Part shown: piece by piece, positions 1-64,000 of the stretch | How the letters are laid out: each line of letters begins with the position of its first letter | How positions within the stretch are numbered: the stretch's first letter is position 1 | Source: Pseudotabrizicola sp. | GTDB taxonomy: Bacteria; Pseudomonadota; Alphaproteobacteria; Rhodobacterales; Rhodobacteraceae | Direction: 5' to 3' | Length of the DNA: 64,000 nucleotides | Assembly (NCBI RefSeq): GCF_030684215.1 | Contig: NZ_JAUXOV010000029.1 | Coordinates: 1 to 64,000 of the forward strand | Made by a program: the position numbers and the translations under genes | Notes under the pieces: generated by a model | Databases searched by the model: none | What the model was told of the DNA's origin: nothing | The model's input: only the letters and a program-made list of their open reading frames with translations

Positions 1-1010
1 GCCCGCTTGTCGGACGAATAATCTCCTCTGTCCGCGATGGACCGCCCGGTCTTGCCGGGAAGGGATCTGAGCACCGTGTTCACCTTGCCCAGCAGCCGTG
101 CGACCACGCCACCCCGGTGAACGGTTCCTTTGTTCCGGGGGCGGACGGTTATGCCGAAGTCGGCGCATCCCGTCGTGAACGTGCTACTCTGAAATTCCTT
201 GGCGGAATCTACAACGATCTGCTTGGGGCGGCCATGCATCGCCCATGGGTGCGCAATCCCGCGTTCGGTCAGCCAGTCATCCTTGCGGCACATCGCGTGC
301 GCAAGGCACAGTGCGACTGAAAGTCGGGAAGGGCGCTCAAGGGTGAGGCAAAAGCCGATGATTGCGCTGGTTGCCACATCGGCGGCGATGGTCAGATAGG
401 GTCTGCCCACGAAAACACCATGGTCGTTGATCACCTCGACGAACTGAATATCGGCCGGCGTGTGATCGATCTGGACGACCTCAAGAGCGTGGGTCGCGCG
501 GATGTACCCCGGACGCGGCTTCAGGCGGTGCAAGTGTTTGCCACCGGAAAGCCGCCGCCGCGCGATCTCCTCGGGGGAGAACACGTGCGGGATGCGCTTG
601 GCCACGGTGACATAGGCCGGGGGCATGAACCCTTCGCTGGCACAGCGCGCACGGATTTCGTCGACGATGGGCGCGAGATCGGGTTGTTCCGGCTGCAGCC
701 ACATCTCCCGCAAGGTGTCGGCAATGATGGCTTCCACGCCGGCCGATATCCTCGCCCGCCGCCCGCCGTTCGTCGGAGGAAGAAGCGACGAGACACGGCG
801 GTCCTCGCGATACCGGGCAAGGTGATTGTAGACCTGACGCGTCGAAAGGCGCAGTTCCGTCGCTGCCCGGCTGACAGCCTCCCGCATTGGCAAGTCCCCG
901 TCTAGAACCCGGTCAAGTTCGCGAGCGATCCGAACCGCCTTCGACCAGGCCTCGTCTGAAGCGCGGTAAGCTGCCCGCTCCAAGGGCCGATCTTTGCTGA
1001 GCGCTGTCAT
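1..1010 (-). CDS. Mu/TniA-type DDE transposase, 3' end outside window
   Basis: About 336 codons are visible from an ATG at 1010; the C-terminus lies beyond the window edge. The N-terminus (about residues 1-70) looks like an HTH region (LRLSTRQVYNHLARYRED). A Mu-type integrase (rve) core follows, with Asp182 in VVQIDHTPAD and Asp268 in IVVDSAKEF as the first two acidic catalytic residues. Relatives usually carry the third acidic residue in a KGxVERxxGKVN segment. Here that segment reads KGTV-HRGGVVA-RLLGKVN (around 294-311), so the glutamate appears to be replaced by an insertion of about six residues. Known family role: cut-and-paste or replicative transposition, usually with an AAA+ partner. 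No partner or terminal repeat is visible, and activity is doubtful. Confidence 0.75.
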   Translation of the reverse strand, partial: MTALSKDRPLERAAYRASDEAWSKAVRIARELDRVLDGDLPMREAVSRAATELRLSTRQVYNHLARYREDRRVSSLLPPTNGGRRARISAGVEAIIADTLREMWLQPEQPDLAPIVDEIRARCASEGFMPPAYVTVAKRIPHVFSPEEIARRRLSGGKHLHRLKPRPGYIRATHALEVVQIDHTPADIQFVEVINDHGVFVGRPYLTIAADVATSAIIGFCLTLERPSRLSVALCLAHAMCRKDDWLTERGIAHPWAMHGRPKQIVVDSAKEFQSSTFTTGCADFGITVRPRNKGTVHRGGVVARLLGKVNTVLRSLPGKTGRSIADRGDYSSDKR

Positions 1011-3013
<2,003 letters not shown>

Positions 3014-3027
3014 CGAGGAGCAAACAT

Positions 3028-3993
3028 ATGCGCGATCACGGCGGAAATCTGGATCAGGCGGTGGCCGTTTTCGGCACAGGCGACTGGATTGACCTGTCCA
3101 CGGGTATCAACCGCCGCCCTTGGCCATTGCCCCTGCTTGACCCGGACTGTTGGCGCAGTCTGCCGACTCGCGCAGCGCAGGCGGGTTTGGTGGCGCAGGC
3201 GGCGCGCGCATGGGGTGCTTCGGATCGAGCGGCCGGAATAGCGCTTGCAGGGGCGCAGGCAGCCATTCAACTGATGCCCTTGTTGCGGCCCGCCGGGCGC
3301 GCGGCAGTGCTGGGACCAACCTATAACGAACACGCGGCGTGCCTGATACAGGCAGGCTGGGATGTTGCCAGTGTCAGCACGATAGAAGCACTGCACGGTG
3401 CCGCTCTGGCCGTGGTGGTGAACCCCAATAACCCCGACGGGCGCTGCCATACTCCGGAAGACATGCTTGCCCTGTCCCGAAAGGTTGGGTTTCTGGTGGT
3501 TGACGAAAGCTTTGGGGACATCACCCCCGGTCTTTCGCTTTTGCCACAGGCAGGGCAGGATAACCTGCTGATCCTGCGATCGTTTGGCAAGTTCTACGGG
3601 CTGGCAGGATTACGGCTTGGCTTCGCCTTTGGGGCCGATAGCGACATTGCGGCGCTGGCGCGGATGGCGGGGCCTTGGGCCGTCTCTGGCCCCGCAATCG
3701 AGATCGGACGTCAGGCGATCTCCGATACCGGCTGGGCGGATGCAATGCGCACACAGTTGGCACTAGACGCTGGCCGCGCCGATGATCTGGCCCGGGTGGC
3801 GGGCTGGAAGATAGCGGGGGGCACAACGCTGTTCCGTCTTTACGAGACGCCCGACGCACAGGCCGCGCAGCACCGGCTGGCGCGGCACAAGATCTGGAGC
3901 CGGATTTTCCCGTGGTCGGGCCGCCTGCTTCGGCTGGGCCTGCCAGGGCCAGAGCCGGAGTGGGACCGCCTTTCGCGTGCCCTGCGGCCCTAA
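3028..3993 (+). CDS. cobC: Threonine-phosphate decarboxylase CobC
   Basis: A 321-residue PLP-dependent fold-type I enzyme. VVNPNNPDG and the PLP-lysine region [16 protein letters not shown] (lysine near residue 187) identify the aminotransferase-like family. In aerobic cobalamin producers CobC makes aminopropanol phosphate for the side chain attached by the CobD/CbiB step. The start at 3028 is preferred over an upstream in-frame ATG at 3010 because GAGGAG lies 6-7 bases before it. The gene converges on cobQ and their 3' ends overlap by 4 bases, leaving no room for a terminator. Confidence 0.88.
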
Positions 3994-5435
3994 CGCGCCA
4001 ACGCCAGCAGGCCCGGCACGTCCAGATGGGTTTCCAGATGGTCGGCCAGCAGGTCAAGCGTCGCCTCGACCTCGGCGCTGTGGCTGCGCCTGCTGGCTGT
4101 GACCCCCAATCCGGCAAGGTAGGCGGCGCGAAAGCCATCCGACAGGAACATGCCATGCAGATAGGTGCCCGCAATCCGCCCATCCGCGCTCTGCGCACCC
4201 TCATTGCGCCCGTCGATCCGGGCGAAGGGACGCCCCCCATCCGGACCGGCGGTGCGCCCGATATGGATTTCGTAACCTGCGATGTCTTGCCCGCTGGCCA
4301 GATGGCGACCAGTTACGCGCGACAACCGCTTGTCCGGGGTCATGACGGTCGTGACGTCCAGCAGGCCCAGACCGTCGGTCGCGCCTGCCGGGCCTTCGAT
4401 CCCATCGGGGTCGGTGATGGATCGGCCCAGCATCTGATACCCGCCACAAATCCCCAGCACATTCCCGCCGCGCCGGATATGTGCGGCAAGGTCAACATCC
4501 CAGCCCTGCGCGCGCAAGAACGCCAGATCGCCACATGTCGATTTCGACCCTGGCAGGATCACCAGCCGCGCATCGCCCGGAATGGCCTGCCCCGGCTGCA
4601 CCATCACCAGATTGACCCCCGGCTCTGCCTTGAGCGGATCCAGATCGTCAAAATTGGCAATGCGAGAAAAGCACAGCGCGGCAATCGTCACGCCTGTGCC
4701 TTGCGGGCCGGATGCGATGTCTTGCGCGTCTTCGGCTGGCAACAGATGCGCCTGCGGGAACCAAGGCACGACACCATAACCGCGCCAGCCGGTGCGCTCT
4801 GCCACAAAAAAGTAGCCATCGTCGAACAGGCGCGGGTCGCCGCGGAACTTGTTGATCACAAAGCCTGCGACCATCGCGGCATCGCCCGCGTCGATCACCG
4901 CCTGGGTGCCCACGATCTGCGCGATAACCCCGCCTCGGTCGATATCGCCCACAAGCACCACCGGCACGCCCGCCGCGCGCGCAAAGCCCATGTTGGCGAT
5001 GTCGCCCGCGCGCAGGTTCACCTCGGCCGGGCTGCCCGCACCTTCGACGATCACCAGATCATGCGAGCCCCGCAAACGGTGGAAACTGTCCAGCACCGCC
5101 CCCATCAACTGAGGCTTTAGCGCCGCATAATCGCGCGCCCTTGCGGTCGTCAGCCGCTTGCCCTGCACGATCACCTGCGCGCCCATCTCGGACTCGGGCT
5201 TGAGCAGCACCGGGTTCATGTCGGTCACCGGCTCCAGCCTGCAGGCCATCGCCTGCAAGGCCTGCGCGCGGCCGATCTCGCCGCCATCGGCGGTGACGGC
5301 GGCGTTGTTCGACATGTTCTGCGGCTTGAACGGGGCCACGTTCAGCCCACGCCGCACCGCCGCCCGGCACAGCCCCGCCACCAGCATCGACTTGCCGACG
5401 TTCGAGCCGCAGCCCTGGATCATCAGCGCCGGCAT
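3990..5435 (-). CDS. cobQ: Adenosylcobyric acid synthase CobQ
   Basis: A 481-residue glutamine-dependent amidotransferase that amidates the b, d, e and g carboxylates of adenosylcobyrinate a,c-diamide. The P-loop-like [10 protein letters not shown] is at residues 8-17, and [11 protein letters not shown] and VEGAGSPAE follow. The C-terminal class I amidotransferase domain carries the nucleophilic cysteine in [10 protein letters not shown] near residue 330. Length is normal for the family. It lies 4 bases downstream of cobO and is probably co-transcribed with it on the minus strand, opposite to the main cob operon. Confidence 0.93.
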
Positions 5436-5439
5436 CAGG

Positions 5440-6093
5440 TCAGAACTCCACTCCCGGCTGGGCCTTTATGCCCGACCGGAACGGATGTTTGACAAGAGTC
5501 ATCTCGGTGACCAGATCGGCGGCCTCGATCAGCGCGTCCTTGGCGTTGCGCCCGGTCAGGCAGACATGGGTCAGAGCCGGCTTCTCATCGCGCAGGAAAG
5601 TCAACACCTCCTCAAGGTCCAGATAGTCGTAGCGCAAGGCAATGTTTATCTCGTCGAGAAGCACAAAGCGGATATCGGGGTTGCGGATCAGCTCCTTGGC
5701 CTTTTCCCACCCGGCACGGGCGGCAGCAATATCGCGGGCCTTGTCCTGGGTCTCCCAGGTAAACCCCTCGCCCATCGCGTGAAACTGGCACAGGGCGCTG
5801 AAATGCCCCTCGATCAGCCGCCGCTCGCCAGTGTCCCACGCGCCCTTGATGAACTGCACCACCGCACAGGGCATGCCATGCGCGATGAAGCGCAAGATCA
5901 TGCCGAACCCGGACGAGGATTTACCCTTGCCCGCTCCGGTATGCACAATCAGCAACCCCCGTTCGCCCGATTTGCCGGCCATGATCTTGTCGCGGGCGGC
6001 CTTTTTCTTGGCCATCTTGCCGGCATGGCGGACCAGATCGTCGGTCTCGGCAGGGCTCGGGCTTGCGGCGGTCGTGTCGTTTGTGGCGGACAT
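5440..6093 (-). CDS. cobO: Corrinoid adenosyltransferase CobO
   Basis: 217 residues. The P-loop [14 protein letters not shown] and the segments [22 protein letters not shown] and CLTGRNA are typical of the CobO/BtuR/CobA-type ATP:Co(I)rrinoid adenosyltransferase, which puts the 5'-deoxyadenosyl ligand on cobalt. The start at 6093 gives the usual hydrophilic N-terminal leader (MSATNDTT) followed by [17 protein letters not shown] longer in-frame reading to 6207 runs back through the divergent riboswitch region and is unlikely. The gene is divergent from the DUF1636-cobW-cobN operon. Confidence 0.92.
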
Positions 6094-6111
6094 GGAGACG
6101 TATCCTTGTTC

Positions 6112-6140
6112 TTGACAGCGCAATCCTTCTGGCAGACTAC
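6112..6140 (+). promoter_or_regulatory. Possible promoter for the riboswitch-led cob operon
   Basis: A consensus -35 TTGACA at 6112-6117 is followed 17 bases later by the weak -10 candidate GACTAC (6135-6140), placing a start site just before the cobalamin riboswitch. The -35 is convincing and the -10 is not. Confidence 0.35.
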
Positions 6141-6149
6141 GGTATGAAG

Positions 6150-6362
6150 GAGCTGGTGCCTGTCTTAGGACAGGTGAAAAGGGAATGCGACAGGATTTGC
6201 GGCACACCTTGCCGCAACCCCAAGCGCAGCCGCCCCCGCGACCGTGACCGGAAAGGTCTGCCCCACGTCACTGGCCGAAAGGTTTGGGAAGACGGGCAGC
6301 CCGCCGCGGCAGGCAACAGGCCCGCCTCGATATCCGCAAGCCGGGAGACCTGCCAGCCCCAG
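6150..6362 (+). promoter_or_regulatory. Cobalamin riboswitch upstream of DUF1636-cobW-cobN operon
   Basis: Ordered B12-riboswitch blocks are visible: GCTGGTGCC, GGTGAAAAGGGAA, GCCCCCGCGACCGTGACCGG, CACTGGCCGAAAGG, TTTGGGAAG and GCCGGGAGACCTGCCAGC. It precedes the long biosynthetic operon and should down-regulate it when adenosylcobalamin is abundant. Confidence 0.92.
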
Positions 6363-6461
6363 AACTGAAACGCGCGGACGGGGTGTTCCGTGACCTTCGG
6401 AGATTGGGCCAGTGCTGGCCCATGCCGCAGGCCAACCCGTGCGACACTTACGGGAGAGGCC

Positions 6462-6818
6462 ATGACGACCGTTCTGCATGTCTGCACCACTTGTCGCGCC
6501 GGTCAGCCGGTCACTGAAGGTGAGGTCTGTCCGGGCCGCGCCTTGCATGAAGCGTTGGCTGGGTCTGATCTGCCCGACGGCGTAATGTTGCGCCCGGTCG
6601 AATGTTTGTCGGCCTGCGACCATGGCTGCGCCATGGCACTTAGCAAGCCCGGCGGCTGGTCCTATGTTTACGGCCGCATGACTGCCGCAGATGCGCCCGA
6701 GATCCTACGCGGGGCCGCGCTGTTTGCCGCTTCGGTTGACGGCATCGTGCCTTGGCGCGACCGCCCCGTGATTTTCCGCAAGCAAAGCCTTGCCCGTATC
6801 CCCCCACTGGAGGCCTGA
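6462..6818 (+). CDS. DUF1636 family cysteine protein (ferredoxin-like)
   Basis: 118 residues with CTTC near the N-terminus and the cluster PVECLSACDHGCAMAL in the middle. This Cys spacing recalls thioredoxin-like [2Fe-2S] ferredoxins. DUF1636 has no assigned biochemical function but recurs next to cobW/cobN in Rhodobacterales. The start at 6462 has CGGGAGAGG just upstream. It is the first gene after a cobalamin riboswitch, and its stop is one base from the cobW ATG. A second DUF1636 protein (23000-23452) is also first behind a cobalamin riboswitch. A role in cobalt or metal handling is inference. Confidence 0.75.
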   Translation: MTTVLHVCTTCRAGQPVTEGEVCPGRALHEALAGSDLPDGVMLRPVECLSACDHGCAMALSKPGGWSYVYGRMTAADAPEILRGAALFAASVDGIVPWRDRPVIFRKQSLARIPPLEA

Positions 6819-6819
6819 G

Positions 6820-7854
6820 ATGTCGGACCTGACCAAGATCCCCGTCACCGTGATCACCGGCTTTCTGGGCGCGGGCAAAACCACATTGATCCGCCAGCTG
6901 ATGCAGAACCCGCAGGGCAAGCGGCTGGCCATTCTGGTCAACGAATTCGGGACGGTCGGGGTGGATGGCGATATCCTGAAATCCTGTGCCGATGAAAACT
7001 GCCCGGTGGAAAACATCGTCGAGCTGGCCAATGGCTGTATCTGCTGCACCGTGGCCGACGATTTCATCCCCACGATCGAGGCGCTGATGGCAATGCCTGT
7101 GCGCCCCGATCACATCCTCATCGAAACCTCGGGCCTTGCACTGCCGAAACCGCTTCTCAAGGCGTTCGACTGGCCCGCGATCCGGTCAAGGATCACCGTT
7201 GACGGCGTGATTGCCCTGGCCGATGCCGAGGCGGTGGCAGCCGGGCGCTTCGCCCCCGATGTGGCGGCGGTGGATGCGCAGCGTGCTGCCGATGACAGCA
7301 TCGACCACGAAACCCCGCTGTCCGAGGTTTTCGAGGATCAGATCCTGTGCGCCGACCTGATCCTGCTGACCAAGGCAGATCTGGCAGGCGAGGCGGGACT
7401 GACCGCCGCCCGCGGCGCAATCGAGGCCGAGATGTCGCGCAAGGTCGCGATCCTGCCGATGACGGATGGCCGGATCGACCCGCGCCTCATCCTGGGCCTG
7501 AACGCCGCCGCCGAGGATGACATCGCCGCGCGCCCCAGCCATCACGACGGCGAGGATGACCACGAGCACGAGGATTTCGACAGCGTGGTGATCGATTTGC
7601 CCGAAATCACCGATCCCGAAGATTTGGCCCTTCGCATCCAGCGTCTGGCGCGCGATCAGCACATTCTGCGCGTCAAAGGTCATGTCGCTGTGACGGGCAA
7701 GCCGATGCGTCTGCTGGTGCAGGCCGTGGGAGAGCGGGTGCGTCACCAATATGACCGACCCTGGGGTGATGGGCCACGCCAGTCGCGGCTGGTGGTGATC
7801 GCAGAACATCACCACATCGACCCTGCCGCGATCCGCGCCGTGTTGGAGGCATAA
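6820..7854 (+). CDS. cobW: CobW family GTPase metallochaperone
   Basis: A 344-residue G3E GTPase. The Walker A motif GFLGAGKTT is near residue 15, the metal-binding CxCC motif (NGCICC) near residue 75, and LLTKADL serves as the guanine-specificity region. A His/Asp/Glu-rich loop (SHHDGEDDHEHEDFD) precedes the C-terminal CobW domain. The family is thought to deliver cobalt to the CobN-containing chelatase or to sense metal. It sits between DUF1636 and cobN, the usual place for the true CobW subgroup. Confidence 0.92.
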   Translation: MSDLTKIPVTVITGFLGAGKTTLIRQLMQNPQGKRLAILVNEFGTVGVDGDILKSCADENCPVENIVELANGCICCTVADDFIPTIEALMAMPVRPDHILIETSGLALPKPLLKAFDWPAIRSRITVDGVIALADAEAVAAGRFAPDVAAVDAQRAADDSIDHETPLSEVFEDQILCADLILLTKADLAGEAGLTAARGAIEAEMSRKVAILPMTDGRIDPRLILGLNAAAEDDIAARPSHHDGEDDHEHEDFDSVVIDLPEITDPEDLALRIQRLARDQHILRVKGHVAVTGKPMRLLVQAVGERVRHQYDRPWGDGPRQSRLVVIAEHHHIDPAAIRAVLEA

Positions 7855-7863
7855 GGACCCGCG

Positions 7864-10800
7864 ATGCACGTCGTATTTCGCGACAGTCAGGGGTTGGACA
7901 CGGCCGAGGCGCCGTTTGATCCGGCACAGGACCCGGCCGATCTGGTGGTCCTGTCGTTTTCCGACAGCGACCTTGGCGCGTTTGCGGCGGGCTGGCAGCG
8001 GGCCGGCGGCGGGCTGCCGTCATTGCGGCTGCAAAATATCGTGGCGCTGAAACATCCCGTCTCGGTCGATACCTATGTCGAACGCACGCTGTCGGGGGCA
8101 AAGGCCATCCTGATCCGCCTGATTGGCGGCGAGGCCTACTGGCCCTACGGCATCGCCTCGATTCAGGACATGGCGCGCAGGCGGGGGATCGCGCTGGCGG
8201 TGCTGCCTGCGGACGGGCGGTTGGACCCGGCGCTGGATACAGCCTCGACCCTGCCGGTCTCCACGTTGCGGCGGTTGCAGGATTTGTGTGACGCGGGCGG
8301 CGCTGTGGCAGCGCAGGCGGCGCTGGCGCAACTGGCGCTGGCAGCGGGGCTGTATGCCGGGCCGGTGCCGGGCGATAAACGGATGCCCGACATGGGGATC
8401 TATGACCCCGATCAGGGCGTGATCGCGGACCTGCCGCCGGGGCGGGTCGTGCTGGTCAGTTTCTATCGCAGTTATCTCACGGCGGCCGATATCGGCCCGA
8501 TCGACGCGCTGATCCTCGGATTGCGTGCGCAGGGCGTGTCTGCGGTGGGCATCTTTGCGCCCTCGCTCAAGGCATCGGGTCTTGCCGATTGGCTGCGCCC
8601 CTTGCTGGCGCAGGCCTGTCCGCCTGCGATCATCAACGCAACTGCCTTTTCGGCGCGCGGCGATGACGGGTCCACACCGTTTGATGCGGCGGGCTGCCCG
8701 GTGTTTCAGGTGGCACTGTCTACGGCGCGCCGCCGCGACTGGGCTGGGTCGGATCGTGGCCTGTCACCGGCAGATCTTGCGATGCATGTCGTGCTGCCCG
8801 AGGTGGACGGGCGGCTGTTCGCGGGCGTTGTGTCCTTCAAGACCGTGGCCAAACGCGACGCCGATCTTCAATTCTCGCGCTTTGCCCATCGGGCGGACCT
8901 GGAACGGGTGGCTGCCGTGGTGGCGCGGGTGATGGGCTGGCTGCGACTGGCGCAAACGCCGGTTGACCAGCGCCGTCTGGCGGTGATCCTGTCCACCTAT
9001 CCCGGTCGCCCGCATCAGATGGCCCATGCGGTGGGGCTGGATGCGCTGGCCTCGACCGAAGGTTTGCTGGCCGATCTGGGGGCCGAAGGCTATGGGGCGC
9101 AGCCATGCGCGCTGGCCCCAGCCTTGCAAAGCGACACGTTGGCATGGCCACTACAAGACTATCTGGCCGCGCTGGACGGTTTGCCCGACTCTTTGCGCGG
9201 TATGCTGCAAGACGCGTGGGGAGCGCCCGAAGATGACCCCACTTGCCGCGACGGCGCTTTCCATTTTGCCGCGACCAAGGCCGGGGCCGTGCTGGTTGCG
9301 CTGCAACCCGAACGTGGCGAGGTCGCCCTGCGCGACGGCGAATACCATGATCTGTCGCGCGTGCCCCGGCATGGCTATGTCGCGTTCTATCTGTGGCTGC
9401 GCGCGCAGGGCCTGCACGCGATGCTGCACATGGGAGCGCATGGAACGCTGGAATGGCTGCCGGGCAAATCGGTGGCGCTGTCCGCCGCCTGCTGGCCCGA
9501 GGCGCTGCTGGGCGATCTGCCCGTGATTTATCCCTTTATCGTCAACGATCCGGGCGAGGCCGCACAAGCCAAGCGGCGCATCGGCGCACTGACACTGGGC
9601 CATATGCCGCCGCCCCTGCGCGCCGCCGTGGTTCCCGAAGGGATGCACCGTCTGGAACGGCTCTTGGACGAATACTCCACCGCCGACGGGCTGGACCCCG
9701 GTCGCCGCGACCGCCTGATCTCCGAGATCCGCAGCGAAGCGCAGGCATCCGGCGTTGAAACGGATCTGGGCATACCAGAGGGCGCCAGCCCTGCCGAGGC
9801 GATCACCCGCATCGACCGCTTTGTCTGCGACATCAAGGAAAGCCAGTATGGTGACGGGTTGCATGTGCTTGGGCGAGGGGCTTGTGGCGCGGCGGAACGC
9901 GACGGGCTGATGCGTGCGCTGGCGGGGCTGCGGGTTGCGCCGGGACCATCCGGGTCGCCCGCGCGGGGGCGGTCTGATGTGTTGCCAACCGGGCGCAACC
10001 TGTTCGCGGTCGATCCGCGCGCGGTGCCCAGTCGCGCCGCGCAAACGCAGGGCGTCAAGCTGGCCGAGGAACTGTTGCGTCGGCATTTGCAGGATCACGG
10101 CGACTGGCCACGTGGGCTGGTGGTCGATCTGTGGGGCAGCGCCACCATGCGCACCGCTGGCGAGGAATTTGCCATGGCGCTGCATCTGGCCGGGCTGGCC
10201 CCGGTCTGGGACGCAGGGTCGGCACGTGTGTCGGGTGTCGAGGTCGTGCCGCTGGCCCTGCTGGGCCGCCCGCGCATCGACGTGACCTTGCGGGTGTCTG
10301 GCCTGTTCCGGGATGTGTTTCCCGGGCTGGCGACGCTGTTTGAAACCGGAGCCAGGATGCTGGCCGAGCGTGACGAGGCCCTTGCGGATAACCCTTACCG
10401 CGCCGCCGCCGCACGGGTCTATGGCCCAAAACCGGGCATGTATGGGCTGGGCATGGGCACGCCCATGGACGACTTCACCGACGAGGCGCGCGCCGCAGCG
10501 GGCGAGGCGTGGATCGCGGCCTCCGCTTGGGCGATCGGCGCGGACGGGCAATCGCACAATGACCGCGCCGGGCTGGAGGCCCGCTTGCGCAGCGCGGACA
10601 GCTTCGTGCATGCTCAGGATCTGCCCGAAAGCGACGTGCTGCTGGCGGCCGATTACGCGGCGCATGAGGCAGGCTTTGCTGCTGCGCTTGCCCGGCTGGG
10701 GGCAGCGCAACCCGCACTTTATCATCTGGATGCCACCCAACCTGACCGCCCTCGTGCCCGCAGCTTGTCCGAGGAAATCGCCCGCGTGGTGCGTGCCAGG

Positions 10801-11100
10801 GCGGCGGATCCGGCTTGGGCCAATGGGATGATGCGCCACGGCTATCGCGGTGCCGCCGAGATTGCTGCGACCGCAGATCACATGGCGGCCTTTGCTCATC
10901 TGGCAGGCGTCGTGCCGCCGCATCTATTTGACCTGTATCACGATGCGACGCTGGGGCGCGACGATCTGGTGGCCTTTATGGCGCAGCACAACCCGCAGGC
11001 ACTGGACGCCTTGCGCGATCTGTTCCGCCGTCTGGCCGAGGCCGGGCTGTGGGTGACACGGCGCAATTCCATCGCGGCGACGCTTCAGGTGCAGGCATGA
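7864..11100 (+). CDS. cobN: Aerobic cobaltochelatase large subunit CobN
   Basis: 1078 residues from an ATG at 7864. The CobN/Mg-chelatase H superfamily is shown by MLHMGAHGTLEWLPGKSVALS, PFIVNDPGEAAQAKRR and YGPKPGMYGLGMG. CobN binds hydrogenobyrinic acid a,c-diamide and, with the CobS/CobT AAA+ motor, inserts Co2+ using ATP. CobS and CobT are not in this window. The protein is shorter than the roughly 1,250 residues of the best-known homologues, although the conserved central and C-terminal blocks are present. Its stop overlaps the cobG start (ATGA). Confidence 0.93.
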   Translation: MHVVFRDSQGLDTAEAPFDPAQDPADLVVLSFSDSDLGAFAAGWQRAGGGLPSLRLQNIVALKHPVSVDTYVERTLSGAKAILIRLIGGEAYWPYGIASIQDMARRRGIALAVLPADGRLDPALDTASTLPVSTLRRLQDLCDAGGAVAAQAALAQLALAAGLYAGPVPGDKRMPDMGIYDPDQGVIADLPPGRVVLVSFYRSYLTAADIGPIDALILGLRAQGVSAVGIFAPSLKASGLADWLRPLLAQACPPAIINATAFSARGDDGSTPFDAAGCPVFQVALSTARRRDWAGSDRGLSPADLAMHVVLPEVDGRLFAGVVSFKTVAKRDADLQFSRFAHRADLERVAAVVARVMGWLRLAQTPVDQRRLAVILSTYPGRPHQMAHAVGLDALASTEGLLADLGAEGYGAQPCALAPALQSDTLAWPLQDYLAALDGLPDSLRGMLQDAWGAPEDDPTCRDGAFHFAATKAGAVLVALQPERGEVALRDGEYHDLSRVPRHGYVAFYLWLRAQGLHAMLHMGAHGTLEWLPGKSVALSAACWPEALLGDLPVIYPFIVNDPGEAAQAKRRIGALTLGHMPPPLRAAVVPEGMHRLERLLDEYSTADGLDPGRRDRLISEIRSEAQASGVETDLGIPEGASPAEAITRIDRFVCDIKESQYGDGLHVLGRGACGAAERDGLMRALAGLRVAPGPSGSPARGRSDVLPTGRNLFAVDPRAVPSRAAQTQGVKLAEELLRRHLQDHGDWPRGLVVDLWGSATMRTAGEEFAMALHLAGLAPVWDAGSARVSGVEVVPLALLGRPRIDVTLRVSGLFRDVFPGLATLFETGARMLAERDEALADNPYRAAAARVYGPKPGMYGLGMGTPMDDFTDEARAAAGEAWIAASAWAIGADGQSHNDRAGLEARLRSADSFVHAQDLPESDVLLAADYAAHEAGFAAALARLGAAQPALYHLDATQPDRPRARSLSEEIARVVRARAADPAWANGMMRHGYRGAAEIAATADHMAAFAHLAGVVPPHLFDLYHDATLGRDDLVAFMAQHNPQALDALRDLFRRLAEAGLWVTRRNSIAATLQVQA

Positions 11101-12227
11101 ACGGATTTCAGGTCCAGGGCTGGTGTCCGGGAGCGTTGCGGCCCATGGAGTCTGGCGACGGGCTGGTGGTGCGGGTGCGCCCGCCTTTGGGTCGGCTGTC
11201 CCCCGATCAGGCACGCGGGCTGGCAGCGGCGGCGCGCGCGCATGGCAACGGGCTGATCGACCTGTCTGCGCGCGGTAATGTGCAGGTGCGCGGCGTGACT
11301 GCGGCGTCGCATTCCGCATTAATCGTCGATTTGCGTGAGATGGACCTGATCGACGCCTCGCCCGAAGCCGAACAGCGGCGCAACATTGTGATCACGCCCT
11401 TTGCCGATGCGGAAACCTATCGGTTGGCGTCCGCCTTGGCCGACGCTTTGGTCCAGATGCCCCCCTTGCCGGGAAAGTTCGGTTTTGTCGTCGATAGCGG
11501 CCCGATGCCGGTGATGGGCGACATCTCGGGCGACATCCGGCTGGAACGCGCGGCGGATGGGCAGTTGCTGATCCGCTGCGACGGCGCTGCGCTGGGGGCG
11601 CCGGTGGCCGACGTGGCGGCGGCGTCTGTCGAATTGGCGCGGTGGTTCGTGGACGCAGGCGGGGTTGGCGATGGTCGGGGCCGGATGGCCGCGTTGATCG
11701 GGCGCGGCGTGCAGCCCAAGGGCGTGCTGACCGGCACGGTTGCCCCCGCCGCCAAGGCGGTGCCGCCGCAACCGGGGCTGGTGGCGCAGGGTGCGCTGGT
11801 GGCTGTGGCGTTTGGCCAGATGCGGGCCGAAACCCTTGCGGGACTGGCAGATCTTGGCCCCCTGCGGGTGACGCCCTGGCGGATGCTGCTGATCGAGGGG
11901 GTGTCTGTCATGCCCGCGCTGCCCGGTCTGATCACCGACTCCGACGATCCGATCCGGCGGGTCGAGGCCTGCTCTGGCGCCCCCGCCTGCCTGCAAGGGC
12001 GGGCTGCGGTGCGCGATCTGGCGTGGCGTTTGGCGCCTCAGGTCCCGATGGGACGCCTGCTGCATGTTTCGGGCTGTGGCAAAGGTTGCGCCCATCCTGG
12101 CCGCGCGGATGTGACCGTGGTTGCGACCGCCGTGGGGTTTGATCTGATCCTGAACGGCAGCCCCACCGACGCCGCCATGAAACGCGGCCTTGGCGCGGAT
12201 GCGATTGACTTGAGGGGACTGTTCTGA
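11097..12227 (+). CDS. cobG: Precorrin-3B synthase CobG
   Basis: A 376-residue ferredoxin-nitrite/sulfite reductase-like protein. The siroheme/4Fe-4S cysteines are in EACSGAPACLQGRAA and VSGCGKGCAHPGRAD, and the first half carries the typical LIDLSARGNVQVRG. CobG uses O2 to make precorrin-3B from precorrin-3A and is the hallmark of the aerobic pathway. The ATG at 11097 overlaps the cobN stop. This gene indicates that corrin ring contraction here needs oxygen even though the genome also encodes denitrification. Confidence 0.9.
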   Translation: MNGFQVQGWCPGALRPMESGDGLVVRVRPPLGRLSPDQARGLAAAARAHGNGLIDLSARGNVQVRGVTAASHSALIVDLREMDLIDASPEAEQRRNIVITPFADAETYRLASALADALVQMPPLPGKFGFVVDSGPMPVMGDISGDIRLERAADGQLLIRCDGAALGAPVADVAAASVELARWFVDAGGVGDGRGRMAALIGRGVQPKGVLTGTVAPAAKAVPPQPGLVAQGALVAVAFGQMRAETLAGLADLGPLRVTPWRMLLIEGVSVMPALPGLITDSDDPIRRVEACSGAPACLQGRAAVRDLAWRLAPQVPMGRLLHVSGCGKGCAHPGRADVTVVATAVGFDLILNGSPTDAAMKRGLGADAIDLRGLF

Positions 12228-12856
12228 TGCCGCATGTCTATGAAAAGGACGGCGCGAAAATCTATGTGCAATCCTTTGCCACCATCCGGGCCGAGGCCGA
12301 TCTGGCGGCCTTCACGCCCGAGGAAGAGGTGGTCGTGGTCCGCATGATCCATGCGGCGGGGATGGTCGGGCTGGAGCGGCATGTGCGATTCACGCCCGGC
12401 ATGGCAATCGCGGCCCGCACCGCACTTGAACAGGGCGCGCCGATCCTGTGCGACGTCCGTATGGTCAGTGAGGGGATCACCCGCGCCCGTCTTCCCGCAG
12501 GCAATGCGGTGATCTGCACGCTGCAAGACCCAGCGGTGCCCGCGCTTGCCGTCCGCATGGGCAACACCCGCTCGGCGGCGGCAGTCGAGCTGTGGCGGCC
12601 GCACCTCGGGGGCGCGCTGGTGGCCATCGGCAACGCGCCGACCGCGCTTTTTCATCTGCTGAACATGCTGGAAGACCCCGATTGCCCGCGCCCGGCAGCG
12701 ATTATCGGTTGCCCGGTGGGCTTTATCGGTGCCGCTGAATCCAAGACAGCGCTTATGGACGCCGCGCCGGTTCCTGCCGTCGTGGTTGAAGGACGGCTGG
12801 GCGGATCGGCGATCACAGTTGCCGCTGTCAATGCTTTGGCGAGTCGCAAGGAATGA
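12227..12856 (+). CDS. cobH: Precorrin-8X methylmutase CobH
   Basis: 209 residues. The catalytic-His region ERHVRF, the segments DVRMVSEGI, IGNAPTALFHLL and CPVGFIGAAESKTAL are all diagnostic of CobH/CbiC, which moves the C11 methyl to C12 to give hydrogenobyrinic acid. Its start overlaps the cobG stop by one base (TGATG) and its end overlaps cobI by 4 bases, showing translational coupling. Confidence 0.94.
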   Translation: MPHVYEKDGAKIYVQSFATIRAEADLAAFTPEEEVVVVRMIHAAGMVGLERHVRFTPGMAIAARTALEQGAPILCDVRMVSEGITRARLPAGNAVICTLQDPAVPALAVRMGNTRSAAAVELWRPHLGGALVAIGNAPTALFHLLNMLEDPDCPRPAAIIGCPVGFIGAAESKTALMDAAPVPAVVVEGRLGGSAITVAAVNALASRKE

Positions 12857-13611
12857 CCATTACCATGCCAACAGGCCGCATCATCTGTGCCGGGCTTGGC
12901 CCCGGCGACCCGGACCTGATCTCGGTCCGCTCTGATCGGGTGATCCGGTCCGCGCAGCACGTGGCCTATTTCCGCAAGGCCGGGCGACAGGGTCAGGCGC
13001 GGCGGATCGTGGACGGCATGCTGGCGCAGACGGCCCGCGAATACCCGATGGAATACCCGGTCACCACCGAAATTCCCTTTGACAGCCCCGACTATAACCG
13101 TCTGCTGTCGGCCTTTTATGACGATTGGGCCGACCGGCTCCGCGGTTTGGCCATGGCCGGGCACGAGGTGGTGGTCCTGTGCGAAGGCGATCCGTTCTTT
13201 TACGGGTCCTTCATGCATCTTTACATCCGCCTGCGCGATGTTGTGCCAGTCGAGGTGATCCCCGGCATTCCCGGCATGGTGGGCTGTTGGAACGCGACCG
13301 GCGTGCCCATAACCTGGGGCGACGATGTGCTGACAGTGCTGATGGGCACGCTGCCCGAAGAAGATCTGCTGCGCCACATGCAGACCTCTGATGCGCTGGC
13401 GATCATGAAGACCGGGCGCAACCTTCCTCGGGTGCGGCGCGCCCTTCAGGCGGCGGGCCGGTTGCAGGACGCCTGGCTGATCGAGCGCGGCACGATGCCG
13501 GGCCAGCGGATGGCGCGGCTGGCCGATGTGGATGCCGCCGATTGCCCGTATTTCGCGATCGTGCTGGTGCATGGCCACGGCCGCCGCCCGGTCGCCGGGG
13601 GTGACGAATGA
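12853..13611 (+). CDS. cobI: Precorrin-2 C20-methyltransferase CobI
   Basis: A 252-residue SAM-dependent tetrapyrrole methylase: GLGPGDPDLISVRS at the N-terminus, VVLCEGDPFFYGSFMHL and EVIPGIPGMVGCWNATGVPITWGDD in the middle. It makes precorrin-3A from precorrin-2. It overlaps both neighbours by 4 bases (ATGA), and AAGGA precedes its ATG. Confidence 0.93.
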   Translation: MTITMPTGRIICAGLGPGDPDLISVRSDRVIRSAQHVAYFRKAGRQGQARRIVDGMLAQTAREYPMEYPVTTEIPFDSPDYNRLLSAFYDDWADRLRGLAMAGHEVVVLCEGDPFFYGSFMHLYIRLRDVVPVEVIPGIPGMVGCWNATGVPITWGDDVLTVLMGTLPEEDLLRHMQTSDALAIMKTGRNLPRVRRALQAAGRLQDAWLIERGTMPGQRMARLADVDAADCPYFAIVLVHGHGRRPVAGGDE

Positions 13612-14348
13612 GTGGCGGCTGGATTGCCGTTGCCGGCCTCGGCCCGGGTGCCGCGGGCCTCGTCACGCCCGAGGTAACAGCGGCGCTGGATCAGGCGACC
13701 GATGTGGTGGGCTATATCCCTTATGTTGCGCGCATCGTCCCGCGGGCGGGGCTTACGGTGCATGCCTCTGACAACCGGGTGGAGCTTGACCGCGCCCAGC
13801 ACGCGCTGGATCTTGCAGCGGCAGGCGCGCGGGTGGTGATCGTGTCGTCAGGCGATCCTGGGGTATTTGCGATGGCATCTGCCCTGTTCGAGGCGCTGGA
13901 GGCGCGCCCCGATCGCCGCGATACCGATATCCGCATCCTGCCCGGTATCACGGCGATGTTGGCGGCGGCGGCGCGGGCGGGCGCTCCCTTGGGGCATGAT
14001 TTCTGTGCCATCAACCTGAGCGACAACCTCAAACCCTTTGCCGAGGTTGAACGCCGCCTGCGCCATGCCGCTCGGGGTGGCTTTGCCATGGCCTTCTACA
14101 ACCCGCGATCCGCCTCGCGACCGCACCAGTTCGGTCAGGTCTTGCGCATCCTGCGCGAGGAATGTGAACCCGGTCGGCTCGTCCTGTTTGCCCGCGCGGT
14201 CAGCACGCCGGATGAAACCCTGACCTGCGTCACCCTTGCCGAAGCCGAGGCCGAGATGGCCGACATGCGCACGGTGGTGATCGTCGGCAATCAGGCCACC
14301 CGGCGCGTCGGGCGCTGGATCTATACGCCGCGCTCGGTGTCTGCATGA
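13608..14348 (+). CDS. cobJ: Precorrin-3B C17-methyltransferase CobJ
   Basis: 246 residues of the tetrapyrrole-methylase fold: VAGLGPGAAGLVTPE, VVGYIPYVARI, VVIVSSGDPGVFAMASALFE, ILPGITAMLAAAARAGAPLGHDFCAINLSD and MAFYNPRSASRP, all characteristic of CobJ/CbiH. It methylates C17 and drives ring contraction to precorrin-4. The 3' end overlaps the opposite-strand cobK by 28 bases. Confidence 0.94.
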   Translation: MSGGWIAVAGLGPGAAGLVTPEVTAALDQATDVVGYIPYVARIVPRAGLTVHASDNRVELDRAQHALDLAAAGARVVIVSSGDPGVFAMASALFEALEARPDRRDTDIRILPGITAMLAAAARAGAPLGHDFCAINLSDNLKPFAEVERRLRHAARGGFAMAFYNPRSASRPHQFGQVLRILREECEPGRLVLFARAVSTPDETLTCVTLAEAEAEMADMRTVVIVGNQATRRVGRWIYTPRSVSA

Positions 14349-15073
14349 CCCAACCAGATCATCACATCGTCGATCGTGGCGACCACCTCGCGCGCTGGCA
14401 AGGCGGGCCGGTCGATCAGGATGACCGGCACGCCCCGCGCACGGGCGGCGGTCAGCTTTGCCTCGGCCCCCATCCCACCTGCGTTCTTTGCCACGATATG
14501 GGTGATGGCATGATCGTGCAGCAGGGCGCCATCGGCTGCCACGTCGAACGGGCCGCGCGCGATCACGATGGTGGTGAGCTTCAACGGCAGTGGCCCTGTC
14601 GGCGGATCGACCAGCCGCAGCAGGTAATGATGCTGCGGTTTGGCGGCAAAGGGGGCAAGGGTCTGCTTGCCGATGGCCAGAAACACCCGGGCGGGCGCCT
14701 TTGGCAGAGCGTCCACTGCCGCGGCCACATCAGGCACTGCGTGCCAGTCGTCGCCCGGCCCTGGCTGCCATGCGGCACGCTCCAGCCCCAAAAGGGCGAC
14801 GCCGGTCTGCGCGCAGGCCATGATCGCATTCCGGCTCATCTGCGCAGCAAAGGGATGAGTGGCGTCGATCACATGGCTGATCCGGTGGTCGCGCAGCCAA
14901 TCCACCAGCCCCGACACTCCGCCAAAGCCGCCGACGCGGGTAGGCAAGGGCTGCGCCACGGGGCTATCCGTGCGCCCGGCATAGGAAAACACTGCATCCA
15001 GCCCGGCACGCGCCAGGGCCTGCGCCATCAGGCTGGCTTCGGTTGTGCCGCCCAGCAGCAGGATGCGCATCAT
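14321..15073 (-). CDS. cobK: Precorrin-6A reductase CobK
   Basis: 250 residues, starting [20 protein letters not shown]. The segments SYAGRTDSPVA, VIDATHPFAAQMS, FLAIGKQTLAPF and HIVAKNAGGMGAEAKL identify the NADPH-dependent CobK/CbiJ family, which converts precorrin-6A to dihydro-precorrin-6B. It is encoded against the operon. Its 3' end runs 28 bases into cobJ, and its start codon (15073-15071) overlaps the cobL start codon (15072-15074) on the other strand. Its promoter and ribosome-binding site must therefore lie inside cobL. Confidence 0.93.
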   Translation of the reverse strand: MMRILLLGGTTEASLMAQALARAGLDAVFSYAGRTDSPVAQPLPTRVGGFGGVSGLVDWLRDHRISHVIDATHPFAAQMSRNAIMACAQTGVALLGLERAAWQPGPGDDWHAVPDVAAAVDALPKAPARVFLAIGKQTLAPFAAKPQHHYLLRLVDPPTGPLPLKLTTIVIARGPFDVAADGALLHDHAITHIVAKNAGGMGAEAKLTAARARGVPVILIDRPALPAREVVATIDDVMIWLGHADTERGV

Positions 15074-16250
15074 GTCTGAACCCTGGCTTGCGATTATCGG
15101 TCTGGGCGAGGATGGACCGGCGGGCCTGTCCGATGCAAGCCGTGCCGCGTTGGCGCGCGCCGAGGTTGTGTTCGGCGCGCCTCGGCATCTGGCGCTGGTG
15201 GATCCGGGCGCGCGCGGGCAAGCGTGGCCGGTGCCGTTTGACCTCTGCCCGCTTTTGGCCTGCCGCGGGCAGCGGGTGGCGATGCTGGTGTCGGGCGATC
15301 CATTCTGGTTCGGGGCGGGCGGGTCGGTCGCGGCGCATCTTTTGCCCGGCGAATGGGTGGCACATCCGGTGGCGGGCACGTTTTCGCTTTTGGCCGCGCG
15401 GCTGGGCTGGCGGCTGGAGGACGTGATTTGTCTGGGCCTGCATGCCGCCCCCTTTGCCCGGATGTGGCCGGTTCTGGCCCGGGGCGTGCGGGTGATCTGC
15501 ACGCTGCGCGACGCGGCGGCGGTGGCCGAGCTGTCGGGCTGGCTGACTGAGCATGGCTTTGGCGCGGCGCGGGTCACGGTGGCCGAGGCCTTGGGCGGGC
15601 CGCGCGAACGCCTGCGCAGTGGTTGCGACTGGCCAGACATCGCGGCCCCCGTTGCCGTGGCGATCGACGGCGCGGATCTGCCGCCCGGCGCGGGCCTGCC
15701 GCGTTCCAGTGGCCTGCCCGACGATCTGTTCCAGCATGACGGCCAGATCACCAAGGCTCCGGTGCGGGCGGTCACGCTATCGGCGCTTGGCCCCCGCCCT
15801 GCCGAGCGGTTGTGGGATATCGGGGCCGGGTCGGGGTCTGTGTCGGTGGAATGGTGCCTTGCCGGCGGGCGGGCGGTCTGCATCGAGGCGCGGGCGGACC
15901 GGGCTGCAACCATCACCGCAAACGCTTATCGTTTTGGTGTTGCGCATCGGGTGGACGTGCGGCACGGCGCGGCGCTTCCGATGCTGGCGGGCTTGCCGCT
16001 GCCCGATGCTGTTTTTGTCGGCGGGGGCGGCGATGCAGCGCTTTATGACGCGCTATGGGCGGTGCTGCCGGCGGGCACACGGATCGTGGCCAATGGTGTG
16101 ACACTTGAGGCCGAAGGCCGGCTGGCCGATCTGCATGCCCGCCACGGTGGCACCCTGTTGCGGATCGACCTTGCCGAGGCGGGCCAGCTTGGCCGGTTCC
16201 GTGACTGGCGGGGCGCACGGCCTGTGGTGCAATGGCGGGGGACCCGATGA
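15072..16250 (+). CDS. cobL: Precorrin-6Y C5,15-methyltransferase CobL
   Basis: 392 residues, a fusion of the two activities CbiE and CbiT. The N-terminal methylase ([28 protein letters not shown]) methylates C5. The C-terminal Rossmann methyltransferase ([34 protein letters not shown]) methylates C15 and decarboxylates the C12 acetate. The start shares the palindrome CATG with the divergent cobK start. The end overlaps cobE (ATGA). Confidence 0.93.
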
Positions 16251-16609
16251 GGGTGGCCGGAATCGGATACCGCGATGGCGCGCCACCCGAGGCGCTTCAC
16301 GAGGTGCTGGCGCTTGCCGAAGCCGCCGGGGGCCGCGTAGACGCGCTTGCCACGCTGGCGGAAAAGGTCGCGGGCGTGAAGGCGCTGGCCGAAGCGCGCG
16401 GCCTGCCGGTGCTGGCCGTGGCGGTAGCAGGTGTGCAAACTCCCACCCAATCGCCGCGCATTCTGGCCATGCATGGCACCGGGTCGGTTGCCGAAGCGGC
16501 AGCTCTTGTGGCGGCAGGGCCGGGTGCCGGGCTTGTCGTGGCGCGGATCACGGCACGCGGCGGCATGGCGACCTGCGCCATTGCCGAAACCAGAGGACAT
16601 ATCAGATGA
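16247..16609 (+). CDS. cobE: CobE / CbiG C-terminal-like protein
   Basis: 120 residues beginning [21 protein letters not shown], with the conserved [25 protein letters not shown]. It matches CobE, the small protein related to the C-terminal domain of CbiG. It is required in aerobic producers, but its exact step is not settled. The ATG overlaps the cobL stop and its TGA overlaps the cobM ATG, as expected for a tightly coupled operon. Confidence 0.85.
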
Positions 16610-17379
16610 CCGTCCATTTCATCGGAGCCGGCCCCGGAGCGCCTGACCTGATCACCCTGCGCGGCCGCGATCTGATCGCCGCTTGCCCGGTGTGCCTCTA
16701 TGCCGGATCGCTCGTGCCCGAGGCATTGCTGGCGCATTGCCCGCCCGGTGCGCGCATCGTCAACACCGCGCCGCTGTCGCTGGACGACATCATGGCAGAG
16801 ATCAGCGCCGCCCATGCTGCGGGGTTGGACGTGGCAAGGATTCATTCCGGCGATCTGTCGATCTGGTCGGCGATGGGCGAACAGTTGCGCCGCCTGCGCG
16901 CGCTCGGCATCCCGTTTGACGTGACGCCGGGGGTGCCGTCCTTTGCCGCTGCGGCTGCGGTATTGCAGTCAGAGTTGACCCTGCCGGGGCTGGCGCAATC
17001 GGTGGTGCTGACGCGCACGGCGGGGCGCGCATCCGCCATGCCCGAGGCCGAGAGCCTGGAAAACTTTGCCCGCACCGGGGCGACGCTGGCCATCCATCTG
17101 TCGGTGCATATGCTGGCCGAGGTTCAGGCGCGGCTACTGCCGTTCTATGGCGCGGATTGCCCGGTTGCGGTGGTGTTTCGCGCGTCCTGGCCCGATCAGC
17201 AGGTGGTGCGGGGCACCCTCGCCAGCCTTGATCCTGCCATCGGGGTCGGAGAGCGGACCGCGCTGATCCTGGTCGGCCGCGCCCTTGGCGCCGAGGGATT
17301 TGACGAAAGCCGGTTGTATTCCGGCGATTACGACCGCCGCTATCGCCCGGTCGGCACCGACCCGAGGTTTCCCGAATGA
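16606..17379 (+). CDS. cobM: Precorrin-4 C11-methyltransferase CobM
   Basis: 257 residues: [78 protein letters not shown] and [11 protein letters not shown] are signatures of CobM/CbiF. It adds the C11 methyl to give precorrin-5. It overlaps cobE and cobB by 4 bases each. Confidence 0.94.
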
Positions 17380-18710
17380 TGCCGTCCGGAATTCTGATCG
17401 CGGCCCCATCGTCGGGTAGCGGCAAGACGACCGTCACGCTGGGGCTGATCGCGGCGCTGAGGGCGCAAGGGGTGGCGGTGCAACCGTTCAAATGCGGGCC
17501 CGATTACATCGATCCGGCGTTTCACAGCGCGGCGGCGGGGCGGGCGTCGGTCAACCTTGACAGCTGGGCGATGACGCCCGACCGGATCGGCGCGCTTGCA
17601 CAGGTGGCCATTGGGGCCGATCTGGTGATCGCCGAAGGGGCGATGGGGCTGTTTGACGGCGTGGCGCGGCCCGGAGAGACCGGCACAGGGGCCAGCGCCG
17701 AAATCGCCGCCTTGCTGGGCTGGCCGGTGATCGCGGTGATCGACTGTTCGGGGCAGGCACAGACGGCGGCGGCGGTGGCGCTGGGTCTGGCGCGCTATCG
17801 CTCTGATGTGCCGCTGGCGGGGGTTATCCTGAACAAGCTCGCCTCGCCCCGGCACGAGGCGCTGGTGCGGGCGGGCTTTGCGAGCGCAGGCATCCCCGTG
17901 CTGGGCGCGCTGCCGCGTCAGGCGGGTGTGGCGCTGCCCGAGCGGCATCTGGGTCTGGTGCAGGCCGAGGAATTGCCGCGCCTGACCGAGATGCTCGCCG
18001 GGATCGGGGCCTTTGTCGCCGCCCATTGCGACCTCAGTGCCATACGGGCCATTGCCGGGGGGCGGCCGTGCGTGGCGTCGGCCCCGCGCGTACCCCCGCC
18101 CGGAGACCGGATCGCGCTTGCGCGGGATGCGGCGTTTTCCTTTGTCTATCCGCATCTGCTGGCCGATTGGCGGGCGGGCGGGGCGACGATCCTGCCGTTT
18201 TCGCCCTTGCAGGACGAAGGCCCCGATCCGACCGCAAAGGTCTGCTGGCTGCCGGGTGGTTACCCAGAGCTGCACGCGGGCCGGCTGGCGGCGGCGGATC
18301 AGTTCCGCGCAAGCCTGACGGAGTTTGCCTGCACCCGCCCGGTGCATGGCGAGTGTGGCGGCTATATGGCGCTGGGGGCTGGGCTGGTGGCCGCTGATGG
18401 CACGCGGCACCAGATGGCCGGCCTATTGGGGCTTGAGACCAGCTTTGCCAAGCGGCGGATGCATTTGGGCTATCGCTTGGCCAGGCCCAGGTTGCCGCTG
18501 CCGGGCTTTAGTGCCGGCGCGGCCTTGCGCGGGCACGAGTTTCATTATGCCACCATCCTGTCGCAGCCTGACGCCGCATTGGCTGATGTTGTTGATGCGA
18601 CAAGGGCAAAGGTTGCCGAAACCGGATCATTTCGAGCCACACAGGGTGCGATCACCAGCGGCACCTTTTTTCACCTGATCGCCCCCGCCAGCCCGGAGAC
18701 CACAACATGA
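17376..18710 (+). CDS. cobB: Hydrogenobyrinic acid a,c-diamide synthase CobB
   Basis: 444 residues. The P-loop [10 protein letters not shown] is at residues 9-18, then [24 protein letters not shown], and a C-terminal class I glutamine amidotransferase with its nucleophilic cysteine in [11 protein letters not shown] near residue 325. It amidates carboxylates a and c before cobalt insertion by CobN. The start MMPSG overlaps the cobM stop; the second ATG is an equally possible start. Confidence 0.93.
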
Positions 18711-19465
18711 CCTGCACCGTATTTTTCGTCTCCTCGGGGCCAGGCGATCCCGATCTGCTGACGATTCGGGCCGCACGTTGTTTGGCCGAGGCGGATGTGG
18801 TGCTGTTTGATGATCTGTCGTCGGGACCGATCCTGACCCTATGCCGGCCAGGGGCCGATCTGGTGGCAGTGGGGAAACGCGCGGGCCGGCCCTCGCCAAA
18901 GCAGGACCATGTCAGCCGCCTGCTGGTGGATCACGCGCAGACCGGCGCGCGGGTGGTGCGGTTGAAATCGGGAGACGGCGGTATCTTTGGACGGCTGGAG
19001 GAGGAGATCCTCGCCCTGCAAGAAGCGGGCATCGGGTATGAGATCATTCCCGGGGTCACCACGGCCTGTGCGGCGGCGGCAGCGGCGGGAATCCCCCTGA
19101 CCCGCCGCCTGACCGCGCGGCGGGTGCAGTTCATCACCGGGGCCGACACCACTGGCAACCTGCCCGACGATCTGAACTGGGCCGCCCTTGCCGACCCCCT
19201 GGCCACCACAGTCGTCTTCATGGGCAAGCGCACCTTTCCCCGGCTGGCCGAGGCGCTTGTCGCCCATGGCCTGCCCCCCGACACCCCTGCCCTGCTGGCC
19301 GAGGCGGTGGGCCATCCCGACCAAAGTTTGCACCGCTGTACCGTTGCCGCCCTTGCAAGCAGCCTCGCGGTCGGTCGCAGTGAAAAGCCTGCGTTGATCA
19401 TCTATGGCCCGCTGGCCCACACACCAGAGGGCTTGGTGCAGATCGCATCCCGGCATCGGCCATGA
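18707..19465 (+). CDS. cobA: Uroporphyrinogen-III C-methyltransferase CobA
   Basis: 252 residues: FVSSGPGDPDLLTIRAARCL, VVLFDDLSS, KRAGRPSPKQD, VVRLKSGDGGIFGRLEEE, EIIPGVTTACAAAAAAGIPLTRR and TTVVFMGKRTFP define the SUMT family. It methylates C2 and C7 of uroporphyrinogen III, committing it to corrin and siroheme synthesis. The usual HRP in the PxxDHxxR-type segment is divergent, but the fold motifs are clear. It overlaps cobB and cobF by 4 bases. Confidence 0.9.
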   Translation: MTCTVFFVSSGPGDPDLLTIRAARCLAEADVVLFDDLSSGPILTLCRPGADLVAVGKRAGRPSPKQDHVSRLLVDHAQTGARVVRLKSGDGGIFGRLEEEILALQEAGIGYEIIPGVTTACAAAAAAGIPLTRRLTARRVQFITGADTTGNLPDDLNWAALADPLATTVVFMGKRTFPRLAEALVAHGLPPDTPALLAEAVGHPDQSLHRCTVAALASSLAVGRSEKPALIIYGPLAHTPEGLVQIASRHRP

Positions 19466-20220
19466 TCCATCTGTCGCTGATCGGCATCGGGACGGGAAAT
19501 CCCGATCACGTCACCCGACAAGGAATGGCTGCGATGAATGCCGCCGATCTGATCCTTGTGCCACTAAAGGGCGAGGACAAGGCCGATCTGGCTGGTCTGC
19601 GCTTGCATATCTGCCGCGCCTGCGTGACCAACCCCGCCACCCGGATCGAAACCTTTGACCTGCCAGTGCGGGATCCGGCAACGCCGGATTATGTCAGCCG
19701 CGTCAACGACTGGCACGACGCCATCGCCGCCCGCTGGGAGGAGGCCATTCGCGCGCATCTGGCCTCGGGCGGTGGGCCGCGCGTGGCGCTACTGGTCTGG
19801 GGCGATCCGTCGCTGTATGACAGCACGCTGCGCATTGCCGAGCGAGTGGGCCTGCGGATGCCGCTGACGCTGGAGGTGATACCCGGCATTACCGCGATCC
19901 AGATGCTGTGCGCGGCCCATGCCATCCCGTTGAACGATCTGGCCGCTCCCGTCACCATCACCACGGGCCGGGCGCTGCGGGATAGCGGATGGCCCGAGGG
20001 GGCCACGACCATCGTCGTCATGCTGGATGCGGGCGGCGCGTTCCGGGCGCTGGACCCGGCCGGGCTGATGATCTGGTGGGGGGCCTATGTCGGCATGGCC
20101 CAACAGGTCCTGCGCGCCGGCCCGCTGGCGCAGGTGCAAGACGACATTCTGGCCACCCGCGCGACCGCCCGCGCCGCGCATGGCTGGATCATGGACATCT
20201 ACCTGATCCGCAAGACTTAA
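19462..20220 (+). CDS. cobF: Precorrin-6A synthase (deacetylating) CobF
   Basis: 252 residues: LIGIGTGNPDHVTRQGMAAMNAADLILVPLKG at the N-terminus, ALLVWGDPSLYDSTLRIAE and EVIPGITAIQMLCAAHAIPLND. CobF methylates C1 and extrudes the two-carbon fragment, and it occurs only in the aerobic pathway. It ends the plus-strand cob operon; its stop overlaps the convergent permease gene by 4 bases. Confidence 0.93.
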   Translation: MIHLSLIGIGTGNPDHVTRQGMAAMNAADLILVPLKGEDKADLAGLRLHICRACVTNPATRIETFDLPVRDPATPDYVSRVNDWHDAIAARWEEAIRAHLASGGGPRVALLVWGDPSLYDSTLRIAERVGLRMPLTLEVIPGITAIQMLCAAHAIPLNDLAAPVTITTGRALRDSGWPEGATTIVVMLDAGGAFRALDPAGLMIWWGAYVGMAQQVLRAGPLAQVQDDILATRATARAAHGWIMDIYLIRKT

Positions 20221-21266
20221 GGCCGCCGCGCCATCATCCAGATGAAGAACACCCCGCCCACAAGGCCGGTGACCACGCCGATCGGCATGTCTTCGGGGGC
20301 GACAGCCACTCGGGCCAACGCGTCGGCCCAGATCAGGAACACCGCGCCCGCCAGCGCAGAGGCCGGCAGCACGCGCGCGTTGTCACCGCCCACCACCAGC
20401 CGCACCAGATGCGGCATCATCAGGCCGACAAAGCCGATCAAGCCGGAAAAGGCCACCATCACCCCGGTGATCAGGGCTGCTGCAACAAAGACGGTCAGGC
20501 GGAAGCGGCCGACCTCGATCCCGAGGCTGGCCGCCGTCTCATCCCCAAGGCTCATGGCGTTCAGCCGCCCGGCCTGTGCCCAAAGCCAGAGGCCGCAAGG
20601 GATCAGCACAGCCAGCGGCCAGATCAGATGGTTCCATTGCGCCAGACCAAGCCCGCCCAGCATCCAGAAGACCACCGTGTGGGTCGCCCGCGGATCGCCA
20701 AGAAAGATCAGGATATTGGCCCCTGCCATGATGACAAAGCTGACGGCAACCCCGGCCAGCACCAGCCGGTCGGCACTGTTGGCCCCTGCCAATTGTGCAA
20801 CCCCAAGCACCAGAACGGTCGCCACCAGCGCACCGCCAAAGGCCATCAGCGGCACGGTCATCACGCCAAGGAACAATCCGGTGTGCAACAGCGCCGCTAT
20901 CGCGCCAAAGGCCCCGCCCGATGAGATACCCAGGAGATGCGGGTCGGCCAGCGGGTTGCGCGTGACCGATTGCAGGGCCGCCCCCACCAGTCCGAGTCCC
21001 GCCCCGACAAGCCCGGCCAGCACCACGCGTGGAAAACGGATCTCCCAGACGATGTTTGCGCGACCCGCGCTCCAGTCCGGGGTCACGATGCCTGGCAGAA
21101 TGCGGTCAAGCGCAATGCCCCAGACCGTACCCAAAGGAATTGCCACTGCCCCCACCGACACCGCCATGATGACGGAAACCAGCAGCACCACCGCCGTTAC
21201 AAGGGCGATGCCGGTGCTTATTCCGATCTTGCGGGCCAGTGACGGAACGGCGGTGGCGTCAACCAT
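20217..21266 (-). CDS. FecCD/BtuC-type ABC permease
   Basis: 349 residues, about ten hydrophobic segments. The segments RFPRVVLAGLVGAGLGLVGAALQSVTRNPLADPHLLGISSGGAFGA, MLGGLGLAQW and GLIGFVGLMMPHLVRLVVGGDNARVLPASALAGA are typical of the BtuC/FecCD/FhuB family. It should form the inner-membrane channel with the ATPase (22218-23003) and the binding protein (21270-22202). Position behind a cobalamin riboswitch suggests corrinoid uptake, but cobalt-chelate or siderophore import cannot be excluded from sequence alone. Confidence 0.85.
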   Translation of the reverse strand: MVDATAVPSLARKIGISTGIALVTAVVLLVSVIMAVSVGAVAIPLGTVWGIALDRILPGIVTPDWSAGRANIVWEIRFPRVVLAGLVGAGLGLVGAALQSVTRNPLADPHLLGISSGGAFGAIAALLHTGLFLGVMTVPLMAFGGALVATVLVLGVAQLAGANSADRLVLAGVAVSFVIMAGANILIFLGDPRATHTVVFWMLGGLGLAQWNHLIWPLAVLIPCGLWLWAQAGRLNAMSLGDETAASLGIEVGRFRLTVFVAAALITGVMVAFSGLIGFVGLMMPHLVRLVVGGDNARVLPASALAGAVFLIWADALARVAVAPEDMPIGVVTGLVGGVFFIWMMARRP

Positions 21267-21269
21267 GGT

Positions 21270-22202
21270 CTATTGCCCCCAGAAGCCTGCGACCAGCTTT
21301 TCCATCGCCTTGATGTTGCGGGGGCCGGGGGTCGCCTCGACGTATTCCAGCACGACGAAACGGTCGTTCTTTACTGCGTCGATATTGGCGAAGGCTTGGT
21401 TCTCCTTCATGAAGGCAATCTTCTGGTCGGCGGTGACGTCGCCATAGTTCACGATAACCACCACCTCGGGGTTGCGCTCCACCACTGGCTCCCAGGCGAT
21501 CTCGGCCCAGCTCTTTTCCAGATCATTCATGATGTTGACGCCGCCTGCCGCCTCGATCAACGCGGTCGGCATGGCATAGGCGCCTGCAGTAAAGGGGGCT
21601 TCTTCGCCGCTGTCATAGACGAACACGCGCAGCGGGGTGGTGCGATCCACGCCCGCCGTCACCTCGGCCAGCCGTGCCTGCCAGCCTGAGACCAGGTCCT
21701 GTGCGCGCCCCTCGACCCCGAAGATGCGGCCAAGGTTCAGGATATCGGCATACAAGTCATCCATGCTGGACTTGGCCTTGGTGCCGATGTGGATGCAGCT
21801 TTCGGTCAGCTCATAGGTCTGGATGCCCAGGGGTTCCAGCGTCTCGGGCGTGACCTCGCCGCCCACCTTCATGCCGTAGTTCCAACCGGCAAAGAAGAAG
21901 TCGGGCTCGGCCCCGGCCAGCACTTCCTTGGTGGGGTATTTGGCCGACAGCTCCGGCAGTTCGGCGACACCTGAGCGCATGTCTTCGTCCAGCGTCTTCC
22001 AGCCGGAAATACCGGTATAGCCGACCATCGTATCGCGCAGACCCAGCACCAGCATCATTTCGGTCAGGTTCACATCGTTCGAGATGGCGCGGATCGGCGC
22101 GGCGTCGAACGTAATGTCGCGGTCGCAGCTTTTCACGGTGACGGGATAGGCAAGGGCAGTCGTTGCGGACAACAGGACTGCAAGCAGCGAAAGACGTATC
22201 AT
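21270..22202 (-). CDS. Periplasmic BtuF-like substrate-binding protein
   Basis: 310 residues with a Sec signal peptide (MIRLSLLAVLLSATTALA, cleavage about residue 18). The class III periplasmic-binding fold is shown by DAAPIRAISNDVNLTEMMLVLGL, AGAEPDFFFAGWNYGM and a C-terminal PGPRNIKAMEKLVAGF. The permease gene begins 3 bases downstream. The likely ligand is a corrinoid, from the riboswitch context; this is inference. Confidence 0.82.
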   Translation of the reverse strand: MIRLSLLAVLLSATTALAYPVTVKSCDRDITFDAAPIRAISNDVNLTEMMLVLGLRDTMVGYTGISGWKTLDEDMRSGVAELPELSAKYPTKEVLAGAEPDFFFAGWNYGMKVGGEVTPETLEPLGIQTYELTESCIHIGTKAKSSMDDLYADILNLGRIFGVEGRAQDLVSGWQARLAEVTAGVDRTTPLRVFVYDSGEEAPFTAGAYAMPTALIEAAGGVNIMNDLEKSWAEIAWEPVVERNPEVVVIVNYGDVTADQKIAFMKENQAFANIDAVKNDRFVVLEYVEATPGPRNIKAMEKLVAGFWGQ

Positions 22203-22217
22203 GTCGGGTCCTCAGGG

Positions 22218-23003
22218 TCAGAGATGAAAGGAAAAACGGGGGGAAGGCCCGGTTCGGTCAATGCGCGCCTTGACGTGGAACGCTTGGGCCAAGGTGGCTT
22301 CCGACAGCGCTAGATCGGGCGGGCCGTCGGCCAGAACGCGGCCATCGCGCAGGATCAGCACGCGTTCACAAAATTCGGCAGCAAGGGTCAGGTCATGCAG
22401 CGTGGCAATGACAGTCAGGCCCAGCCCCTTGAGCAGGGCCAGAAGTTCCAGCTGATGGCGGATATCCAGATGGTTGGTCGGCTCATCCAGAACGATAACG
22501 CGCGGCTGCTGCGCAAGCGCACGGGCGACCATCACACGTTGACGTTCACCGCCGGACAGAGTGCCAAAGGCGCGGTCGGCCATGGCGGCGAGGTCCATCC
22601 GCAGGATGGCGGCCTCGATGATCGCGGCATCTTCGGACCCGGCGCCGGTCAGCCCCACGCCCCAGCCCTTGCGATGCGGCAACCGACCAAGTGCCACGAT
22701 CTGTCGGGCTGTGAGGGCAAAATCCGTGGGCTGTTCCTGCAGCACGGCGGCAAGGCTGCGCGCGGCCTCGGGGGCGCCCATCACCCAGATATCGCGGCCC
22801 ATCAGCCGCACGACCCCCTTGCGCGGGGCCTGATTGCGGTAGATCAGCCGCAAAAGTGACGATTTCCCGGCCCCGTTCGCCCCGCAGATGGCCATGATCT
22901 GCCCCTGTGGCACGCTAAAACTGATGTCAGACAGGATGTCGGGGCGCCCTTTCGGGCCCCAGGACACGCTTGAAAGCTCAACGGCGAAGGGTTTGGCAGT
23001 CAT
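22218..23003 (-). CDS. BtuD/FecE-type ABC ATPase
   Basis: 261 residues from the ATG at 23003: Walker A GANGAGKSS, Q-loop LQEQPTDFALTARQIVALGR, signature LSGGERQRVMVARAL, Walker B VIVLDEPTNHLD and a switch histidine in ATLHDL. It overlaps the upstream DUF1636 gene by 4 bases (ATGA), which argues for this start over a longer reading. It powers the importer with the two genes downstream. Confidence 0.88.
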   Translation of the reverse strand: MTAKPFAVELSSVSWGPKGRPDILSDISFSVPQGQIMAICGANGAGKSSLLRLIYRNQAPRKGVVRLMGRDIWVMGAPEAARSLAAVLQEQPTDFALTARQIVALGRLPHRKGWGVGLTGAGSEDAAIIEAAILRMDLAAMADRAFGTLSGGERQRVMVARALAQQPRVIVLDEPTNHLDIRHQLELLALLKGLGLTVIATLHDLTLAAEFCERVLILRDGRVLADGPPDLALSEATLAQAFHVKARIDRTGPSPRFSFHL

Positions 23004-23452
23004 TGGATCGCCCCTTCGCGGGTGACAATCAGCGCCGCCGGTATTCTGGCCAGCGTGTTGTCGCACAGGCGCGGGGGGCAATCGCGGCCCGACATCCAGC
23101 CGTCATCGACAGCCGCATAAAGGCGCGAGAATTCCACAAGATCATCAATCGGCTGGGCCGGATCAATATCACCAAACAGCCATGTCGCCTTGGCAGTGGC
23201 GCGCCAGCCCACCACACAAGGCCCGCCATGTTCTGGCACGCAACCCGCAAGGCAGGCAGTGCCCGAAACCTCGAAATCATCGGAAAGGCCGGCTGCCGCT
23301 ATCGCTGCGCGCAGCTTTTTCAGCAGAGCAAAGCCCGGCTCGCAACTGCTGCCCTTATGCTTGCAGGCCTTGCAAACCAAAATCTGATGCGGCGCGGATT
23401 GCGCCACTGAATAGGCAGGCATGCCCACAGGCCGCCGCGGTTTATCGTCCAT
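23000..23452 (-). CDS. DUF1636 family cysteine protein, second copy
   Basis: 150 residues. CKACKHKGSSC lies near the N-terminus and GTACLAGCVPEHGGPCVVGW in the middle, with two further C-terminal cysteines (RDCPPRLC). The pattern is that of a thioredoxin-like [2Fe-2S] ferredoxin fold, shared with the copy at 6462-6818. It is the first gene after a minus-strand cobalamin riboswitch and is translationally coupled to the ABC ATPase. Function is unknown; a redox or metal role linked to corrinoid or cobalt uptake is inference. Confidence 0.75.
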   Translation of the reverse strand: MDDKPRRPVGMPAYSVAQSAPHQILVCKACKHKGSSCEPGFALLKKLRAAIAAAGLSDDFEVSGTACLAGCVPEHGGPCVVGWRATAKATWLFGDIDPAQPIDDLVEFSRLYAAVDDGWMSGRDCPPRLCDNTLARIPAALIVTREGAIQ

Positions 23453-23496
23453 CGAAGACTCCTGTCCGGGGCACCCCGCCCGGGTTGGTTGCTGAC

Positions 23497-23690
23497 TTCG
23501 ATGGCAGGTCTCCTGACTCGCGGGTCGGTGCTTGCCCCGCCTTCCCAGCCTGTATCAGGCCAGTGGCACCGGGGGTCGCTCGCCGCTTACAGTTGCGGGG
23601 GCAGTCACGGAATTGGCGGCTAATGCCTACACCACACCGTATTCCCTTTTCACCCGGCCGCGCGTGGTTTGGCCGGGAACCATCATGCGC
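23497..23690 (-). promoter_or_regulatory. Cobalamin riboswitch upstream of DUF1636-ABC operon
   Basis: Read on the minus strand the blocks are GGTGAAAAGGGAATACGGTG, CCGTGACTGCCCCCGCAACTG, GTGCCACTGG, GGGAAGGCGGGG and GAGTCAGGAGACCTGCCATCG in split order, a full cobalamin aptamer. It ends about 45 bases before the DUF1636 start. An IS5-family element begins only about 90 bases upstream at 23783, so the native promoter region may have been changed. Confidence 0.93.
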
Positions 23691-23836
23691 GAAGATGCCG
23701 CCGCCTGTGAGCTTGGTCAAGCCGCATTCTGACAACGTTTCAAGGACAGCGACGTTCGCGAGCTAGGATGGGACATTCGTCTGGCTCTGTTGCACAAAGC
23801 CTTTGATGTCCGAGGTTCCCCTTTCCCAGGACGGAT

Positions 23837-24808
23837 TCATCCCACGGTTTCTGTGACAGGTATGCCAAGCGCGGTGTAGCCGTTCAAGACGGCTATGCGG
23901 ATCTGGACCTCTGCGACCTGTCGGTCAAAGTCCCGCGCCATGAGGCGCTGCCCCAGCAGTTTCATACAGTGCATCTTTGTTTCGGCACGGCTTCGTCGGT
24001 GGTATCCGCTCCAGCTTCGCCAGATCGCACGGCCGAGATATTTCGCCGCCCGCAGGGCCTCGTTTCTGGCGACTGCACCAGATGTGACGGTCTTCCACGG
24101 CTTCGCGTTCTTGCGGGGCGGGATGACGGCGTGGGCGCCGCGGTCAGCGATCGCATCATGGCACTTGCGGGTATCATAGGCGCCGTCAGCGGTGACGCTG
24201 CCGATCTCCTCGCCTGCCGGGATCTGGCTGAGCAGGTCGGGCAGGACCGGTGCATCGCCGATATGGCTCCCGGTGACCTCGACGGCTCTAACCTCCAGTG
24301 TTTGCTCGTCGATTCCGAGGTGGATCTTGCGCCAGACGCGCCGTTTGGGGCCGCCGTGCTTGCGCGCGTGCCACTCGCCTTCGCCCTCGACCTTGATGCC
24401 GGTGCTGTCGATCAGCAGGTGCAGCGGCCCTTTGGAGCCACGATACGGGATGTTGACGGCGAGGGTCTTCTGGCGTCGGCTCAGCGTGCTGAAGTCGGGA
24501 ACCGACCAGTCAAGGCCGACCAGGCGCATCAGGCTTTCGACGAACCCGGTCGTCTGCCGGAGTGCCATGCCGAATAACACCTTCATTGTCAGGCAAGCCT
24601 GAATGGCAGTATCGCTGTAAGTCTGCTGGCGACCACGCTTGCCTGTCGGCGCGGCCTCCGAGATCATCTCGGGATCGATGCAGCCTTACGGCGATTGCAG
24701 ACAATCGCCTACCGGCCAATGGATCGTCAGCGAGCCCCGGCACTTGAGCGCTTCATTGTAGGCTGGCCAGTTCCTAGTCTTGTAAGTCGGGGGTGTGTGT
24801 CTGCTCAT
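23837..24808 (-). pseudogene. IS5-family transposase with in-frame stop
   Basis: Translation from the ATG at 24808 gives MSRHTPPTYKTRNWPAYNEAL, as in intact relatives, but a TAA follows at 24688-24686. The rest resumes in the same frame from about 24680 (DPEMISEAAPTGKRGRQ) to 23837. DDE residues are visible: LLIDSTGIKV, VTADGAYDTRKCH and the GYHRRSRAETKMH region. The stop lies in about 42 extra bases (24680-24721) absent from typical members. Internal initiation at Met 24667 would give 276 residues but lose the N-terminus. Confidence 0.85.
24690..24709. repeat. Hairpin inside the transposase insertion
   Basis: Arms GGCGATTG and CAATCGCC around a 4-base loop form a perfect stem within the extra segment that interrupts the transposase. 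Confidence 0.7.
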
Positions 24809-24871
24809 GCATCCCAGCTACCACGCTGGATTCACGAGATGAATCCCTCACAGGATTTGTGCAACAGAGCC

Positions 24872-24927
24872 CCCATCGCCGAGAAAAGGGCGAGGTTTAT
24901 CTGCCCGCGGCAGAGGTCACGGAATGA
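24872..24927 (+). pseudogene. 3' tail of thiC (remnant)
   Basis: Directly after the insertion sequence, a reading frame gives REKGEVYLPAAEVTE and then TGA, overlapping the thiO ATG. This resembles the C-terminus of alphaproteobacterial ThiC (phosphomethylpyrimidine synthase), and thiC often precedes thiO. Only about 18 codons remain, so the assignment rests on a short match and on the neighbouring thi remnants. Confidence 0.5.
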
Positions 24928-25388
24928 TCACCATTCTAGGGGCCGGGGTCGCGGGGCTGTGCGCCGCGACCGCGCTGTCCGAACGCGGCCTGTCCGTGGA
25001 GGTGGTGGACAGCGGCCCGGAGGGTGCGGGCGCAAGCTGGCTGGCGGGGGGATACTGGCCCCCTTTGTCGAGGGCGAAAGTACCCCGCCCGAGGTGGCGC
25101 GGCTGGGAGCCGTTGCCGACGACTGGTGGGCCGCACGGTTGCCCGGCGTCGTGCGGCATGGCACTCTGGTCGTGGCCCCGGCCCGCGACCGGGCAGAACT
25201 CGACCGGTTCGCCGCCCGTACAATCGGCCACGCGCGCATCGGTCCCGACCAGATTGCAGAGCTTGAACCCGCTCTGGCGGGGCGCTTTGCCAGCGCGCTT
25301 TACTATGCGGACGAGGCGCATCTTGACCCGCGCCAGGCCTTGCAGGCGTTGGTGGATGGTTTGTGCCATCGCGGGGTGTCCATCCGGT
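24924..25388 (+). pseudogene. thiO N-terminal remnant, frameshifted (glycine oxidase)
   Basis: The start MITILGAGVAGLCAATALSE is an FAD-binding GxGxxG motif. After GASWLAGG the frame shifts in a run of six G (around 25047) and continues ILAPFVEGES, PPEVARLGAVADDWWAARLPGV, GTLVVAPARDRAELDRF and DEAHLDPRQALQALVDGL. This is the ThiO glycine oxidase that supplies dehydroglycine for the thiazole ring. Homology stops near 25388, where ThiF-like sequence begins in another frame. The FAD domain is incomplete and the gene cannot be functional. Confidence 0.75.
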
Positions 25389-25772
25389 GTGCAGGCGCAG
25401 ATGGCGCTTTCGGTCCTGATCGGGCTGGAGCCGTCGCCTTTGGGCCGGATCTTCACGCTGGACATGGCAAGTTGGCGTTTTGGCGGGTTTGGATTTGATG
25501 GGGCCGCCGAGGCATCCGGTTTCGGCTTTGTCGCCGCCACACAGATCGGCAGCGAAGATACAGTGATCGACCTGCGCCCAGCTGGCACGGTGCGCACCCT
25601 GCCCGGCGCGCAAGTGGTGGCGCCGGGCGATCTGGCCGATTGGCCGATCCCAATGGGCCGGGTCGTACTGTGCTGCTCTACCGGCCTGCGGGCGTGGCGC
25701 GGCGCGCAGGTTCTGCGGGGGCGCGGGGTCACGGCTTTGGCCTTGCTGGCGTGCCGCGATGATCCCCCCTGC
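25389..25772 (+). pseudogene. thiF C-terminal remnant with rhodanese-like end
   Basis: From about 25389 the frame reads VQAQMALSVLIGLEPSPLGR, then TLDMASWRFGGFGF, and ends with a rhodanese-like segment: VIDLRPAGTVRTLPGAQVV, PGDLADWPI and VVLCCSTGLRAWRGAQVL. This fits the C-terminus of ThiF adenylyltransferases carrying a rhodanese domain. The N-terminal E1-like domain is missing. thiS, thiG and thiE, expected between thiO and thiF, are absent, so one deletion probably fused thiO to thiF. Confidence 0.65.
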
Positions 25773-25915
25773 GGCTCGCCGCATTGCGCAAACCCGACAC
25801 CCGGCGCGGCACGGGCTGCACGCTGGCCAGCGCCATCGCCGCCCGCCTGGCGCGGGGGGACGATCTGGCCACGGCCTGCGCAGAGGCAAAACACTATCTG
25901 AATGGCTGGTGGTGA
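25773..25915 (+). pseudogene. thiD C-terminal remnant
   Basis: The last codons read RKPDTRRGTGCTLASAIAA, RLARGDDLATACAEAK and HYLNGWW-stop. GTGCTLASA is the anion-hole/catalytic motif of HMP(-P) kinase ThiD. Nothing recognisable as the upstream ThiD substrate-binding part precedes it, so only the end of the gene survives. Confidence 0.7.
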
Positions 25916-25942
25916 TCCGAAACCCGACGCGCCGCTTTCGGC

Positions 25943-25971
25943 TTCACATATTGCCATCTGCGCAGTATAGG
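25943..25971 (+). promoter_or_regulatory. Predicted promoter of queCDEF
   Basis: TTCACA (25943-25948) and TATAGG (25966-25971) are separated by 17 bases. The expected start site is near 25978, just before the preQ1 aptamer. Confidence 0.55.
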
Positions 25972-25983
25972 CCTGCATTCAGA

Positions 25984-26020
25984 ATACCGGTCGCAGCCTA
26001 CCCGGTCAAAACAAGGACAC
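25984..26020 (+). promoter_or_regulatory. preQ1-I riboswitch
   Basis: ACCGG, the loop TCGCAGCCTA and CCCGGT are followed by the A-rich tail CAAAACAAGGA, matching the compact preQ1-I class. The tail contains the Shine-Dalgarno AAGGA of queC, so ligand binding should block translation of queC directly. Confidence 0.8.
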
Positions 26021-26023
26021 CGC

Positions 26024-26722
26024 ATGAAAGCCATCGTCATCTGCTCCGGCGGACTGGACTCTGTTTCATTGGCCCACAAGGTCGCCGCCGAGCATGCGTT
26101 GCTGGGCCTGTTATCGTTTGATTACGGCCAGCGTCACCGCAAGGAAGTCACTTTTGCGGCGGCCTGCGCCGAACGGTTGCAGGTGCCGCATCAGACCATC
26201 GACATCTGCGATATCGGCCGCAGCCTGACCGGCTCGGCGCTGACCGATGATCTGGCGGTGCCGGACGGGCATTATGCCGAAGAAACCATGCGCATCACTG
26301 TGGTGCCGAACCGCAACGCCATCATGCTGGCCATTGCCTTTGGCGTGGCCGCCGCCCGGGGCGCCGATGCCGTCGCCACCGCCGTGCATGGCGGCGATCA
26401 TTTCATCTATCCCGATTGCCGTCCCGGCTTTATCGACGCCTTCCAGACCATGCAGCGCCATGCCCTTGAGGGGTATGCCAACATCGCGCTTTACGCCCCC
26501 TACGTGAACCTGCCGAAATCGGCCATTGTCACCGATGGGGCGCTGCACGGCACGCCCTTTGCGCAAACATGGTCTTGCTACAAGGGTGGTGATTTGCATT
26601 GCGGGCGTTGCGGCACCTGTGTCGAACGGCGCGAGGCCTTTGATCTGGCGGGGGTTGCCGATCCTACGGCCTATACCGATGCCGATTTCTGGCGCGAAGC
26701 GGTCAAGCGGAAGGCGGTTTGA
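26024..26722 (+). CDS. queC: 7-cyano-7-deazaguanine synthase QueC
   Basis: 232 residues. The PP-loop motif SGGLDS is at residues 8-13, VPNRNAIML and AVHGGDHFIYPDCRPGF follow, and the zinc-binding cysteines are in TWSCYKGGDLHCGRCGTCVERREAF. It converts 7-carboxy-7-deazaguanine to preQ0 with ATP and ammonia. It is the first gene behind the preQ1-I riboswitch, and its stop overlaps the queD start. Confidence 0.94.
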   Translation: MKAIVICSGGLDSVSLAHKVAAEHALLGLLSFDYGQRHRKEVTFAAACAERLQVPHQTIDICDIGRSLTGSALTDDLAVPDGHYAEETMRITVVPNRNAIMLAIAFGVAAARGADAVATAVHGGDHFIYPDCRPGFIDAFQTMQRHALEGYANIALYAPYVNLPKSAIVTDGALHGTPFAQTWSCYKGGDLHCGRCGTCVERREAFDLAGVADPTAYTDADFWREAVKRKAV

Positions 26723-27078
26723 TGTTCCGCATCACTAAGGAATTCCACTTTTCCGCCTCGCATCAGCTGTGCCAACTGCCTGCCGATCACCAATGCGCCC
26801 GGTTGCATGGGCATAATTACATCGTGGTGGTGGAGCTGGCGGCGGTCAAGCTGAACGCCTTTGGCTTCGTGCGCGACTATCATGATTTGGCCCCGCTGAA
26901 GCGCTACATCGACGACAATTTTGACCATCGCCACCTCAATGAGGTGCTGGGCCATGACGCCGTCACCTCGGAAGTTCTGGCACAGCATTTCTATGACTGG
27001 TGCAAGGCACTTTTGCCCGAAACCGTGGCGGTGCGGGTCAGCGAGACGCCCAAGACATGGGCGGAATACCGGCCATGA
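26722..27078 (+). CDS. queD: 6-carboxytetrahydropterin synthase QueD
   Basis: 118 residues with the zinc ligands in FSASHQL and RLHGHNY, plus the conserved [13 protein letters not shown] segment. It turns 7,8-dihydroneopterin triphosphate into 6-carboxytetrahydropterin. The ATG overlaps the queC stop (TGATG) and the end overlaps queE by 4 bases. Confidence 0.93.
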
Positions 27079-27809
27079 CCGATGACAGCAGCGTCATCCG
27101 CATCTCCGAGATTTTCGGGCCGACGATACAGGGCGAGGGCGCTTTGATAGGCCAGCCCACCGTGTTCGTGCGCACCGGGGGCTGTGATTATCGCTGTGTA
27201 TGGTGCGACAGCCTGCATGCCGTGGACAGCCGGTTTCGCGCCGACTGGCGCGCAATGACCTCGGCCGAAGTGCTGGACCAAGTGCGCGTTTTGTCGGGGG
27301 GGCAGCCCTTGATGGTGTCATTGTCGGGGGGCAATCCGGCGATCCAGCCCTTGGGGCCGCTGATCCGGCAGGGTCATGCCTTTGGTTTCCGCTTTGCGCT
27401 GGAAACCCAAGGCTCGGTCAGCCGCGACTGGTTTGCCGATCTGGATGTCTTGGTGCTGAGCCCCAAACCACCCTCCAGTGCAATGACGACCAACTGGGCG
27501 GCACTGTCGGCCTGTGTGGAGGCCGCCGTCGCAGGGCCGCAAATCGTGTTGAAATTCGTGGTGTTCGATGCGGCGGATTATGCGTATGCCCGTGATGCCG
27601 CAGCACGGTTTCCGGGCCTGCCGGTCTATCTGCAACCGGGCAATCACACCCCGCCGGGGCCGCAGGATGACGACGCCTTTATCGACACCGACGGTATTCT
27701 GCAGCGCATGGGCTGGCTGGTGGACCTGGTGATGGCCGACCGCTGGTTTGCCGCCCATGTGCTGCCGCAACTGCACGTTCTGCTGTGGGGCAACAAACGC
27801 GGGGTCTGA
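27075..27809 (+). CDS. queE: 7-carboxy-7-deazaguanine synthase QueE
   Basis: A 244-residue radical-SAM protein. The 4Fe-4S ligands are in [12 protein letters not shown] (Cx3Cx2C), preceded by the typical [26 protein letters not shown] opening; SLSGGNPA is the SAM-binding GGE-like motif. It rearranges carboxytetrahydropterin to 7-carboxy-7-deazaguanine. The 4-base overlap with queD supports the start at 27075. Confidence 0.93.
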
Positions 27810-27826
27810 CCGCGATGGAGATCGAC

Positions 27827-28288
27827 ATGACTGATATCTACAAGGATCTGCAACAGCTTGGCAGTGCCACCACGCTGCCGCAAAGCCCCGAGGCTGCGGT
27901 GTTGGAAAAGGTGGAGAACCCGCAAGCGGGCATCGCCTATTGCGTCCGCTTTACTGCGCCCGAGTTCACCTCGCTTTGTCCTATGACCGGCCAGCCTGAC
28001 TTTGCGCATTTGGTGATCGACTATGTACCTCAGCACTGGCTGGTGGAAAGTAAATCGCTGAAGCTATATCTCGGGTCTTTCCGCAACCATGGTGCGTTTC
28101 ACGAGGATTGCACGGTTTCGATTGGCAGACGGCTAGTTGACCTGCTCGCCCCTGAATGGCTGCGCATCGGCGGCTATTGGTATCCGCGCGGCGGTATCCC
28201 GATTGATGTGTTCTACCAGACCGGCCCTCTGCCCAATAACGTTTGGATCCCCGATCAGGGCGTGCCGCCTTATCGCGGGCGCGGCTGA
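27827..28288 (+). CDS. queF: NADPH-dependent preQ0 reductase QueF
   Basis: A 153-residue type I (short) QueF. The catalytic cysteine lies in [16 protein letters not shown], the substrate-binding segment is [23 protein letters not shown], and the end is [11 protein letters not shown]. It reduces preQ0 to preQ1, the ligand of the riboswitch upstream of queC, closing a feedback loop. The start at 27827 is chosen because GGAG lies 8 bases before it; the in-frame ATG at 27815 lacks a ribosome-binding site. Confidence 0.93.
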
Positions 28289-28361
28289 TACATTAAGCCA
28301 AGAATACAAAACCGTGGTACTGGCGAGCTGGACCGGGCCAAGGTCATCACAGTGAGGCGGG

Positions 28362-28985
28362 ATGGAATTTCTACCGGCACAGGCCGACACGCTGAACGAC
28401 ATTCTGCGCTGGCGGCGCGATGTTCGGCACTTCCGCACTGATCCCGTTGCGGAACCTGTTATCGACAGGTTGCAGGGGGCGATGGATATGGCTCCGTCGG
28501 TGGGCAACTCCCGTCCATGGCGTGTCCTGCGGGTCATGGATCCGGGAAAGCGCGCAGCGGTTCGCGAGATCTTTGAACGCTGCAACCATGAGGCTGCGGC
28601 GGGCTATGATGATGCGACGAAGGCGGAATATGTCAGGCTGAAACTGGCAGGGCTGGGCGATGCCCCGGTGCATCTTGCCGTGTTCATCGACACGATCCCC
28701 GCCGAAGGGCGCGGTTTTGGGCGGCGGACCATGCCCGAACCCCTCCAGTTTTCGACCGTCATGGCGATTCATACTCTCTGGCTGGCGGCCCGGACCGAAA
28801 ACATGGGTCTTGGCTGGGTGTCAATTCTGGAACCCGCCGCGGTTCAATCCCTTTTCGATGTGCCGCGAAGCTGGGTTTTCACCGGGTATCTTTGTCTGGG
28901 ACACGCGGAGTTCGCGGATGATCGCCCACTTTTGCACCGCGCTGGATGGCAATGCGATACCCCGACGCACTGGCAAGTTTACTGA
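28362..28985 (+). CDS. BluB-like nitroreductase-family protein, second copy
   Basis: 207 residues resembling BluB along the whole length: ILRWRRDVRHFR, MAPSVGNSRPWRVLRV, DAPVHLAVFIDT, LQFSTVMAIHTLWLAARTENMGLGWVSIL and GYLCLGHAEF. It is clearly divergent from the riboswitch-controlled bluB at 1534-2214 and has no cobalamin riboswitch in its 73-base leader. GGCGGG precedes the ATG. It could be a true second 5,6-dimethylbenzimidazole synthase with different regulation, or a related flavin reductase. Followed by an AT-richer gap. Confidence 0.75.
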   Translation: MEFLPAQADTLNDILRWRRDVRHFRTDPVAEPVIDRLQGAMDMAPSVGNSRPWRVLRVMDPGKRAAVREIFERCNHEAAAGYDDATKAEYVRLKLAGLGDAPVHLAVFIDTIPAEGRGFGRRTMPEPLQFSTVMAIHTLWLAARTENMGLGWVSILEPAAVQSLFDVPRSWVFTGYLCLGHAEFADDRPLLHRAGWQCDTPTHWQVY

Positions 28986-29120
28986 TCCCGACCGACTGTC
29001 GTTCGAGGGGAAGGGCCGGTCGTTAACACTCTGATTTGACTGTACAGTTCTTTGCAGTTTGTCTGCGCCTAAACGACCGTTTTCAAATGACTTTCTACAA
29101 CTACTGCCAGAGCCTGAGAG

Positions 29121-29510
29121 TCAGTCTTCTTGTTTGGGTAGCCATATGGCCGGCTCAGGCTGTAGTTTCTTTCGCGTGGCCTCTAATTTGGCCATGAATT
29201 TATCGGCAGGGATGCTGGGCCGAGGATCGTCGGCTGCACTCAAAATCCGGCGCTTCATCAGTTCCTGTCGCAGATCCGAATGTGGCTCCAGCTCCCGAGC
29301 TTCAACGAGAAGAACGAAGACAGCTTCGGATGGGTCGATGAATATGCCTTGCTCGATCCGGTCAAGGAGCCAGAGAGCGAGTTCGGGCGGCAGATACGCC
29401 TGAAATCGCAAACCGCCCTCTGTTGCGGCGTCACGAGCAACTTGAGCCTGCTGGTTCGCCCACTCCCTTAATTCCTTGGGTGGCCAAGTTTCGTCGGCCC
29501 CATCTGTCAC
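29121..29510 (-). CDS. RHH/ParD-like antitoxin-type protein
   Basis: 129 residues. The middle part FQAYLPPELALWLLDRIEQG and FIDPSEAVFVLLVEARELE resembles the ribbon-helix-helix dimerisation segment of ParD/CopG antitoxins, followed by a charged C-terminal tail. No partner toxin gene adjoins it on its 3' side. It lies 28 bases downstream of vapC on the same strand and could be a third member of that unit or an orphan. The assignment is by pattern only. Confidence 0.5.
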   Translation of the reverse strand: MTDGADETWPPKELREWANQQAQVARDAATEGGLRFQAYLPPELALWLLDRIEQGIFIDPSEAVFVLLVEARELEPHSDLRQELMKRRILSAADDPRPSIPADKFMAKLEATRKKLQPEPAIWLPKQED

Positions 29511-29538
29511 CGTGGCGCTCCTTTCTTCGGTGGTGTGC

Positions 29539-29985
29539 TCACACTGATTTGCCGGCCGGGATCAGATGAAGGGCGGCTTTGCCACTTTTCACCGCATCCA
29601 CGGACAGACGGCGATCAAAGGTTGCCAGTTCACCGCTACGCATCTTTGCCAGAGCCAGCAGATAAGTATCCGTGACCTGTGCGGAAGTCAGGATTCGGCT
29701 TACGTCAACAGCTTCAGACCCGACAAGACTGAAGTCCTCGGCCCAGAAGCAGTGACCGGGCAAGGCGCGCAGTTGCTCTACGATCCCGGCAACAACGGCT
29801 GGAGATCCGGGCGAGTTCGGATACTTCGGGTTGCCGAGAATACGCACAACGCCATTTTCTGTGATCGGACAGGTGGCCCAGGACGTGTGACCTTCTTTGG
29901 AGAACCAGGCATGCGCATCGTCATGGGCGACATGGCCCGGATCGATCAGGGCAATCAGGACGTTTACGTCGAGAAGGTAGGTCAC
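29539..29985 (-). CDS. VapC-type PIN-domain toxin
   Basis: 148 residues. Four acidic active-site positions of the PIN fold are visible: LLDVNVLIALID near the N-terminus, PITENGVVRILG, SAQVTDTYLLALA and LATFDRRLS. VapC toxins are Mg2+-dependent RNases, often cutting initiator tRNA or rRNA. Its ATG overlaps the end of the antitoxin gene by 4 bases, the normal antitoxin-then-toxin order. Confidence 0.85.
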   Translation of the reverse strand: MTYLLDVNVLIALIDPGHVAHDDAHAWFSKEGHTSWATCPITENGVVRILGNPKYPNSPGSPAVVAGIVEQLRALPGHCFWAEDFSLVGSEAVDVSRILTSAQVTDTYLLALAKMRSGELATFDRRLSVDAVKSGKAALHLIPAGKSV

Positions 29986-30209
29986 GGTGCCTCATCCCGA
30001 AGGGCGTTCACGAGGTCCATGGTCACAGGGGGGGAGTCGGGGCGTGATGCCAGCAGTGGAATGCCGTTGCGTTCGGCCCGGGAGACAGGTCGTTGCAAGG
30101 AGCGCCGCGCAAGCTCGGAAATCACCTCACCCAAGCTGCGCCCTTGTTGACCTGCGATTGCCTTGGCTGCAAGCAGGACATCATCATCGAGGGAAAGGGT
30201 AGTTCGCAT
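29982..30209 (-). CDS. VapB-type antitoxin
   Basis: 75 residues: MRTTLSLDDDVLLAAKAIAGQQGRS followed by LGEVISELARRSL, a ribbon-helix-helix DNA-binding module, then a toxin-binding tail. The start at 30209 follows GGAGGT closely and gives the standard VapB N-terminus; an in-frame ATG at 30230 is less likely. Antitoxins of this type repress their own promoter. Confidence 0.8.
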   Translation of the reverse strand: MRTTLSLDDDVLLAAKAIAGQQGRSLGEVISELARRSLQRPVSRAERNGIPLLASRPDSPPVTMDLVNALRDEAP

Positions 30210-30300
30210 GGGGGCACCTCCGCGCATCAATCATCACGCATCATATGGGGTGTTTGCCGGGTTCATCAAGAGCTGAGTTTCGGCACATGAAATTTGAAGT

Positions 30301-31401
30301 CTAGAGCCCCGCCGCCTTGGTAAGGTTGACCCGAAACCTGTCACGGCGGCGTTGATAGCGGCGGGTCATCTCTGCACTGGCATGGCCGAGTTGTTTCTGG
30401 ATGTAACGCTCGTCCACCTCAGCGCTGCTGGCCAGACCCGCGCGCAAGGAATGGCCGGAGTAAAGAGCCAGTCGCTCGGCCTTGGACAGTTCGGGGCGCA
30501 GGCCGGCGGCCTCGACGGTCTGCTTGATAAGCCGGGCGACGTGCTTGTCGGACAGTCGCTCGCCGGTGGCCTTCAGCCCGCTGCGGCTGACGGCGACGAA
30601 GAGCGGACCGAAGTCGACTCGGGCGTAATGCATCCATTGGCTTAGGGCGTGAACCGGGCAGGTCTGATCCGACGAGCCGCGGGCGATCTCCACCTCGCGC
30701 CAGCCGATCTTACCGCGCAGGGTGATGAGGGCGCCGCCCTCCAGCATCTCAACCCAGCCGCCACTGTCGGGCGTATCATCCTTGCCGTGGTCAAGGCTGA
30801 CGATTTCCGACCGGCGCAGGCCTCCGGCAAAGCCGACCAGCAGGATCGCCCTGTCGCGCAGCCCGCGCAGGTCGTGGGGCAGGGTGGCCAGCATCTCGCG
30901 CAGGTCCTCGGGCAGGATCGCCTCTTTCTGCACCGGGGGCCGGGCGTGCTTGCGGCGGATGCCGGCCAGAACGCTGGCGATATGGCGGTCCTTGCGGTCG
31001 AGCCGCTCCCCACGCTGCGCATAGCCCGAGGCAAGGCCGGAAAGCCGGCGTTCGATCGAGGCGACGGACAGGGAAGGGGTCTTCCCTACTGGTGCTGCAA
31101 GGTCGGCGATGTAGAGGCCGATCAGCTGGGGTGGGCAGGGCAGGGGGTCGGCGCCGCGCATCCGGCACCAGCGGGCGAACTGCGCCCAGTCCTTGGCATA
31201 GGCCTTCAGGGTGTTCCCGGACGCAGCTTGGCGGGCATAGTCCCGAGCGGTTTCGACCAGCCGGTCCAGTGTGCCCGAAGCAGCGACATGGGCGGGCAGG
31301 GCGATCGCAGCGCCGCCATCGGGCGCAACGTGCTTGTCCCCTTCATGGGGGCAGGGGCGTTCTGGCGGCACTGAGGGCGATTTTCCTGGTGTTTTGGTCA
31401 T
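30301..31401 (-). CDS. Tyrosine recombinase / phage-type integrase
   Basis: 366 residues from the ATG at 31401; in-frame ATGs extend to 31449, giving 382. Catalytic residues of the tyrosine recombinase family are visible: Arg in GGLRRSEIVSLD, His and Arg in SGHSLRAGLAS, His in LGHASAEMT and Tyr in RRYQRRRDRF. An N-terminal SAM-like DNA-binding domain precedes (GNTLKAYAKDWAQFARWC). It is divergent from the DUF1403/ScpB remnant, and that three-gene layout is common on Rhodobacterales plasmids and chromids. A near-perfect palindrome overlaps its 5' end. Confidence 0.85.
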   Translation of the reverse strand: MTKTPGKSPSVPPERPCPHEGDKHVAPDGGAAIALPAHVAASGTLDRLVETARDYARQAASGNTLKAYAKDWAQFARWCRMRGADPLPCPPQLIGLYIADLAAPVGKTPSLSVASIERRLSGLASGYAQRGERLDRKDRHIASVLAGIRRKHARPPVQKEAILPEDLREMLATLPHDLRGLRDRAILLVGFAGGLRRSEIVSLDHGKDDTPDSGGWVEMLEGGALITLRGKIGWREVEIARGSSDQTCPVHALSQWMHYARVDFGPLFVAVSRSGLKATGERLSDKHVARLIKQTVEAAGLRPELSKAERLALYSGHSLRAGLASSAEVDERYIQKQLGHASAEMTRRYQRRRDRFRVNLTKAAGL

Positions 31402-31424
31402 GCCTCCGAGCATAGTCCCATTGC

Positions 31425-31447
31425 GTCCGATAATGCAATTATTGGAC
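31425..31447. promoter_or_regulatory. Palindrome at the integrase 5' end
   Basis: Arms GTCCGATAAT and ATTATTGGAC (9 of 10 positions complementary) flank the centre GCA. It overlaps the longest possible start of the recombinase and faces the DUF1403 remnant. It may be an autoregulatory operator or a recombination core site. Confidence 0.55.
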
Positions 31448-31525
31448 ATTGCTCTATTATTAAAGATGCGGCGGTTTTGGCTGTCATTTGTTGCTCTAAG
31501 CGTCGTGACAATCTAGGCTTTCTGC

Positions 31526-32234
31526 ATGGCCGTCACAGTTCCATCGTCACATTGCACCCCCGCCCCCGTGCCTGCGTTGCCGGGGTGGATTGTGGCAGGG
31601 CGGGTGGAGGGCCTTGAAGACATGGCATTTTGGTCGGGGGCGGCCCTGGCGCATCTGCAGCTTGTCTTTGTCCGACCCGAGGTTCTGTGTCCGGCCCGAG
31701 GTGCCGCAGGCCCTGTGGAGGGCATGGCTGGCGCTGGCGGCGGCGGAGGCGTGTGTGCAGGCGTCAGGGCGGCCGGAGCGGTCGCACGGGCGACGACGGT
31801 GATCGAGGCGGTGCTGGCCGATGCGCCACTGGCGCTGGTGCCTGCACTGATTCTGGGCGGCACAGGCTCTGTGCTGGGCGCATCTTGTGCCAATCCTCAC
31901 CACAGGGCTGAAGCCGCGCGATCTGCATAGAACGGACGAGACCCTGCGGCTGGCCTGTTACCGGACGGTAGTGATGTCGGCCCGGCCTGCGGTGCAGATG
32001 GCTGCCGATCTGAACCGCCGCGCTGACCGGCTGCGGGCGGTGGCTCCCAAGCTGCGCGCCAAACCGGCGGGGCAGGCAGTCGGGCTGTTTCTTGCGCAGG
32101 ACGCGCTGGCACCGCAGGCGCTCACCGGGGTGATGTCGAACCGGGCCGCGCGACGGCTGTGTGACCGGCTGGTTTCCCTCGGCGCGGTGCGTGAGCTGAC
32201 CGGGCGCGGAACGTTCCGGTTGTATTTGTTGTAA
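31526..32234 (+). pseudogene. DUF1403 family protein, frameshifted and internally deleted
   Basis: The pieces lie in three frames. VPALPGWIVAGRVEGLEDMAF and WSGAALAHLQLVF come first, then RPEVPQALWRAWLALAAAEACV in a second frame, then ATTVIEAVLADAPLALVPALIL, and finally PILTTGLKPRDL, MAADLNRRADRLRAVAPKLRAK and SNRAARRLCDRLVSLGAV in a third. Together they follow the order of DUF1403 proteins, which accompany ScpB-like genes on Rhodobacterales replicons. A middle stretch is missing. Function of the family is unknown. Confidence 0.7.
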
Positions 32235-32246
32235 CATAGCACCGCG

Positions 32247-32829
32247 TGCGCCGGCCCTGTTTGACCCTGAATTAACCGACCTGCCACCAGATCTGCGTTG
32301 GCGCGAATGGCTGCGCCGGGTTGAGGCTGTGCTGTTTGCCAGTGCGGCCCCGGTGCCACGCGAGGATATAGCGCGGGTGGGCGCAGGCTGAATGTTGCGC
32401 ACGCGGGCGGGATACGCCGATGTCATCCGGGTGGCGGCGAATGTGGCGGGGCAGGCCCTGACTCTGACCGGCTTTGACATCGCGGTTCTGGCTGCGATTG
32501 CGTATCACCAGCCGAACACCCGCGACGGGTTGAAGGATATTTTTGGCAAGGAGATCAGCCGCGACCTGATCGGCCGTCTGTCCGACCGCGCCCTGATCGC
32601 CACCGGCCCCCGCGCGCCCCGTCGTGGCGCGCCCTATACCTTTGTCACCACTGAAGCCTTTCTGGTGGCCTTCGGTCTGGAAAGCCTTGCCGATCTGCCG
32701 GACGCGGAGCAGTTGAGGGATGCGGGGCTGGCTGAGCGTGCGGGAGTCTTTGCCACTGTCGACACGTCACCGCCCGGACAGGTCAGACCTGGGCCTGACC
32801 GACGAACATCCTGTCGCGGGCTCCCATGA
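32247..32829 (+). pseudogene. ScpB-like segregation protein, broken
   Basis: An N-terminal piece reads LFDPELTDLPPDLRWREWLRR, VEAVLFASAAPVPREDIARV and ends at a TGA near 32391. Translation then resumes at 32392 with MLRTRAGYADVIRVAANVAG, FDIAVLAAIAYHQPNTRDGL, KDIFGKEISRDLIGRL and GAPYTFVTTEAFLVAFGLESL. This is the paired winged-helix ScpB fold, with about 35 residues of the middle missing. The expected start codon position reads ATA, which may be a mutated ATG. The 3' end overlaps the GntR gene on the other strand. Confidence 0.7.
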
Positions 32830-33490
32830 TATGCCGTCGCATGGCCGCTGCTGCGGCCTCGGGGCTCTGATCCCTGATGGCGTCGATGATGGCCCTGTGT
32901 TCAGCCTGCACGATAGCCTGCCGGTCGGGTGCCGCCTGAAGGGTCAGGGACCGGGACAGCTGCATGCCAAAGGTGATCTGCTGTGACAGCGATTCAAGGA
33001 CCGTCTGATAGAACGGGTTCTTTGTCGCTCTGGCGATAGAGACATGCAGCAACTGGTCCGCATCGACGCCCAAAGCCTGTTGCAGATAGCTGGTCTCCAT
33101 ATGCTGATGAGCCTGTTCCAGTGCGGCAAGGTCACTGTCATCCCGCCGTTGGGCGGCCCAACCCGCAGCGGCGCTTTCAACATCTGCACGGAATTCATAG
33201 CAGCGCTGAATGTCGGTGATCGACCCAAGCGGCACGAATTGCATGACCGACCGATCCGGGCGGCGCGCCACATAATTGCCGGAACCGCGCCGGGACGAGA
33301 TCATGCCATCATCGCGCAGCCGTGCCAGAGCGGCGCGCAATACAGGCCGCGATACGCCGCAGGTCTGGGCCAGTGCTTCTTCGGCCGGAAGACGCGACTG
33401 CAACGGATACCGCCCTTCGACAATATCAGAGAGCAGCCGGTCGTAGACCTGATCCGCAAGCGTGGGTTCGCGCCGCTCTGTTGCTGTCAT
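32783..33490 (-). CDS. FadR-subfamily GntR transcriptional regulator
   Basis: 235 residues. The N-terminal winged helix includes LADQVYDRLLSDIVEGRYP, LPAEEALAQTCGVSRPVLRAALARLRDDGMISSRRGSGNYV in blocks. The C-terminal all-helical FCD ligand-binding domain has acidic/His metal-ligand positions (EFRADVESAAAGW, HVSIARATKNP, HRAIIDAIRD). It lies 20 bases downstream of the Gfo/Idh gene and probably controls the divergent catabolic and TctCBA genes in response to the substrate or an intermediate. Confidence 0.85.
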   Translation of the reverse strand: MTATERREPTLADQVYDRLLSDIVEGRYPLQSRLPAEEALAQTCGVSRPVLRAALARLRDDGMISSRRGSGNYVARRPDRSVMQFVPLGSITDIQRCYEFRADVESAAAGWAAQRRDDSDLAALEQAHQHMETSYLQQALGVDADQLLHVSIARATKNPFYQTVLESLSQQITFGMQLSRSLTLQAAPDRQAIVQAEHRAIIDAIRDQSPEAAAAAMRRHIMGARDRMFVGQAQV

Positions 33491-33510
33491 GACCGCCGCC
33501 TCCGCCTGTT

Positions 33511-34506
33511 TTACACGTCCACGCCCGCAGCCCGGTAGATCGATTCCATAAGGCGCAAGGTCTGCAGATTGTCCAGCCTGTCGGTCGCAAACGGCTTGCC
33601 GCTGCGCAGGCCAGTGACAAATTCGGTCACCGCGCCGGTAAAGCAGGCCTGATAATTCGCGGCCAGATCATGCAAAGACACCTCATCCGGGCGCGACAGG
33701 CAGGAAATCCGGTCACGATCATAGATCAGCGTATCGGCATCGCCCAGCAGTTCAAGCCGGTCTGTCGGCAAGGGCGGATAGCCGAGGGCCGAGATATTGG
33801 CATCCATCTGGATCAGCGCGCCATCAGCCGTCTTCAGGGTGACAAGCGCCACATCTTCGCCCTGCAGCTCGGGGTTGATGCGGTCCAGCCGGGCCGACAG
33901 GACCTCTATTTCGCCCAGAATGGAGCGCAGGGCATCCAGATGGTGGATCAGCACTTCGAACACCAGAAGACGTTTGAACTGCGCCAGATAGGGCTGGCGG
34001 CCCAGCAGGAACGGCACCTTGCCCGGATAGTCAAACAGCGATGACGATCGCACGGTCAGGCGGGCGTGGCGCAGACGACCGATTTCTCCGCCCTGCACCC
34101 GGCGGGCGATTTCGGCGTAATGCGGGCGAAAGCGGTAGTTTTCATGCACCATGAAGCGCACACGGTCGCCCACATCGGCGATCAGCGCCTCAGCCTCGGC
34201 GACGGTGGGTGTCATGGGTTTCTGGCACATGACATGCACGCCGCGATCTGCCGCCATCCGCACCAGCGGGGCATGGGTGCCGACGGGTGTGATGATGTCG
34301 ATGGCATCCGGGCCGGTTGCGGCCAGCATTTCGGCGACATCGGTGAACACTGCGCCGATCCCGAATGCGGTGGCCCGGGCCTGCGCCTTTTCCCGGTCGG
34401 GATCACAGATGGCGACCAGCGACACATCCTGCTGCGCCTGCCATCCCTTGAGATGAAATTCACTGATCGCTCCGGCCCCGGCGATTGCCACCTTGATGTG
34501 CTGCAT
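33511..34506 (-). CDS. Gfo/Idh/MocA family oxidoreductase
   Basis: 331 residues. An N-terminal NAD(P)-binding Rossmann domain (KVAIAGAGAISEFHLKGW) and the family motif CQKPMTPTVAEAEAL (the usual EKP lysine is in QKP) are followed by the alpha/beta substrate domain with ENYRFRPHYAEIARRV and the HHLDALRSILG histidines. Family members oxidise or reduce sugars and sugar acids. It is divergent from the DapA-like gene and probably acts early in the same pathway; the substrate is unknown. Confidence 0.85.
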   Translation of the reverse strand: MQHIKVAIAGAGAISEFHLKGWQAQQDVSLVAICDPDREKAQARATAFGIGAVFTDVAEMLAATGPDAIDIITPVGTHAPLVRMAADRGVHVMCQKPMTPTVAEAEALIADVGDRVRFMVHENYRFRPHYAEIARRVQGGEIGRLRHARLTVRSSSLFDYPGKVPFLLGRQPYLAQFKRLLVFEVLIHHLDALRSILGEIEVLSARLDRINPELQGEDVALVTLKTADGALIQMDANISALGYPPLPTDRLELLGDADTLIYDRDRISCLSRPDEVSLHDLAANYQACFTGAVTEFVTGLRSGKPFATDRLDNLQTLRLMESIYRAAGVDV

Positions 34507-34620
34507 GTTGTCCTCCTGAGATTTCCCTGCTGCCTATCTGCTTTTTACTTACTTGACAACTATTGACTCATTTACGAATCAAAGTTACCCCTTTTGACGA
34601 CCAAACAAGGATCTGAGTCC
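34507..34620. promoter_or_regulatory. Divergent promoter region of the catabolic island
   Basis: This 114-base AT-rich gap separates the oppositely transcribed oxidoreductase and DapA-like genes. It contains three TTGAC elements (34553, 34563, 34594) that may include -35 boxes or regulator half-sites. No perfect dyad or -10 stands out. The FadR-type regulator encoded nearby is the likely ligand. Confidence 0.45.
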
Positions 34621-35556
34621 ATGCGCCACACTGTTTCCCCTGCTGATCTGGGCCTTTCCATCATGGCAGTCCCGCCCCTGGCCCGCACCGCAGACGGGCA
34701 GTTTGACGATAGCGCCAATGGTGCCGTGATCCGGCATCTGGAGGCGGGGGGCGTCACCACGCTGCTGTATGGCGGCAATGCCCTGGCGCAGCACTGGCCC
34801 ATGTCGGTCTATGCCGACTGGCTGGACCGGCTGGAAGCATTGGCGGCCCCAGAAAGCTGGGTGTTGCCATCTGTCGGACCGGACGCCGGCAAGCTGGTGG
34901 ATCAGGCGGCCATCCTGAAATCGCGCCGCTTTCCGGTGGCGCTGATGCTGCCGATGGGCGCACCCTTGACCCATGCCGGTATGGCGGATGCCATGCGCCG
35001 TTTCACTGCCGAGTCGGGAGTTCAGCTGCTGGTCTACATCAAGACCGACAATTACATCCCCGCCCAGACCCTTGCCGCGCTGGTTGCCGAAGGGGTGGTT
35101 TTTGGCGTGAAATACGCTGTACCGCGCGACCTTGGGGCACCTGATCCCTACCTGTCAGACATCATCAATGCCATTGGCACCGAACGGATCATCTCGGGCT
35201 TTGGCGAGCCACCGGCCATTCCGCACATGCTGGATTTCGGGTTGCCGGGATTTACCGCCGGTTGCGTCTGCATCGCGCCAGCCCTGTCCAACGCGCTGTT
35301 TCAGGCTCTGAAACAGGGCGACAAGGCCCGCGCCGAACAGCTTTTGCTGCCCATTCAGCCGCTGGAGGCTTTGCGCGGTCAGGTCAACGAGATCCGCGTT
35401 CTGCACGAAGCGGTCGCCCTGTCGGGGCTGGCCGAGACAGGGCCGATCCTGTTGCCAAGCTCGCCCGTGCCGGAGGACCGGCGGGCAGTTATTGCCGCCG
35501 CCGCCCAAGCGCTGCGGGCAGCGGAGGCGGACTTCAGGGCTGCGCTCGCCGCCTGA
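34621..35556 (+). CDS. DapA/NanA-family lyase or dehydratase
   Basis: A 311-residue Schiff-base TIM-barrel aldolase-superfamily protein. The Schiff-base lysine is probably in VFGVKYAVPRD (about residue 165) and the tyrosine in LLVYIKTDNY. The usual GTTGE motif is replaced by GGVTTLLYGGNA, so it is not a DapA or NanA in the strict sense. With a TctCBA transporter and a 2-oxoglutarate semialdehyde dehydrogenase in the same unit, it may dehydrate a 2-keto-3-deoxy sugar acid to that semialdehyde. This is inference. GGA lies upstream of the ATG at 34621. Confidence 0.75.
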   Translation: MRHTVSPADLGLSIMAVPPLARTADGQFDDSANGAVIRHLEAGGVTTLLYGGNALAQHWPMSVYADWLDRLEALAAPESWVLPSVGPDAGKLVDQAAILKSRRFPVALMLPMGAPLTHAGMADAMRRFTAESGVQLLVYIKTDNYIPAQTLAALVAEGVVFGVKYAVPRDLGAPDPYLSDIINAIGTERIISGFGEPPAIPHMLDFGLPGFTAGCVCIAPALSNALFQALKQGDKARAEQLLLPIQPLEALRGQVNEIRVLHEAVALSGLAETGPILLPSSPVPEDRRAVIAAAAQALRAAEADFRAALAA

Positions 35557-35598
35557 ACTGGCCACACGGGCCAGACTGAAACCAGAGGGAGGAACCAC

Positions 35599-36597
35599 AT
35601 GACTGATTTCACGAAACCAAACCGTCGCGGCCTGTTGCTGGGGGCTGCGGCCCTTGGCGCGATTGGCCTGAACCCGGCCCGCGCGCTTGCCGCGGGCTAT
35701 CCTGACCGCCCGGTCACCGTGGTCGTGCCATGGGGTGCGGGTGGCGGCACCGATGCAACAGCACGGATGATCGCGGCCCTGCTGGAAAAGCGTCTGGGCC
35801 AGCCCTTTACCGTGGTCAACCGCACCGGCGGCGCCGGGGTTGTCGGCCATTCGGCCATCGCCTCGGCCAATGCCGATGGCTACACGCTGGGCATCGTCAC
35901 GGTGGAAATCACCATGATGCACCACCTTGGCCTGACCGAGCTCGGCCCTGACGACTACACCCCGCTGGGCCTGATGAATGCCGACAGCCCGGCCGTTACC
36001 GTGTCCAGCGACAGCCCCTACAAGGATATTGCGGCGCTGACTGACGCGATCCGCACCTCGGCCCCCGGCACCTTCAAGGCAAGTGGCACGGGGCAGGGTG
36101 GCATCTGGCATCTGGCGCTCGTCGGCTGGCTCAAGGCGCTTGGCCTTGAAGGCAATCATGTCACATGGGTACCCTCCGAAGGATCGGCCCCGGCGATGCA
36201 GGATCTGATCGCAGGCGGTGTTGATATCGTCACGGTCTCGTTGGCCGAAACCAAGGCGATGGTGGACGCGGGCCGCGCACTCAACCTTGCGCTGATGGGG
36301 GCCGAGCGTGCCAGCAGCCACCCCGATCTGCCGACATTGGCCGAAGCGGGCGGCGGCGACTTTGCCCTTGCCACATGGCGCGGCGTTTGCGGGCCGAAAG
36401 ATCTGCCTGCGGATGTGGCCGAGACGATCTCAAAGGCTCTGGCCGAGATCGCGACAGACCCCGAATTCGTCGATTTCATGGATGGGCGCGGATTCAACAT
36501 CGAATATCTCGACCCGGCGGCACATGGGGCGATGATGGCCGGGGCGGATGTCGCCATGGGCGACACCATGCGCGCCGCAGGTCTGGTGCAGGGCTGA
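35599..36597 (+). CDS. Tripartite tricarboxylate transporter binding protein (TctC/BUG)
   Basis: 332 residues with a Tat-type signal (NRRGLLLGAAALGAIGL, cleavage near ALAAGYP). The mature start YPDRPVTVVVPWGAGGGTDATAR and NRTGGAGVVGHSAIASANADGYTLG are the two ligand-loop regions of the BUG family. It captures carboxylates in the periplasm for the TctAB carrier. GAGGGAGGAA precedes the ATG. A strong palindrome after its stop probably keeps its expression above that of tctB and tctA. Confidence 0.9.
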   Translation: MTDFTKPNRRGLLLGAAALGAIGLNPARALAAGYPDRPVTVVVPWGAGGGTDATARMIAALLEKRLGQPFTVVNRTGGAGVVGHSAIASANADGYTLGIVTVEITMMHHLGLTELGPDDYTPLGLMNADSPAVTVSSDSPYKDIAALTDAIRTSAPGTFKASGTGQGGIWHLALVGWLKALGLEGNHVTWVPSEGSAPAMQDLIAGGVDIVTVSLAETKAMVDAGRALNLALMGAERASSHPDLPTLAEAGGGDFALATWRGVCGPKDLPADVAETISKALAEIATDPEFVDFMDGRGFNIEYLDPAAHGAMMAGADVAMGDTMRAAGLVQG

Positions 36598-36616
36598 TCC
36601 CCGCTGAATGAAACAG

Positions 36617-36642
36617 GGGCGGGCATTGATCAATGCCCGCCC
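36617..36642 (+). terminator. Terminator-like palindrome between tctC and tctB genes
   Basis: Two perfect 13-base arms (GGGCGGGCATTGA and its complement) abut without a spacer and are followed by TTT. Lying between the binding-protein and membrane-subunit genes, it could be a partial terminator or a 3'-stabilising stem that raises tctC mRNA. Confidence 0.75.
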
Positions 36643-36665
36643 TTTGTCGGAAACGGGGGGAAATC

Positions 36666-37148
36666 ATGCGCGTCACAGACGCCCTTTCGGGCGCACTCTT
36701 CATTGCAATCGGTCTGTTCATTTTTCAGGTGGCGTCGGGTTTTCCCAATCCGGGCGGCATGCCTTATGGCGCATCGCTTTTGCCGCGCATCCTTGGCGCA
36801 GGGCTGATGATCGGTGGCGGCCTGCTGGTCATCGGCGATATCGTGTCCCGCAGGGCGGCAGGTGCCCCAGTGGCCCTTGCCGCGCTGGAGCCGGAGCTGA
36901 AAAGCCCGCGGGGCCTTTTGCCCGCCGCGATGGTGCTGGTTCTGGTGCTCGGGCATATCCTGCTGGCTCAGACCCTTGGGTATCTTGCGGTGTCGATCAT
37001 CGGTCTGACGCTGCTGTTCCTGTCGGTCCGGCTGTCGTGGTCCGCCTCGATCGGCCTCGCGCTGGCGGGCAGCCTGTTGTGCTGGTGGCTGTTCGCCGGA
37101 TTGTTGCGCGTGCCGCTGCCGCGCGGCCTGCTGGAAGGATTTCTCTGA
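36666..37148 (+). CDS. Tripartite tricarboxylate transporter TctB subunit
   Basis: 160 residues with four hydrophobic segments, starting MRVTDALSGALFIAIGLFIF and including the typical NPGGMPYGASLLPRILGAGLMIGG. It is the small, poorly conserved membrane subunit of TTT systems. GGGGGGAAA precedes the ATG at 36666. It is followed by tctA after one base. Confidence 0.85.
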   Translation: MRVTDALSGALFIAIGLFIFQVASGFPNPGGMPYGASLLPRILGAGLMIGGGLLVIGDIVSRRAAGAPVALAALEPELKSPRGLLPAAMVLVLVLGHILLAQTLGYLAVSIIGLTLLFLSVRLSWSASIGLALAGSLLCWWLFAGLLRVPLPRGLLEGFL

Positions 37149-37149
37149 C

Positions 37150-38661
37150 ATGGGAACGTTTGACGCGATATATGCCGCCGCCCTGCTGGTCATGGACCCG
37201 ACGGTGCTGCTGACCGCGCTGCTGGCCGGCATGTTCGGCATGTTTGTCGGGGCCATGCCCGGCCTGACCGCCACAATGGCAACCGCCCTGCTGGTGCCGA
37301 TCACCTTTTTCATGGACCCGATCCCCGCGCTGGCGGCCATTGTGACCGCCAGTGGCATGGCGATCTTTGCCGGTGATATTCCGGGTGCGCTGTTGCGCAT
37401 CCCCGGCACCCCGGCCTCTGCCGCCTATGTCGAGGACAGCCACCGGCTGGCCCGGCAAGGCAAGCTGAACCTGGCGCTTGGCGTCAGCCTTGTGGTGTCC
37501 TGCATCGGCGGATTGTTCGGCATTGCGGTGCTGTTTCTTGCCGCCCCGATCCTTGCGGAATTTGCGCTGAAGTTCACCTCATATGAATACTTCTGGCTTG
37601 CCGCCCTTGGCCTGTCCTGCGCGATCTTCATCGCCTCCGCCGCGCCGCTCAAGGCAGGCATTTCCCTGCTGATCGGCCTTGCGCTTGCCACGGTCGGCCT
37701 TGACCCGACAACAGGCGTGCCCCGCTTTACCTTTGGCAGCACCAACCTGCTGGCCGGGGTGGAGTTCATTCCGGCGATGATCGGCCTGTTTGCGCTGGCC
37801 GAGGTGATGCGCGGCGTGATCCGGCTGAACTCTGCCGATCCGGTGCAGGCCATGCCGGTCTCTTCCGGTCCGCTGTTCAAGGGCGTGGGTGGGGTGATCC
37901 GCAAGCATCCAAAGAACATCCTGCGCAGTTCCATACTGGGCACGCTGATCGGCGCCCTGCCCGGTGCCGGGGCCGATATCGCGGCCTGGATGGCCTATGC
38001 GGTCTCGAAACGCTTCTCCAAAACGCCCGAAGCTTACGGCAAGGGTCATGTCGAAGGGTTGGTCGACGCCTCCTCCGCCAATAATGCGGCGGTCGGCGGG
38101 TCGTGGATACCGGCGCTTGTCTTTGGCATCCCCGGTGACAGTGTGACGGCGATCGTGATCGGTGTGCTTTACATGAAAGGGCTCAATCCCGGGCCGACCG
38201 TGTTTTTGCAAAATCCACAACTGATCTACGCGGTCTTCATCATCTTTATCCTGTCCACCCTCCTGCTGCTGCCATTGGGATGGGCCACCGTGCGCGCTGC
38301 GCGTCAGGTGCTGAGGGTGCCGCGCCGCATTCTGCTGCCGATGGTGCTCAGCTTCTGTCTGGTCGGGTCATTCGCGATGACCAACTCGTCTTTCGGCATC
38401 ATCGTCATGCTTGCGTTGGGCCTGTTCGGCTGGCTGCTGGAAGAGAACGGTTTTCCGGTGGCCCCGATCATCCTCGGCCTTGTCCTCGGCCCGATGTTCG
38501 AGCGGATGTTCATGACATCCATGATCAAATCCGGCGGCGACCTCAGCGCATTCTTTGACCGCCCGATTGCGGCCGTGCTGGGCGTCTGTGTGCTGCTGCT
38601 CTGGTCCTACGCCCTGATCAGCGCCGTGAATCGCATGGCCAGAAAAAAGGGTCTCGCCTGA
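37150..38661 (+). CDS. Tripartite tricarboxylate transporter TctA subunit
   Basis: 503 residues with about twelve membrane segments. Family motifs are GMFVGAMPGLTATMATALLVPITF, GIFAGDIPGALLRIPGTPASAA-like text (seen as AIFAGDIPGALLRIPGTPAS) and GALPGAGADIAAWMAYAVSK, with ALVFGIPGDSVTAIVIG. It is the main permease, probably driven by the proton or sodium gradient. The substrate is set by the binding protein; a sugar-acid or dicarboxylate is suggested by the neighbouring enzymes. Confidence 0.9.
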   Translation: MGTFDAIYAAALLVMDPTVLLTALLAGMFGMFVGAMPGLTATMATALLVPITFFMDPIPALAAIVTASGMAIFAGDIPGALLRIPGTPASAAYVEDSHRLARQGKLNLALGVSLVVSCIGGLFGIAVLFLAAPILAEFALKFTSYEYFWLAALGLSCAIFIASAAPLKAGISLLIGLALATVGLDPTTGVPRFTFGSTNLLAGVEFIPAMIGLFALAEVMRGVIRLNSADPVQAMPVSSGPLFKGVGGVIRKHPKNILRSSILGTLIGALPGAGADIAAWMAYAVSKRFSKTPEAYGKGHVEGLVDASSANNAAVGGSWIPALVFGIPGDSVTAIVIGVLYMKGLNPGPTVFLQNPQLIYAVFIIFILSTLLLLPLGWATVRAARQVLRVPRRILLPMVLSFCLVGSFAMTNSSFGIIVMLALGLFGWLLEENGFPVAPIILGLVLGPMFERMFMTSMIKSGGDLSAFFDRPIAAVLGVCVLLLWSYALISAVNRMARKKGLA

Positions 38662-38692
38662 CCCATTTTCTGTCCCTAATTATCCCACGGGT

Positions 38693-38759
38693 GCGACTTT
38701 GATTTCGCCATTGGCTCAAGAAAACAAAGTCGCGCCGGGGGGTGTGAACCCCCCCCGGT
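38693..38759. promoter_or_regulatory. Inverted repeats upstream of the semialdehyde dehydrogenase gene
   Basis: GCGACTTTG (38693-38701) and CAAAGTCGC (38725-38733) form a 9-base perfect inverted repeat. Directly after it comes a G/C hairpin with arms GGGGGGT and ACCCCCC around GTGA (about 38736-38757), shortly before the gene at 38784. There is no T-run. These may be a regulator site plus an attenuating stem, or a weak terminator for tctA. Confidence 0.5.
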
Positions 38760-38783
38760 CCGCCTCAAAAATCGGAGACTGAC

Positions 38784-40289
38784 ATGCTGACAGGCAAGCA
38801 CCTCATCGCGGGCGACTGGGTTGCGGGGGAGACCACCTTTGCCTCCACCCCGGCCCATGGCCCGGTCCATGACTTTGGCGTCGGCACGCCCGCGCTGGTG
38901 GCGCAGGCCTGTGAGGCGGCCGAGGCGGCCTTTCCCTCCTTTGCCGCCACCTCGCGCGCGGATCGCGCCCGCTTCCTTGAGGCGATCGCTGATGAGATCG
39001 ACGCGCGCGGCGAGGCCATCACCGAGATCGGTACGCAAGAAACCGGCCTGCCTGCCGCCCGTCTGCAGGGCGAGCGGGGCCGCACCACCGGCCAGCTGCG
39101 GCTGTTTGCGGCGCATATCCGCGCTGGTGAGTATCTGGACCGCCGCCACGATGTGGCTTTGCCCGACCGTCAGCCGCTGCCACGGCCGGATCTGCGGATG
39201 ATCCAGCGCCCGATTGGTCCGGTCGCGGTGTTCGGGGCCTCGAACTTCCCGCTGGCGTTCTCGGTGGCGGGCGGCGACACCGCCTCGGCGCTGGCGGCGG
39301 GCTGCCCGGTCGTGGTCAAGGGCCATTCCGCCCATCCCGGCACCGGCGAGATCGTGGCGCAGGCCATTGATGCGGCACGAAAATCATGCAATCTGCACCC
39401 CGGCGTGTTCAGTCTGGTCCAGGGTGGCAAGCGCGACGTCGGCGAGGCGCTGGTGCAGCATCCGCTGATCCGTGCCGTCGGCTTCACCGGCTCGCTCGGT
39501 GGCGGTCGCGCGCTGTTTGATCTCTGCGCCCGCAGGCCGGACCCGATCCCGTTCTTCGGCGAGCTGGGCAGCGTCAACCCGATGTTCCTGCTGCCCGCCG
39601 CCCTGTCGGCGCGCGGGGATGCGCTGGCCAAGGGCTGGGCCGCCAGCCTGACCATGGGTGCCGGCCAGTTCTGCACCAACCCCGGCATCGCTGTGGTGAT
39701 CGACGGGCCGGAGGCCGATGCCTTTGCCACCGCTACACGCGCCGCGCTGGAGCCGGTCGGGGCGCAGACCATGCTGACCGATGGCATGGCCGAGGCCTAT
39801 CGCGCGGGCCGTGACCGGGTGGCCGCCGGGACCGGTGTGCGCAGCCTGCTCACCACGATGTGCGAGGTGCGTACCGCCACGCCGAACCTGTTCGAGGTCT
39901 CGGGCGCGGACTGGCTGGCCGATCACATGCTGGCCGAAGAGGTGTTCGGCCCGCTCGGCCTGATCCTCCGTGTCCGCGACGCGGCAGAGATGGAGGCGAT
40001 CGCCCACAGCCTGCAGGGCCAGCTGACCTGCACCCTGCATCTGGATGATGCAGACACCGCGCTTGGCCAACGCCTGCTGAGGGTCTTTGATCGGAAAGCA
40101 GGCCGGGTGCTCGCCAATGGCTTCCCCACCGGGGTCGAGGTGGCCGATGCCATGGTCCACGGCGGCCCCTATCCCGCCAGCACCAACTTCGGCGCCACCT
40201 CGGTCGGCACCCTCTCCATCCGCCGCTGGCTCCGCCCCGTCTGCTACCAGAACCTGCCAGAAGCCCTGATCACAGAAGACCAGCGTTAA
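38784..40289 (+). CDS. 2,5-dioxovalerate (alpha-ketoglutaric semialdehyde) dehydrogenase
   Basis: A 501-residue aldehyde dehydrogenase of the NADP+-preferring KGSADH group. GPVAVFGASNFPLAFSVAGGDTASALAAGCPVVVKGH is typical in blocks of that group; the catalytic Glu is in FFGELGSVNP (about 260) and the nucleophilic Cys in GAGQFCTNPG (about 296). It oxidises 2-oxoglutarate semialdehyde to 2-oxoglutarate, the last step of non-phosphorylative pentonate/hexarate and hydroxyproline routes. It closes the catabolic island. Confidence 0.88.
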   Translation: MLTGKHLIAGDWVAGETTFASTPAHGPVHDFGVGTPALVAQACEAAEAAFPSFAATSRADRARFLEAIADEIDARGEAITEIGTQETGLPAARLQGERGRTTGQLRLFAAHIRAGEYLDRRHDVALPDRQPLPRPDLRMIQRPIGPVAVFGASNFPLAFSVAGGDTASALAAGCPVVVKGHSAHPGTGEIVAQAIDAARKSCNLHPGVFSLVQGGKRDVGEALVQHPLIRAVGFTGSLGGGRALFDLCARRPDPIPFFGELGSVNPMFLLPAALSARGDALAKGWAASLTMGAGQFCTNPGIAVVIDGPEADAFATATRAALEPVGAQTMLTDGMAEAYRAGRDRVAAGTGVRSLLTTMCEVRTATPNLFEVSGADWLADHMLAEEVFGPLGLILRVRDAAEMEAIAHSLQGQLTCTLHLDDADTALGQRLLRVFDRKAGRVLANGFPTGVEVADAMVHGGPYPASTNFGATSVGTLSIRRWLRPVCYQNLPEALITEDQR

Positions 40290-40470
40290 GGGCTGGACGA
40301 TATGCACAGAAGAGCCGACTTCCTTGCGACTCTGAAATCACTACCGCCGGACTGCAAAATACGACGGCGCATCATCCGCATCGCCTGATGCGTGCCCACC
40401 GCCTGATGCCTGCCCCTTGTGCCAACCGTCCGGCATCGGTACGCCTGACAAGACGATTGCGGGCAGGTCT
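40290..40470. other. Non-coding gap after the catabolic island
   Basis: No gene or terminator is recognisable. It separates the semialdehyde dehydrogenase gene from the phaC remnant and may contain decayed 5' parts of that remnant. Confidence 0.3.
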
Positions 40471-41135
40471 GTGTGTCCGCCGCCTTTTGCCCCGAAGCCC
40501 TATGACCATCGGTTCAATCATGCCAGTTGGCAGAAGGCACCGTTCCTGTGGTAGCAACAGGGGTTTCTGGCGGTGCAGGATTGGTGGGATCAGGCCACCG
40601 AACCGATGCGCGGTCTGCACCCCGATGATGCCGAACGCACCCGGTTTCTGGCGCGACAGACGCTTGATGTGCTGTCGCCGTAGAACTCGCCGCTGATGAA
40701 CGCCGAGATCCTGGCCGAGACCGCGAAGACCGGCGGGCGCAATCTGGCGGAAGGGGCGCAGCAATTCGTGCATGATGCGATCAAAACCGTGACCGGCCAG
40801 CGCGATCCTGCCCCGGAGGGGTTGCAGATCGGCAAGAATCTGGCCTGCACGCCGGGGCATATGGTGTTCCGCAACGATCTATTCGAGCTGATCCAATACG
40901 CGCCACAGACGCCACAGGTGCAGGCTCGCTCTATCCTGATCGTGCCAGCAAGGATCATGAAATACTACAGTCTTCATCTGTCGCCCGAAAATTCGATGGT
41001 ACGCTATCTGGTCGCGCAGGGATTCACCGTTTTCATGATGTCATGGTGCAACCCGACGGCGGATCAGCGCGGCCTGTCGCTGGAGGATTACCGCAAGCGC
41101 CGCGTGATGGCCGCGCTTGAAGCCGCCCCCTCGCA
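40471..41135 (+). pseudogene. PHA synthase (phaC-like) remnant with two amber stops
   Basis: One continuous frame reads PPFAPKPYDHRFNHASWQKA, PFLW-stop-QQGFLAVQDWWDQ, TRFLARQTLDVLSP-stop-NSPLM, GGRNLAEGAQQFVHDAIK, GKNLACTPGHMVFRNDLFEL, SILIVPARIMKYY, LSPENSMVRYLVAQGFTVFM and PTADQRGLSLEDYRK. This is the N-terminal half of poly-3-hydroxyalkanoate synthase. Stops are at 40552 (TAG) and 40681 (TAG, where relatives have Ser). Homology ends near 41135, before the catalytic lipase-box domain, so the gene is dead. Confidence 0.8.
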
Positions 41136-41298
41136 AAGACCCTACCTTTGCACAGGCAAGATCACCGACGGCGACCCCCATGTTTTGTCCACTCCCTGTG
41201 CAAGCTGATCTGGGAGGATCGCCGTGGCTGAGATTTGGTCATCCAAGCTGCCACAAGGTCTTGAACGGGAAAAGGCGCAGGATCGTCGGTCTTCGGCT

Positions 41299-42198
41299 CT
41301 ACAGTAAGACCGCAGATTCAAGGACCGCGCCGGGGTATGCCTCGCACAGCGCTACGGCATCTGCCTTGTTGTCGAACAGACAGGCGGCGGTCGAAAGCGC
41401 ATCGGCCACAGCCGCAGAACTTGCGGATACGGTCATGCTGCGCCAGCGCGACAGGACCGGGCGACCAGTGGCCGGGTCGAAGATATGGCTTGTCACCCCA
41501 TCGCCACCAAAGGTCATGCCGCGGGGTGCAGACGTTGCAAGGGCGCGGTTCTGTAAGGTCAGCTTGCCGCCCCCAGCCAACTGAACCGGCCAACTGCCGT
41601 CCGGCAGCGCAATCATTTCCCCGGTATCGATCAGGGCACGGCTCAGGTCATTGTCTGCCAGCAATGCGGCCACGCGATCGGCGATATAGCCCTGCGCTAT
41701 GCCATTCAGGGTCAGCGCCATACCGGGGCGAAGGGTGATTGCGTCCGAGGCAAGGGTCACGCCGTCCCAGCCGACATGGGCCATCAGTTCGGTGCGTTGG
41801 GCATGGGTGAGGGAACGGCCAATCTCCAGCATCCTGGCCTCGGCATGCCAGAGCGGCTGGATCGTCGGGTCAAAACGCCCCCCGCTGGCGCGGCAAACCG
41901 CTCCGGCAAGGGTAAGGCAATCCAGCAGTTCGAACGGCGGCGCAGCAAGGAAGCCGTCGCGGTTGAGACGCGAAAGGGCCGAGTCCGGCAGATAAAAGCT
42001 GAAGATGGCTTCCAACCGCCGGATTTCTTCCATCGCCATCGCCGCAATGCGGGGCGCGTCGGAATGGTACAGCCGCAGGGTGACGGTCGCACCCAGAGCA
42101 ATGCCTGTCTCGACATGCAAGTTGGGCGTCTCTGGCATGGCCATCGAGGGCGCAAAGACGGCGGCAGAAATGGCGATGAAGCGGCGGCGGGTCAACAT
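41299..42198 (-). CDS. nosX: NosX, ApbE-type FAD:protein FMN transferase
   Basis: 299 residues with a Tat-type signal (LTRRRFIAISAAVFA). ApbE motifs are present: ETGIALGATVTLRLYH, FYLPDSALSRLNRDG, ASGGRFDPTIQPLW, LTLNGIAQGYIADRVAALL and the nucleotide-binding IDTGEMIALP. NosX covalently attaches FMN to NosR in the periplasm and is needed to keep N2O reductase active. It is the last gene of the nosRZDFYLX order. Confidence 0.92.
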   Translation of the reverse strand: MLTRRRFIAISAAVFAPSMAMPETPNLHVETGIALGATVTLRLYHSDAPRIAAMAMEEIRRLEAIFSFYLPDSALSRLNRDGFLAAPPFELLDCLTLAGAVCRASGGRFDPTIQPLWHAEARMLEIGRSLTHAQRTELMAHVGWDGVTLASDAITLRPGMALTLNGIAQGYIADRVAALLADNDLSRALIDTGEMIALPDGSWPVQLAGGGKLTLQNRALATSAPRGMTFGGDGVTSHIFDPATGRPVLSRWRSMTVSASSAAVADALSTAACLFDNKADAVALCEAYPGAVLESAVLL

Positions 42199-42213
42199 GG
42201 GGTACCCTTCGGG

Positions 42214-42759
42214 TTATTCGGTGAGTGCTTTCAGGCGATGGACGTAATCATCCTCACCCGTGGCGGCATCGGAAATGGGGGCTGCAACGGCGCGGTCGGG
42301 AATCGCGTCCAGCCCCATGACATTGCCGCCGTGTTCTTGCGCAAACGCCTGGGCAGCTGCGAGGGTGGCGAAAGGCACGACTTCGGGCGCCCCCATCCCG
42401 CCCTCGACAGCCGCGCCGACGACATACTGCGCCGTGCGGGCGTCGGTCCAGTTTTTCGCGCCTGGAACAGCCCAGGTTGCGCCGGGCGCACCCATGTCGC
42501 TGACGTAGATCGCCAGGACCGCGTGGCTTTGTTCCGGCAGGCGCAGGTAGACCACCAGATCGCTGACCTGGCTGAAGAACAAGGGCGCCCCGGGCAAGCC
42601 TTCAAGATGCACCTGACCTTTGGGCCCTTCGTGCTCCAGAAGGTTCATCTGGCAGAAATGGCCGACGGTTTCCGGGCTCAGGGGGAGCGGATCCGTGTTC
42701 TGCGCCAGATCTTCCTGGCAGGCGGCCAGCAGAAAGACGGAAAGAAGTGCGCGTTTCAT
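42214..42759 (-). CDS. nosL: NosL copper-chaperone lipoprotein
   Basis: 181 residues. A lipoprotein signal with lipobox LLAAC (Cys14) is followed by the NosL core HFCQMNLLEHEGPKGQVHL, in which Cys and Met are Cu(I) ligands, and by PLFFSQVSDLVVYL and GGNVMGLDAIPD. NosL delivers Cu(I) to NosZ with the NosDFY machine. The start at 42759 overlaps the nosY stop by 4 bases. Confidence 0.92.
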   Translation of the reverse strand: MKRALLSVFLLAACQEDLAQNTDPLPLSPETVGHFCQMNLLEHEGPKGQVHLEGLPGAPLFFSQVSDLVVYLRLPEQSHAVLAIYVSDMGAPGATWAVPGAKNWTDARTAQYVVGAAVEGGMGAPEVVPFATLAAAQAFAQEHGGNVMGLDAIPDRAVAAPISDAATGEDDYVHRLKALTE

Positions 42760-43577
42760 GGGGTGACCTTTCGGAATGCGGCAGCGGCAAGGGCAAGCGC
42801 TGCGACGGGCCAGACAAGGATCGAGGACAGCGAATGCCAAAGCGGGATGGCGTCGGCCGCCCCGCCCACGCCGGCGGCGGCGGCCGTCGCACCCGAGGCG
42901 GTGAGGTTGAAAAGCCGGAACGCGTCGGCAGGGTTCACGATCAGCGCCACGGGAAAGGCTTCGGTCGTGAACCAACCGCCATTGTCGGCAACGATAGCGG
43001 CCAGAAGGGCGATGTCGTAAAGGACGACAAGGCCCAGCCAGAGGCCAATAGCGAGCCCGGCAGCACCCGAGGGGCGACGGGAGAGCGAGGACAAGGCATA
43101 GCCCGCGCCAAGGAAGGTGGCCCCCAGCAGGATCGACGACCATGACAGCCGCCAGAGCGCAGGGAGCCCTTCCACCGCGCTTTGATCGGACCAGATCGCC
43201 ACGCCCGCCGCAAGCCCATGCCCCAGAAGGACGGCAAGGGCAAGGATCGCTAGATGGGCCGCCAGTTTGCCGATCAGCACCTCTTCCCGCGCGATGGGAT
43301 AGGCAAGGAGGAGGGACAGCGTGCCGCGCTCGGCCTCGCCCGCGATGGCGTCGAAGCTGATCAAAAGCGCAAGAAGCGGAATCAGGTAAACCGACAGCGA
43401 GGTCAGCGAGGCGACGGTGACAGACAGTCGGTCAACACCAAGGCCCCCGGTGGGCGCCGATCCGGCAAGTGAGAGGACCAGCGAAAAGACCGCCATCAGG
43501 ACAAGCGCAATGGTGACCCAGCGATTGCGCAGGGCGATGCGAAATTCGGTGGACGCGGTGGAGAGGATACGTTTCAT
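42756..43577 (-). CDS. nosY: NosY ABC permease
   Basis: 273 residues, six membrane segments, of the ABC-2 type. The N-terminus MKRILSTASTEFRIALRNRW and FDAIAGEAERGTLSLLLAYPIAREEVLIGKL in blocks match NosY. It forms the membrane part of the NosDFY complex for assembly of the CuZ site of N2O reductase. It overlaps nosF and nosL by 4 bases. Confidence 0.92.
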   Translation of the reverse strand: MKRILSTASTEFRIALRNRWVTIALVLMAVFSLVLSLAGSAPTGGLGVDRLSVTVASLTSLSVYLIPLLALLISFDAIAGEAERGTLSLLLAYPIAREEVLIGKLAAHLAILALAVLLGHGLAAGVAIWSDQSAVEGLPALWRLSWSSILLGATFLGAGYALSSLSRRPSGAAGLAIGLWLGLVVLYDIALLAAIVADNGGWFTTEAFPVALIVNPADAFRLFNLTASGATAAAAGVGGAADAIPLWHSLSSILVWPVAALALAAAAFRKVTP

Positions 43578-44470
43578 GGCGCGTTCCCCTGGCTGAAATG
43601 ACTGTAAAGATCCTCAAGACTGGGGGGCAGAACATCCAGGTCTGCCACCTTGTCGCCAAGGTCGGTGATGCGGCCAAGGGTCTGCAGTTTGTCAGCTTGC
43701 ATGCAGGTAAGGTGTAGCGCGCCATCGACCATGATCGCTCCGGGCAGACTTTGCGCGATGTCGGTTGCATACCCGTTGCGGGCGGTGACATGCAGGGTGA
43801 CGGGCAGATCTGCACGGCGTCGCAGATCCGCAAGGGAGCCTTCTGCAACAACACGGCCTTTGGATAGGATCACGATCCGGTCTGTCCGTGCCTCGACCTC
43901 GGTCAAGGCATGGGATGACAACAGGATCGAAGCGCCCTGTGCAGCAAGGTCGTCGAGCAGCACGTAGAACTCGCGACGCGACACAGGGTCGAGACCAGAG
44001 GTGGGCTCGTCCAACACCAGAAGACGCGGATGGCCGATAAGGGCCTGGGCAAGGCCAACGCGCTGACGCATCCCCTTGGAATAGGTCCCGATCCGGCGGC
44101 GGGCGGCGTGGGCGAGGCCGACCACTTCCAACAGGCCCATGGCAAGTCGCGGGCGTTCACCGCGCAACGACAGGTAATGGCGGACCTGTTCCTCACCCGT
44201 GAGGGCGGGGTGGAAAGCCACATTTTCCGGTAGATAAGCCACCGCCCGGCGGGCAGCAGTCGACCCCGGTGCTGCGTCGCAGATCGTGACCTTGCCGCCC
44301 GTCGCCGGAATGAGGCCCAGAATGATCTTCATCAGTGTCGATTTCCCGGCGCCGTTATGGCCCAGCAGCGCCACCCGCTCACCGGGTGCGACAGTGAGGC
44401 TGACCCCGGTCAGGGCCGCCACCTCACCAAAGCGCTTAGTGAGATCCGAGATCGTCAAGGTCGATGTCAT
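43574..44470 (-). CDS. nosF: NosF ABC ATPase
   Basis: 298 residues from the ATG at 44470: Walker A GHNGAGKST, Q-loop YLPENVAFHPALTGEE, signature YSKGMRQRVGLAQAL, Walker B LLVLDEPTSGLDP, and the H-loop in LLSSHALTEVE. It energises NosDFY. Its 5' end overlaps nosD by 35 bases, consistent with coupled translation. Confidence 0.93.
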   Translation of the reverse strand: MTSTLTISDLTKRFGEVAALTGVSLTVAPGERVALLGHNGAGKSTLMKIILGLIPATGGKVTICDAAPGSTAARRAVAYLPENVAFHPALTGEEQVRHYLSLRGERPRLAMGLLEVVGLAHAARRRIGTYSKGMRQRVGLAQALIGHPRLLVLDEPTSGLDPVSRREFYVLLDDLAAQGASILLSSHALTEVEARTDRIVILSKGRVVAEGSLADLRRRADLPVTLHVTARNGYATDIAQSLPGAIMVDGALHLTCMQADKLQTLGRITDLGDKVADLDVLPPSLEDLYSHFSQGNAP

Positions 44471-45764
44471 CGTTTGTGCCTTTGGTCCAACGCCCTGCAA
44501 CCTCGGCCTCAAAGACCGCAACGGAGTCTGGAACGGGAATGATAATGGGCTGCATCAGGGGGTGGCTGTCGGTTACACCGCCCGGCATGACGGCCGGGAA
44601 AGACGACTGTGACCAGCGGATGAGTTGCACGGCAGGAGAGCCGGTCAGAAGAGCGGCGGCGGGTTGCGACCAGAGGATATGGTCCATCAGGTCATTGGGT
44701 CGAAAGACGCCATCGGCGATGCCATCACCGTTCAGATCGAAAGCGGGATGGTCGGACCAGAAGTTGCCGCGCCCCTCATGGCTCCACTCCATGTGGCGGG
44801 TGCCGACGTATTTGACCTGCTCCTGATTGCCGAGAAAGCTGTTTCCCGTCAGCAGGTTGCGTTCAGACCCGGCGGTAAAGTGGATGCCGATGCCGCAGCC
44901 TTCAAAGCGGTTCCGGAAGATCAGGTTCTTGTGGGCATTGTAGATGAAGAGGCATTTCCTGGTGCCACCACGCACCAGATTGCCTGCAACGTCGGCCCCG
45001 TTGGCAAAGTTCAGCATGACCCCGTGTTCGCGGTCGCCGAGGCTGAGGTTATCCTTCACCACGACGCGGTCGGAGAACATGATGGCAAAACCCAAATGGT
45101 TGCCGATGCTCACGTTGCCTGAAACCTCGCTGTCGTGAGTGTACATGTAGTGGACGGCAAAGCGCAGATCGCGGAACAGATTTCCCCGGTAGGTGCCCTT
45201 TTTCGAGGCATTCGAGAATATCCCGTCGCGGCCGTAGCGGACGGTATTGCCTTCGATCACAGTGCCGGGGCTGTTCCAGACATAGAACCCGTTGCCGCGT
45301 TCGTTCATCCGGTGGTTTCTGCGGCCTTCGATCACATTGCCACGCACGATGCTGTCAAGCCCGCCATGCACGTCAACGCCGTGCAGATTGTCGGTAAGCC
45401 GGTTGCCTTCGATCCGCGAGCGGTCGGCCCCTTTGACGATCTTGATGCCGGAATCGATCTCGGTGTGGTCGGTGCCGGATCCGGTCACGTGAAGACCCGT
45501 CAGCACCACGTCATCGCCGGTGATGGTGATAACGGTGCCCTGCCCCGCCCCGTCGACCGTTGCACGGCCGTCGCCTTGCAACGTCAGGGTTCGGTCGATG
45601 ATGACGGGGCCAAGATAGGCCCCGCCGGAAAGCAGCAACACATCGCCGGGGTCTGCCCCGGCGATGGCTGCAGCCAATGAGCCTGCGCCCGGCTCGACAT
45701 GCACCTCCGCCGCCCAGAGCGGCGTTGAAAGCATGGCAAACAAGGCAATCAGGCGCGCAAACAT
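44436..45764 (-). CDS. nosD: NosD periplasmic copper-processing protein
   Basis: 442 residues with a signal peptide (MFARLIALFAMLSTPLWA, cleavage before AEVHVEP) and a right-handed beta-helix built of short repeats (NRLTDNLHGVDVHG, NTVRYGRDGIFSNAS, NRFEGCGIGIHFTAG). NosD receives copper from NosL and loads NosZ. The start at 45764 has GGGAG 9 bases upstream and is 5 bases from the nosZ stop; a longer in-frame reading into nosZ is rejected. Confidence 0.92.
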   Translation of the reverse strand: MFARLIALFAMLSTPLWAAEVHVEPGAGSLAAAIAGADPGDVLLLSGGAYLGPVIIDRTLTLQGDGRATVDGAGQGTVITITGDDVVLTGLHVTGSGTDHTEIDSGIKIVKGADRSRIEGNRLTDNLHGVDVHGGLDSIVRGNVIEGRRNHRMNERGNGFYVWNSPGTVIEGNTVRYGRDGIFSNASKKGTYRGNLFRDLRFAVHYMYTHDSEVSGNVSIGNHLGFAIMFSDRVVVKDNLSLGDREHGVMLNFANGADVAGNLVRGGTRKCLFIYNAHKNLIFRNRFEGCGIGIHFTAGSERNLLTGNSFLGNQEQVKYVGTRHMEWSHEGRGNFWSDHPAFDLNGDGIADGVFRPNDLMDHILWSQPAAALLTGSPAVQLIRWSQSSFPAVMPGGVTDSHPLMQPIIIPVPDSVAVFEAEVAGRWTKGTNDDIDLDDLGSH

Positions 45765-45769
45765 CAGTC

Positions 45770-47722
45770 TCAGGCTCCCGAAGGTTCCACAAACATCCGG
45801 CCGCGCATCTCCATGTGAAGGGCGTGGCAGAACCACTGGCAGTAGTACCAGTAGACCCCGGCCTGAGCCGCGGTGAAGGTGATAGATGCCGTTGCCAGCG
45901 GCCCGACTTCCATCGCCACACCATGATTGCCAAGCGTGAAGCCGTGGGTCAGGTCGTCAATGTCATCCAGATTGGTGCAGATCACTGTGACTTCGTCGCC
46001 TTCCTTCACAGTGAAGGTTTCGAGGGAAAACGCAGGTGCCTGGCTGGTCATGTAGACACGGACCTTCTTCGGATCGTCTTTGTCGCGGATCACCGCATCG
46101 GTCCAGTCGTCCAGGTCCACGCCATCGGCCTCAGCCTGGGTACGGGTTTCGGCCCACATCACATCATCACGCTTCCACGCGGAAAGCGGGTTCACCCGGG
46201 AAGCAACCACGGCAATCGCATCATGCGGTTCGGCGAAGGCAGGTCCGTCGTGAACGATGACCATCTTGTCGCCTGAAATGTCGATCAGCTGATCGTTTTC
46301 GGGCTTCAGCGGGCCGACGTTCAGGAAGCGATCCTTGCTGAACTTGCTCAGGCAGACCAGCCAGTTGTTCTCGGCTTCCAGCGTTTCGCCCATCACCGTC
46401 TTCAGGTGGCCGGGCTGGTAGTGCACATCAAGTTTGTCCTTGATCGGGTCGATCGCTTCACCCGCATAGGCCTTGATCGCGTCCTCAATGCTCCACTTGA
46501 CCACCTGACTGTCGAGGAAGAGCGAGGTATAGGCAAAGCCGCGCCCGTCAAAAGCGGTGTGCAAGGGGCCGAGGCCCAGTTCGGGTTCGGCCACCACGGT
46601 GCTGCGCGGATCAATGTCGCTGGTGAACAGCGCATCGAACCGGGTCACATCCAGCACGGTGACGGTGGGCGACAGCTTGCCGGCGATGCAAAGGTGCTTC
46701 TTGTCAGGCGCCATATTGCAGCCGTGTGGGTTGTTGGCGATGGGAATATAGCGGGTGAATTGGCTTTTCGCCTCTTTGCGTCCGTCCAGCACGCGGACGC
46801 CATTCAGTTCCTGCCCCTCACCTGCGGCGACGGCCCTTTCGATCTCGGCGATGTTGAAGACGACGACATGGTCCATTTCGGCGGCGGTCATGTCGGACAG
46901 CGTCATGCCCATTTCGCTGTTGTAAGATGTCGAGAAGGCCCATTTGCCTTCATAGTCGGCATCGCAGTTGTCGAGGTTGCCGCTGACGATCACCTGCCAG
47001 GCCGGGGTCCAGCTGGCGCTGTCGACGGCGGTGAAAATGTTCACATAGGTCGAGACATCCTGCATCGTGGAGCCGTCGTTGACCAGCGGGGCCTCATCCT
47101 CGCCGTTGCAGAAGACATAGGTGGATTTCGGGAATTTCTGCGGGCGCAGGCCGTGGATGGCCTTTGCGTTCGGGACTTCCAGGATGGCGTCGCATTTCAT
47201 CACGTCGGTGCGAACGCGGGCGACGCGGGTGTTGGCTTTGTCGTTCATGAACAGATACTGGCCGTCATACTTGCCGTCTGCGAACGACATGTGGACGTGG
47301 TGAAGATCGCCCTGATCGTGGATCTTCTTGCCGTTGGCTTCGAGGTATTTCTTCGTCTTGTCGGTCATCGTCCGTTGGTGGATGCGGATCGATTCATTGG
47401 TAGACCCCCAGCCGGTGGCCGAGCAGCGGTTGAAAACCGGCACGCGCATCAGTTCACGCATGGACGGGATGCCAAGGATACGCATCTCGCCCGACTGACC
47501 CGAGGACCAGAAGCCGTAATGCGTGTCCAACTGGCCGGGGGCCACGCTGTATCCTTCGCCAGCCGCCAGCGCGGCACCGGATGAGGCAAGCGTCGCCCCG
47601 CCGAAAAGCCCGCCAGTCAGGGCAAGGCGACCTCCGCCCAGGGTGCCAGCAATTGCGGCCCCTCCGGCGGTGGCACCCAGCATTGCGCGGCGGGAAAGAC
47701 CAGTCTTGTGTTCCTGTGTCAT
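45770..47722 (-). CDS. nosZ: Nitrous-oxide reductase NosZ (clade I)
   Basis: 650 residues. A Tat signal ([13 protein letters not shown]) marks clade I and export of the folded enzyme. CuZ histidine ligands include those in [21 protein letters not shown] and FAEPHDA. The C-terminal cupredoxin carries the CuA ligands Cys628, Trp630, Cys632, His636 and Met639 ([12 protein letters not shown]). It reduces N2O to N2 in the periplasm. All key metal ligands appear intact. AAAGGAGTT precedes the ATG. Confidence 0.96.
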
Positions 47723-47736
47723 TCTCGGAACTCCTT

Positions 47737-49914
47737 TTATTCAGCAGGTTGCGTGTTGGGGTGGTTCGGGTGCCCGGAAACGTCGCGGGAAGCGGCGACC
47801 GTTTCTCTCCGCTTCATCTTCTTGATCACGACCGGGCAGATGGTTTTCGACTGATACAGGACCTGGCAATGCAGGCAGTTCACACACTCGTTCGGGTTGA
47901 TCTCACCAGTGGGGTGAATCGCCTGTACGGGGCACTGGTTGGCGCAGCTCTGGCATGGGTTGCCGCATTCCTTGTAACGCTTCAGCCAGTCGAACATCCG
48001 CATCCGCGCCGGGATCGCCAATGCAGCCCCGAGCGGGCAAAGGTAGCGGCAATAGAACCGCTCGACGAACAGACCAGCGGCAAGCAGCGCCAGCGCATAG
48101 GCCACGAACGGCCAAGTGCGGACAAATTTCAGGACAATCGCGGTCTTGAACGGTTCGACCTCGGCGAAGCGTTCGGCCTGTTCGATGCTCATCAGACTGA
48201 CGCCGAAGAGGCCGAGGAAGATCATGTATTTGATCGGCCAAAGGCGCTCATGAAGGCCCCAGGGAAGCGTCCATTGCGGCACGCGCAGCCCCCGGGCGAT
48301 GCGGTTGGTGATTTCCTGCAGCGCGCCAAACGGGCAGAGCCAACCGCAATAGGCCCCACGCCCCCAGAAAAGGAGTGCGACGGCAATCGAGAACCAAAGG
48401 ATGAAGGTCAGCGGGTCCAGAAGGAAAGCCTGCCAACTGAAGCCGCTGACCAGCGCGCCGAACAAGGCCATCAGGTTGACGACCGAAAGCTGCGCATTGG
48501 CATACCAACCAAGGAAAAACAGAGTGAAGGTCAGGAACCCCATGCGGAACCAGAAGAAGGCGCGGGCGTTCCGGGTGGCGATGCTTTGGAAAAAGAAAAC
48601 CAGCGTCAGGACCGCAAGCATCGCCACCGTGATCGCGATTTCAACCTGCTTGTCTGCCCAGATGCGCTTCCAAAGGGCCTGATGGGCAGCGGATTCAGCT
48701 TGATCGGTGACGTCGGCCACAGCTCCGGCGGCCTCCGACACCGGGGGCGCGGCGACAGCGCGAAGGTATCCCTGCGGCAGTTGGTAGCCCAGATCGAAGG
48801 TGGTGAAGACTTTTTCGATGGGTCCGACTTCGCGGTGTACCAAAAGCTGCAGGCGGAAGGGTTTCGTCGGGTCAAAGCCGACATCGGCCGGGATCTTGAA
48901 CAGATCTGTCTCGGTGAATTCGGGCGTGCCGTCGGCAACAACCGAGCCCAGCCGCTTGTGCATCTTGTCGCGAAAGCGAACCGAGACATCGTCCTGGATC
49001 AGGACAATGCGGTCGAAAATGCCGCCACGGACATAGCCCGAGCCTTTGTAGCTGTAGATCCCCCTGCCAACGACGACGAGAGCGTGCTCTCCCGGTTGCA
49101 GCCAGGTGGTCAGGTTCGCTGCCTCGCCGTCGCCCAGTATCGCCCTGCCAATGGAGGCATGTGACACAAGAGCGGTCTGCATCTCGATGAAAGTGGTCCC
49201 AGGCGGCTCGGTCAGAGCGCGGGCGATGGCACGTTCATCACCCAGCGCCGCAAAAGCGGCATTGACCTGCCCCACATCCAGCGAAAGGCGACGCAGCGTG
49301 CCGTCGCCCTCCAGCGTCGTCCAGTCGGCTGCCGCGTTTGCATCGGGGTTCAACTCGAACGTGGGGCCGACGGGCGCGGCATTGGGGGTCAACCCGCCAA
49401 GCCCAAGCGCCCGCGCCACTTTCAGTCCGGCTCTTACGATGGAGTCGTCTATGACCATCACCGTGACAGTCGCGCCCGAGATGATGTCCAACTCATGCGC
49501 CGTGCCGCCGGATTTCGCTTCCGCCACAAGATCAAGGCCGACATAACCGGCAACCACGGCCGCCATCTTCGCTTCGGGAATCCCGATCAGCACGATAGGT
49601 TCTGAATGCTTGACGAGCTTCAATCCCGCCACACGCGCATCCTTGTCAACAGCAACCAGCGTATGGATCGGTTTGCCAGAATAGCCGGTTGTGGAAACGA
49701 AGTCCGATGTGACAAATGCCCAAGCGATGGTTTCACCGGCCTTGGTCACAGGGGCGACGGGCGCATCCGGCAGCACCGCACCATATGCATCGGCTCCGGG
49801 CACAAGATCACCCGCGGGCACTTCGGAAAGAAAGTGTGGCAGGATGGTCTCGGCCGCTGCCGAAGATGTCGAAAGCAGGACACCAAGTAAAACAACCCGA
49901 GCGAGCGCCAGCAT
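47737..49914 (-). CDS. nosR: NosR membrane flavo-iron-sulfur protein
   Basis: 725 residues from the ATG at 49914, which yields a clean signal peptide ([21 protein letters not shown]). The periplasmic FMN-binding domain has the flavinylation motif [12 protein letters not shown]. Five or six membrane helices follow, with CGWLCPFG and [11 protein letters not shown] motifs. A C-terminal polyferredoxin ends it: [19 protein letters not shown] and [12 protein letters not shown]. NosR feeds electrons to, or maintains, NosZ. In-frame ATGs at 49950 and 49986 would hide the signal sequence. Confidence 0.92.
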
Positions 49915-50296
49915 CGGGTGCGCTGTGTCGCCGTCGCTATGGCGCAGCATCGAGGGGTAGCGGAAGCATCGACTCAAGCTAATCATGTTCAGGCGTATCC
50001 ATTTGAACGACCGGACTGCCCGCTGTGCTGTTTCGTCCTGTGGCTGGGTACAGGACGAGCCAAAACCGGGAGAAGCACGCTCAACACCGTCAGTGGATAC
50101 GCTGTTTCTCCACGCGCAACGTTGTTGTGGAACAAACTTCGGCGCGATCAAATGCGCGCGCTGGCTGCGGCATATGATTGATTAAAAACGAAAAGGCCGA
50201 CAGCGGTGGCGACACGTTCTAACAGTGACGACCAAAACGATTGCGCACGGCAAGGCTATGCCCCATGGCGCATTGGGGGGCTTGTACCCTATTGGC
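49915..50296. other. nosR upstream region
   Basis: About 380 bases between nosR and the small membrane-protein gene of the next unit; both are read on the minus strand. No gene is supported. No TTGAT-N4-ATCAA site is found, although nos promoters in relatives usually carry one. A hairpin-like GCCCC/GGGGC pair (about 50258-50282) just after the upstream gene could be its terminator. Confidence 0.4.
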
Positions 50297-50494
50297 TCAT
50301 GACGGGCCCTCCTTGTCGTGGTAAGGTCTGGTAGCCCTGCGCAGGGCTAGGCCGAGGGCGAGAAACAGCGCCGCGCCAAAGCCCCAGACCCAGGCATAGC
50401 CGATCATGCCGCTCCAGGGCGCAAGCGCGTATGCCAGCGCCAGCACCGCCCAAACAGTGGCCACGGTGAAGATGAGGGTGATGTCGAATTTCAT
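50297..50494 (-). CDS. Small membrane protein of the heme-copper enzyme unit
   Basis: 65 residues with two hydrophobic helices (ITLIFTVATVWAVLALAYALA and GYAWVWGFGAALFLALGLALR) and a charged tail. AAAGGAGAC precedes the ATG at 50494, and the gene starts 16 bases after the subunit I stop, so it belongs to that operon. It has the size and layout of the small accessory subunits of heme-copper oxidases (CcoQ- or CtaF-like). No function can be read from the sequence. Confidence 0.7.
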   Translation of the reverse strand: MKFDITLIFTVATVWAVLALAYALAPWSGMIGYAWVWGFGAALFLALGLALRRATRPYHDKEGPS

Positions 50495-50510
50495 ATCAGT
50501 CTCCTTTTGT

Positions 50511-52154
50511 TTAGTGGCCATGCCCGGCGCCCACCGCCTCGACCGGCAGCGCGCGCATCGTCTCGAATCCAAGCGTTGTGGCCCCATACATTCCGATCAC
50601 GATGATCAGAACGCCGAGAGGGCCGACCAAAGCGGCCGCGCCCGGACGTGGCGGGGTCGTTCCATCCCATCGCGACGAACAGGTTGGTGCCGCCCTGCTG
50701 CCGATCAACGATCCAGCGACCGAAAGGGCAAAGACCGTCAAGGCCAGCGCCATGACCAGCCCACCCGCCGCAACCCACCCCATCAGCGATGACCAGAGCG
50801 GGGGTGCCTCGCCGCCGTAGCCCGCGTCGATCACCCGGCGCGGCACACCCAGATAACCCGCCGCGACACCGGCGCCACCAAAGGCCAGCAACCCCAGCGT
50901 CGTCAGATGCGGCGTGAACCGCGCCAACCCCGGCATTGCCAGGCCGCGCCCGGTCAGCGCGGGCAGGATCAGGGCAAGTGCCGCGAGGAAGCTCAACGAG
51001 ACCGTGCCAACGGTGAAAAAGTGGAAATACCCCGGCACGAAGAAGGTGTCCGACAGAAGCGGTGCGAGGTCTGCCTGGATCAGCGCGAAGGCGAGCACGA
51101 TGCCGAAACCCATGTTGAGCACCGCGAAGCCCGCCGCCGCCATCGCTGGCTCACGCCAGGGCAGCATCCGGATCCAGCCGAACAGCCCCCGCCCGCCACG
51201 GGCGCGTGCATGCACCTCAAGCGAGGCGATGATGATCAGGAAGGCGGTGAGGGTCGGAACGCTGACAAAAAGCGACAGCAGCGATCCCGCGATCCGCACT
51301 GCGCCCGGCAGATCCGGCTCCAGAAACATGTGATAAAGCGAGGTCGGCGGTACGAAGACGAGATAGGCGGCGAAGACGAGCTTCGAGAAGCGCGCCCCAA
51401 AGATCGACTTCACGCCGACCACCTCCTGCATCAGCACATACCAGACGATGACCGTAGCCATCAGCGGCAGATAATGCATGTTGTGAAAAACGATGTGCCA
51501 ATTGGTGCCGTGATTTGCGGGGATCTCACCCAGACCCAGTGCCCACAAGACGCCCGGCGCGAAAACGTAGATCATGGCGAATCCGCTGACCATCAGGAAC
51601 CCCGCCCAAGTGAAGAGCGCAAAGCCCACCGCCGAGAATTCGCCCACGCGCCGGACGGCCGCGAGGAGCGTGGCCACCCCCGCCGCGGGAATCGCGATCA
51701 GCCCGAGGCCCAGAAGGATGTAGCCCGCGTTGAAAGCCGCCAGCCGACCGGGTTCATGTGCGGCCAGCTGGGGATTACCGTCATAAAGCAGCGGCGTGCC
51801 GCCGGTGGCCGCGCCAAGCGAGAGCGCCATGCCGGCAAGGATCAGCCCGAATCCGGCCCAGCCGAGCGCGCGCCCTGCCAGTCCGCGCCCGCCTTCGCCT
51901 GCGGCCAGTGCCAGCAGGATCGCGCCCTGCACCAGAAAGAGCCAATAGAAGAAGATGCCGACACCGTGCAGGGTCAGAAGTCGGTAGCCCGCTTCCGGCA
52001 GCAGGTCGATCCAGCCCGCCCGCGCCAGCGCCACGCCGACGCCCCCGGAGATGCCGCCCAGGAACACCAGCAGTGCCACGCCAGACATCGCCTGCAACAG
52101 CCAGCGGTCAACGGGTGAAAGGGTGGCCAGTCGGTCACGAAGAGGCCCGCTCAT
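50511..52154 (-). CDS. Heme-copper oxidase superfamily subunit I, non-canonical (candidate NO reductase)
   Basis: 547 residues, about 13 membrane helices, alignable by eye with B-family (ba3-type) subunit I: TLHGVGIFFYW, VPTLTAFLIIIASLE, ARGGRGLFGWIRMLPW, FFVPGYFHFF and GYLGVPRR. The low-spin heme ligands His63 and His378 are kept. The proximal ligand of the high-spin heme, His in ba3, is Tyr376, and one of the paired CuB histidines is Tyr274 (LYHMF, His275 kept). Helix VI reads WHIVFHNMHYLP (His220, His224, His227). It is not a cNOR or qNOR. Clustering with nos, nsrR and nnrS suggests NO reduction. Confidence 0.75.
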   Translation of the reverse strand: MSGPLRDRLATLSPVDRWLLQAMSGVALLVFLGGISGGVGVALARAGWIDLLPEAGYRLLTLHGVGIFFYWLFLVQGAILLALAAGEGGRGLAGRALGWAGFGLILAGMALSLGAATGGTPLLYDGNPQLAAHEPGRLAAFNAGYILLGLGLIAIPAAGVATLLAAVRRVGEFSAVGFALFTWAGFLMVSGFAMIYVFAPGVLWALGLGEIPANHGTNWHIVFHNMHYLPLMATVIVWYVLMQEVVGVKSIFGARFSKLVFAAYLVFVPPTSLYHMFLEPDLPGAVRIAGSLLSLFVSVPTLTAFLIIIASLEVHARARGGRGLFGWIRMLPWREPAMAAAGFAVLNMGFGIVLAFALIQADLAPLLSDTFFVPGYFHFFTVGTVSLSFLAALALILPALTGRGLAMPGLARFTPHLTTLGLLAFGGAGVAAGYLGVPRRVIDAGYGGEAPPLWSSLMGWVAAGGLVMALALTVFALSVAGSLIGSRAAPTCSSRWDGTTPPRPGAAALVGPLGVLIIVIGMYGATTLGFETMRALPVEAVGAGHGH

Positions 52155-52876
52155 GTCGCACCGCCTTCCGTCACGCTGAGGCGCGCCTGCATGGCGTCAT
52201 GCGCCGCGCCGCAATAGACGGTACAATAAATCAGGTAGTCACCCGCCCGCCTGAAACGCATTTCGGTTTCCACCAGTAGGCCCGGCCGCAGGCGGATCAT
52301 CCGCCCGCCACGCCCGAACTGGATTGAGGCCCCGTGCGCCACATCAGTCGCCATCATCCGAAAGCGGTAGGGTTGGTTCACTTCCAAACGCAGATGCCAG
52401 GGCTCGAAGTTGAACTGCGCCGCCTGGAGCCAGATGTCGATCGGTGCGGCATTGTCATTGGCATGCGGGTCGAGGCCGGATTGGGTACCATGATCCGCTG
52501 GCCCATGGTCGCCGTGATCGACCTGCGCCACTGGCGCATGCCTGGCATGCGGATCATGTTGCGCCTGATCGGCCATGGCGTCATGCCCAGCTTCCTCAGC
52601 AAGGGGACGCACGCTGCCGTCGGCCTCGCCGAAGCGCTGAATGAACGCCTGTAGCCGTGCCTCGAAAGCTTCGGGCGTCAGCGCATCAGGTCCCTGATCC
52701 GCATGGGTGCCTTGACCGGCGGCGCCGACTGCATCCTCAGTATGCGTGACACCGAAGAGCGCCAGCGGGCCAGGGGCCGCGCCGTAACCGACCCATAAGC
52801 CGTAAAGTGCGGTACCGCCGAACCCCGCTGCGGCCAGAAAGCCTCGGCGGGTCGTGAAGTGATGTTGATTGGACAT
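52151..52876 (-). CDS. CuA-bearing cupredoxin subunit II with His-rich linker
   Basis: 241 residues. An N-terminal membrane anchor or Tat-like signal (TTRRGFLAAAGFGGTALYGLW) is followed by a linker with eight histidines between residues 98 and 138. A cupredoxin domain follows with a complete CuA set: His181, Cys218, Cys222, His226 and Met229 (CTVYCGAAHDAM). It should pass electrons from a c-type cytochrome or cupredoxin to subunit I. ATGA overlap couples it to subunit I. A hairpin covers its ribosome-binding site. Confidence 0.8.
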   Translation of the reverse strand: MSNQHHFTTRRGFLAAAGFGGTALYGLWVGYGAAPGPLALFGVTHTEDAVGAAGQGTHADQGPDALTPEAFEARLQAFIQRFGEADGSVRPLAEEAGHDAMADQAQHDPHARHAPVAQVDHGDHGPADHGTQSGLDPHANDNAAPIDIWLQAAQFNFEPWHLRLEVNQPYRFRMMATDVAHGASIQFGRGGRMIRLRPGLLVETEMRFRRAGDYLIYCTVYCGAAHDAMQARLSVTEGGAT

Positions 52877-52884
52877 AGGTGGAT

Positions 52885-52902
52885 ACCTTCAAATCTGAAG
52901 GT
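52885..52902 (-). promoter_or_regulatory. Hairpin or dyad covering the subunit II ribosome-binding site
   Basis: Perfect 7-base arms ACCTTCA and TGAAGGT around a 4-base loop end 8 bases before the ATG. The Shine-Dalgarno GAAGG is in the 3' arm. It could be a translational switch or a DNA operator. Confidence 0.65.
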
Positions 52903-53014
52903 TCCGGGTCATTGGGGCAGTGCGTGTACTGGATCTTTGGACGTTCTGCCTGTGGCACCGGAACGGGTCTGTCGGACCACGCCGAAGACTCACCTCAGAA
53001 CGGTGAACCAAGGC

Positions 53015-53034
53015 GTGATTGCCAATGATCACGG
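53015..53034. promoter_or_regulatory. 20-base dyad upstream of subunit II
   Basis: Arms CGTGAT and ATCACG are separated by 8 bases, about 140 bases before the subunit II start in an otherwise gene-free 243-base stretch (52877-53119). The spacing differs from CRP and FNR sites. Possible operator. Confidence 0.4.
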
Positions 53035-53119
53035 AAGACATCTGCCAACCCCAAGGTCAGCCGGACGCCCGTGTGACAAGTGCGCAGTGCAACCCGACCG
53101 CGCCAGCCTGTCAGACCGT

Positions 53120-53506
53120 TCAAGTGAATTTGGGAGGTCGTCCGGCAGGGCCAGATCTGAGACCTGCAGGAAGGGGTGTCAGTCGCAGACCGGGACGCGC
53201 TGCGCCTGACAGCGGCGGGGCGGAAATGTCTGAGTTTCCGACCGCACACACGACGCAGTGCCCGTGAACCGAACAGGTGTCGGCGCTATGTTCTGTCCCA
53301 TTGCCGCAATTTCCGGCGCGCTCCGCGATATTGTGCAACTCGCTCATGGCACCGTGGACATACTGATGCTGAACTGGACGGGCCTCTGCGTTTGAGGTTC
53401 CCGCAAACCCGATGGCGGCTATGACCAGTGCAGCAGTTAGCCAAGACAGAACGCGCCAGCGCCTGCTCTCCGTTACCGCTCTACCGTCGTCTCGATTCGC
53501 GTCCAT
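53120..53506 (-). CDS. Small secreted Cys/His protein of the NO-handling cluster
   Basis: 128 residues from the ATG at 53506, preceded by GGGAG. A hydrophobic signal (VLSWLTAALVIAAIGFAG) precedes a small mature part with CGNGTEHSADTCSVHGHC and VVCAVG, then a Pro/Gly-rich tail. The layout is like DUF2946-type periplasmic proteins that often accompany copper genes, but no family can be claimed. It is the first gene after a perfect FNR/Dnr box and is transcribed toward the heme-copper enzyme, so it may help load or protect that enzyme's metal sites. Confidence 0.6.
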   Translation of the reverse strand: MDANRDDGRAVTESRRWRVLSWLTAALVIAAIGFAGTSNAEARPVQHQYVHGAMSELHNIAERAGNCGNGTEHSADTCSVHGHCVVCAVGNSDISAPPLSGAARPGLRLTPLPAGLRSGPAGRPPKFT

Positions 53507-53555
53507 GACTTGCTCCCAGCACGTGTCAAGATAAGTACCCTTTAGGCTGCGGGCA

Positions 53556-53569
53556 TTGATGCAGATCAA
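53556..53569 (-). promoter_or_regulatory. Perfect FNR/Dnr-type box
   Basis: TTGATGCAGATCAA is a perfect TTGAT-N4-ATCAA dyad. It lies 50 bases before the start of the secreted-protein gene, and TACTTAT (about 53531-53537) is a plausible -10, placing the box near -41.5 as in class II activation by FNR/Dnr/NnrR proteins. Confidence 0.8.
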
Positions 53570-53749
53570 ACGTTAATCTCCGCGACAGGCGCCGAAACGG
53601 ATGCGGCTGCATTGGCAACCTTCCAGACTCTTCGACTCCCTGCATAATCGGGCAGCGTTCCACTTCCTGACTGAAATTGCTGATCCGGAAGACTTACTGC
53701 GTGTGTGCATCAGGCTGTGCGATCAGGTGGCGGCGAATGACAGATCGGG
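53570..53749. other. Gene-free stretch between FNR box and DUF6522 gene
   Basis: No supported gene or RNA is seen in these 180 bases. Confidence 0.3.
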
Positions 53750-54023
53750 TCAGACAACTGTTTGCTCCCGCGTCTTGACAGGGAATCTCACCGATTTCAG
53801 CACGGTTCCTTCCGCATCGACGATAAACCGGCACGCGCGATTCAAGTGATAGAAGGTCAGACGCCAGCACCCGGCGTCTTCGTCCACGCCCAGTTCACAA
53901 CGCGACGTGATAAAAGCCGTCGTGCATGTGCACCCTGATTTCTTCTTCAGACAGCTTGAAGGCTTGGGCCACCAATCGTGCGTCGATGACAATATCCCCG
54001 GTGACGCGCTCGACAGATGTCAT
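53750..54023 (-). pseudogene. DUF6522 family protein, single-base frameshift
   Basis: From the ATG at 54023 (GGAAGGAAA upstream) the frame reads MTSVERVTGDIVIDARLVAQ, AFKLSEEEIRVHMHDGF and stops soon after. The second half, TSRCELGVDEDAGCWRLTFY and FIVDAEGTVLKSVRFPVK, continues in the +1 frame to 53750. The two halves join as one DUF6522-like protein of about 90 residues if one T is removed from the TTTT run after GGC. This may be a real mutation or a homopolymer sequencing error. The family is of unknown function and travels with NO-response genes. Confidence 0.65.
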
Positions 54024-54135
54024 TGCGTTTCCTTCCAATGTGTATCCGCCGACGAAAAGTTACCCCTCTCAGGCGTCTTGGTCTTGAGCGTTTGGGGTGA
54101 TGTGGTCAACGGGCACTCCCTTGTCTGGTCCTTTG

Positions 54136-54552
54136 TCACCGCAATAGGATCGGATCGAGTGCAATGTCTGCGAGCGTTGAGCGGTCGAGTTCGGCGAGAA
54201 ACACTGCTTCTGCGGAACGCAGGCGGCCCTTGAGCCGACATCTGCCGTCGAGGGTGCAGGAGTTTTTACCCGCGCCGAGGCACTCGACCAGCGGCTGACC
54301 CTCTTCAAGCAAGCGAACGACGCTACCAAGCCGGATATCGGCGGCTGGTCGGGCCAGCGTTGCGCCGCCGCCGCCGCCGCGCCGGGTTTCGATCAAGCCG
54401 GCGCGCGCGAGGTGCTGCATGATCTTGGCCAGATGGTTGCGCGACAAGCCGAATTCTTCAGAAAACTCCGCAGTCGAGAATCCTCGGTCGGGCGCGCTCG
54501 CCATGCGCATCAGCATGCGCAATCCGTAGTCAGTGAAGGTGGTGAGGCGCAT
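54136..54552 (-). CDS. nsrR: NsrR, NO-sensing Rrf2-family repressor
   Basis: 138 residues. An N-terminal winged helix (MRLTTFTDYGLRMLMRMA, LSRNHLAKIMQHLARAGLIETRRGG) and three cysteines Cys91, Cys99 and Cys105 (VECLGAGKNSCTLDGRC) form the Fe-S binding set of NsrR. NO destroys the cluster and releases repression of NO-detoxification genes. It is divergent from the truncated-hemoglobin and RIC genes, its most likely targets. Confidence 0.88.
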   Translation of the reverse strand: MRLTTFTDYGLRMLMRMASAPDRGFSTAEFSEEFGLSRNHLAKIMQHLARAGLIETRRGGGGGATLARPAADIRLGSVVRLLEEGQPLVECLGAGKNSCTLDGRCRLKGRLRSAEAVFLAELDRSTLADIALDPILLR

Positions 54553-54638
54553 TGTCGCCGACCTCGCTCTCGAATTGGTATTTACAGTGCGTATTAACAG
54601 ACATACCCTCGATCACAAGTAAAAACGTTGGAAGGCTC
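54553..54638. promoter_or_regulatory. Divergent nsrR / globin promoter region
   Basis: An AT-rich 86-base gap. GTATT occurs twice 14 bases apart (about 54578 and 54592) in TGGTATTTACAGTGCGTATT, a possible Rrf2-type operator. No FNR-type dyad is present. The site is suggested by position only. Confidence 0.4.
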
Positions 54639-55151
54639 ATGAACACGCCAGCCCTGTCTCCGGAGATGTCTTCTGCCCGGCCCGACATGACCATTGTCAT
54701 TCGCGCTGTGACGGGCCTTGACGATGCCACGTTGGGCGCGCTTGTTCATGGCTTTTACACTAAAGTTCGCGCAGACCCAGTGCTCGGCCCGATCTTCGCC
54801 GCGCGCATAACCGACTGGGGGTCACACGTCGAACGTATGTTGTCCTTCTGGTCTTCGGTGGCTCTGATGACGGGTCGCTATCATGGCCGCCCGGTTCCCG
54901 CCCACACATCACTTCCGATCAACGCCGCACATTTTGACCGCTGGCTCCAGCGTTTTCGGCAGGCGGCGCAAGAGGTTTGCACCCCCGAAGGAGTGGCCCA
55001 TGCCATCCTTCGCGCCGAACGCATTGCGCGTTCGCTTCAAATCGCCGTAGCCGAGGCGCAAGCCGCCCCCGATGCAGTGCCCTCACTTCTTTTTGATGAA
55101 AGGATACCCAGATGGCCGACGCGCCTCCCGTCCATGATGCAGCAGAACTGA
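54639..55151 (+). CDS. Group III truncated hemoglobin
   Basis: 170 residues. Globin features are LVHGFYTKVRADPVLGPIFAARI, DWGSHVERMLSFWSSVALMTGRYHGRPVPAHTSLPI in blocks, and the proximal-His segment INAAHFDRWLQRFRQAA. Proteins of this group bind O2 and NO and are often induced by nitrosative stress. The start at 54639 follows TTGGAAGG; Mets upstream would enter the promoter. Its end overlaps the RIC gene by 40 bases. Confidence 0.82.
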   Translation: MNTPALSPEMSSARPDMTIVIRAVTGLDDATLGALVHGFYTKVRADPVLGPIFAARITDWGSHVERMLSFWSSVALMTGRYHGRPVPAHTSLPINAAHFDRWLQRFRQAAQEVCTPEGVAHAILRAERIARSLQIAVAEAQAAPDAVPSLLFDERIPRWPTRLPSMMQQN

Positions 55152-55600
55152 CCTATTACATAGAAACGCGCTACCACGCGCGGCATCGCGTGCAGCTAGC
55201 GTCGCTCGTTGAGATGGCCGAGAAAGTGGAGATGGTCCATTTTGGCGACGAGGACGTGCCAGACGGTCTGTCCGAGCTTTTGCGCCGGATGACCGGCGAG
55301 ATGGAAGTGCATATGAAAAAGGAAGAACTCATCCTCTTCCCCGCCATCCGCAACGGCGGTGCCTCTGGTATCGAAAATCCTATTGCTGTGATGCGTGCCG
55401 ATCATGACGACCACGTCCGGGCTGTCGCACAAATCAACCACCTTACCGGTAACCTGACCTTGCCAACGGGCGCATGTGGCACGTGGACCCGACTGTATGA
55501 TGGGCTCATCGAATTTGTGGCAGACCTAACCGAGCACATGCGACTCGAGAATGATGTCCTCTTTCCGCAGTTCGAAACACGCAATCATGCAAATGCCTGA
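55112..55600 (+). CDS. RIC-type di-iron hemerythrin (YtfE/ScdA-like)
   Basis: 162 residues forming a hemerythrin-like four-helix bundle: ETRYHARHRVQL, EVHMKKEELILFPAI, MRADHDDHVRAVAQI and LTEHMRLENDVLFPQF supply the His/Glu/Asp di-iron ligands. It lacks the N-terminal ScdA domain of long RIC proteins. RIC proteins repair NO- and oxidant-damaged Fe-S clusters. AAAGGAT precedes the ATG. It should be under NsrR control with the globin gene. Confidence 0.85.
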   Translation: MADAPPVHDAAELTYYIETRYHARHRVQLASLVEMAEKVEMVHFGDEDVPDGLSELLRRMTGEMEVHMKKEELILFPAIRNGGASGIENPIAVMRADHDDHVRAVAQINHLTGNLTLPTGACGTWTRLYDGLIEFVADLTEHMRLENDVLFPQFETRNHANA

Positions 55601-55641
55601 AACGGCTTCTTCCCGGAGCAGGCCCTTGGCCGAGGCGTGCA

Positions 55642-56340
55642 ATGATCGGGGACAGTGACGGGCTGAGCCGCTTCGCCTCGTCGCCATGCTTGGCAGGCGA
55701 GGTAGCACCTGACCATTTTGGCGCGTCAGGCATCGATCCGGAGCAAGCGCGCGATGTTGCGCGTTGGCGCCGCGCTGAGCGGACAAGGCTGATTGGACGG
55801 AGGGAGGGACTGGGCCAGACCGGGCGGGCGCAGTTGTCGGTTCAGATCGGCCTGCAATTGCGTAAGGCGCTCACAGCGCGCGGCGTGGCGCCGGGGACTG
55901 TGTTGTCTGGATATTGGCCAATCAAAGGCGAACCTGATCTGCGCGTTTTGATGTCTGACCTGCATCGGATCGGTGTCATCATCGCCTTGCCGGTGGTGGA
56001 AACCCGCGCTGCGCCCCTGATCTTTCGCCGTTGGACGCCCGAGACCCGCATGGTGCGTGGCGATTGGAACATTCCCGTCCCACCGCCAAACGCCGCAGCC
56101 CTCACGCCTGATGTGACACTCGCGCCCTGTCTGGGATGGGATGAAAGGTGTTACCGTCTGGGCTGGGGCGGAGGATATTTTGACCGCACGCTTGCGACAG
56201 TGACACCGCGACCCTTTGCCTTTGGAATCGCGCTTGCCGGCGCTCGCCTTGCCACGATTTTCCCGCAACCCCACGATATCCCGCTTGATTTGATTGTCAC
56301 TGAGGACGGGATTTCCGCCTCAAGGAGACCAGCGTCATGA
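55642..56340 (+). CDS. 5-formyltetrahydrofolate cyclo-ligase family protein
   Basis: 232 residues from an ATG at 55642; an internal start near residue 31 would match the usual family length better. The segments WRRAERTRLIGRREGL, LSGYWPIKGEPDLRVLM and LGWDERCYRLGWGGGYFDRTLA with a final GIALAGARL are typical of MTHFS. It normally makes 5,10-methenyltetrahydrofolate from 5-formyl-THF with ATP. Its 3' end overlaps ubiT by 4 bases, so it is co-translated with the anaerobic quinone genes, an unexplained but close link. Confidence 0.8.
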   Translation: MIGDSDGLSRFASSPCLAGEVAPDHFGASGIDPEQARDVARWRRAERTRLIGRREGLGQTGRAQLSVQIGLQLRKALTARGVAPGTVLSGYWPIKGEPDLRVLMSDLHRIGVIIALPVVETRAAPLIFRRWTPETRMVRGDWNIPVPPPNAAALTPDVTLAPCLGWDERCYRLGWGGGYFDRTLATVTPRPFAFGIALAGARLATIFPQPHDIPLDLIVTEDGISASRRPAS

Positions 56341-56867
56341 ACACCGACATCCGCGACGCGCCGCAACCCCCGTTGCTGGGCACCGGCATGTTCGCGCGCC
56401 TCGCCTGCGTCCTGATCCAGCCGATGCTGTCGCGCGTCGTGCGGCGCGTCGCATTGCGGCATCCATCCCTTTTTGCGCGTCTTGGCTCACATCAGAGCAC
56501 TGATTTCCTCATCGACCCGGTGGATCTGCCGTTTGCGCTTCATCTTCGGCCAGATCCTCAGGCGCTGGTGTTCCGCGCGGTCCCGCGGGATGCGGCCCTG
56601 CCAGCCGGCGCATCGATCCGGGGTCGTTTCATGCTTCTGCTTGAACTGGTCGATTCCGAAGAGGACGGTGACGCCGCTTTTTTCTCGCGCGACCTTGAGA
56701 TCACCGGTGACACCGAGGCGGTTGTACGATTGCGCAACGCGCTTGACGATATCGACGGTTCAATCGCCACGGAAACAGCCGAGATGTTCGGTGCGCCCGG
56801 TCGGGCGATACTGACACGGTTGCGTCGCAGCTATTCAATGAAGAACAGACAACAGGACACCAGATGA
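56337..56867 (+). CDS. ubiT: UbiT, SCP2-domain lipid carrier of anaerobic ubiquinone synthesis
   Basis: 176 residues. An N-terminal hydrophobic helix region (FARLACVLIQPMLSRVVRRVA) precedes an SCP2 sterol-carrier fold (FLIDPVDLPFALHLRP, ASIRGRFMLLLELVDSEEDGDA, FFSRDLEITGDTEAVVRLRNALDD). In proteobacteria UbiT works with UbiU and UbiV to make ubiquinone without O2. It sits directly before ubiU and ubiV, overlapping ubiU by 4 bases, which makes the assignment firm. Confidence 0.87.
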   Translation: MNTDIRDAPQPPLLGTGMFARLACVLIQPMLSRVVRRVALRHPSLFARLGSHQSTDFLIDPVDLPFALHLRPDPQALVFRAVPRDAALPAGASIRGRFMLLLELVDSEEDGDAAFFSRDLEITGDTEAVVRLRNALDDIDGSIATETAEMFGAPGRAILTRLRRSYSMKNRQQDTR

Positions 56868-57862
56868 GCCTCGCTGAACTGATCTGCCCTGCCGGCACAC
56901 CTGCTGCACTGCGCACTGCCGTAGATGCGGGTGCTGACGCGGTCTATTGTGGTTTTCAGGATGCCACCAACGCCCGCAATTTTCCCGGCTTGAACTTCAC
57001 ACCTGACGAGTTAGCGGCGGCTGTGGCGTATGCCCATCACGCGGGCACCAAGGTGCTTTTGGCGCTCAACACCTATCCGCCCGCAGGCAAGGTGGACCTT
57101 TGGCGCCATGCCGCCTATCTTGGCGTGAGGTATGGCGTGGACGCCTTCATTGTCGCCGACATGGGCGTCGCCGATTACATCAGACACACCCATCCGCTGG
57201 CGCGGCTGCACCTCTCGGTTCAGGCGGCCGCCTCGTCGCCCGAAGCGATCCGCTATTACTGCGAGAACTTCGGGGTCAAGCGCGTGGTCCTGCCTCGCAT
57301 CCTGACAATCCCAGAGATCCGCCAGATCCGCACGGAAATCCCCTGTGAGATCGAGACCTTCATCTTTGGCAACCACGGGCTCATGGTCGAAGGGCGATGC
57401 AGTCTGACCAACTACCTGACCGGGCAATCGACCAATATGGACGGCGTCTGTTCGCCCGCATCCGACGTGCAATATGTCCGGGACACAGACGGGTCCATGT
57501 CATCACGCCTCGCCGGGTTCACGATTGACCGCTTCGGACCCGAGGAAATGGCGGGCTATCCCACGATCTGCAAAGGGCGCTACGCCGCCCCGAACCGGCC
57601 CGAGGGGTATTACGCATTCGAAGAACCGATCAGTCTGAACTTGTCTCGGTTGCTCCCCGAGCTGATCGACGCAGGCGTGCACGCCTTCAAAATCGAGGGG
57701 CGCCAGCGGTCGAAAAGTTATGTCCGCAACGTCGTTACGGCGTTTCGACACGCGGTAGATGACATCCGCGCCGGGCGCGCGACGAATATGTCCGATCTGG
57801 TCGCCTTGACCGAGGGACAGAAACAGACTCAAGGCGCGTTCGAGACGAAGAAATGGCGGTGA
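56864..57862 (+). CDS. ubiU: UbiU, U32-family O2-independent ubiquinone hydroxylase subunit
   Basis: 332 residues of the U32 peptidase-like fold: ELICPAGTPAALRTAVDAGADAVYCGF, VQAAASSPEAIRYY, and the Fe-S segment IFGNHGLMVEGRCSLTNYLTG with GVCSP and TICKGRY. Three cluster cysteines, Cys179, Cys196 and Cys236, are in place. The fourth, found in E. coli UbiU in FGSLC, is missing here (FGNHG, with His171 next to the position). With UbiV it hydroxylates the quinone ring without oxygen during denitrification. Confidence 0.9.
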   Translation: MSLAELICPAGTPAALRTAVDAGADAVYCGFQDATNARNFPGLNFTPDELAAAVAYAHHAGTKVLLALNTYPPAGKVDLWRHAAYLGVRYGVDAFIVADMGVADYIRHTHPLARLHLSVQAAASSPEAIRYYCENFGVKRVVLPRILTIPEIRQIRTEIPCEIETFIFGNHGLMVEGRCSLTNYLTGQSTNMDGVCSPASDVQYVRDTDGSMSSRLAGFTIDRFGPEEMAGYPTICKGRYAAPNRPEGYYAFEEPISLNLSRLLPELIDAGVHAFKIEGRQRSKSYVRNVVTAFRHAVDDIRAGRATNMSDLVALTEGQKQTQGAFETKKWR

Positions 57863-57867
57863 AAGCA

Positions 57868-58782
57868 ATGAAACCGAAACTTACGCTGGGGCCCATCGCC
57901 TATCACTGGTCCGCACATAAGAACCGGGATTTCTATGCCCGCATTGCCGATGAAGCGCCTCTCGATGAGGTCTATCTGGGCGAAGTGATCTGTTCCAAGC
58001 GCGCGCCATTTCATGAGGCCGACCTACCCGCCACTATCGAGCGGCTTGAACGCGCGGGCAAGACCGTCGTGCTTTCAACGCTGGCCGAAGTGATGCTGAA
58101 ACGCGAGCGCAAGGCGACGGATGATATCGCCGGGTTGGACGCCCCCGAAATCGAAGTGAACAATGCCGCAGGACTTTATGCCCGCGGGATGCGTCCACAT
58201 CGTGTGGGTCCTTTCATGAATGCCTATAACGAAGCAACGATTGACTGGATGGCCCGGCAGGGCGCGACCCATGTCTGCCTGCCCACCGAATTGCCAGCCG
58301 AGGCGATTGCCATCGCCGCGCGAAGCGCCCGCAATCTGGGTTTGGGCGTCGAGGTCCAGGTTTTCGGTCGGGCATCGCTTGCCGTCTCGGCGCGCTGCTA
58401 CCACGCCCGCGCCCACGGACGCACCAAGGATAACTGTCTGTTCGTCTGCGAGGATGATCCTGACGGCATGCCGCTGAAAACACGCGATGACTCCCCGATC
58501 CTGCGGGTGAATGGCATTCAGACCCTGTCTGAAAGCTACATTGATCTGCTTCCCGAACTGGGGCGTCTTGCTGCAGACGGCATCACCCATCTGCGGCTGA
58601 TGCCGCAGGATGTTGATATGGTTGGTGTGACAACAGTGTTCCGGTCGGTGCTCGACGGCAAGGTGGCGACAACCGAGGCCGATATGCGCCTGCGTGACCT
58701 GTGTGATGGCACGACATTCAGCAACGGGTTCTATCACGGCATCGCCGGATATCGGCGGATCGCCGCGGCTGCATCGACCTGA
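57868..58782 (+). CDS. ubiV: UbiV, U32-family O2-independent ubiquinone hydroxylase subunit
   Basis: 304 residues from the ATG at 57868; an ATG at 57853 inside ubiU would add five residues. All four Fe-S cysteines of UbiV appear: Cys42 in LGEVICSKR, Cys177 in SARCYHAR, and Cys190 and Cys194 in DNCLFVCED. It forms a heterodimer with UbiU. It overlaps or abuts ubiU and is followed by nnrS after 22 bases. Confidence 0.9.
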   Translation: MKPKLTLGPIAYHWSAHKNRDFYARIADEAPLDEVYLGEVICSKRAPFHEADLPATIERLERAGKTVVLSTLAEVMLKRERKATDDIAGLDAPEIEVNNAAGLYARGMRPHRVGPFMNAYNEATIDWMARQGATHVCLPTELPAEAIAIAARSARNLGLGVEVQVFGRASLAVSARCYHARAHGRTKDNCLFVCEDDPDGMPLKTRDDSPILRVNGIQTLSESYIDLLPELGRLAADGITHLRLMPQDVDMVGVTTVFRSVLDGKVATTEADMRLRDLCDGTTFSNGFYHGIAGYRRIAAAAST

Positions 58783-58804
58783 TACAGATTTAGGGGCCTT
58801 TGAA

Positions 58805-60007
58805 ATGACTGCAACCACAGCTCAACAGATGCGCGCCTGGACAGGGCCAGCGATCTTGACCTTCGGGTTCCGCCCGTTCTTTTTCGGAGCGGCGGTCTGG
58901 GCGGCACTTGCGATGGCGCTTTGGGTGCCGATGCTGTCCGGGCATCTGACACTTCCCACCGCCTTCGATCCGGTCAGCTGGCATGCGCACGAGTTCCTCT
59001 TTGGCTATCTGGGTGCTGTGGTTGCCGGATTTCTGCTGACTGCGGTGCCGAACTGGACGGGGCGCTTGCCCATCGTCGGATGGTGGCTGGGGATGCTGGC
59101 CGGCCTCTGGCTGGCGGGCCGTGTGGCGGTTGCCTTCTCGGGCAGCTTGCCGCCTTTGCTGGTCGCGATGATCGATCTGGCCTTTCCGGTCGTCTTTGCG
59201 CTGGCCATCGGGCGCGAGATTGTGGCCGGCAAAAACTGGCGCAACCTGATTGTGGTGGGGTTGCTGGGTGCTTTCATCGTCGGCAACACATTGTTCCACT
59301 GGGAGGCCGCGCGGGGCAATTATGCGGCGCAAGGCTATGGTCTGCGGCTGGGCCTCGGCGCAGGCGTCATGATGATTGCCGTGATCGGGGGGCGCGTCGT
59401 GCCGTCCTTCACCCGCAACTGGCTGGTGAAGCAGCGAAGTGCCGCTTTGCCCGTGTCGCCCATGCAGACATTCGACAAGGCAGCGCTTGTCGCCTTGCTG
59501 GTGGCAGTTGTCCTGTGGGTCGCGTTGCCGATTGCGGCCGCGACCGGTTTTGCGCTTTTACTGGCAGGGGTGCTGCACGTGATCCGGCTGAGCCGCTGGG
59601 CGGGCCACAAAACGCATGCAGAACCGCTGGTGGCGGTGCTGCATGCGGGCTATGCTTTTGTGCCGCTGGGGGCGCTCGCGCTGGCGGCAGAGATCCTGTG
59701 GCCCGGGACCTTCGGAATGGCAGGCGCCCAGCACCTCTGGATGGCCGGGGCGACCGGGTTGATGACGCTGGCCGTGATGACGCGTGCCACATTGGGCCAT
59801 ACCGGGCGGGCGCTGACGGCGGGCGCGGGGACGGTTATGATCTATGTCACCCTGACAATGTCGGTGCTGGCACGGGTGGTTGCAGGAATGTGGCCCGAGA
59901 TCTCTGGCTCGATGCATCTGATGGCGGGGCTTTTCTGGATCACGGCCTTTGGTGGCTTTGCCGTGATCTATGGGGCCCTTCTGTTGCGCCTCCCCACCGC
60001 GAAGTAA
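58805..60007 (+). CDS. nnrS: NnrS, NO-response heme-copper membrane protein
   Basis: 400 residues and about twelve membrane helices, with FGFRPFFFGAAVWAALAM, SWHAHEFLFGYLGAVVAGFLLTAVPNWTGR and IGGRVVPSFTRNWL typical of NnrS. His-containing segments (WHAHE, FHWEA, ARATLGHTGR) would bind heme and copper. NnrS protects iron metabolism during nitrosative stress and is usually under NnrR/Dnr or NsrR control. AGGGG lies upstream of the ATG at 58805. Confidence 0.92.
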   Translation: MTATTAQQMRAWTGPAILTFGFRPFFFGAAVWAALAMALWVPMLSGHLTLPTAFDPVSWHAHEFLFGYLGAVVAGFLLTAVPNWTGRLPIVGWWLGMLAGLWLAGRVAVAFSGSLPPLLVAMIDLAFPVVFALAIGREIVAGKNWRNLIVVGLLGAFIVGNTLFHWEAARGNYAAQGYGLRLGLGAGVMMIAVIGGRVVPSFTRNWLVKQRSAALPVSPMQTFDKAALVALLVAVVLWVALPIAAATGFALLLAGVLHVIRLSRWAGHKTHAEPLVAVLHAGYAFVPLGALALAAEILWPGTFGMAGAQHLWMAGATGLMTLAVMTRATLGHTGRALTAGAGTVMIYVTLTMSVLARVVAGMWPEISGSMHLMAGLFWITAFGGFAVIYGALLLRLPTAK

Positions 60008-60024
60008 ATTTAAGGGATTGGCAA

Positions 60025-60690
60025 ATGGGGTGGCTTGAGTTCGTCACTGCTTATGCAGTGTTCTTCCTGTCGCACTCCATTCCGGTGCGCCCTCCGGTGC
60101 GGCCATGGCTGCAGACGCGACTGGGCCAACGCGGCTTCACACTGGCCTATTCAGCGCTGTCACTTGCGGTGTTGGCATGGCTGGTCGGGGCGGCAGGGCG
60201 TGCGCCTCATGTGCCCCTGTGGGTGTGGGCACCGTGGCAGGCCCATGTGCCGCTCGTTGTCATGGGGCCAGTCTGCCTGATCCTTGCGTTCACCATTGCG
60301 CGGCCAAATCCGTTTTCATTTGGTGGCGCGTGGAATGACCGGTTCGACCCGATTCGGCCCGGCATCGTACGCTGGTCGCGCCATCCTCTGCTTTTGGCGC
60401 TGGCCCTCTGGGCCGCCGCCCATGTCGTGCCGAACGGGGATCTGGCACATGTGATCCTATTTGGCACCTTTGCGGTGTTCGCGATGGTGGGCGGTCGCCT
60501 GATCGACCGTCGAAAGCGCCGCGAGATGGGGACGGAGTGGTTGCGGCTGGGGGTTGCAGTTGCAAACGTGCCGCTTCTGTCTTGGTTCGCAACAGGCGGC
60601 ACCTTGGTCCGGCTTTTGGCAAGCATTTTCCTTTATGCCACGCTCGTCTGGCTGCATCCCATTCTTTTCGGCGTCAGCCCACTTCCGTGA
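60025..60690 (+). CDS. nnrU: NnrU family membrane protein
   Basis: 221 residues with about six membrane segments. FFLSHSIPVRPPVRPWL, SLAVLAWLVGAAGRAP and IVRWSRHPLLLALALWAAAH are NnrU-family signatures, with conserved His residues. The family is related to the NnrU of nitrite/NO reductase clusters and to phytoene/carotenoid-type oxidoreductase relatives; its role in denitrification is not settled. It ends 3 bases from the convergent CMD gene. Confidence 0.88.
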   Translation: MGWLEFVTAYAVFFLSHSIPVRPPVRPWLQTRLGQRGFTLAYSALSLAVLAWLVGAAGRAPHVPLWVWAPWQAHVPLVVMGPVCLILAFTIARPNPFSFGGAWNDRFDPIRPGIVRWSRHPLLLALALWAAAHVVPNGDLAHVILFGTFAVFAMVGGRLIDRRKRREMGTEWLRLGVAVANVPLLSWFATGGTLVRLLASIFLYATLVWLHPILFGVSPLP

Positions 60691-60693
60691 CTG

Positions 60694-61005
60694 TCACTCC
60701 TTGATGTCTTCGATCCAAGTCTTGGCTGCAACGGCACGCGGAAGACCTAGCGGGCCGATGGCCAGCATTGCGACCTGCGTTATCGCGGCAGGCTCGATCC
60801 CCTCGGATCTCGCACGTCGGGTGTGGGAATGCACTGCGCCTTCCGAGCCTGCCCCAATCGACAGCGCCAATTTTACGAGCCGCTTCTCACGCGCAGTCAG
60901 GGGTCCACTGTCAGCAGTTGCCCTGCCCAGGGCCGCATAGGCCTTCCAAACATCAGGATACTCCTCGGCGAGGTCTCCGGCGGCGCCGGGCATGGATTTC
61001 GTCAT
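60694..61005 (-). CDS. Carboxymuconolactone decarboxylase/AhpD-fold protein
   Basis: 103 residues of the small CMD fold: YPDVWKAYAALGRA, LTAREKRLVKLALSIGAGSEGAVHSHTRRAR and AITQVAMLAIGPLGLPRAV in blocks. AhpD-type relatives use a CxxC in the helix ending xxHxxx, but here that position reads EGAVHSH, without cysteines, so a disulfide-reductase role is unlikely. It starts 11 bases after the Dnr-like regulator gene on the same strand and is probably co-transcribed with it. Confidence 0.8.
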   Translation of the reverse strand: MTKSMPGAAGDLAEEYPDVWKAYAALGRATADSGPLTAREKRLVKLALSIGAGSEGAVHSHTRRARSEGIEPAAITQVAMLAIGPLGLPRAVAAKTWIEDIKE

Positions 61006-61016
61006 TTATCTGTCCT

Positions 61017-61715
61017 TCAACTTGAGAAGTCATCAATCAGCGGATTTGGCTTGGCGAAATGCTCCAAATCTATCTGATCGGTGACGATAATGTTGGTGCC
61101 GTTCACCGTCACACCGTAAGGCTGCAGGCCCTTGAATGCGCGGCTAAGGTTTTCGGGGGTCATGCCAAGCACCGAGGCGAGGCGACGCTTTTCGAAATCA
61201 AGCTCGAACGACGCCCCACCGCCGCTACGCTTTTGTTGCCTGAGCAAGTAATTTGCAAGCCGCTCGAGCGAGGTTCTAAGCTTGAGGTCCTTCTGCGTCT
61301 TGATGACAGAGCGATAGCATTGTGCCAGCTCCGTGACGATTGCGCGGGCAAAGTTGCTGTCGGCGTCAAAGATCGCGCGCACATCCTGGCTGGGGATCAG
61401 CGCGATCCTGCTTTTCTCCAGCGTGCGGGCCGACATGAGGTAAGGCGCATCCTTGACAGTCGCGGCAAGGATAAAAGTCGAGATCGGACGAACCGTCGCC
61501 AGGCTGGTATCCCGCCCATTCCAAGCTGAAAACAGATCGACCGAGCCCGAAATAAGAATGTGAAGAAAATCGCTCGGCTCTCCTTCAGAGATCAGTTCAA
61601 TCTGCGCAGGAAAATTCTGCACATAGGCGCCCCGCATCAAGGATATGAAGTTCTCATCCGCCATCTGCGCGAATAGATTCAGCATTCTAATATCCCGGTA
61701 TTCGGAATCGGGCAT
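61017..61715 (-). CDS. Crp/Fnr-family regulator, Dnr/NnrR-like
   Basis: 232 residues. An N-terminal cyclic-nucleotide-binding-type barrel is followed by a dimer helix and an HTH whose recognition helix MTPENLSRAF has the Glu188-x-x-Ser191-Arg192 pattern that reads TTGAT half-sites. No N-terminal Cys cluster is present (only Cys133), so it is not an FNR-type O2 sensor. Dnr/NnrR proteins sense NO through heme. It should act on the FNR-type boxes near 53556, 61762 and 61875, including its own promoter. Confidence 0.85.
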   Translation of the reverse strand: MPDSEYRDIRMLNLFAQMADENFISLMRGAYVQNFPAQIELISEGEPSDFLHILISGSVDLFSAWNGRDTSLATVRPISTFILAATVKDAPYLMSARTLEKSRIALIPSQDVRAIFDADSNFARAIVTELAQCYRSVIKTQKDLKLRTSLERLANYLLRQQKRSGGGASFELDFEKRRLASVLGMTPENLSRAFKGLQPYGVTVNGTNIIVTDQIDLEHFAKPNPLIDDFSS

Positions 61716-61761
61716 GTTGTCCCCCCGGCCTTTGCGTACCTACCGATTATCACCAAATCGA

Positions 61762-61775
61762 TTGATAAAAGTCAA
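61762..61775 (-). promoter_or_regulatory. FNR/Dnr-type box upstream of the Dnr-like gene
   Basis: TTGATAAAAGTCAA has one mismatch to TTGAT-N4-ATCAA. It lies about 54 bases before the regulator's ATG, and GATAAT (61746-61751, minus strand) is a candidate -10. The close spacing would suit autoregulation. Confidence 0.6.
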
Positions 61776-61874
61776 TCCATCAGTTGAGCTTCGCCGCAGC
61801 AGCCTTGATTTAACACCCAACATCGCATGACAAATTTCCATAAGTCATTTATTTCGTTATCATTTTCTAAGTTC

Positions 61875-61888
61875 ATGATCTAGATCAA
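61875..61888 (+). promoter_or_regulatory. FNR/Dnr-type box upstream of narK
   Basis: ATGATCTAGATCAA (minus strand TTGATCTAGATCAT) has one mismatch to the TTGAT-N4-ATCAA dyad. It is about 88 bases before the narK ATG, a suitable distance for activation under low oxygen. Confidence 0.7.
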
Positions 61889-61969
61889 GTCATGAGCGCC
61901 GCTCCGGCCTCAAGTCTGGCTCTGAACCCCATGCAGGGGTGACACCGCTATTCTTGCCGGAGAACCGCC

Positions 61970-64000
61970 ATGCAGACCGTAGCAACAGCCTCACGCGCCG
62001 ATCAGACGCGCGCCTTGAGCCTGAGCACGATCGCCTTCACCGCCTGTTTTGCGGTCTGGACGATTTTTTCCATCATCGGGGTCGCCATCAAGGCAGAACT
62101 TGGTCTGAATGACACCCAGTTTGGCCTTCTGATAGCAACGCCGATCCTTACCGGTTCCGTATCACGCCTGTTTCTTGGTGTTTGGACCGAAAAATACGGC
62201 GGACGACTGGTGTTCTCCAGCCAGATGATCCTGACAGCGCTTGCGACTTGGGCGCTGACGCTGGCGGACACTTACGTAATGTATCTGGTCGCGGCACTTG
62301 GCATCGGGCTGGCGGGCGGATCGTTCATTATCGGCGTGGCCTATGTCAGCCGCTGGTATGACGCAGGTCATCAGGGGACGGCACTGGGTATTTTCGGTGC
62401 AGGCAACGTTGGGGCCGCAGTCACAAAGTTCGTCGCCCCCTTCGTAATGGTGGGTTTTGGTTGGCACGGGGTGGCTTATGTCTGGGCGGCCGGACTTGCC
62501 ACCATTGGTGTGCTGTTTTTCCTGCTCGCCAAGGATGATCCCGAGTTTGTGGAACGCCGCAAGACCGGCACCAAGGCGCCTTCCCTCGCGCAGCAGTTTG
62601 CACCGCTGAAAAACCTGCAAGTTTGGCGCTTTTCGCTTTACTACTTCTTCGTTTTCGGTGCCTTCGTTGCACTGGCGCTGTGGATGCCGCATTACCTAAT
62701 CGACGTCTATGGCATCGACGTTCGCTTCGCAGGCATGGCCGCCGCCTCTTTCAGTCTCTCGGCCAGCTTGTTCCGGGCCTATGGCGGGATCCTGTCTGAC
62801 AAATTTGGCGCGCGCTCGGTCATGTACTGGACCTTTGGGTTCAGCATGCTGTTTCTGTTCATGCTGTCCTATCCTCCGACCGATTACATAATTCAGGGCA
62901 AGGATGGTCCGATCGCCTTTTCCACGCAGATGGGCCTGTGGCCCTTCATCGTGACACTGTTCGCGCTCGGCTTTTTCATGAGCCTTGGCAAGGCGGCAGT
63001 GTTCAAGCACATCCCGGTCTACTATCCCAACCATGTGGGCGCGGTGGGCGGTCTTGTCGGCATGGTCGGCGGTCTCGGTGGTTTCATCCTGCCCATCGCC
63101 TTTGGCGCGCTGCTGGACCTGACGGGCATTTACACATCGTGCTTTGCCCTGCTCTTCGTCCTCGTCGCCATCGCGCTGACGTGGATGCACCTGTCGGTCC
63201 GGGCGATGGAACGTGCAGCCCATGGCGAAATTCTCGACCGGCTGCCACAGCTGCCCGAAATGCAGACAATCCACCACCCTGAGCGCACTGCCATGCCGCG
63301 CGTGCTGGAGGAGTGGAGCCCCGAAGATCCCCAGTTCTGGGATTCAAAAGGCCGTGCTGTCGCGCGCCGCAATCTCTGGATTTCGATACCCGCGCTGCTT
63401 CTGGCCTTCTCGGTCTGGATGGTCTGGTCGATGGTGATTGCACGCTTGCCTGCCATCGGGTTCAACTTTGCCCCGGAACAACTGTTCTGGCTTGCGGCCC
63501 TGCCCGCCCTGTCGGGCGCGACGCTGCGCATCTTCTATGGCTTCATGGTGCCGATCTTCGGCGGGCGCCTCTGGACGACGGTCTCGACCGCATCGCTTCT
63601 TTTGCCCGCCATCGGTATCGGATATGCCGTGCAAAACCCGCAAACGCCCTATTTCATCTTCCTCGTGCTGGCGCTGCTGTGCGGTCTCGGCGGGGCCAAC
63701 TTTGCCTCCTCGATGGCCAATATCGGCTATTTCTTCCCCAAATCGGAAAAAGGCAATGCACTGGCCCTTAACGCCGGTCTGGGCAACCTTGGCGTCAGCG
63801 TCATGCAGTTCGTGGTGCCGCTGGTCATCACGATTAGCGTGTTCGGGGCCATGGGCGGCGCGCCGCAGGATCTGTCGGACGGCGGCCAGCTCTGGATGCA
63901 GAACGCGGGTTTTATATGGGTACCATTCATCCTTGCCGCCACCATCGCGGCATGGTGGGGCATGAACGACATTGCCGATGCCAAGGCCAGCTTTGCCCAG
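61970..64000 (+). CDS. narK: Fused NarK1-NarK2 nitrate/nitrite transporter, 3' end outside window
   Basis: 677 codons are visible from the ATG at 61970 (GGAGA upstream). The first MFS domain (about residues 1-420) has the nitrate signature GGSFIIGVAYVSRWYD and FGAGNVGAAVTKF. A linker around residues 430-460 (EEWSPEDPQFWDSKGRA) leads to a second MFS domain starting RRNLWISIPALLLAFSVWMVWS, with GGANFASSMANIGYFFPKSE and NAGLGNLGVSV. Fusions of a nitrate/proton symporter and a nitrate/nitrite antiporter are known from Paracoccus. It suggests that nar genes follow downstream. Confidence 0.93.
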   Translation, partial: MQTVATASRADQTRALSLSTIAFTACFAVWTIFSIIGVAIKAELGLNDTQFGLLIATPILTGSVSRLFLGVWTEKYGGRLVFSSQMILTALATWALTLADTYVMYLVAALGIGLAGGSFIIGVAYVSRWYDAGHQGTALGIFGAGNVGAAVTKFVAPFVMVGFGWHGVAYVWAAGLATIGVLFFLLAKDDPEFVERRKTGTKAPSLAQQFAPLKNLQVWRFSLYYFFVFGAFVALALWMPHYLIDVYGIDVRFAGMAAASFSLSASLFRAYGGILSDKFGARSVMYWTFGFSMLFLFMLSYPPTDYIIQGKDGPIAFSTQMGLWPFIVTLFALGFFMSLGKAAVFKHIPVYYPNHVGAVGGLVGMVGGLGGFILPIAFGALLDLTGIYTSCFALLFVLVAIALTWMHLSVRAMERAAHGEILDRLPQLPEMQTIHHPERTAMPRVLEEWSPEDPQFWDSKGRAVARRNLWISIPALLLAFSVWMVWSMVIARLPAIGFNFAPEQLFWLAALPALSGATLRIFYGFMVPIFGGRLWTTVSTASLLLPAIGIGYAVQNPQTPYFIFLVLALLCGLGGANFASSMANIGYFFPKSEKGNALALNAGLGNLGVSVMQFVVPLVITISVFGAMGGAPQDLSDGGQLWMQNAGFIWVPFILAATIAAWWGMNDIADAKASFAQ

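What the first reader, a model, noticed from the sequence alone, without database searches (positions are those of the whole stretch)
50511..52154. Heme-copper-type subunit I with Tyr in place of two active-site His
By-eye alignment with ba3-type subunit I is unbroken across helices II, VI, VII and X (TLHGV, RGGRGLFGWIR, VPGxFH). The low-spin heme ligands His63 and His378 are kept. But the high-spin heme proximal ligand is Tyr376 (PGYFH instead of PGHFH), and the CuB His pair is Tyr274-His275 (LYHMF instead of FHHQF). Helix VI offers three His (WHIVFHNMHY). This is neither the oxidase set (three His plus Tyr) nor the cNOR/qNOR set (three His plus Glu). A Tyr-ligated heme and remodelled second metal site would be a new reaction centre or one of the recently described alternative NOR families.
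Basis: partly seen in the sequence, partly recalled or inferred. Interest (0 to 1): 0.88.

Follow-up and report, generated by a model that had tools for sequence, protein, structure and literature searches.

The report
Copper-linked oxidase relative with tyrosine-altered core
A membrane enzyme related to the oxygen-reducing oxidases has tyrosines where two catalytic histidines normally sit, and across many bacteria its genes stand beside copper-detoxification genes and low-oxygen/nitric-oxide switches, which suggests a so far uncharacterised enzyme for handling copper when oxygen is scarce.

Summary
Subunit I (50511-52154, -) is a ba3-like heme-copper protein. Tyr376 replaces the proximal His (ba3 H384) and Tyr274-His275 replaces the His282-His283 pair. 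The low-spin ligands His63/His378, helix-VI His224 and Tyr228 (ba3 Y237) are kept; His227 is new. In 81 sequences (window plus 80 loci) each of these residues is invariant (H63 has one gap). Three further members, found without motif patterns, agree. The trait defines a clade of its own, beside, not inside, Gln-type NOR-like enzymes.

New here: a three-gene unit (Tat-type CuA subunit II, subunit I, 2-TM protein). An exact FNR/DNR-type box precedes it in 36 of 80 loci (1.4 expected). A CutF-like copper-sensing leader precedes it in the window and 37 of 80 loci. Copper-resistance genes flank it in 17 of 24 checked genomes, against 0 of 35 norB/nosZ loci of the same genomes. Of those 24 hosts 18 already carry cNOR.

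Best reading: a copper-responsive membrane oxidoreductase for low oxygen, probably taking electrons from Cu(I) or a cupredoxin through CuA, perhaps passing them to NO. Chemistry is unproven. Identity with the published 'nNOR' family could not be tested because the paper is not held.

The parts
53556..53569 (-). exact FNR/DNR-type box TTGATCTGCATCAA (read on -)
   Evidence: exact boxes within 1 kb upstream of subunit II in 36 of 80 related loci vs 20 in 1,120,676 bp elsewhere in the same loci
53120..53506 (-). 128-aa CutF/CruR-like copper-sensing leader: hydrophobic export signal, CVVC, C-terminal RPPKFT
   Evidence: sequence; features compared with PMC9973294 and PMC9426467; no Pfam DUF2946 hit for this copy
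52885..52902 (-). short hairpin ACCTTCA-GATT-TGAAGGT over the presumed ribosome-binding site of subunit II (weak evidence)
   Evidence: sequence; fold (window z -2.0; similar hairpins in L002-L006, but their z-scores are near zero)
52151..52876 (-). subunit II: Tat-type N terminus, His-rich linker, cupredoxin domain with full CuA ligand set H181 C218 C222 H226 M229
   Evidence: the five ligands in 81 of 81 sequences, Tat-like motif in 69 of 81
50511..52154 (-). subunit I: B-type heme-copper protein with Tyr376 at the proximal position and Tyr274-His275 at the CuB pair
50297..50494 (-). 65-aa protein with two apparent membrane helices (read from the sequence), conserved third gene of the unit
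   Evidence: 79 of 80 loci; the fetched sequence of L024 ends first; W15, Y22, W37, G40, F44 in 80 of 80 rows
47737..49950 (-). nosR (my reading) downstream, same strand (approximate start, about 350 bp gap); adjacency seen in the window only
   Evidence: no nosR or nosZ hit in the fetched flanks of the 80 other loci
45770..47722 (-). nosZ (my reading; Tat-type nitrous-oxide reductase), downstream
   Evidence: used as query

Best explanation
It is a three-subunit cytoplasmic-membrane oxidoreductase, a clade of its own in the B-type part of the heme-copper superfamily, whose job is tied to copper stress under low-oxygen or denitrifying conditions. Shown by sequence: a complete CuA site in a Tat-type subunit II; low-spin heme ligands kept; binuclear centre altered to Tyr376 (proximal) and H224/H227/H275 with Y274 and Y228 (distal); a broken K-type proton path; FNR/DNR-type boxes; CutF-like leaders; copper-resistance neighbours. 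Inferred: electrons enter at CuA from periplasmic Cu(I), or from a cupredoxin or cytochrome, pass the low-spin heme, and end at a tyrosinate-ligated high-spin heme with a three-His metal site. There they reduce NO (or traces of O2) with protons from the periplasmic side. This would make it the low-oxygen counterpart of the Tat-exported multicopper oxidase CutO/CueO: it would turn toxic Cu(I) into Cu(II) where those O2-dependent enzymes fail, and in the window it has come to lie beside the nos genes. The copper/low-oxygen role is the firmer half; Cu(I) as donor and NO as acceptor are the weaker half.
For: Residue set fixed in the members examined. Separate clade, 100/100 support. CuA ligands 81 of 81, Tat-like 69 of 81. 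Copper genes near 40 of 80 loci, and 17 of 24 loci in the checked genomes vs 0 of 18 norB and 0 of 17 nosZ loci of the same genomes. Representatives pass NCBIfam cut-offs as copper P-type ATPase, CusA/CzcA-type RND pump, heavy-metal sensor kinase and response regulator. CutF-like leader in 38 of 81 (window included), 0 of 81 on the opposite strand, 28 of 1146 control 1-kb strands. Exact FNR/DNR box in 36 of 80. Cop-type palindrome in 6 of 80 with up to 2 mismatches (shuffles 0.6), exact in L009, L011, L012; Cue-type box with 0-2 mismatches in 7 loci, exact in L048. cutFOG precedent, where CutF controls a Tat-exported multicopper oxidase that oxidises Cu(I) (PMC9973294, passages and sections 11-12), and a review passage that CueO would be inactive under anaerobic conditions (PMC3817396, passages). 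Of 24 hosts 18 have NO-forming nir, 18 cNOR, 18 nosZ; cNOR background in the window's family 48 of 149.
Against: No biochemical data. The copper query set was chosen from clusters found around the family, so the test is partly circular; three pairs of the 35 control stretches overlap. 40 of 80 loci show no copper gene above threshold (some lie near contig ends), and a gammaproteobacterial branch (L069, L071, L072, L075, L077, L078, L080) shows neither copper gene nor leader. The window copy lies next to nosR, not copper genes. The multicopper-oxidase, CusB and TolC-type representatives fall under their NCBIfam cut-offs and the DUF411 one has no hit. Leaders do not match Pfam DUF2946 over its cut-off (0 of 10 tested; best L029, E 0.0069). 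Cue-type boxes at up to 3 mismatches: 8 of 80 against 3.05 in shuffles; CusR- and CsoR-type: no excess. The leader-to-gene gap is long in the window (243 nt) and the hairpin statistics are weak. The denitrification link is not corrected for phylogeny (many hosts are Azospirillum), and 6 of 24 hosts show no NO-forming nir. No known heme-copper enzyme oxidises Cu(I) (recalled).
Confidence: 0.45

Rival explanations
1. An NO reductase in its own right (possibly the published nNOR family), fed by cytochrome c or a cupredoxin through CuA; the copper genes nearby reflect its need for copper or co-selection in islands.
For: Groups next to Gln-type NOR-like enzymes within the B-type branch; FNR/DNR boxes; 18 of 24 hosts have NO-forming nir; nNOR is described as B-family-related (PMC11388526, passages).
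Against: The NOR families listed in PMC8756737 Table A4 have E, N, Q or D as active-site residue where oxygen reductases have Y; here Tyr228 is kept in all 81. Of 24 hosts 18 already have cNOR. A NOR role does not explain copper-sensing leaders and Cop/Cue-type boxes. The join with the Gln-type group involves a stem of 3.1 changes per column, flagged as possibly false.
Confidence: 0.27
2. An oxygen or peroxide reductase: a tyrosinate-ligated heme, as in catalase, working on O2 or H2O2 under copper-driven oxidative stress.
For: Oxidase Tyr position and E313 kept; proximal Tyr resembles catalase (recalled); copper context.
Against: FNR/DNR boxes point to low oxygen or NO; K-path positions Y244, T312, T315 are mostly V, A/V, I/V; the CuB His pair is broken.
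Confidence: 0.13
3. A copper-maturation or electron-wiring protein that lost the catalytic centre: it passes electrons or copper to cupro-enzymes such as NosZ and binds no high-spin heme.
For: Both classical high-spin/CuB sites are altered; invariant Met232 and Met276 close in sequence to the distal His; window copy next to nosR-nosZ.
Against: H224, H275, Y228, E313 and the Arg pair R439-R440 stay invariant or nearly so, which a dead centre would not need; no nosR or nosZ hit beside the 80 other loci.
Confidence: 0.12

Closest known systems
ba3-type (B-family) cytochrome c oxidase, Thermus thermophilus
   Same: Fold, low-spin ligands, H233 and Y237 positions, conserved GLFGW-LPW loop; CuA subunit II (for ba3 recalled)
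   Different: 22-24% identity in the fold matches; Tyr for H384 and H282; K-path residues lost; Tat-type subunit II; different third subunit; copper/FNR-type regulation
Gln-type B-family NOR-like enzymes (eNOR signature by Table A4 of PMC8756737)
   Same: Nearest other group in the tree; B-type
   Different: They keep the His pair and the proximal His (HSSQQIN, HH, HFH); they have Gln where this family has Tyr228
cutFOG operon (CutF leader, multicopper oxidase CutO), Rhodobacter capsulatus
   Same: Copper-sensing exported leader with C-terminal proline motif followed by a Tat-exported copper protein (PMC9973294)
   Different: Downstream enzyme is a heme-copper-type membrane complex, with FNR/DNR-type boxes
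nNOR (Murali et al. 2024)
   Same: Reported as B-family-related putative NOR (passage in PMC11388526)
   Different: Cannot be compared: paper and sequences not held

Membership tests
Heme-copper oxidoreductase superfamily, subunit I | COX1 homology and fold | tested here: met
   Pfam COX1 3.2e-31; Foldseek ba3 E 2.5e-15
Heme-copper oxidoreductase superfamily, subunit I | two His ligands of the low-spin heme | tested here: met
   H63 (80 of 81, one gap in a cut sequence) and H378 (81 of 81)
Heme-copper oxidoreductase superfamily, subunit I | proximal His of the high-spin heme | tested here: not met
   Tyr376 in 81 of 81 and in 3 further members
B-family oxygen reductase (ba3) | three His of CuB plus Tyr on helix VI | tested here: not met
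   H224, Y228, H275 kept; one of the His pair is Tyr274
B-family oxygen reductase (ba3) | K-path analogue (residues recalled) | tested here: not met
   Y244, T312, T315 positions are V/A, A/V/L, I/V/L; Y248 position Y in 81 of 82 rows, S309 position T in 82 of 82
cNOR / qNOR | Glu in the active site, NorB-like sequence, heme c or quinol module | tested here: not met
   Tyr228 at the position; cNOR NorB of the same genome branches far away (no qNOR row in the tree); partner has CuA
eNOR | Gln at the active-site Tyr position | tested here: not met
   Tyr in 81 of 81; Gln-type sequences form another clade
sNOR / gNOR / CuANor (bNOR) | Asn or Asp as active-site residue (Table A4, PMC8756737) | tested here: not met
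   Tyr in 81 of 81; no labelled reference sequences of these families in the tree, so placement against them is untested
nNOR | features given by Murali et al. 2024 | not testable with these tools
   paper not held; the passages seen in the three held papers that name it give no residues
CutF/CruR (DUF2946) leader | export signal, Cys motif, C-terminal proline motif, placed before the unit | tested here: met
   38 of 81 by a strict rule; 43 of 81 do not pass it
CutF/CruR (DUF2946) leader | Pfam DUF2946 profile | tested here: not met
   0 of 10 tested over the cut-off, one weak hit

The most novel reading that the evidence does not exclude
An anaerobic cuprous oxidase: a heme-copper-superfamily complex with a tyrosinate-ligated heme that removes electrons from toxic periplasmic Cu(I) through CuA and disposes of them on nitric oxide, switched on jointly by copper (a CutF-like leader) and by low oxygen/NO (FNR/DNR). 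It would be the oxygen-free counterpart of CueO/CutO and, as far as I recall, the first non-His proximal ligand in the superfamily.
Probability: 0.2. Interest if true: 0.92.

Novelty: new variant of a known kind. Interest (0 to 1): 0.74.

Why it matters
A fixed Tyr in place of the proximal His and of one CuB His would change what the heme-copper scaffold is thought to require. The copper-plus-low-oxygen regulation offers a concrete, testable answer to how denitrifying bacteria handle Cu(I) when O2-dependent multicopper oxidases cannot work. It also warns that such genes can be mistaken for cytochrome c oxidases, or counted as NO reductases in N2O budgets.

Tried and rejected
Nos-linked NOR: rejected as a general rule, because no nosR or nosZ hit appears in the fetched flanks of the 80 related loci (flanks at most 8 kb, some cut by contig ends). 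The only NOR of its hosts: rejected for 18 of 24, which have cNOR, and for the window's genome, which has two cNOR copies. Degenerate single copy or sequencing error: rejected by invariance. Third gene as a known family: no Pfam or NCBIfam hit over cut-off. Hairpin over the ribosome-binding site as a family-wide feature: not supported by z-scores. CusR- and CsoR-type boxes: no excess. Literature on copper-linked or Tyr-ligated heme-copper enzymes: searches listed nothing that looked relevant by title or abstract start apart from a copper review (read in passages); the held library lacks most subscription journals, so this is no proof of absence from print. Side-chain geometry in the model could not be measured, as no coordinates were given, and the second aligner was not available. 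On rechecking, four of seven members found without patterns proved identical to loci already held; the count was cut to three new ones, and the odds did not need changing.

Full report
What is there. The window holds, on the minus strand, an FNR/DNR-type box (53569-53556), a 128-aa exported leader (53506-53120), a CuA subunit II (52876-52151), subunit I (52154-50511), a 65-aa protein with two apparent membrane helices (50494-50297), then nosR, nosZ, nosD and nosF. Further upstream lie a NsrR-like regulator, a globin, a Ric/YtfE-like protein, ubiU/ubiV-like genes and nnrS. The nos and upstream gene names are my reading of the translations, not family searches. The genome (4.4 Mb, 81 contigs) has six COX1-type genes: an aa3-like, two cbb3-like, two cNOR-like and this one (types read from their motifs).

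The observation. Subunit I aligns with Thermus ba3 along the helices that carry the ligands (23% identity in the best fold match). With ba3 numbering (residue roles recalled; numbering offset applied): H72 = H63, H233 = H224, Y237 = Y228, H282-H283 = Y274-H275, H384 = Y376, H386 = H378. R449-R450 are kept (R439-R440, 80 of 82 rows), E321 is kept (E313). H376 and N377 of ba3 are S368 and D369. His227, Met232 and Met276 are invariant but not found in ba3. The 82 rows hold the window twice, so there are 81 sequences; in them H224, H227, Y228, Y274, H275, Y376 and H378 never vary, H63 has one gap and H220 is His in 72. Three of six search patterns cover these motifs. Searches without patterns hit 7 genomes besides the window's; 4 of the proteins were already held and 3 are new, and all keep the residues their frames cover. 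The other heme-copper proteins aligned, 36 non-family sequences including a ba3 reference, and 5 plasmid-borne ones, keep the His pair and the proximal His.

Kinship and spread. In a 70-sequence tree the family (24 rows) is one clade with 100/100 support, separate from 11 Tyr-type oxidases and 30 Gln-type NOR-like proteins; it joins the Gln type with 99/93 but on a stem of 3.1 changes per column, which the program flags as a possible false join. The family is rare and patchy: 3 of 149 genomes of the window's family, own included; 1 of 398 of the phylum, the window's own; 6 of 385 of the class, own included; 1 of 369 of a class centred on a second host, that host itself. In some searches at most three candidates per genome were scored, so these may be low. 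The 80 loci of the named scan are labelled as Pseudomonadota or groups within it (80 of 101 confirmed relatives were kept by the tool).

The unit. Subunit II is found in 80 of 80 loci and the third gene in 79 of 80, in the same order. The CuA ligands are complete in 81 of 81 and a Tat-like motif is found in 69 of 81.

Copper. Clustering the neighbours showed CopA-type P-type ATPases, CusA/B/C, CusR/S, multicopper oxidases and DUF411. In NCBIfam the ATPase, CusA/CzcA, sensor and regulator representatives pass their cut-offs; the two multicopper-oxidase, the CusB-like and the TolC-like ones are recognised below cut-off, and DUF411 (my recalled label) has no hit. With fixed score limits 40 of 80 loci have at least one of CopA, CusA, CusB, multicopper oxidase or DUF411. 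In the 24 host genomes I checked, 17 of 24 family loci do, against 0 of 18 norB and 0 of 17 nosZ loci of the same genomes (Fisher p 1e-9). Caveats: the queries came from the family's own neighbourhoods, and three pairs of control stretches overlap. Six loci carry an ATTACANNNNTGTAAT-like palindrome with up to 2 mismatches (0.6 in shuffles), exact in L009, L011 and L012; seven Azospirillum-type loci have a Cue-type box with 0-2 mismatches, though at 3 mismatches the total is 8 against 3.05 in shuffles (regulator names recalled).

The leader. 38 of 81 sequences (window included) have, sense to subunit II, a 104-140 aa ORF with an export signal, at least two Cys and a PP motif within 12 residues of its end; 0 of 81 on the other strand; 28 of 1146 control strands. 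This matches the described features of CutF (PMC9973294: Sec signal, CxxxC, C-terminal proline motif, controlling a Tat-exported multicopper oxidase; passages and sections 11-12 read) and CruR (PMC9426467: CXXC and RAPP; passages and section 10 read). Ten tested leaders gave no Pfam DUF2946 match over the cut-off. Seven other loci have a DUF411 gene there instead (L008, L013, L015, L020, L025, L033, L062).

Low oxygen and NO. Exact TTGAYNNNNRTCAA boxes occur within 1 kb upstream of subunit II in 36 of 80 loci (76 have the full 1 kb); the rate elsewhere in the same loci (20 in 1,120,676 bp) predicts 1.4. In the window the box lies about 50 bp before the leader start. Of 24 hosts, 11 have NirK over the cut-off, 7 others a strong cd1-type match (380 bits or more; NirN and NirF share this domain), 18 cNOR and 18 NosZ matches, one of them weak. 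Six show no NO-forming nir (hosts of L002, L005, L011, L032, L050, L051). cNOR background in the window's family is 48 of 149. This association is not corrected for phylogeny.

Mechanism. CuA to low-spin heme to an altered centre is the natural electron path. Y228 is kept, yet the K-path positions Y244, T312 and T315 have become hydrophobic, so proton pumping by the ba3 route is unlikely. Three His (H224, H227, H275) could still hold a distal metal, with Y376 as heme ligand; this is inference. The copper leader plus FNR/DNR box argue for need when copper is high and oxygen low, where a review passage states that CueO would be inactive (PMC3817396, passages; the same review notes a CueO role under anaerobiosis in Salmonella, so the gap is not absolute).

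What is known. The newer NORs (eNOR, sNOR, gNOR, nNOR) are described in Murali et al. 2024, which is not held; I know it only through citing passages (PMC11388526, PMC12569097, PMC10359470) and recall, and Table A4 of PMC8756737 lists older signatures without nNOR. I cannot say whether this family is their nNOR. The listings showed no held paper that evidently describes a heme-copper protein with this residue set or this copper link.

Verdict. The NOR reading is possible but not the best supported. A copper-responsive, low-oxygen oxidoreductase fits more of the evidence.

Noticed in passing
window 53750-54022 (-): A small ORF next to the NsrR-like gene seems to be split over two frames (an ATG-started piece of about 42 codons, then a second piece ending at 53750); it may be a broken small gene.
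   Followed up: no
G000 C57:80242-81585 and C73:12908-14251 (L085, L086): The window's genome carries two cNOR NorB genes that are 97% identical, one about 28 kb from subunit I.
   Followed up: partly
L069:9916-10314, L077:3068-3475: In a gammaproteobacterial branch the third subunit looks like a tandem double of the two-helix unit.
   Followed up: no
L047 and L049 (same assembly): One host, Roseomonas genomospecies 6, has two copies of the whole unit on different contigs.
   Followed up: no
L163 (Halarchaeum plasmid): A haloarchaeal ba3-like oxidase gene set lies beside a halocyanin-domain gene and a heavy-metal P-type ATPase: copper linkage of B-type oxidases may be wider.
   Followed up: no
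P0001 residue 547: The extreme C-terminal His is kept in 80 of 81 sequences, the exception being a cut one, odd for a tail that the model leaves unordered (pLDDT 34); it may be a metal ligand.
   Followed up: partly
window 61762-61775: A second exact FNR/DNR-type box lies further on in the denitrification region.
   Followed up: no
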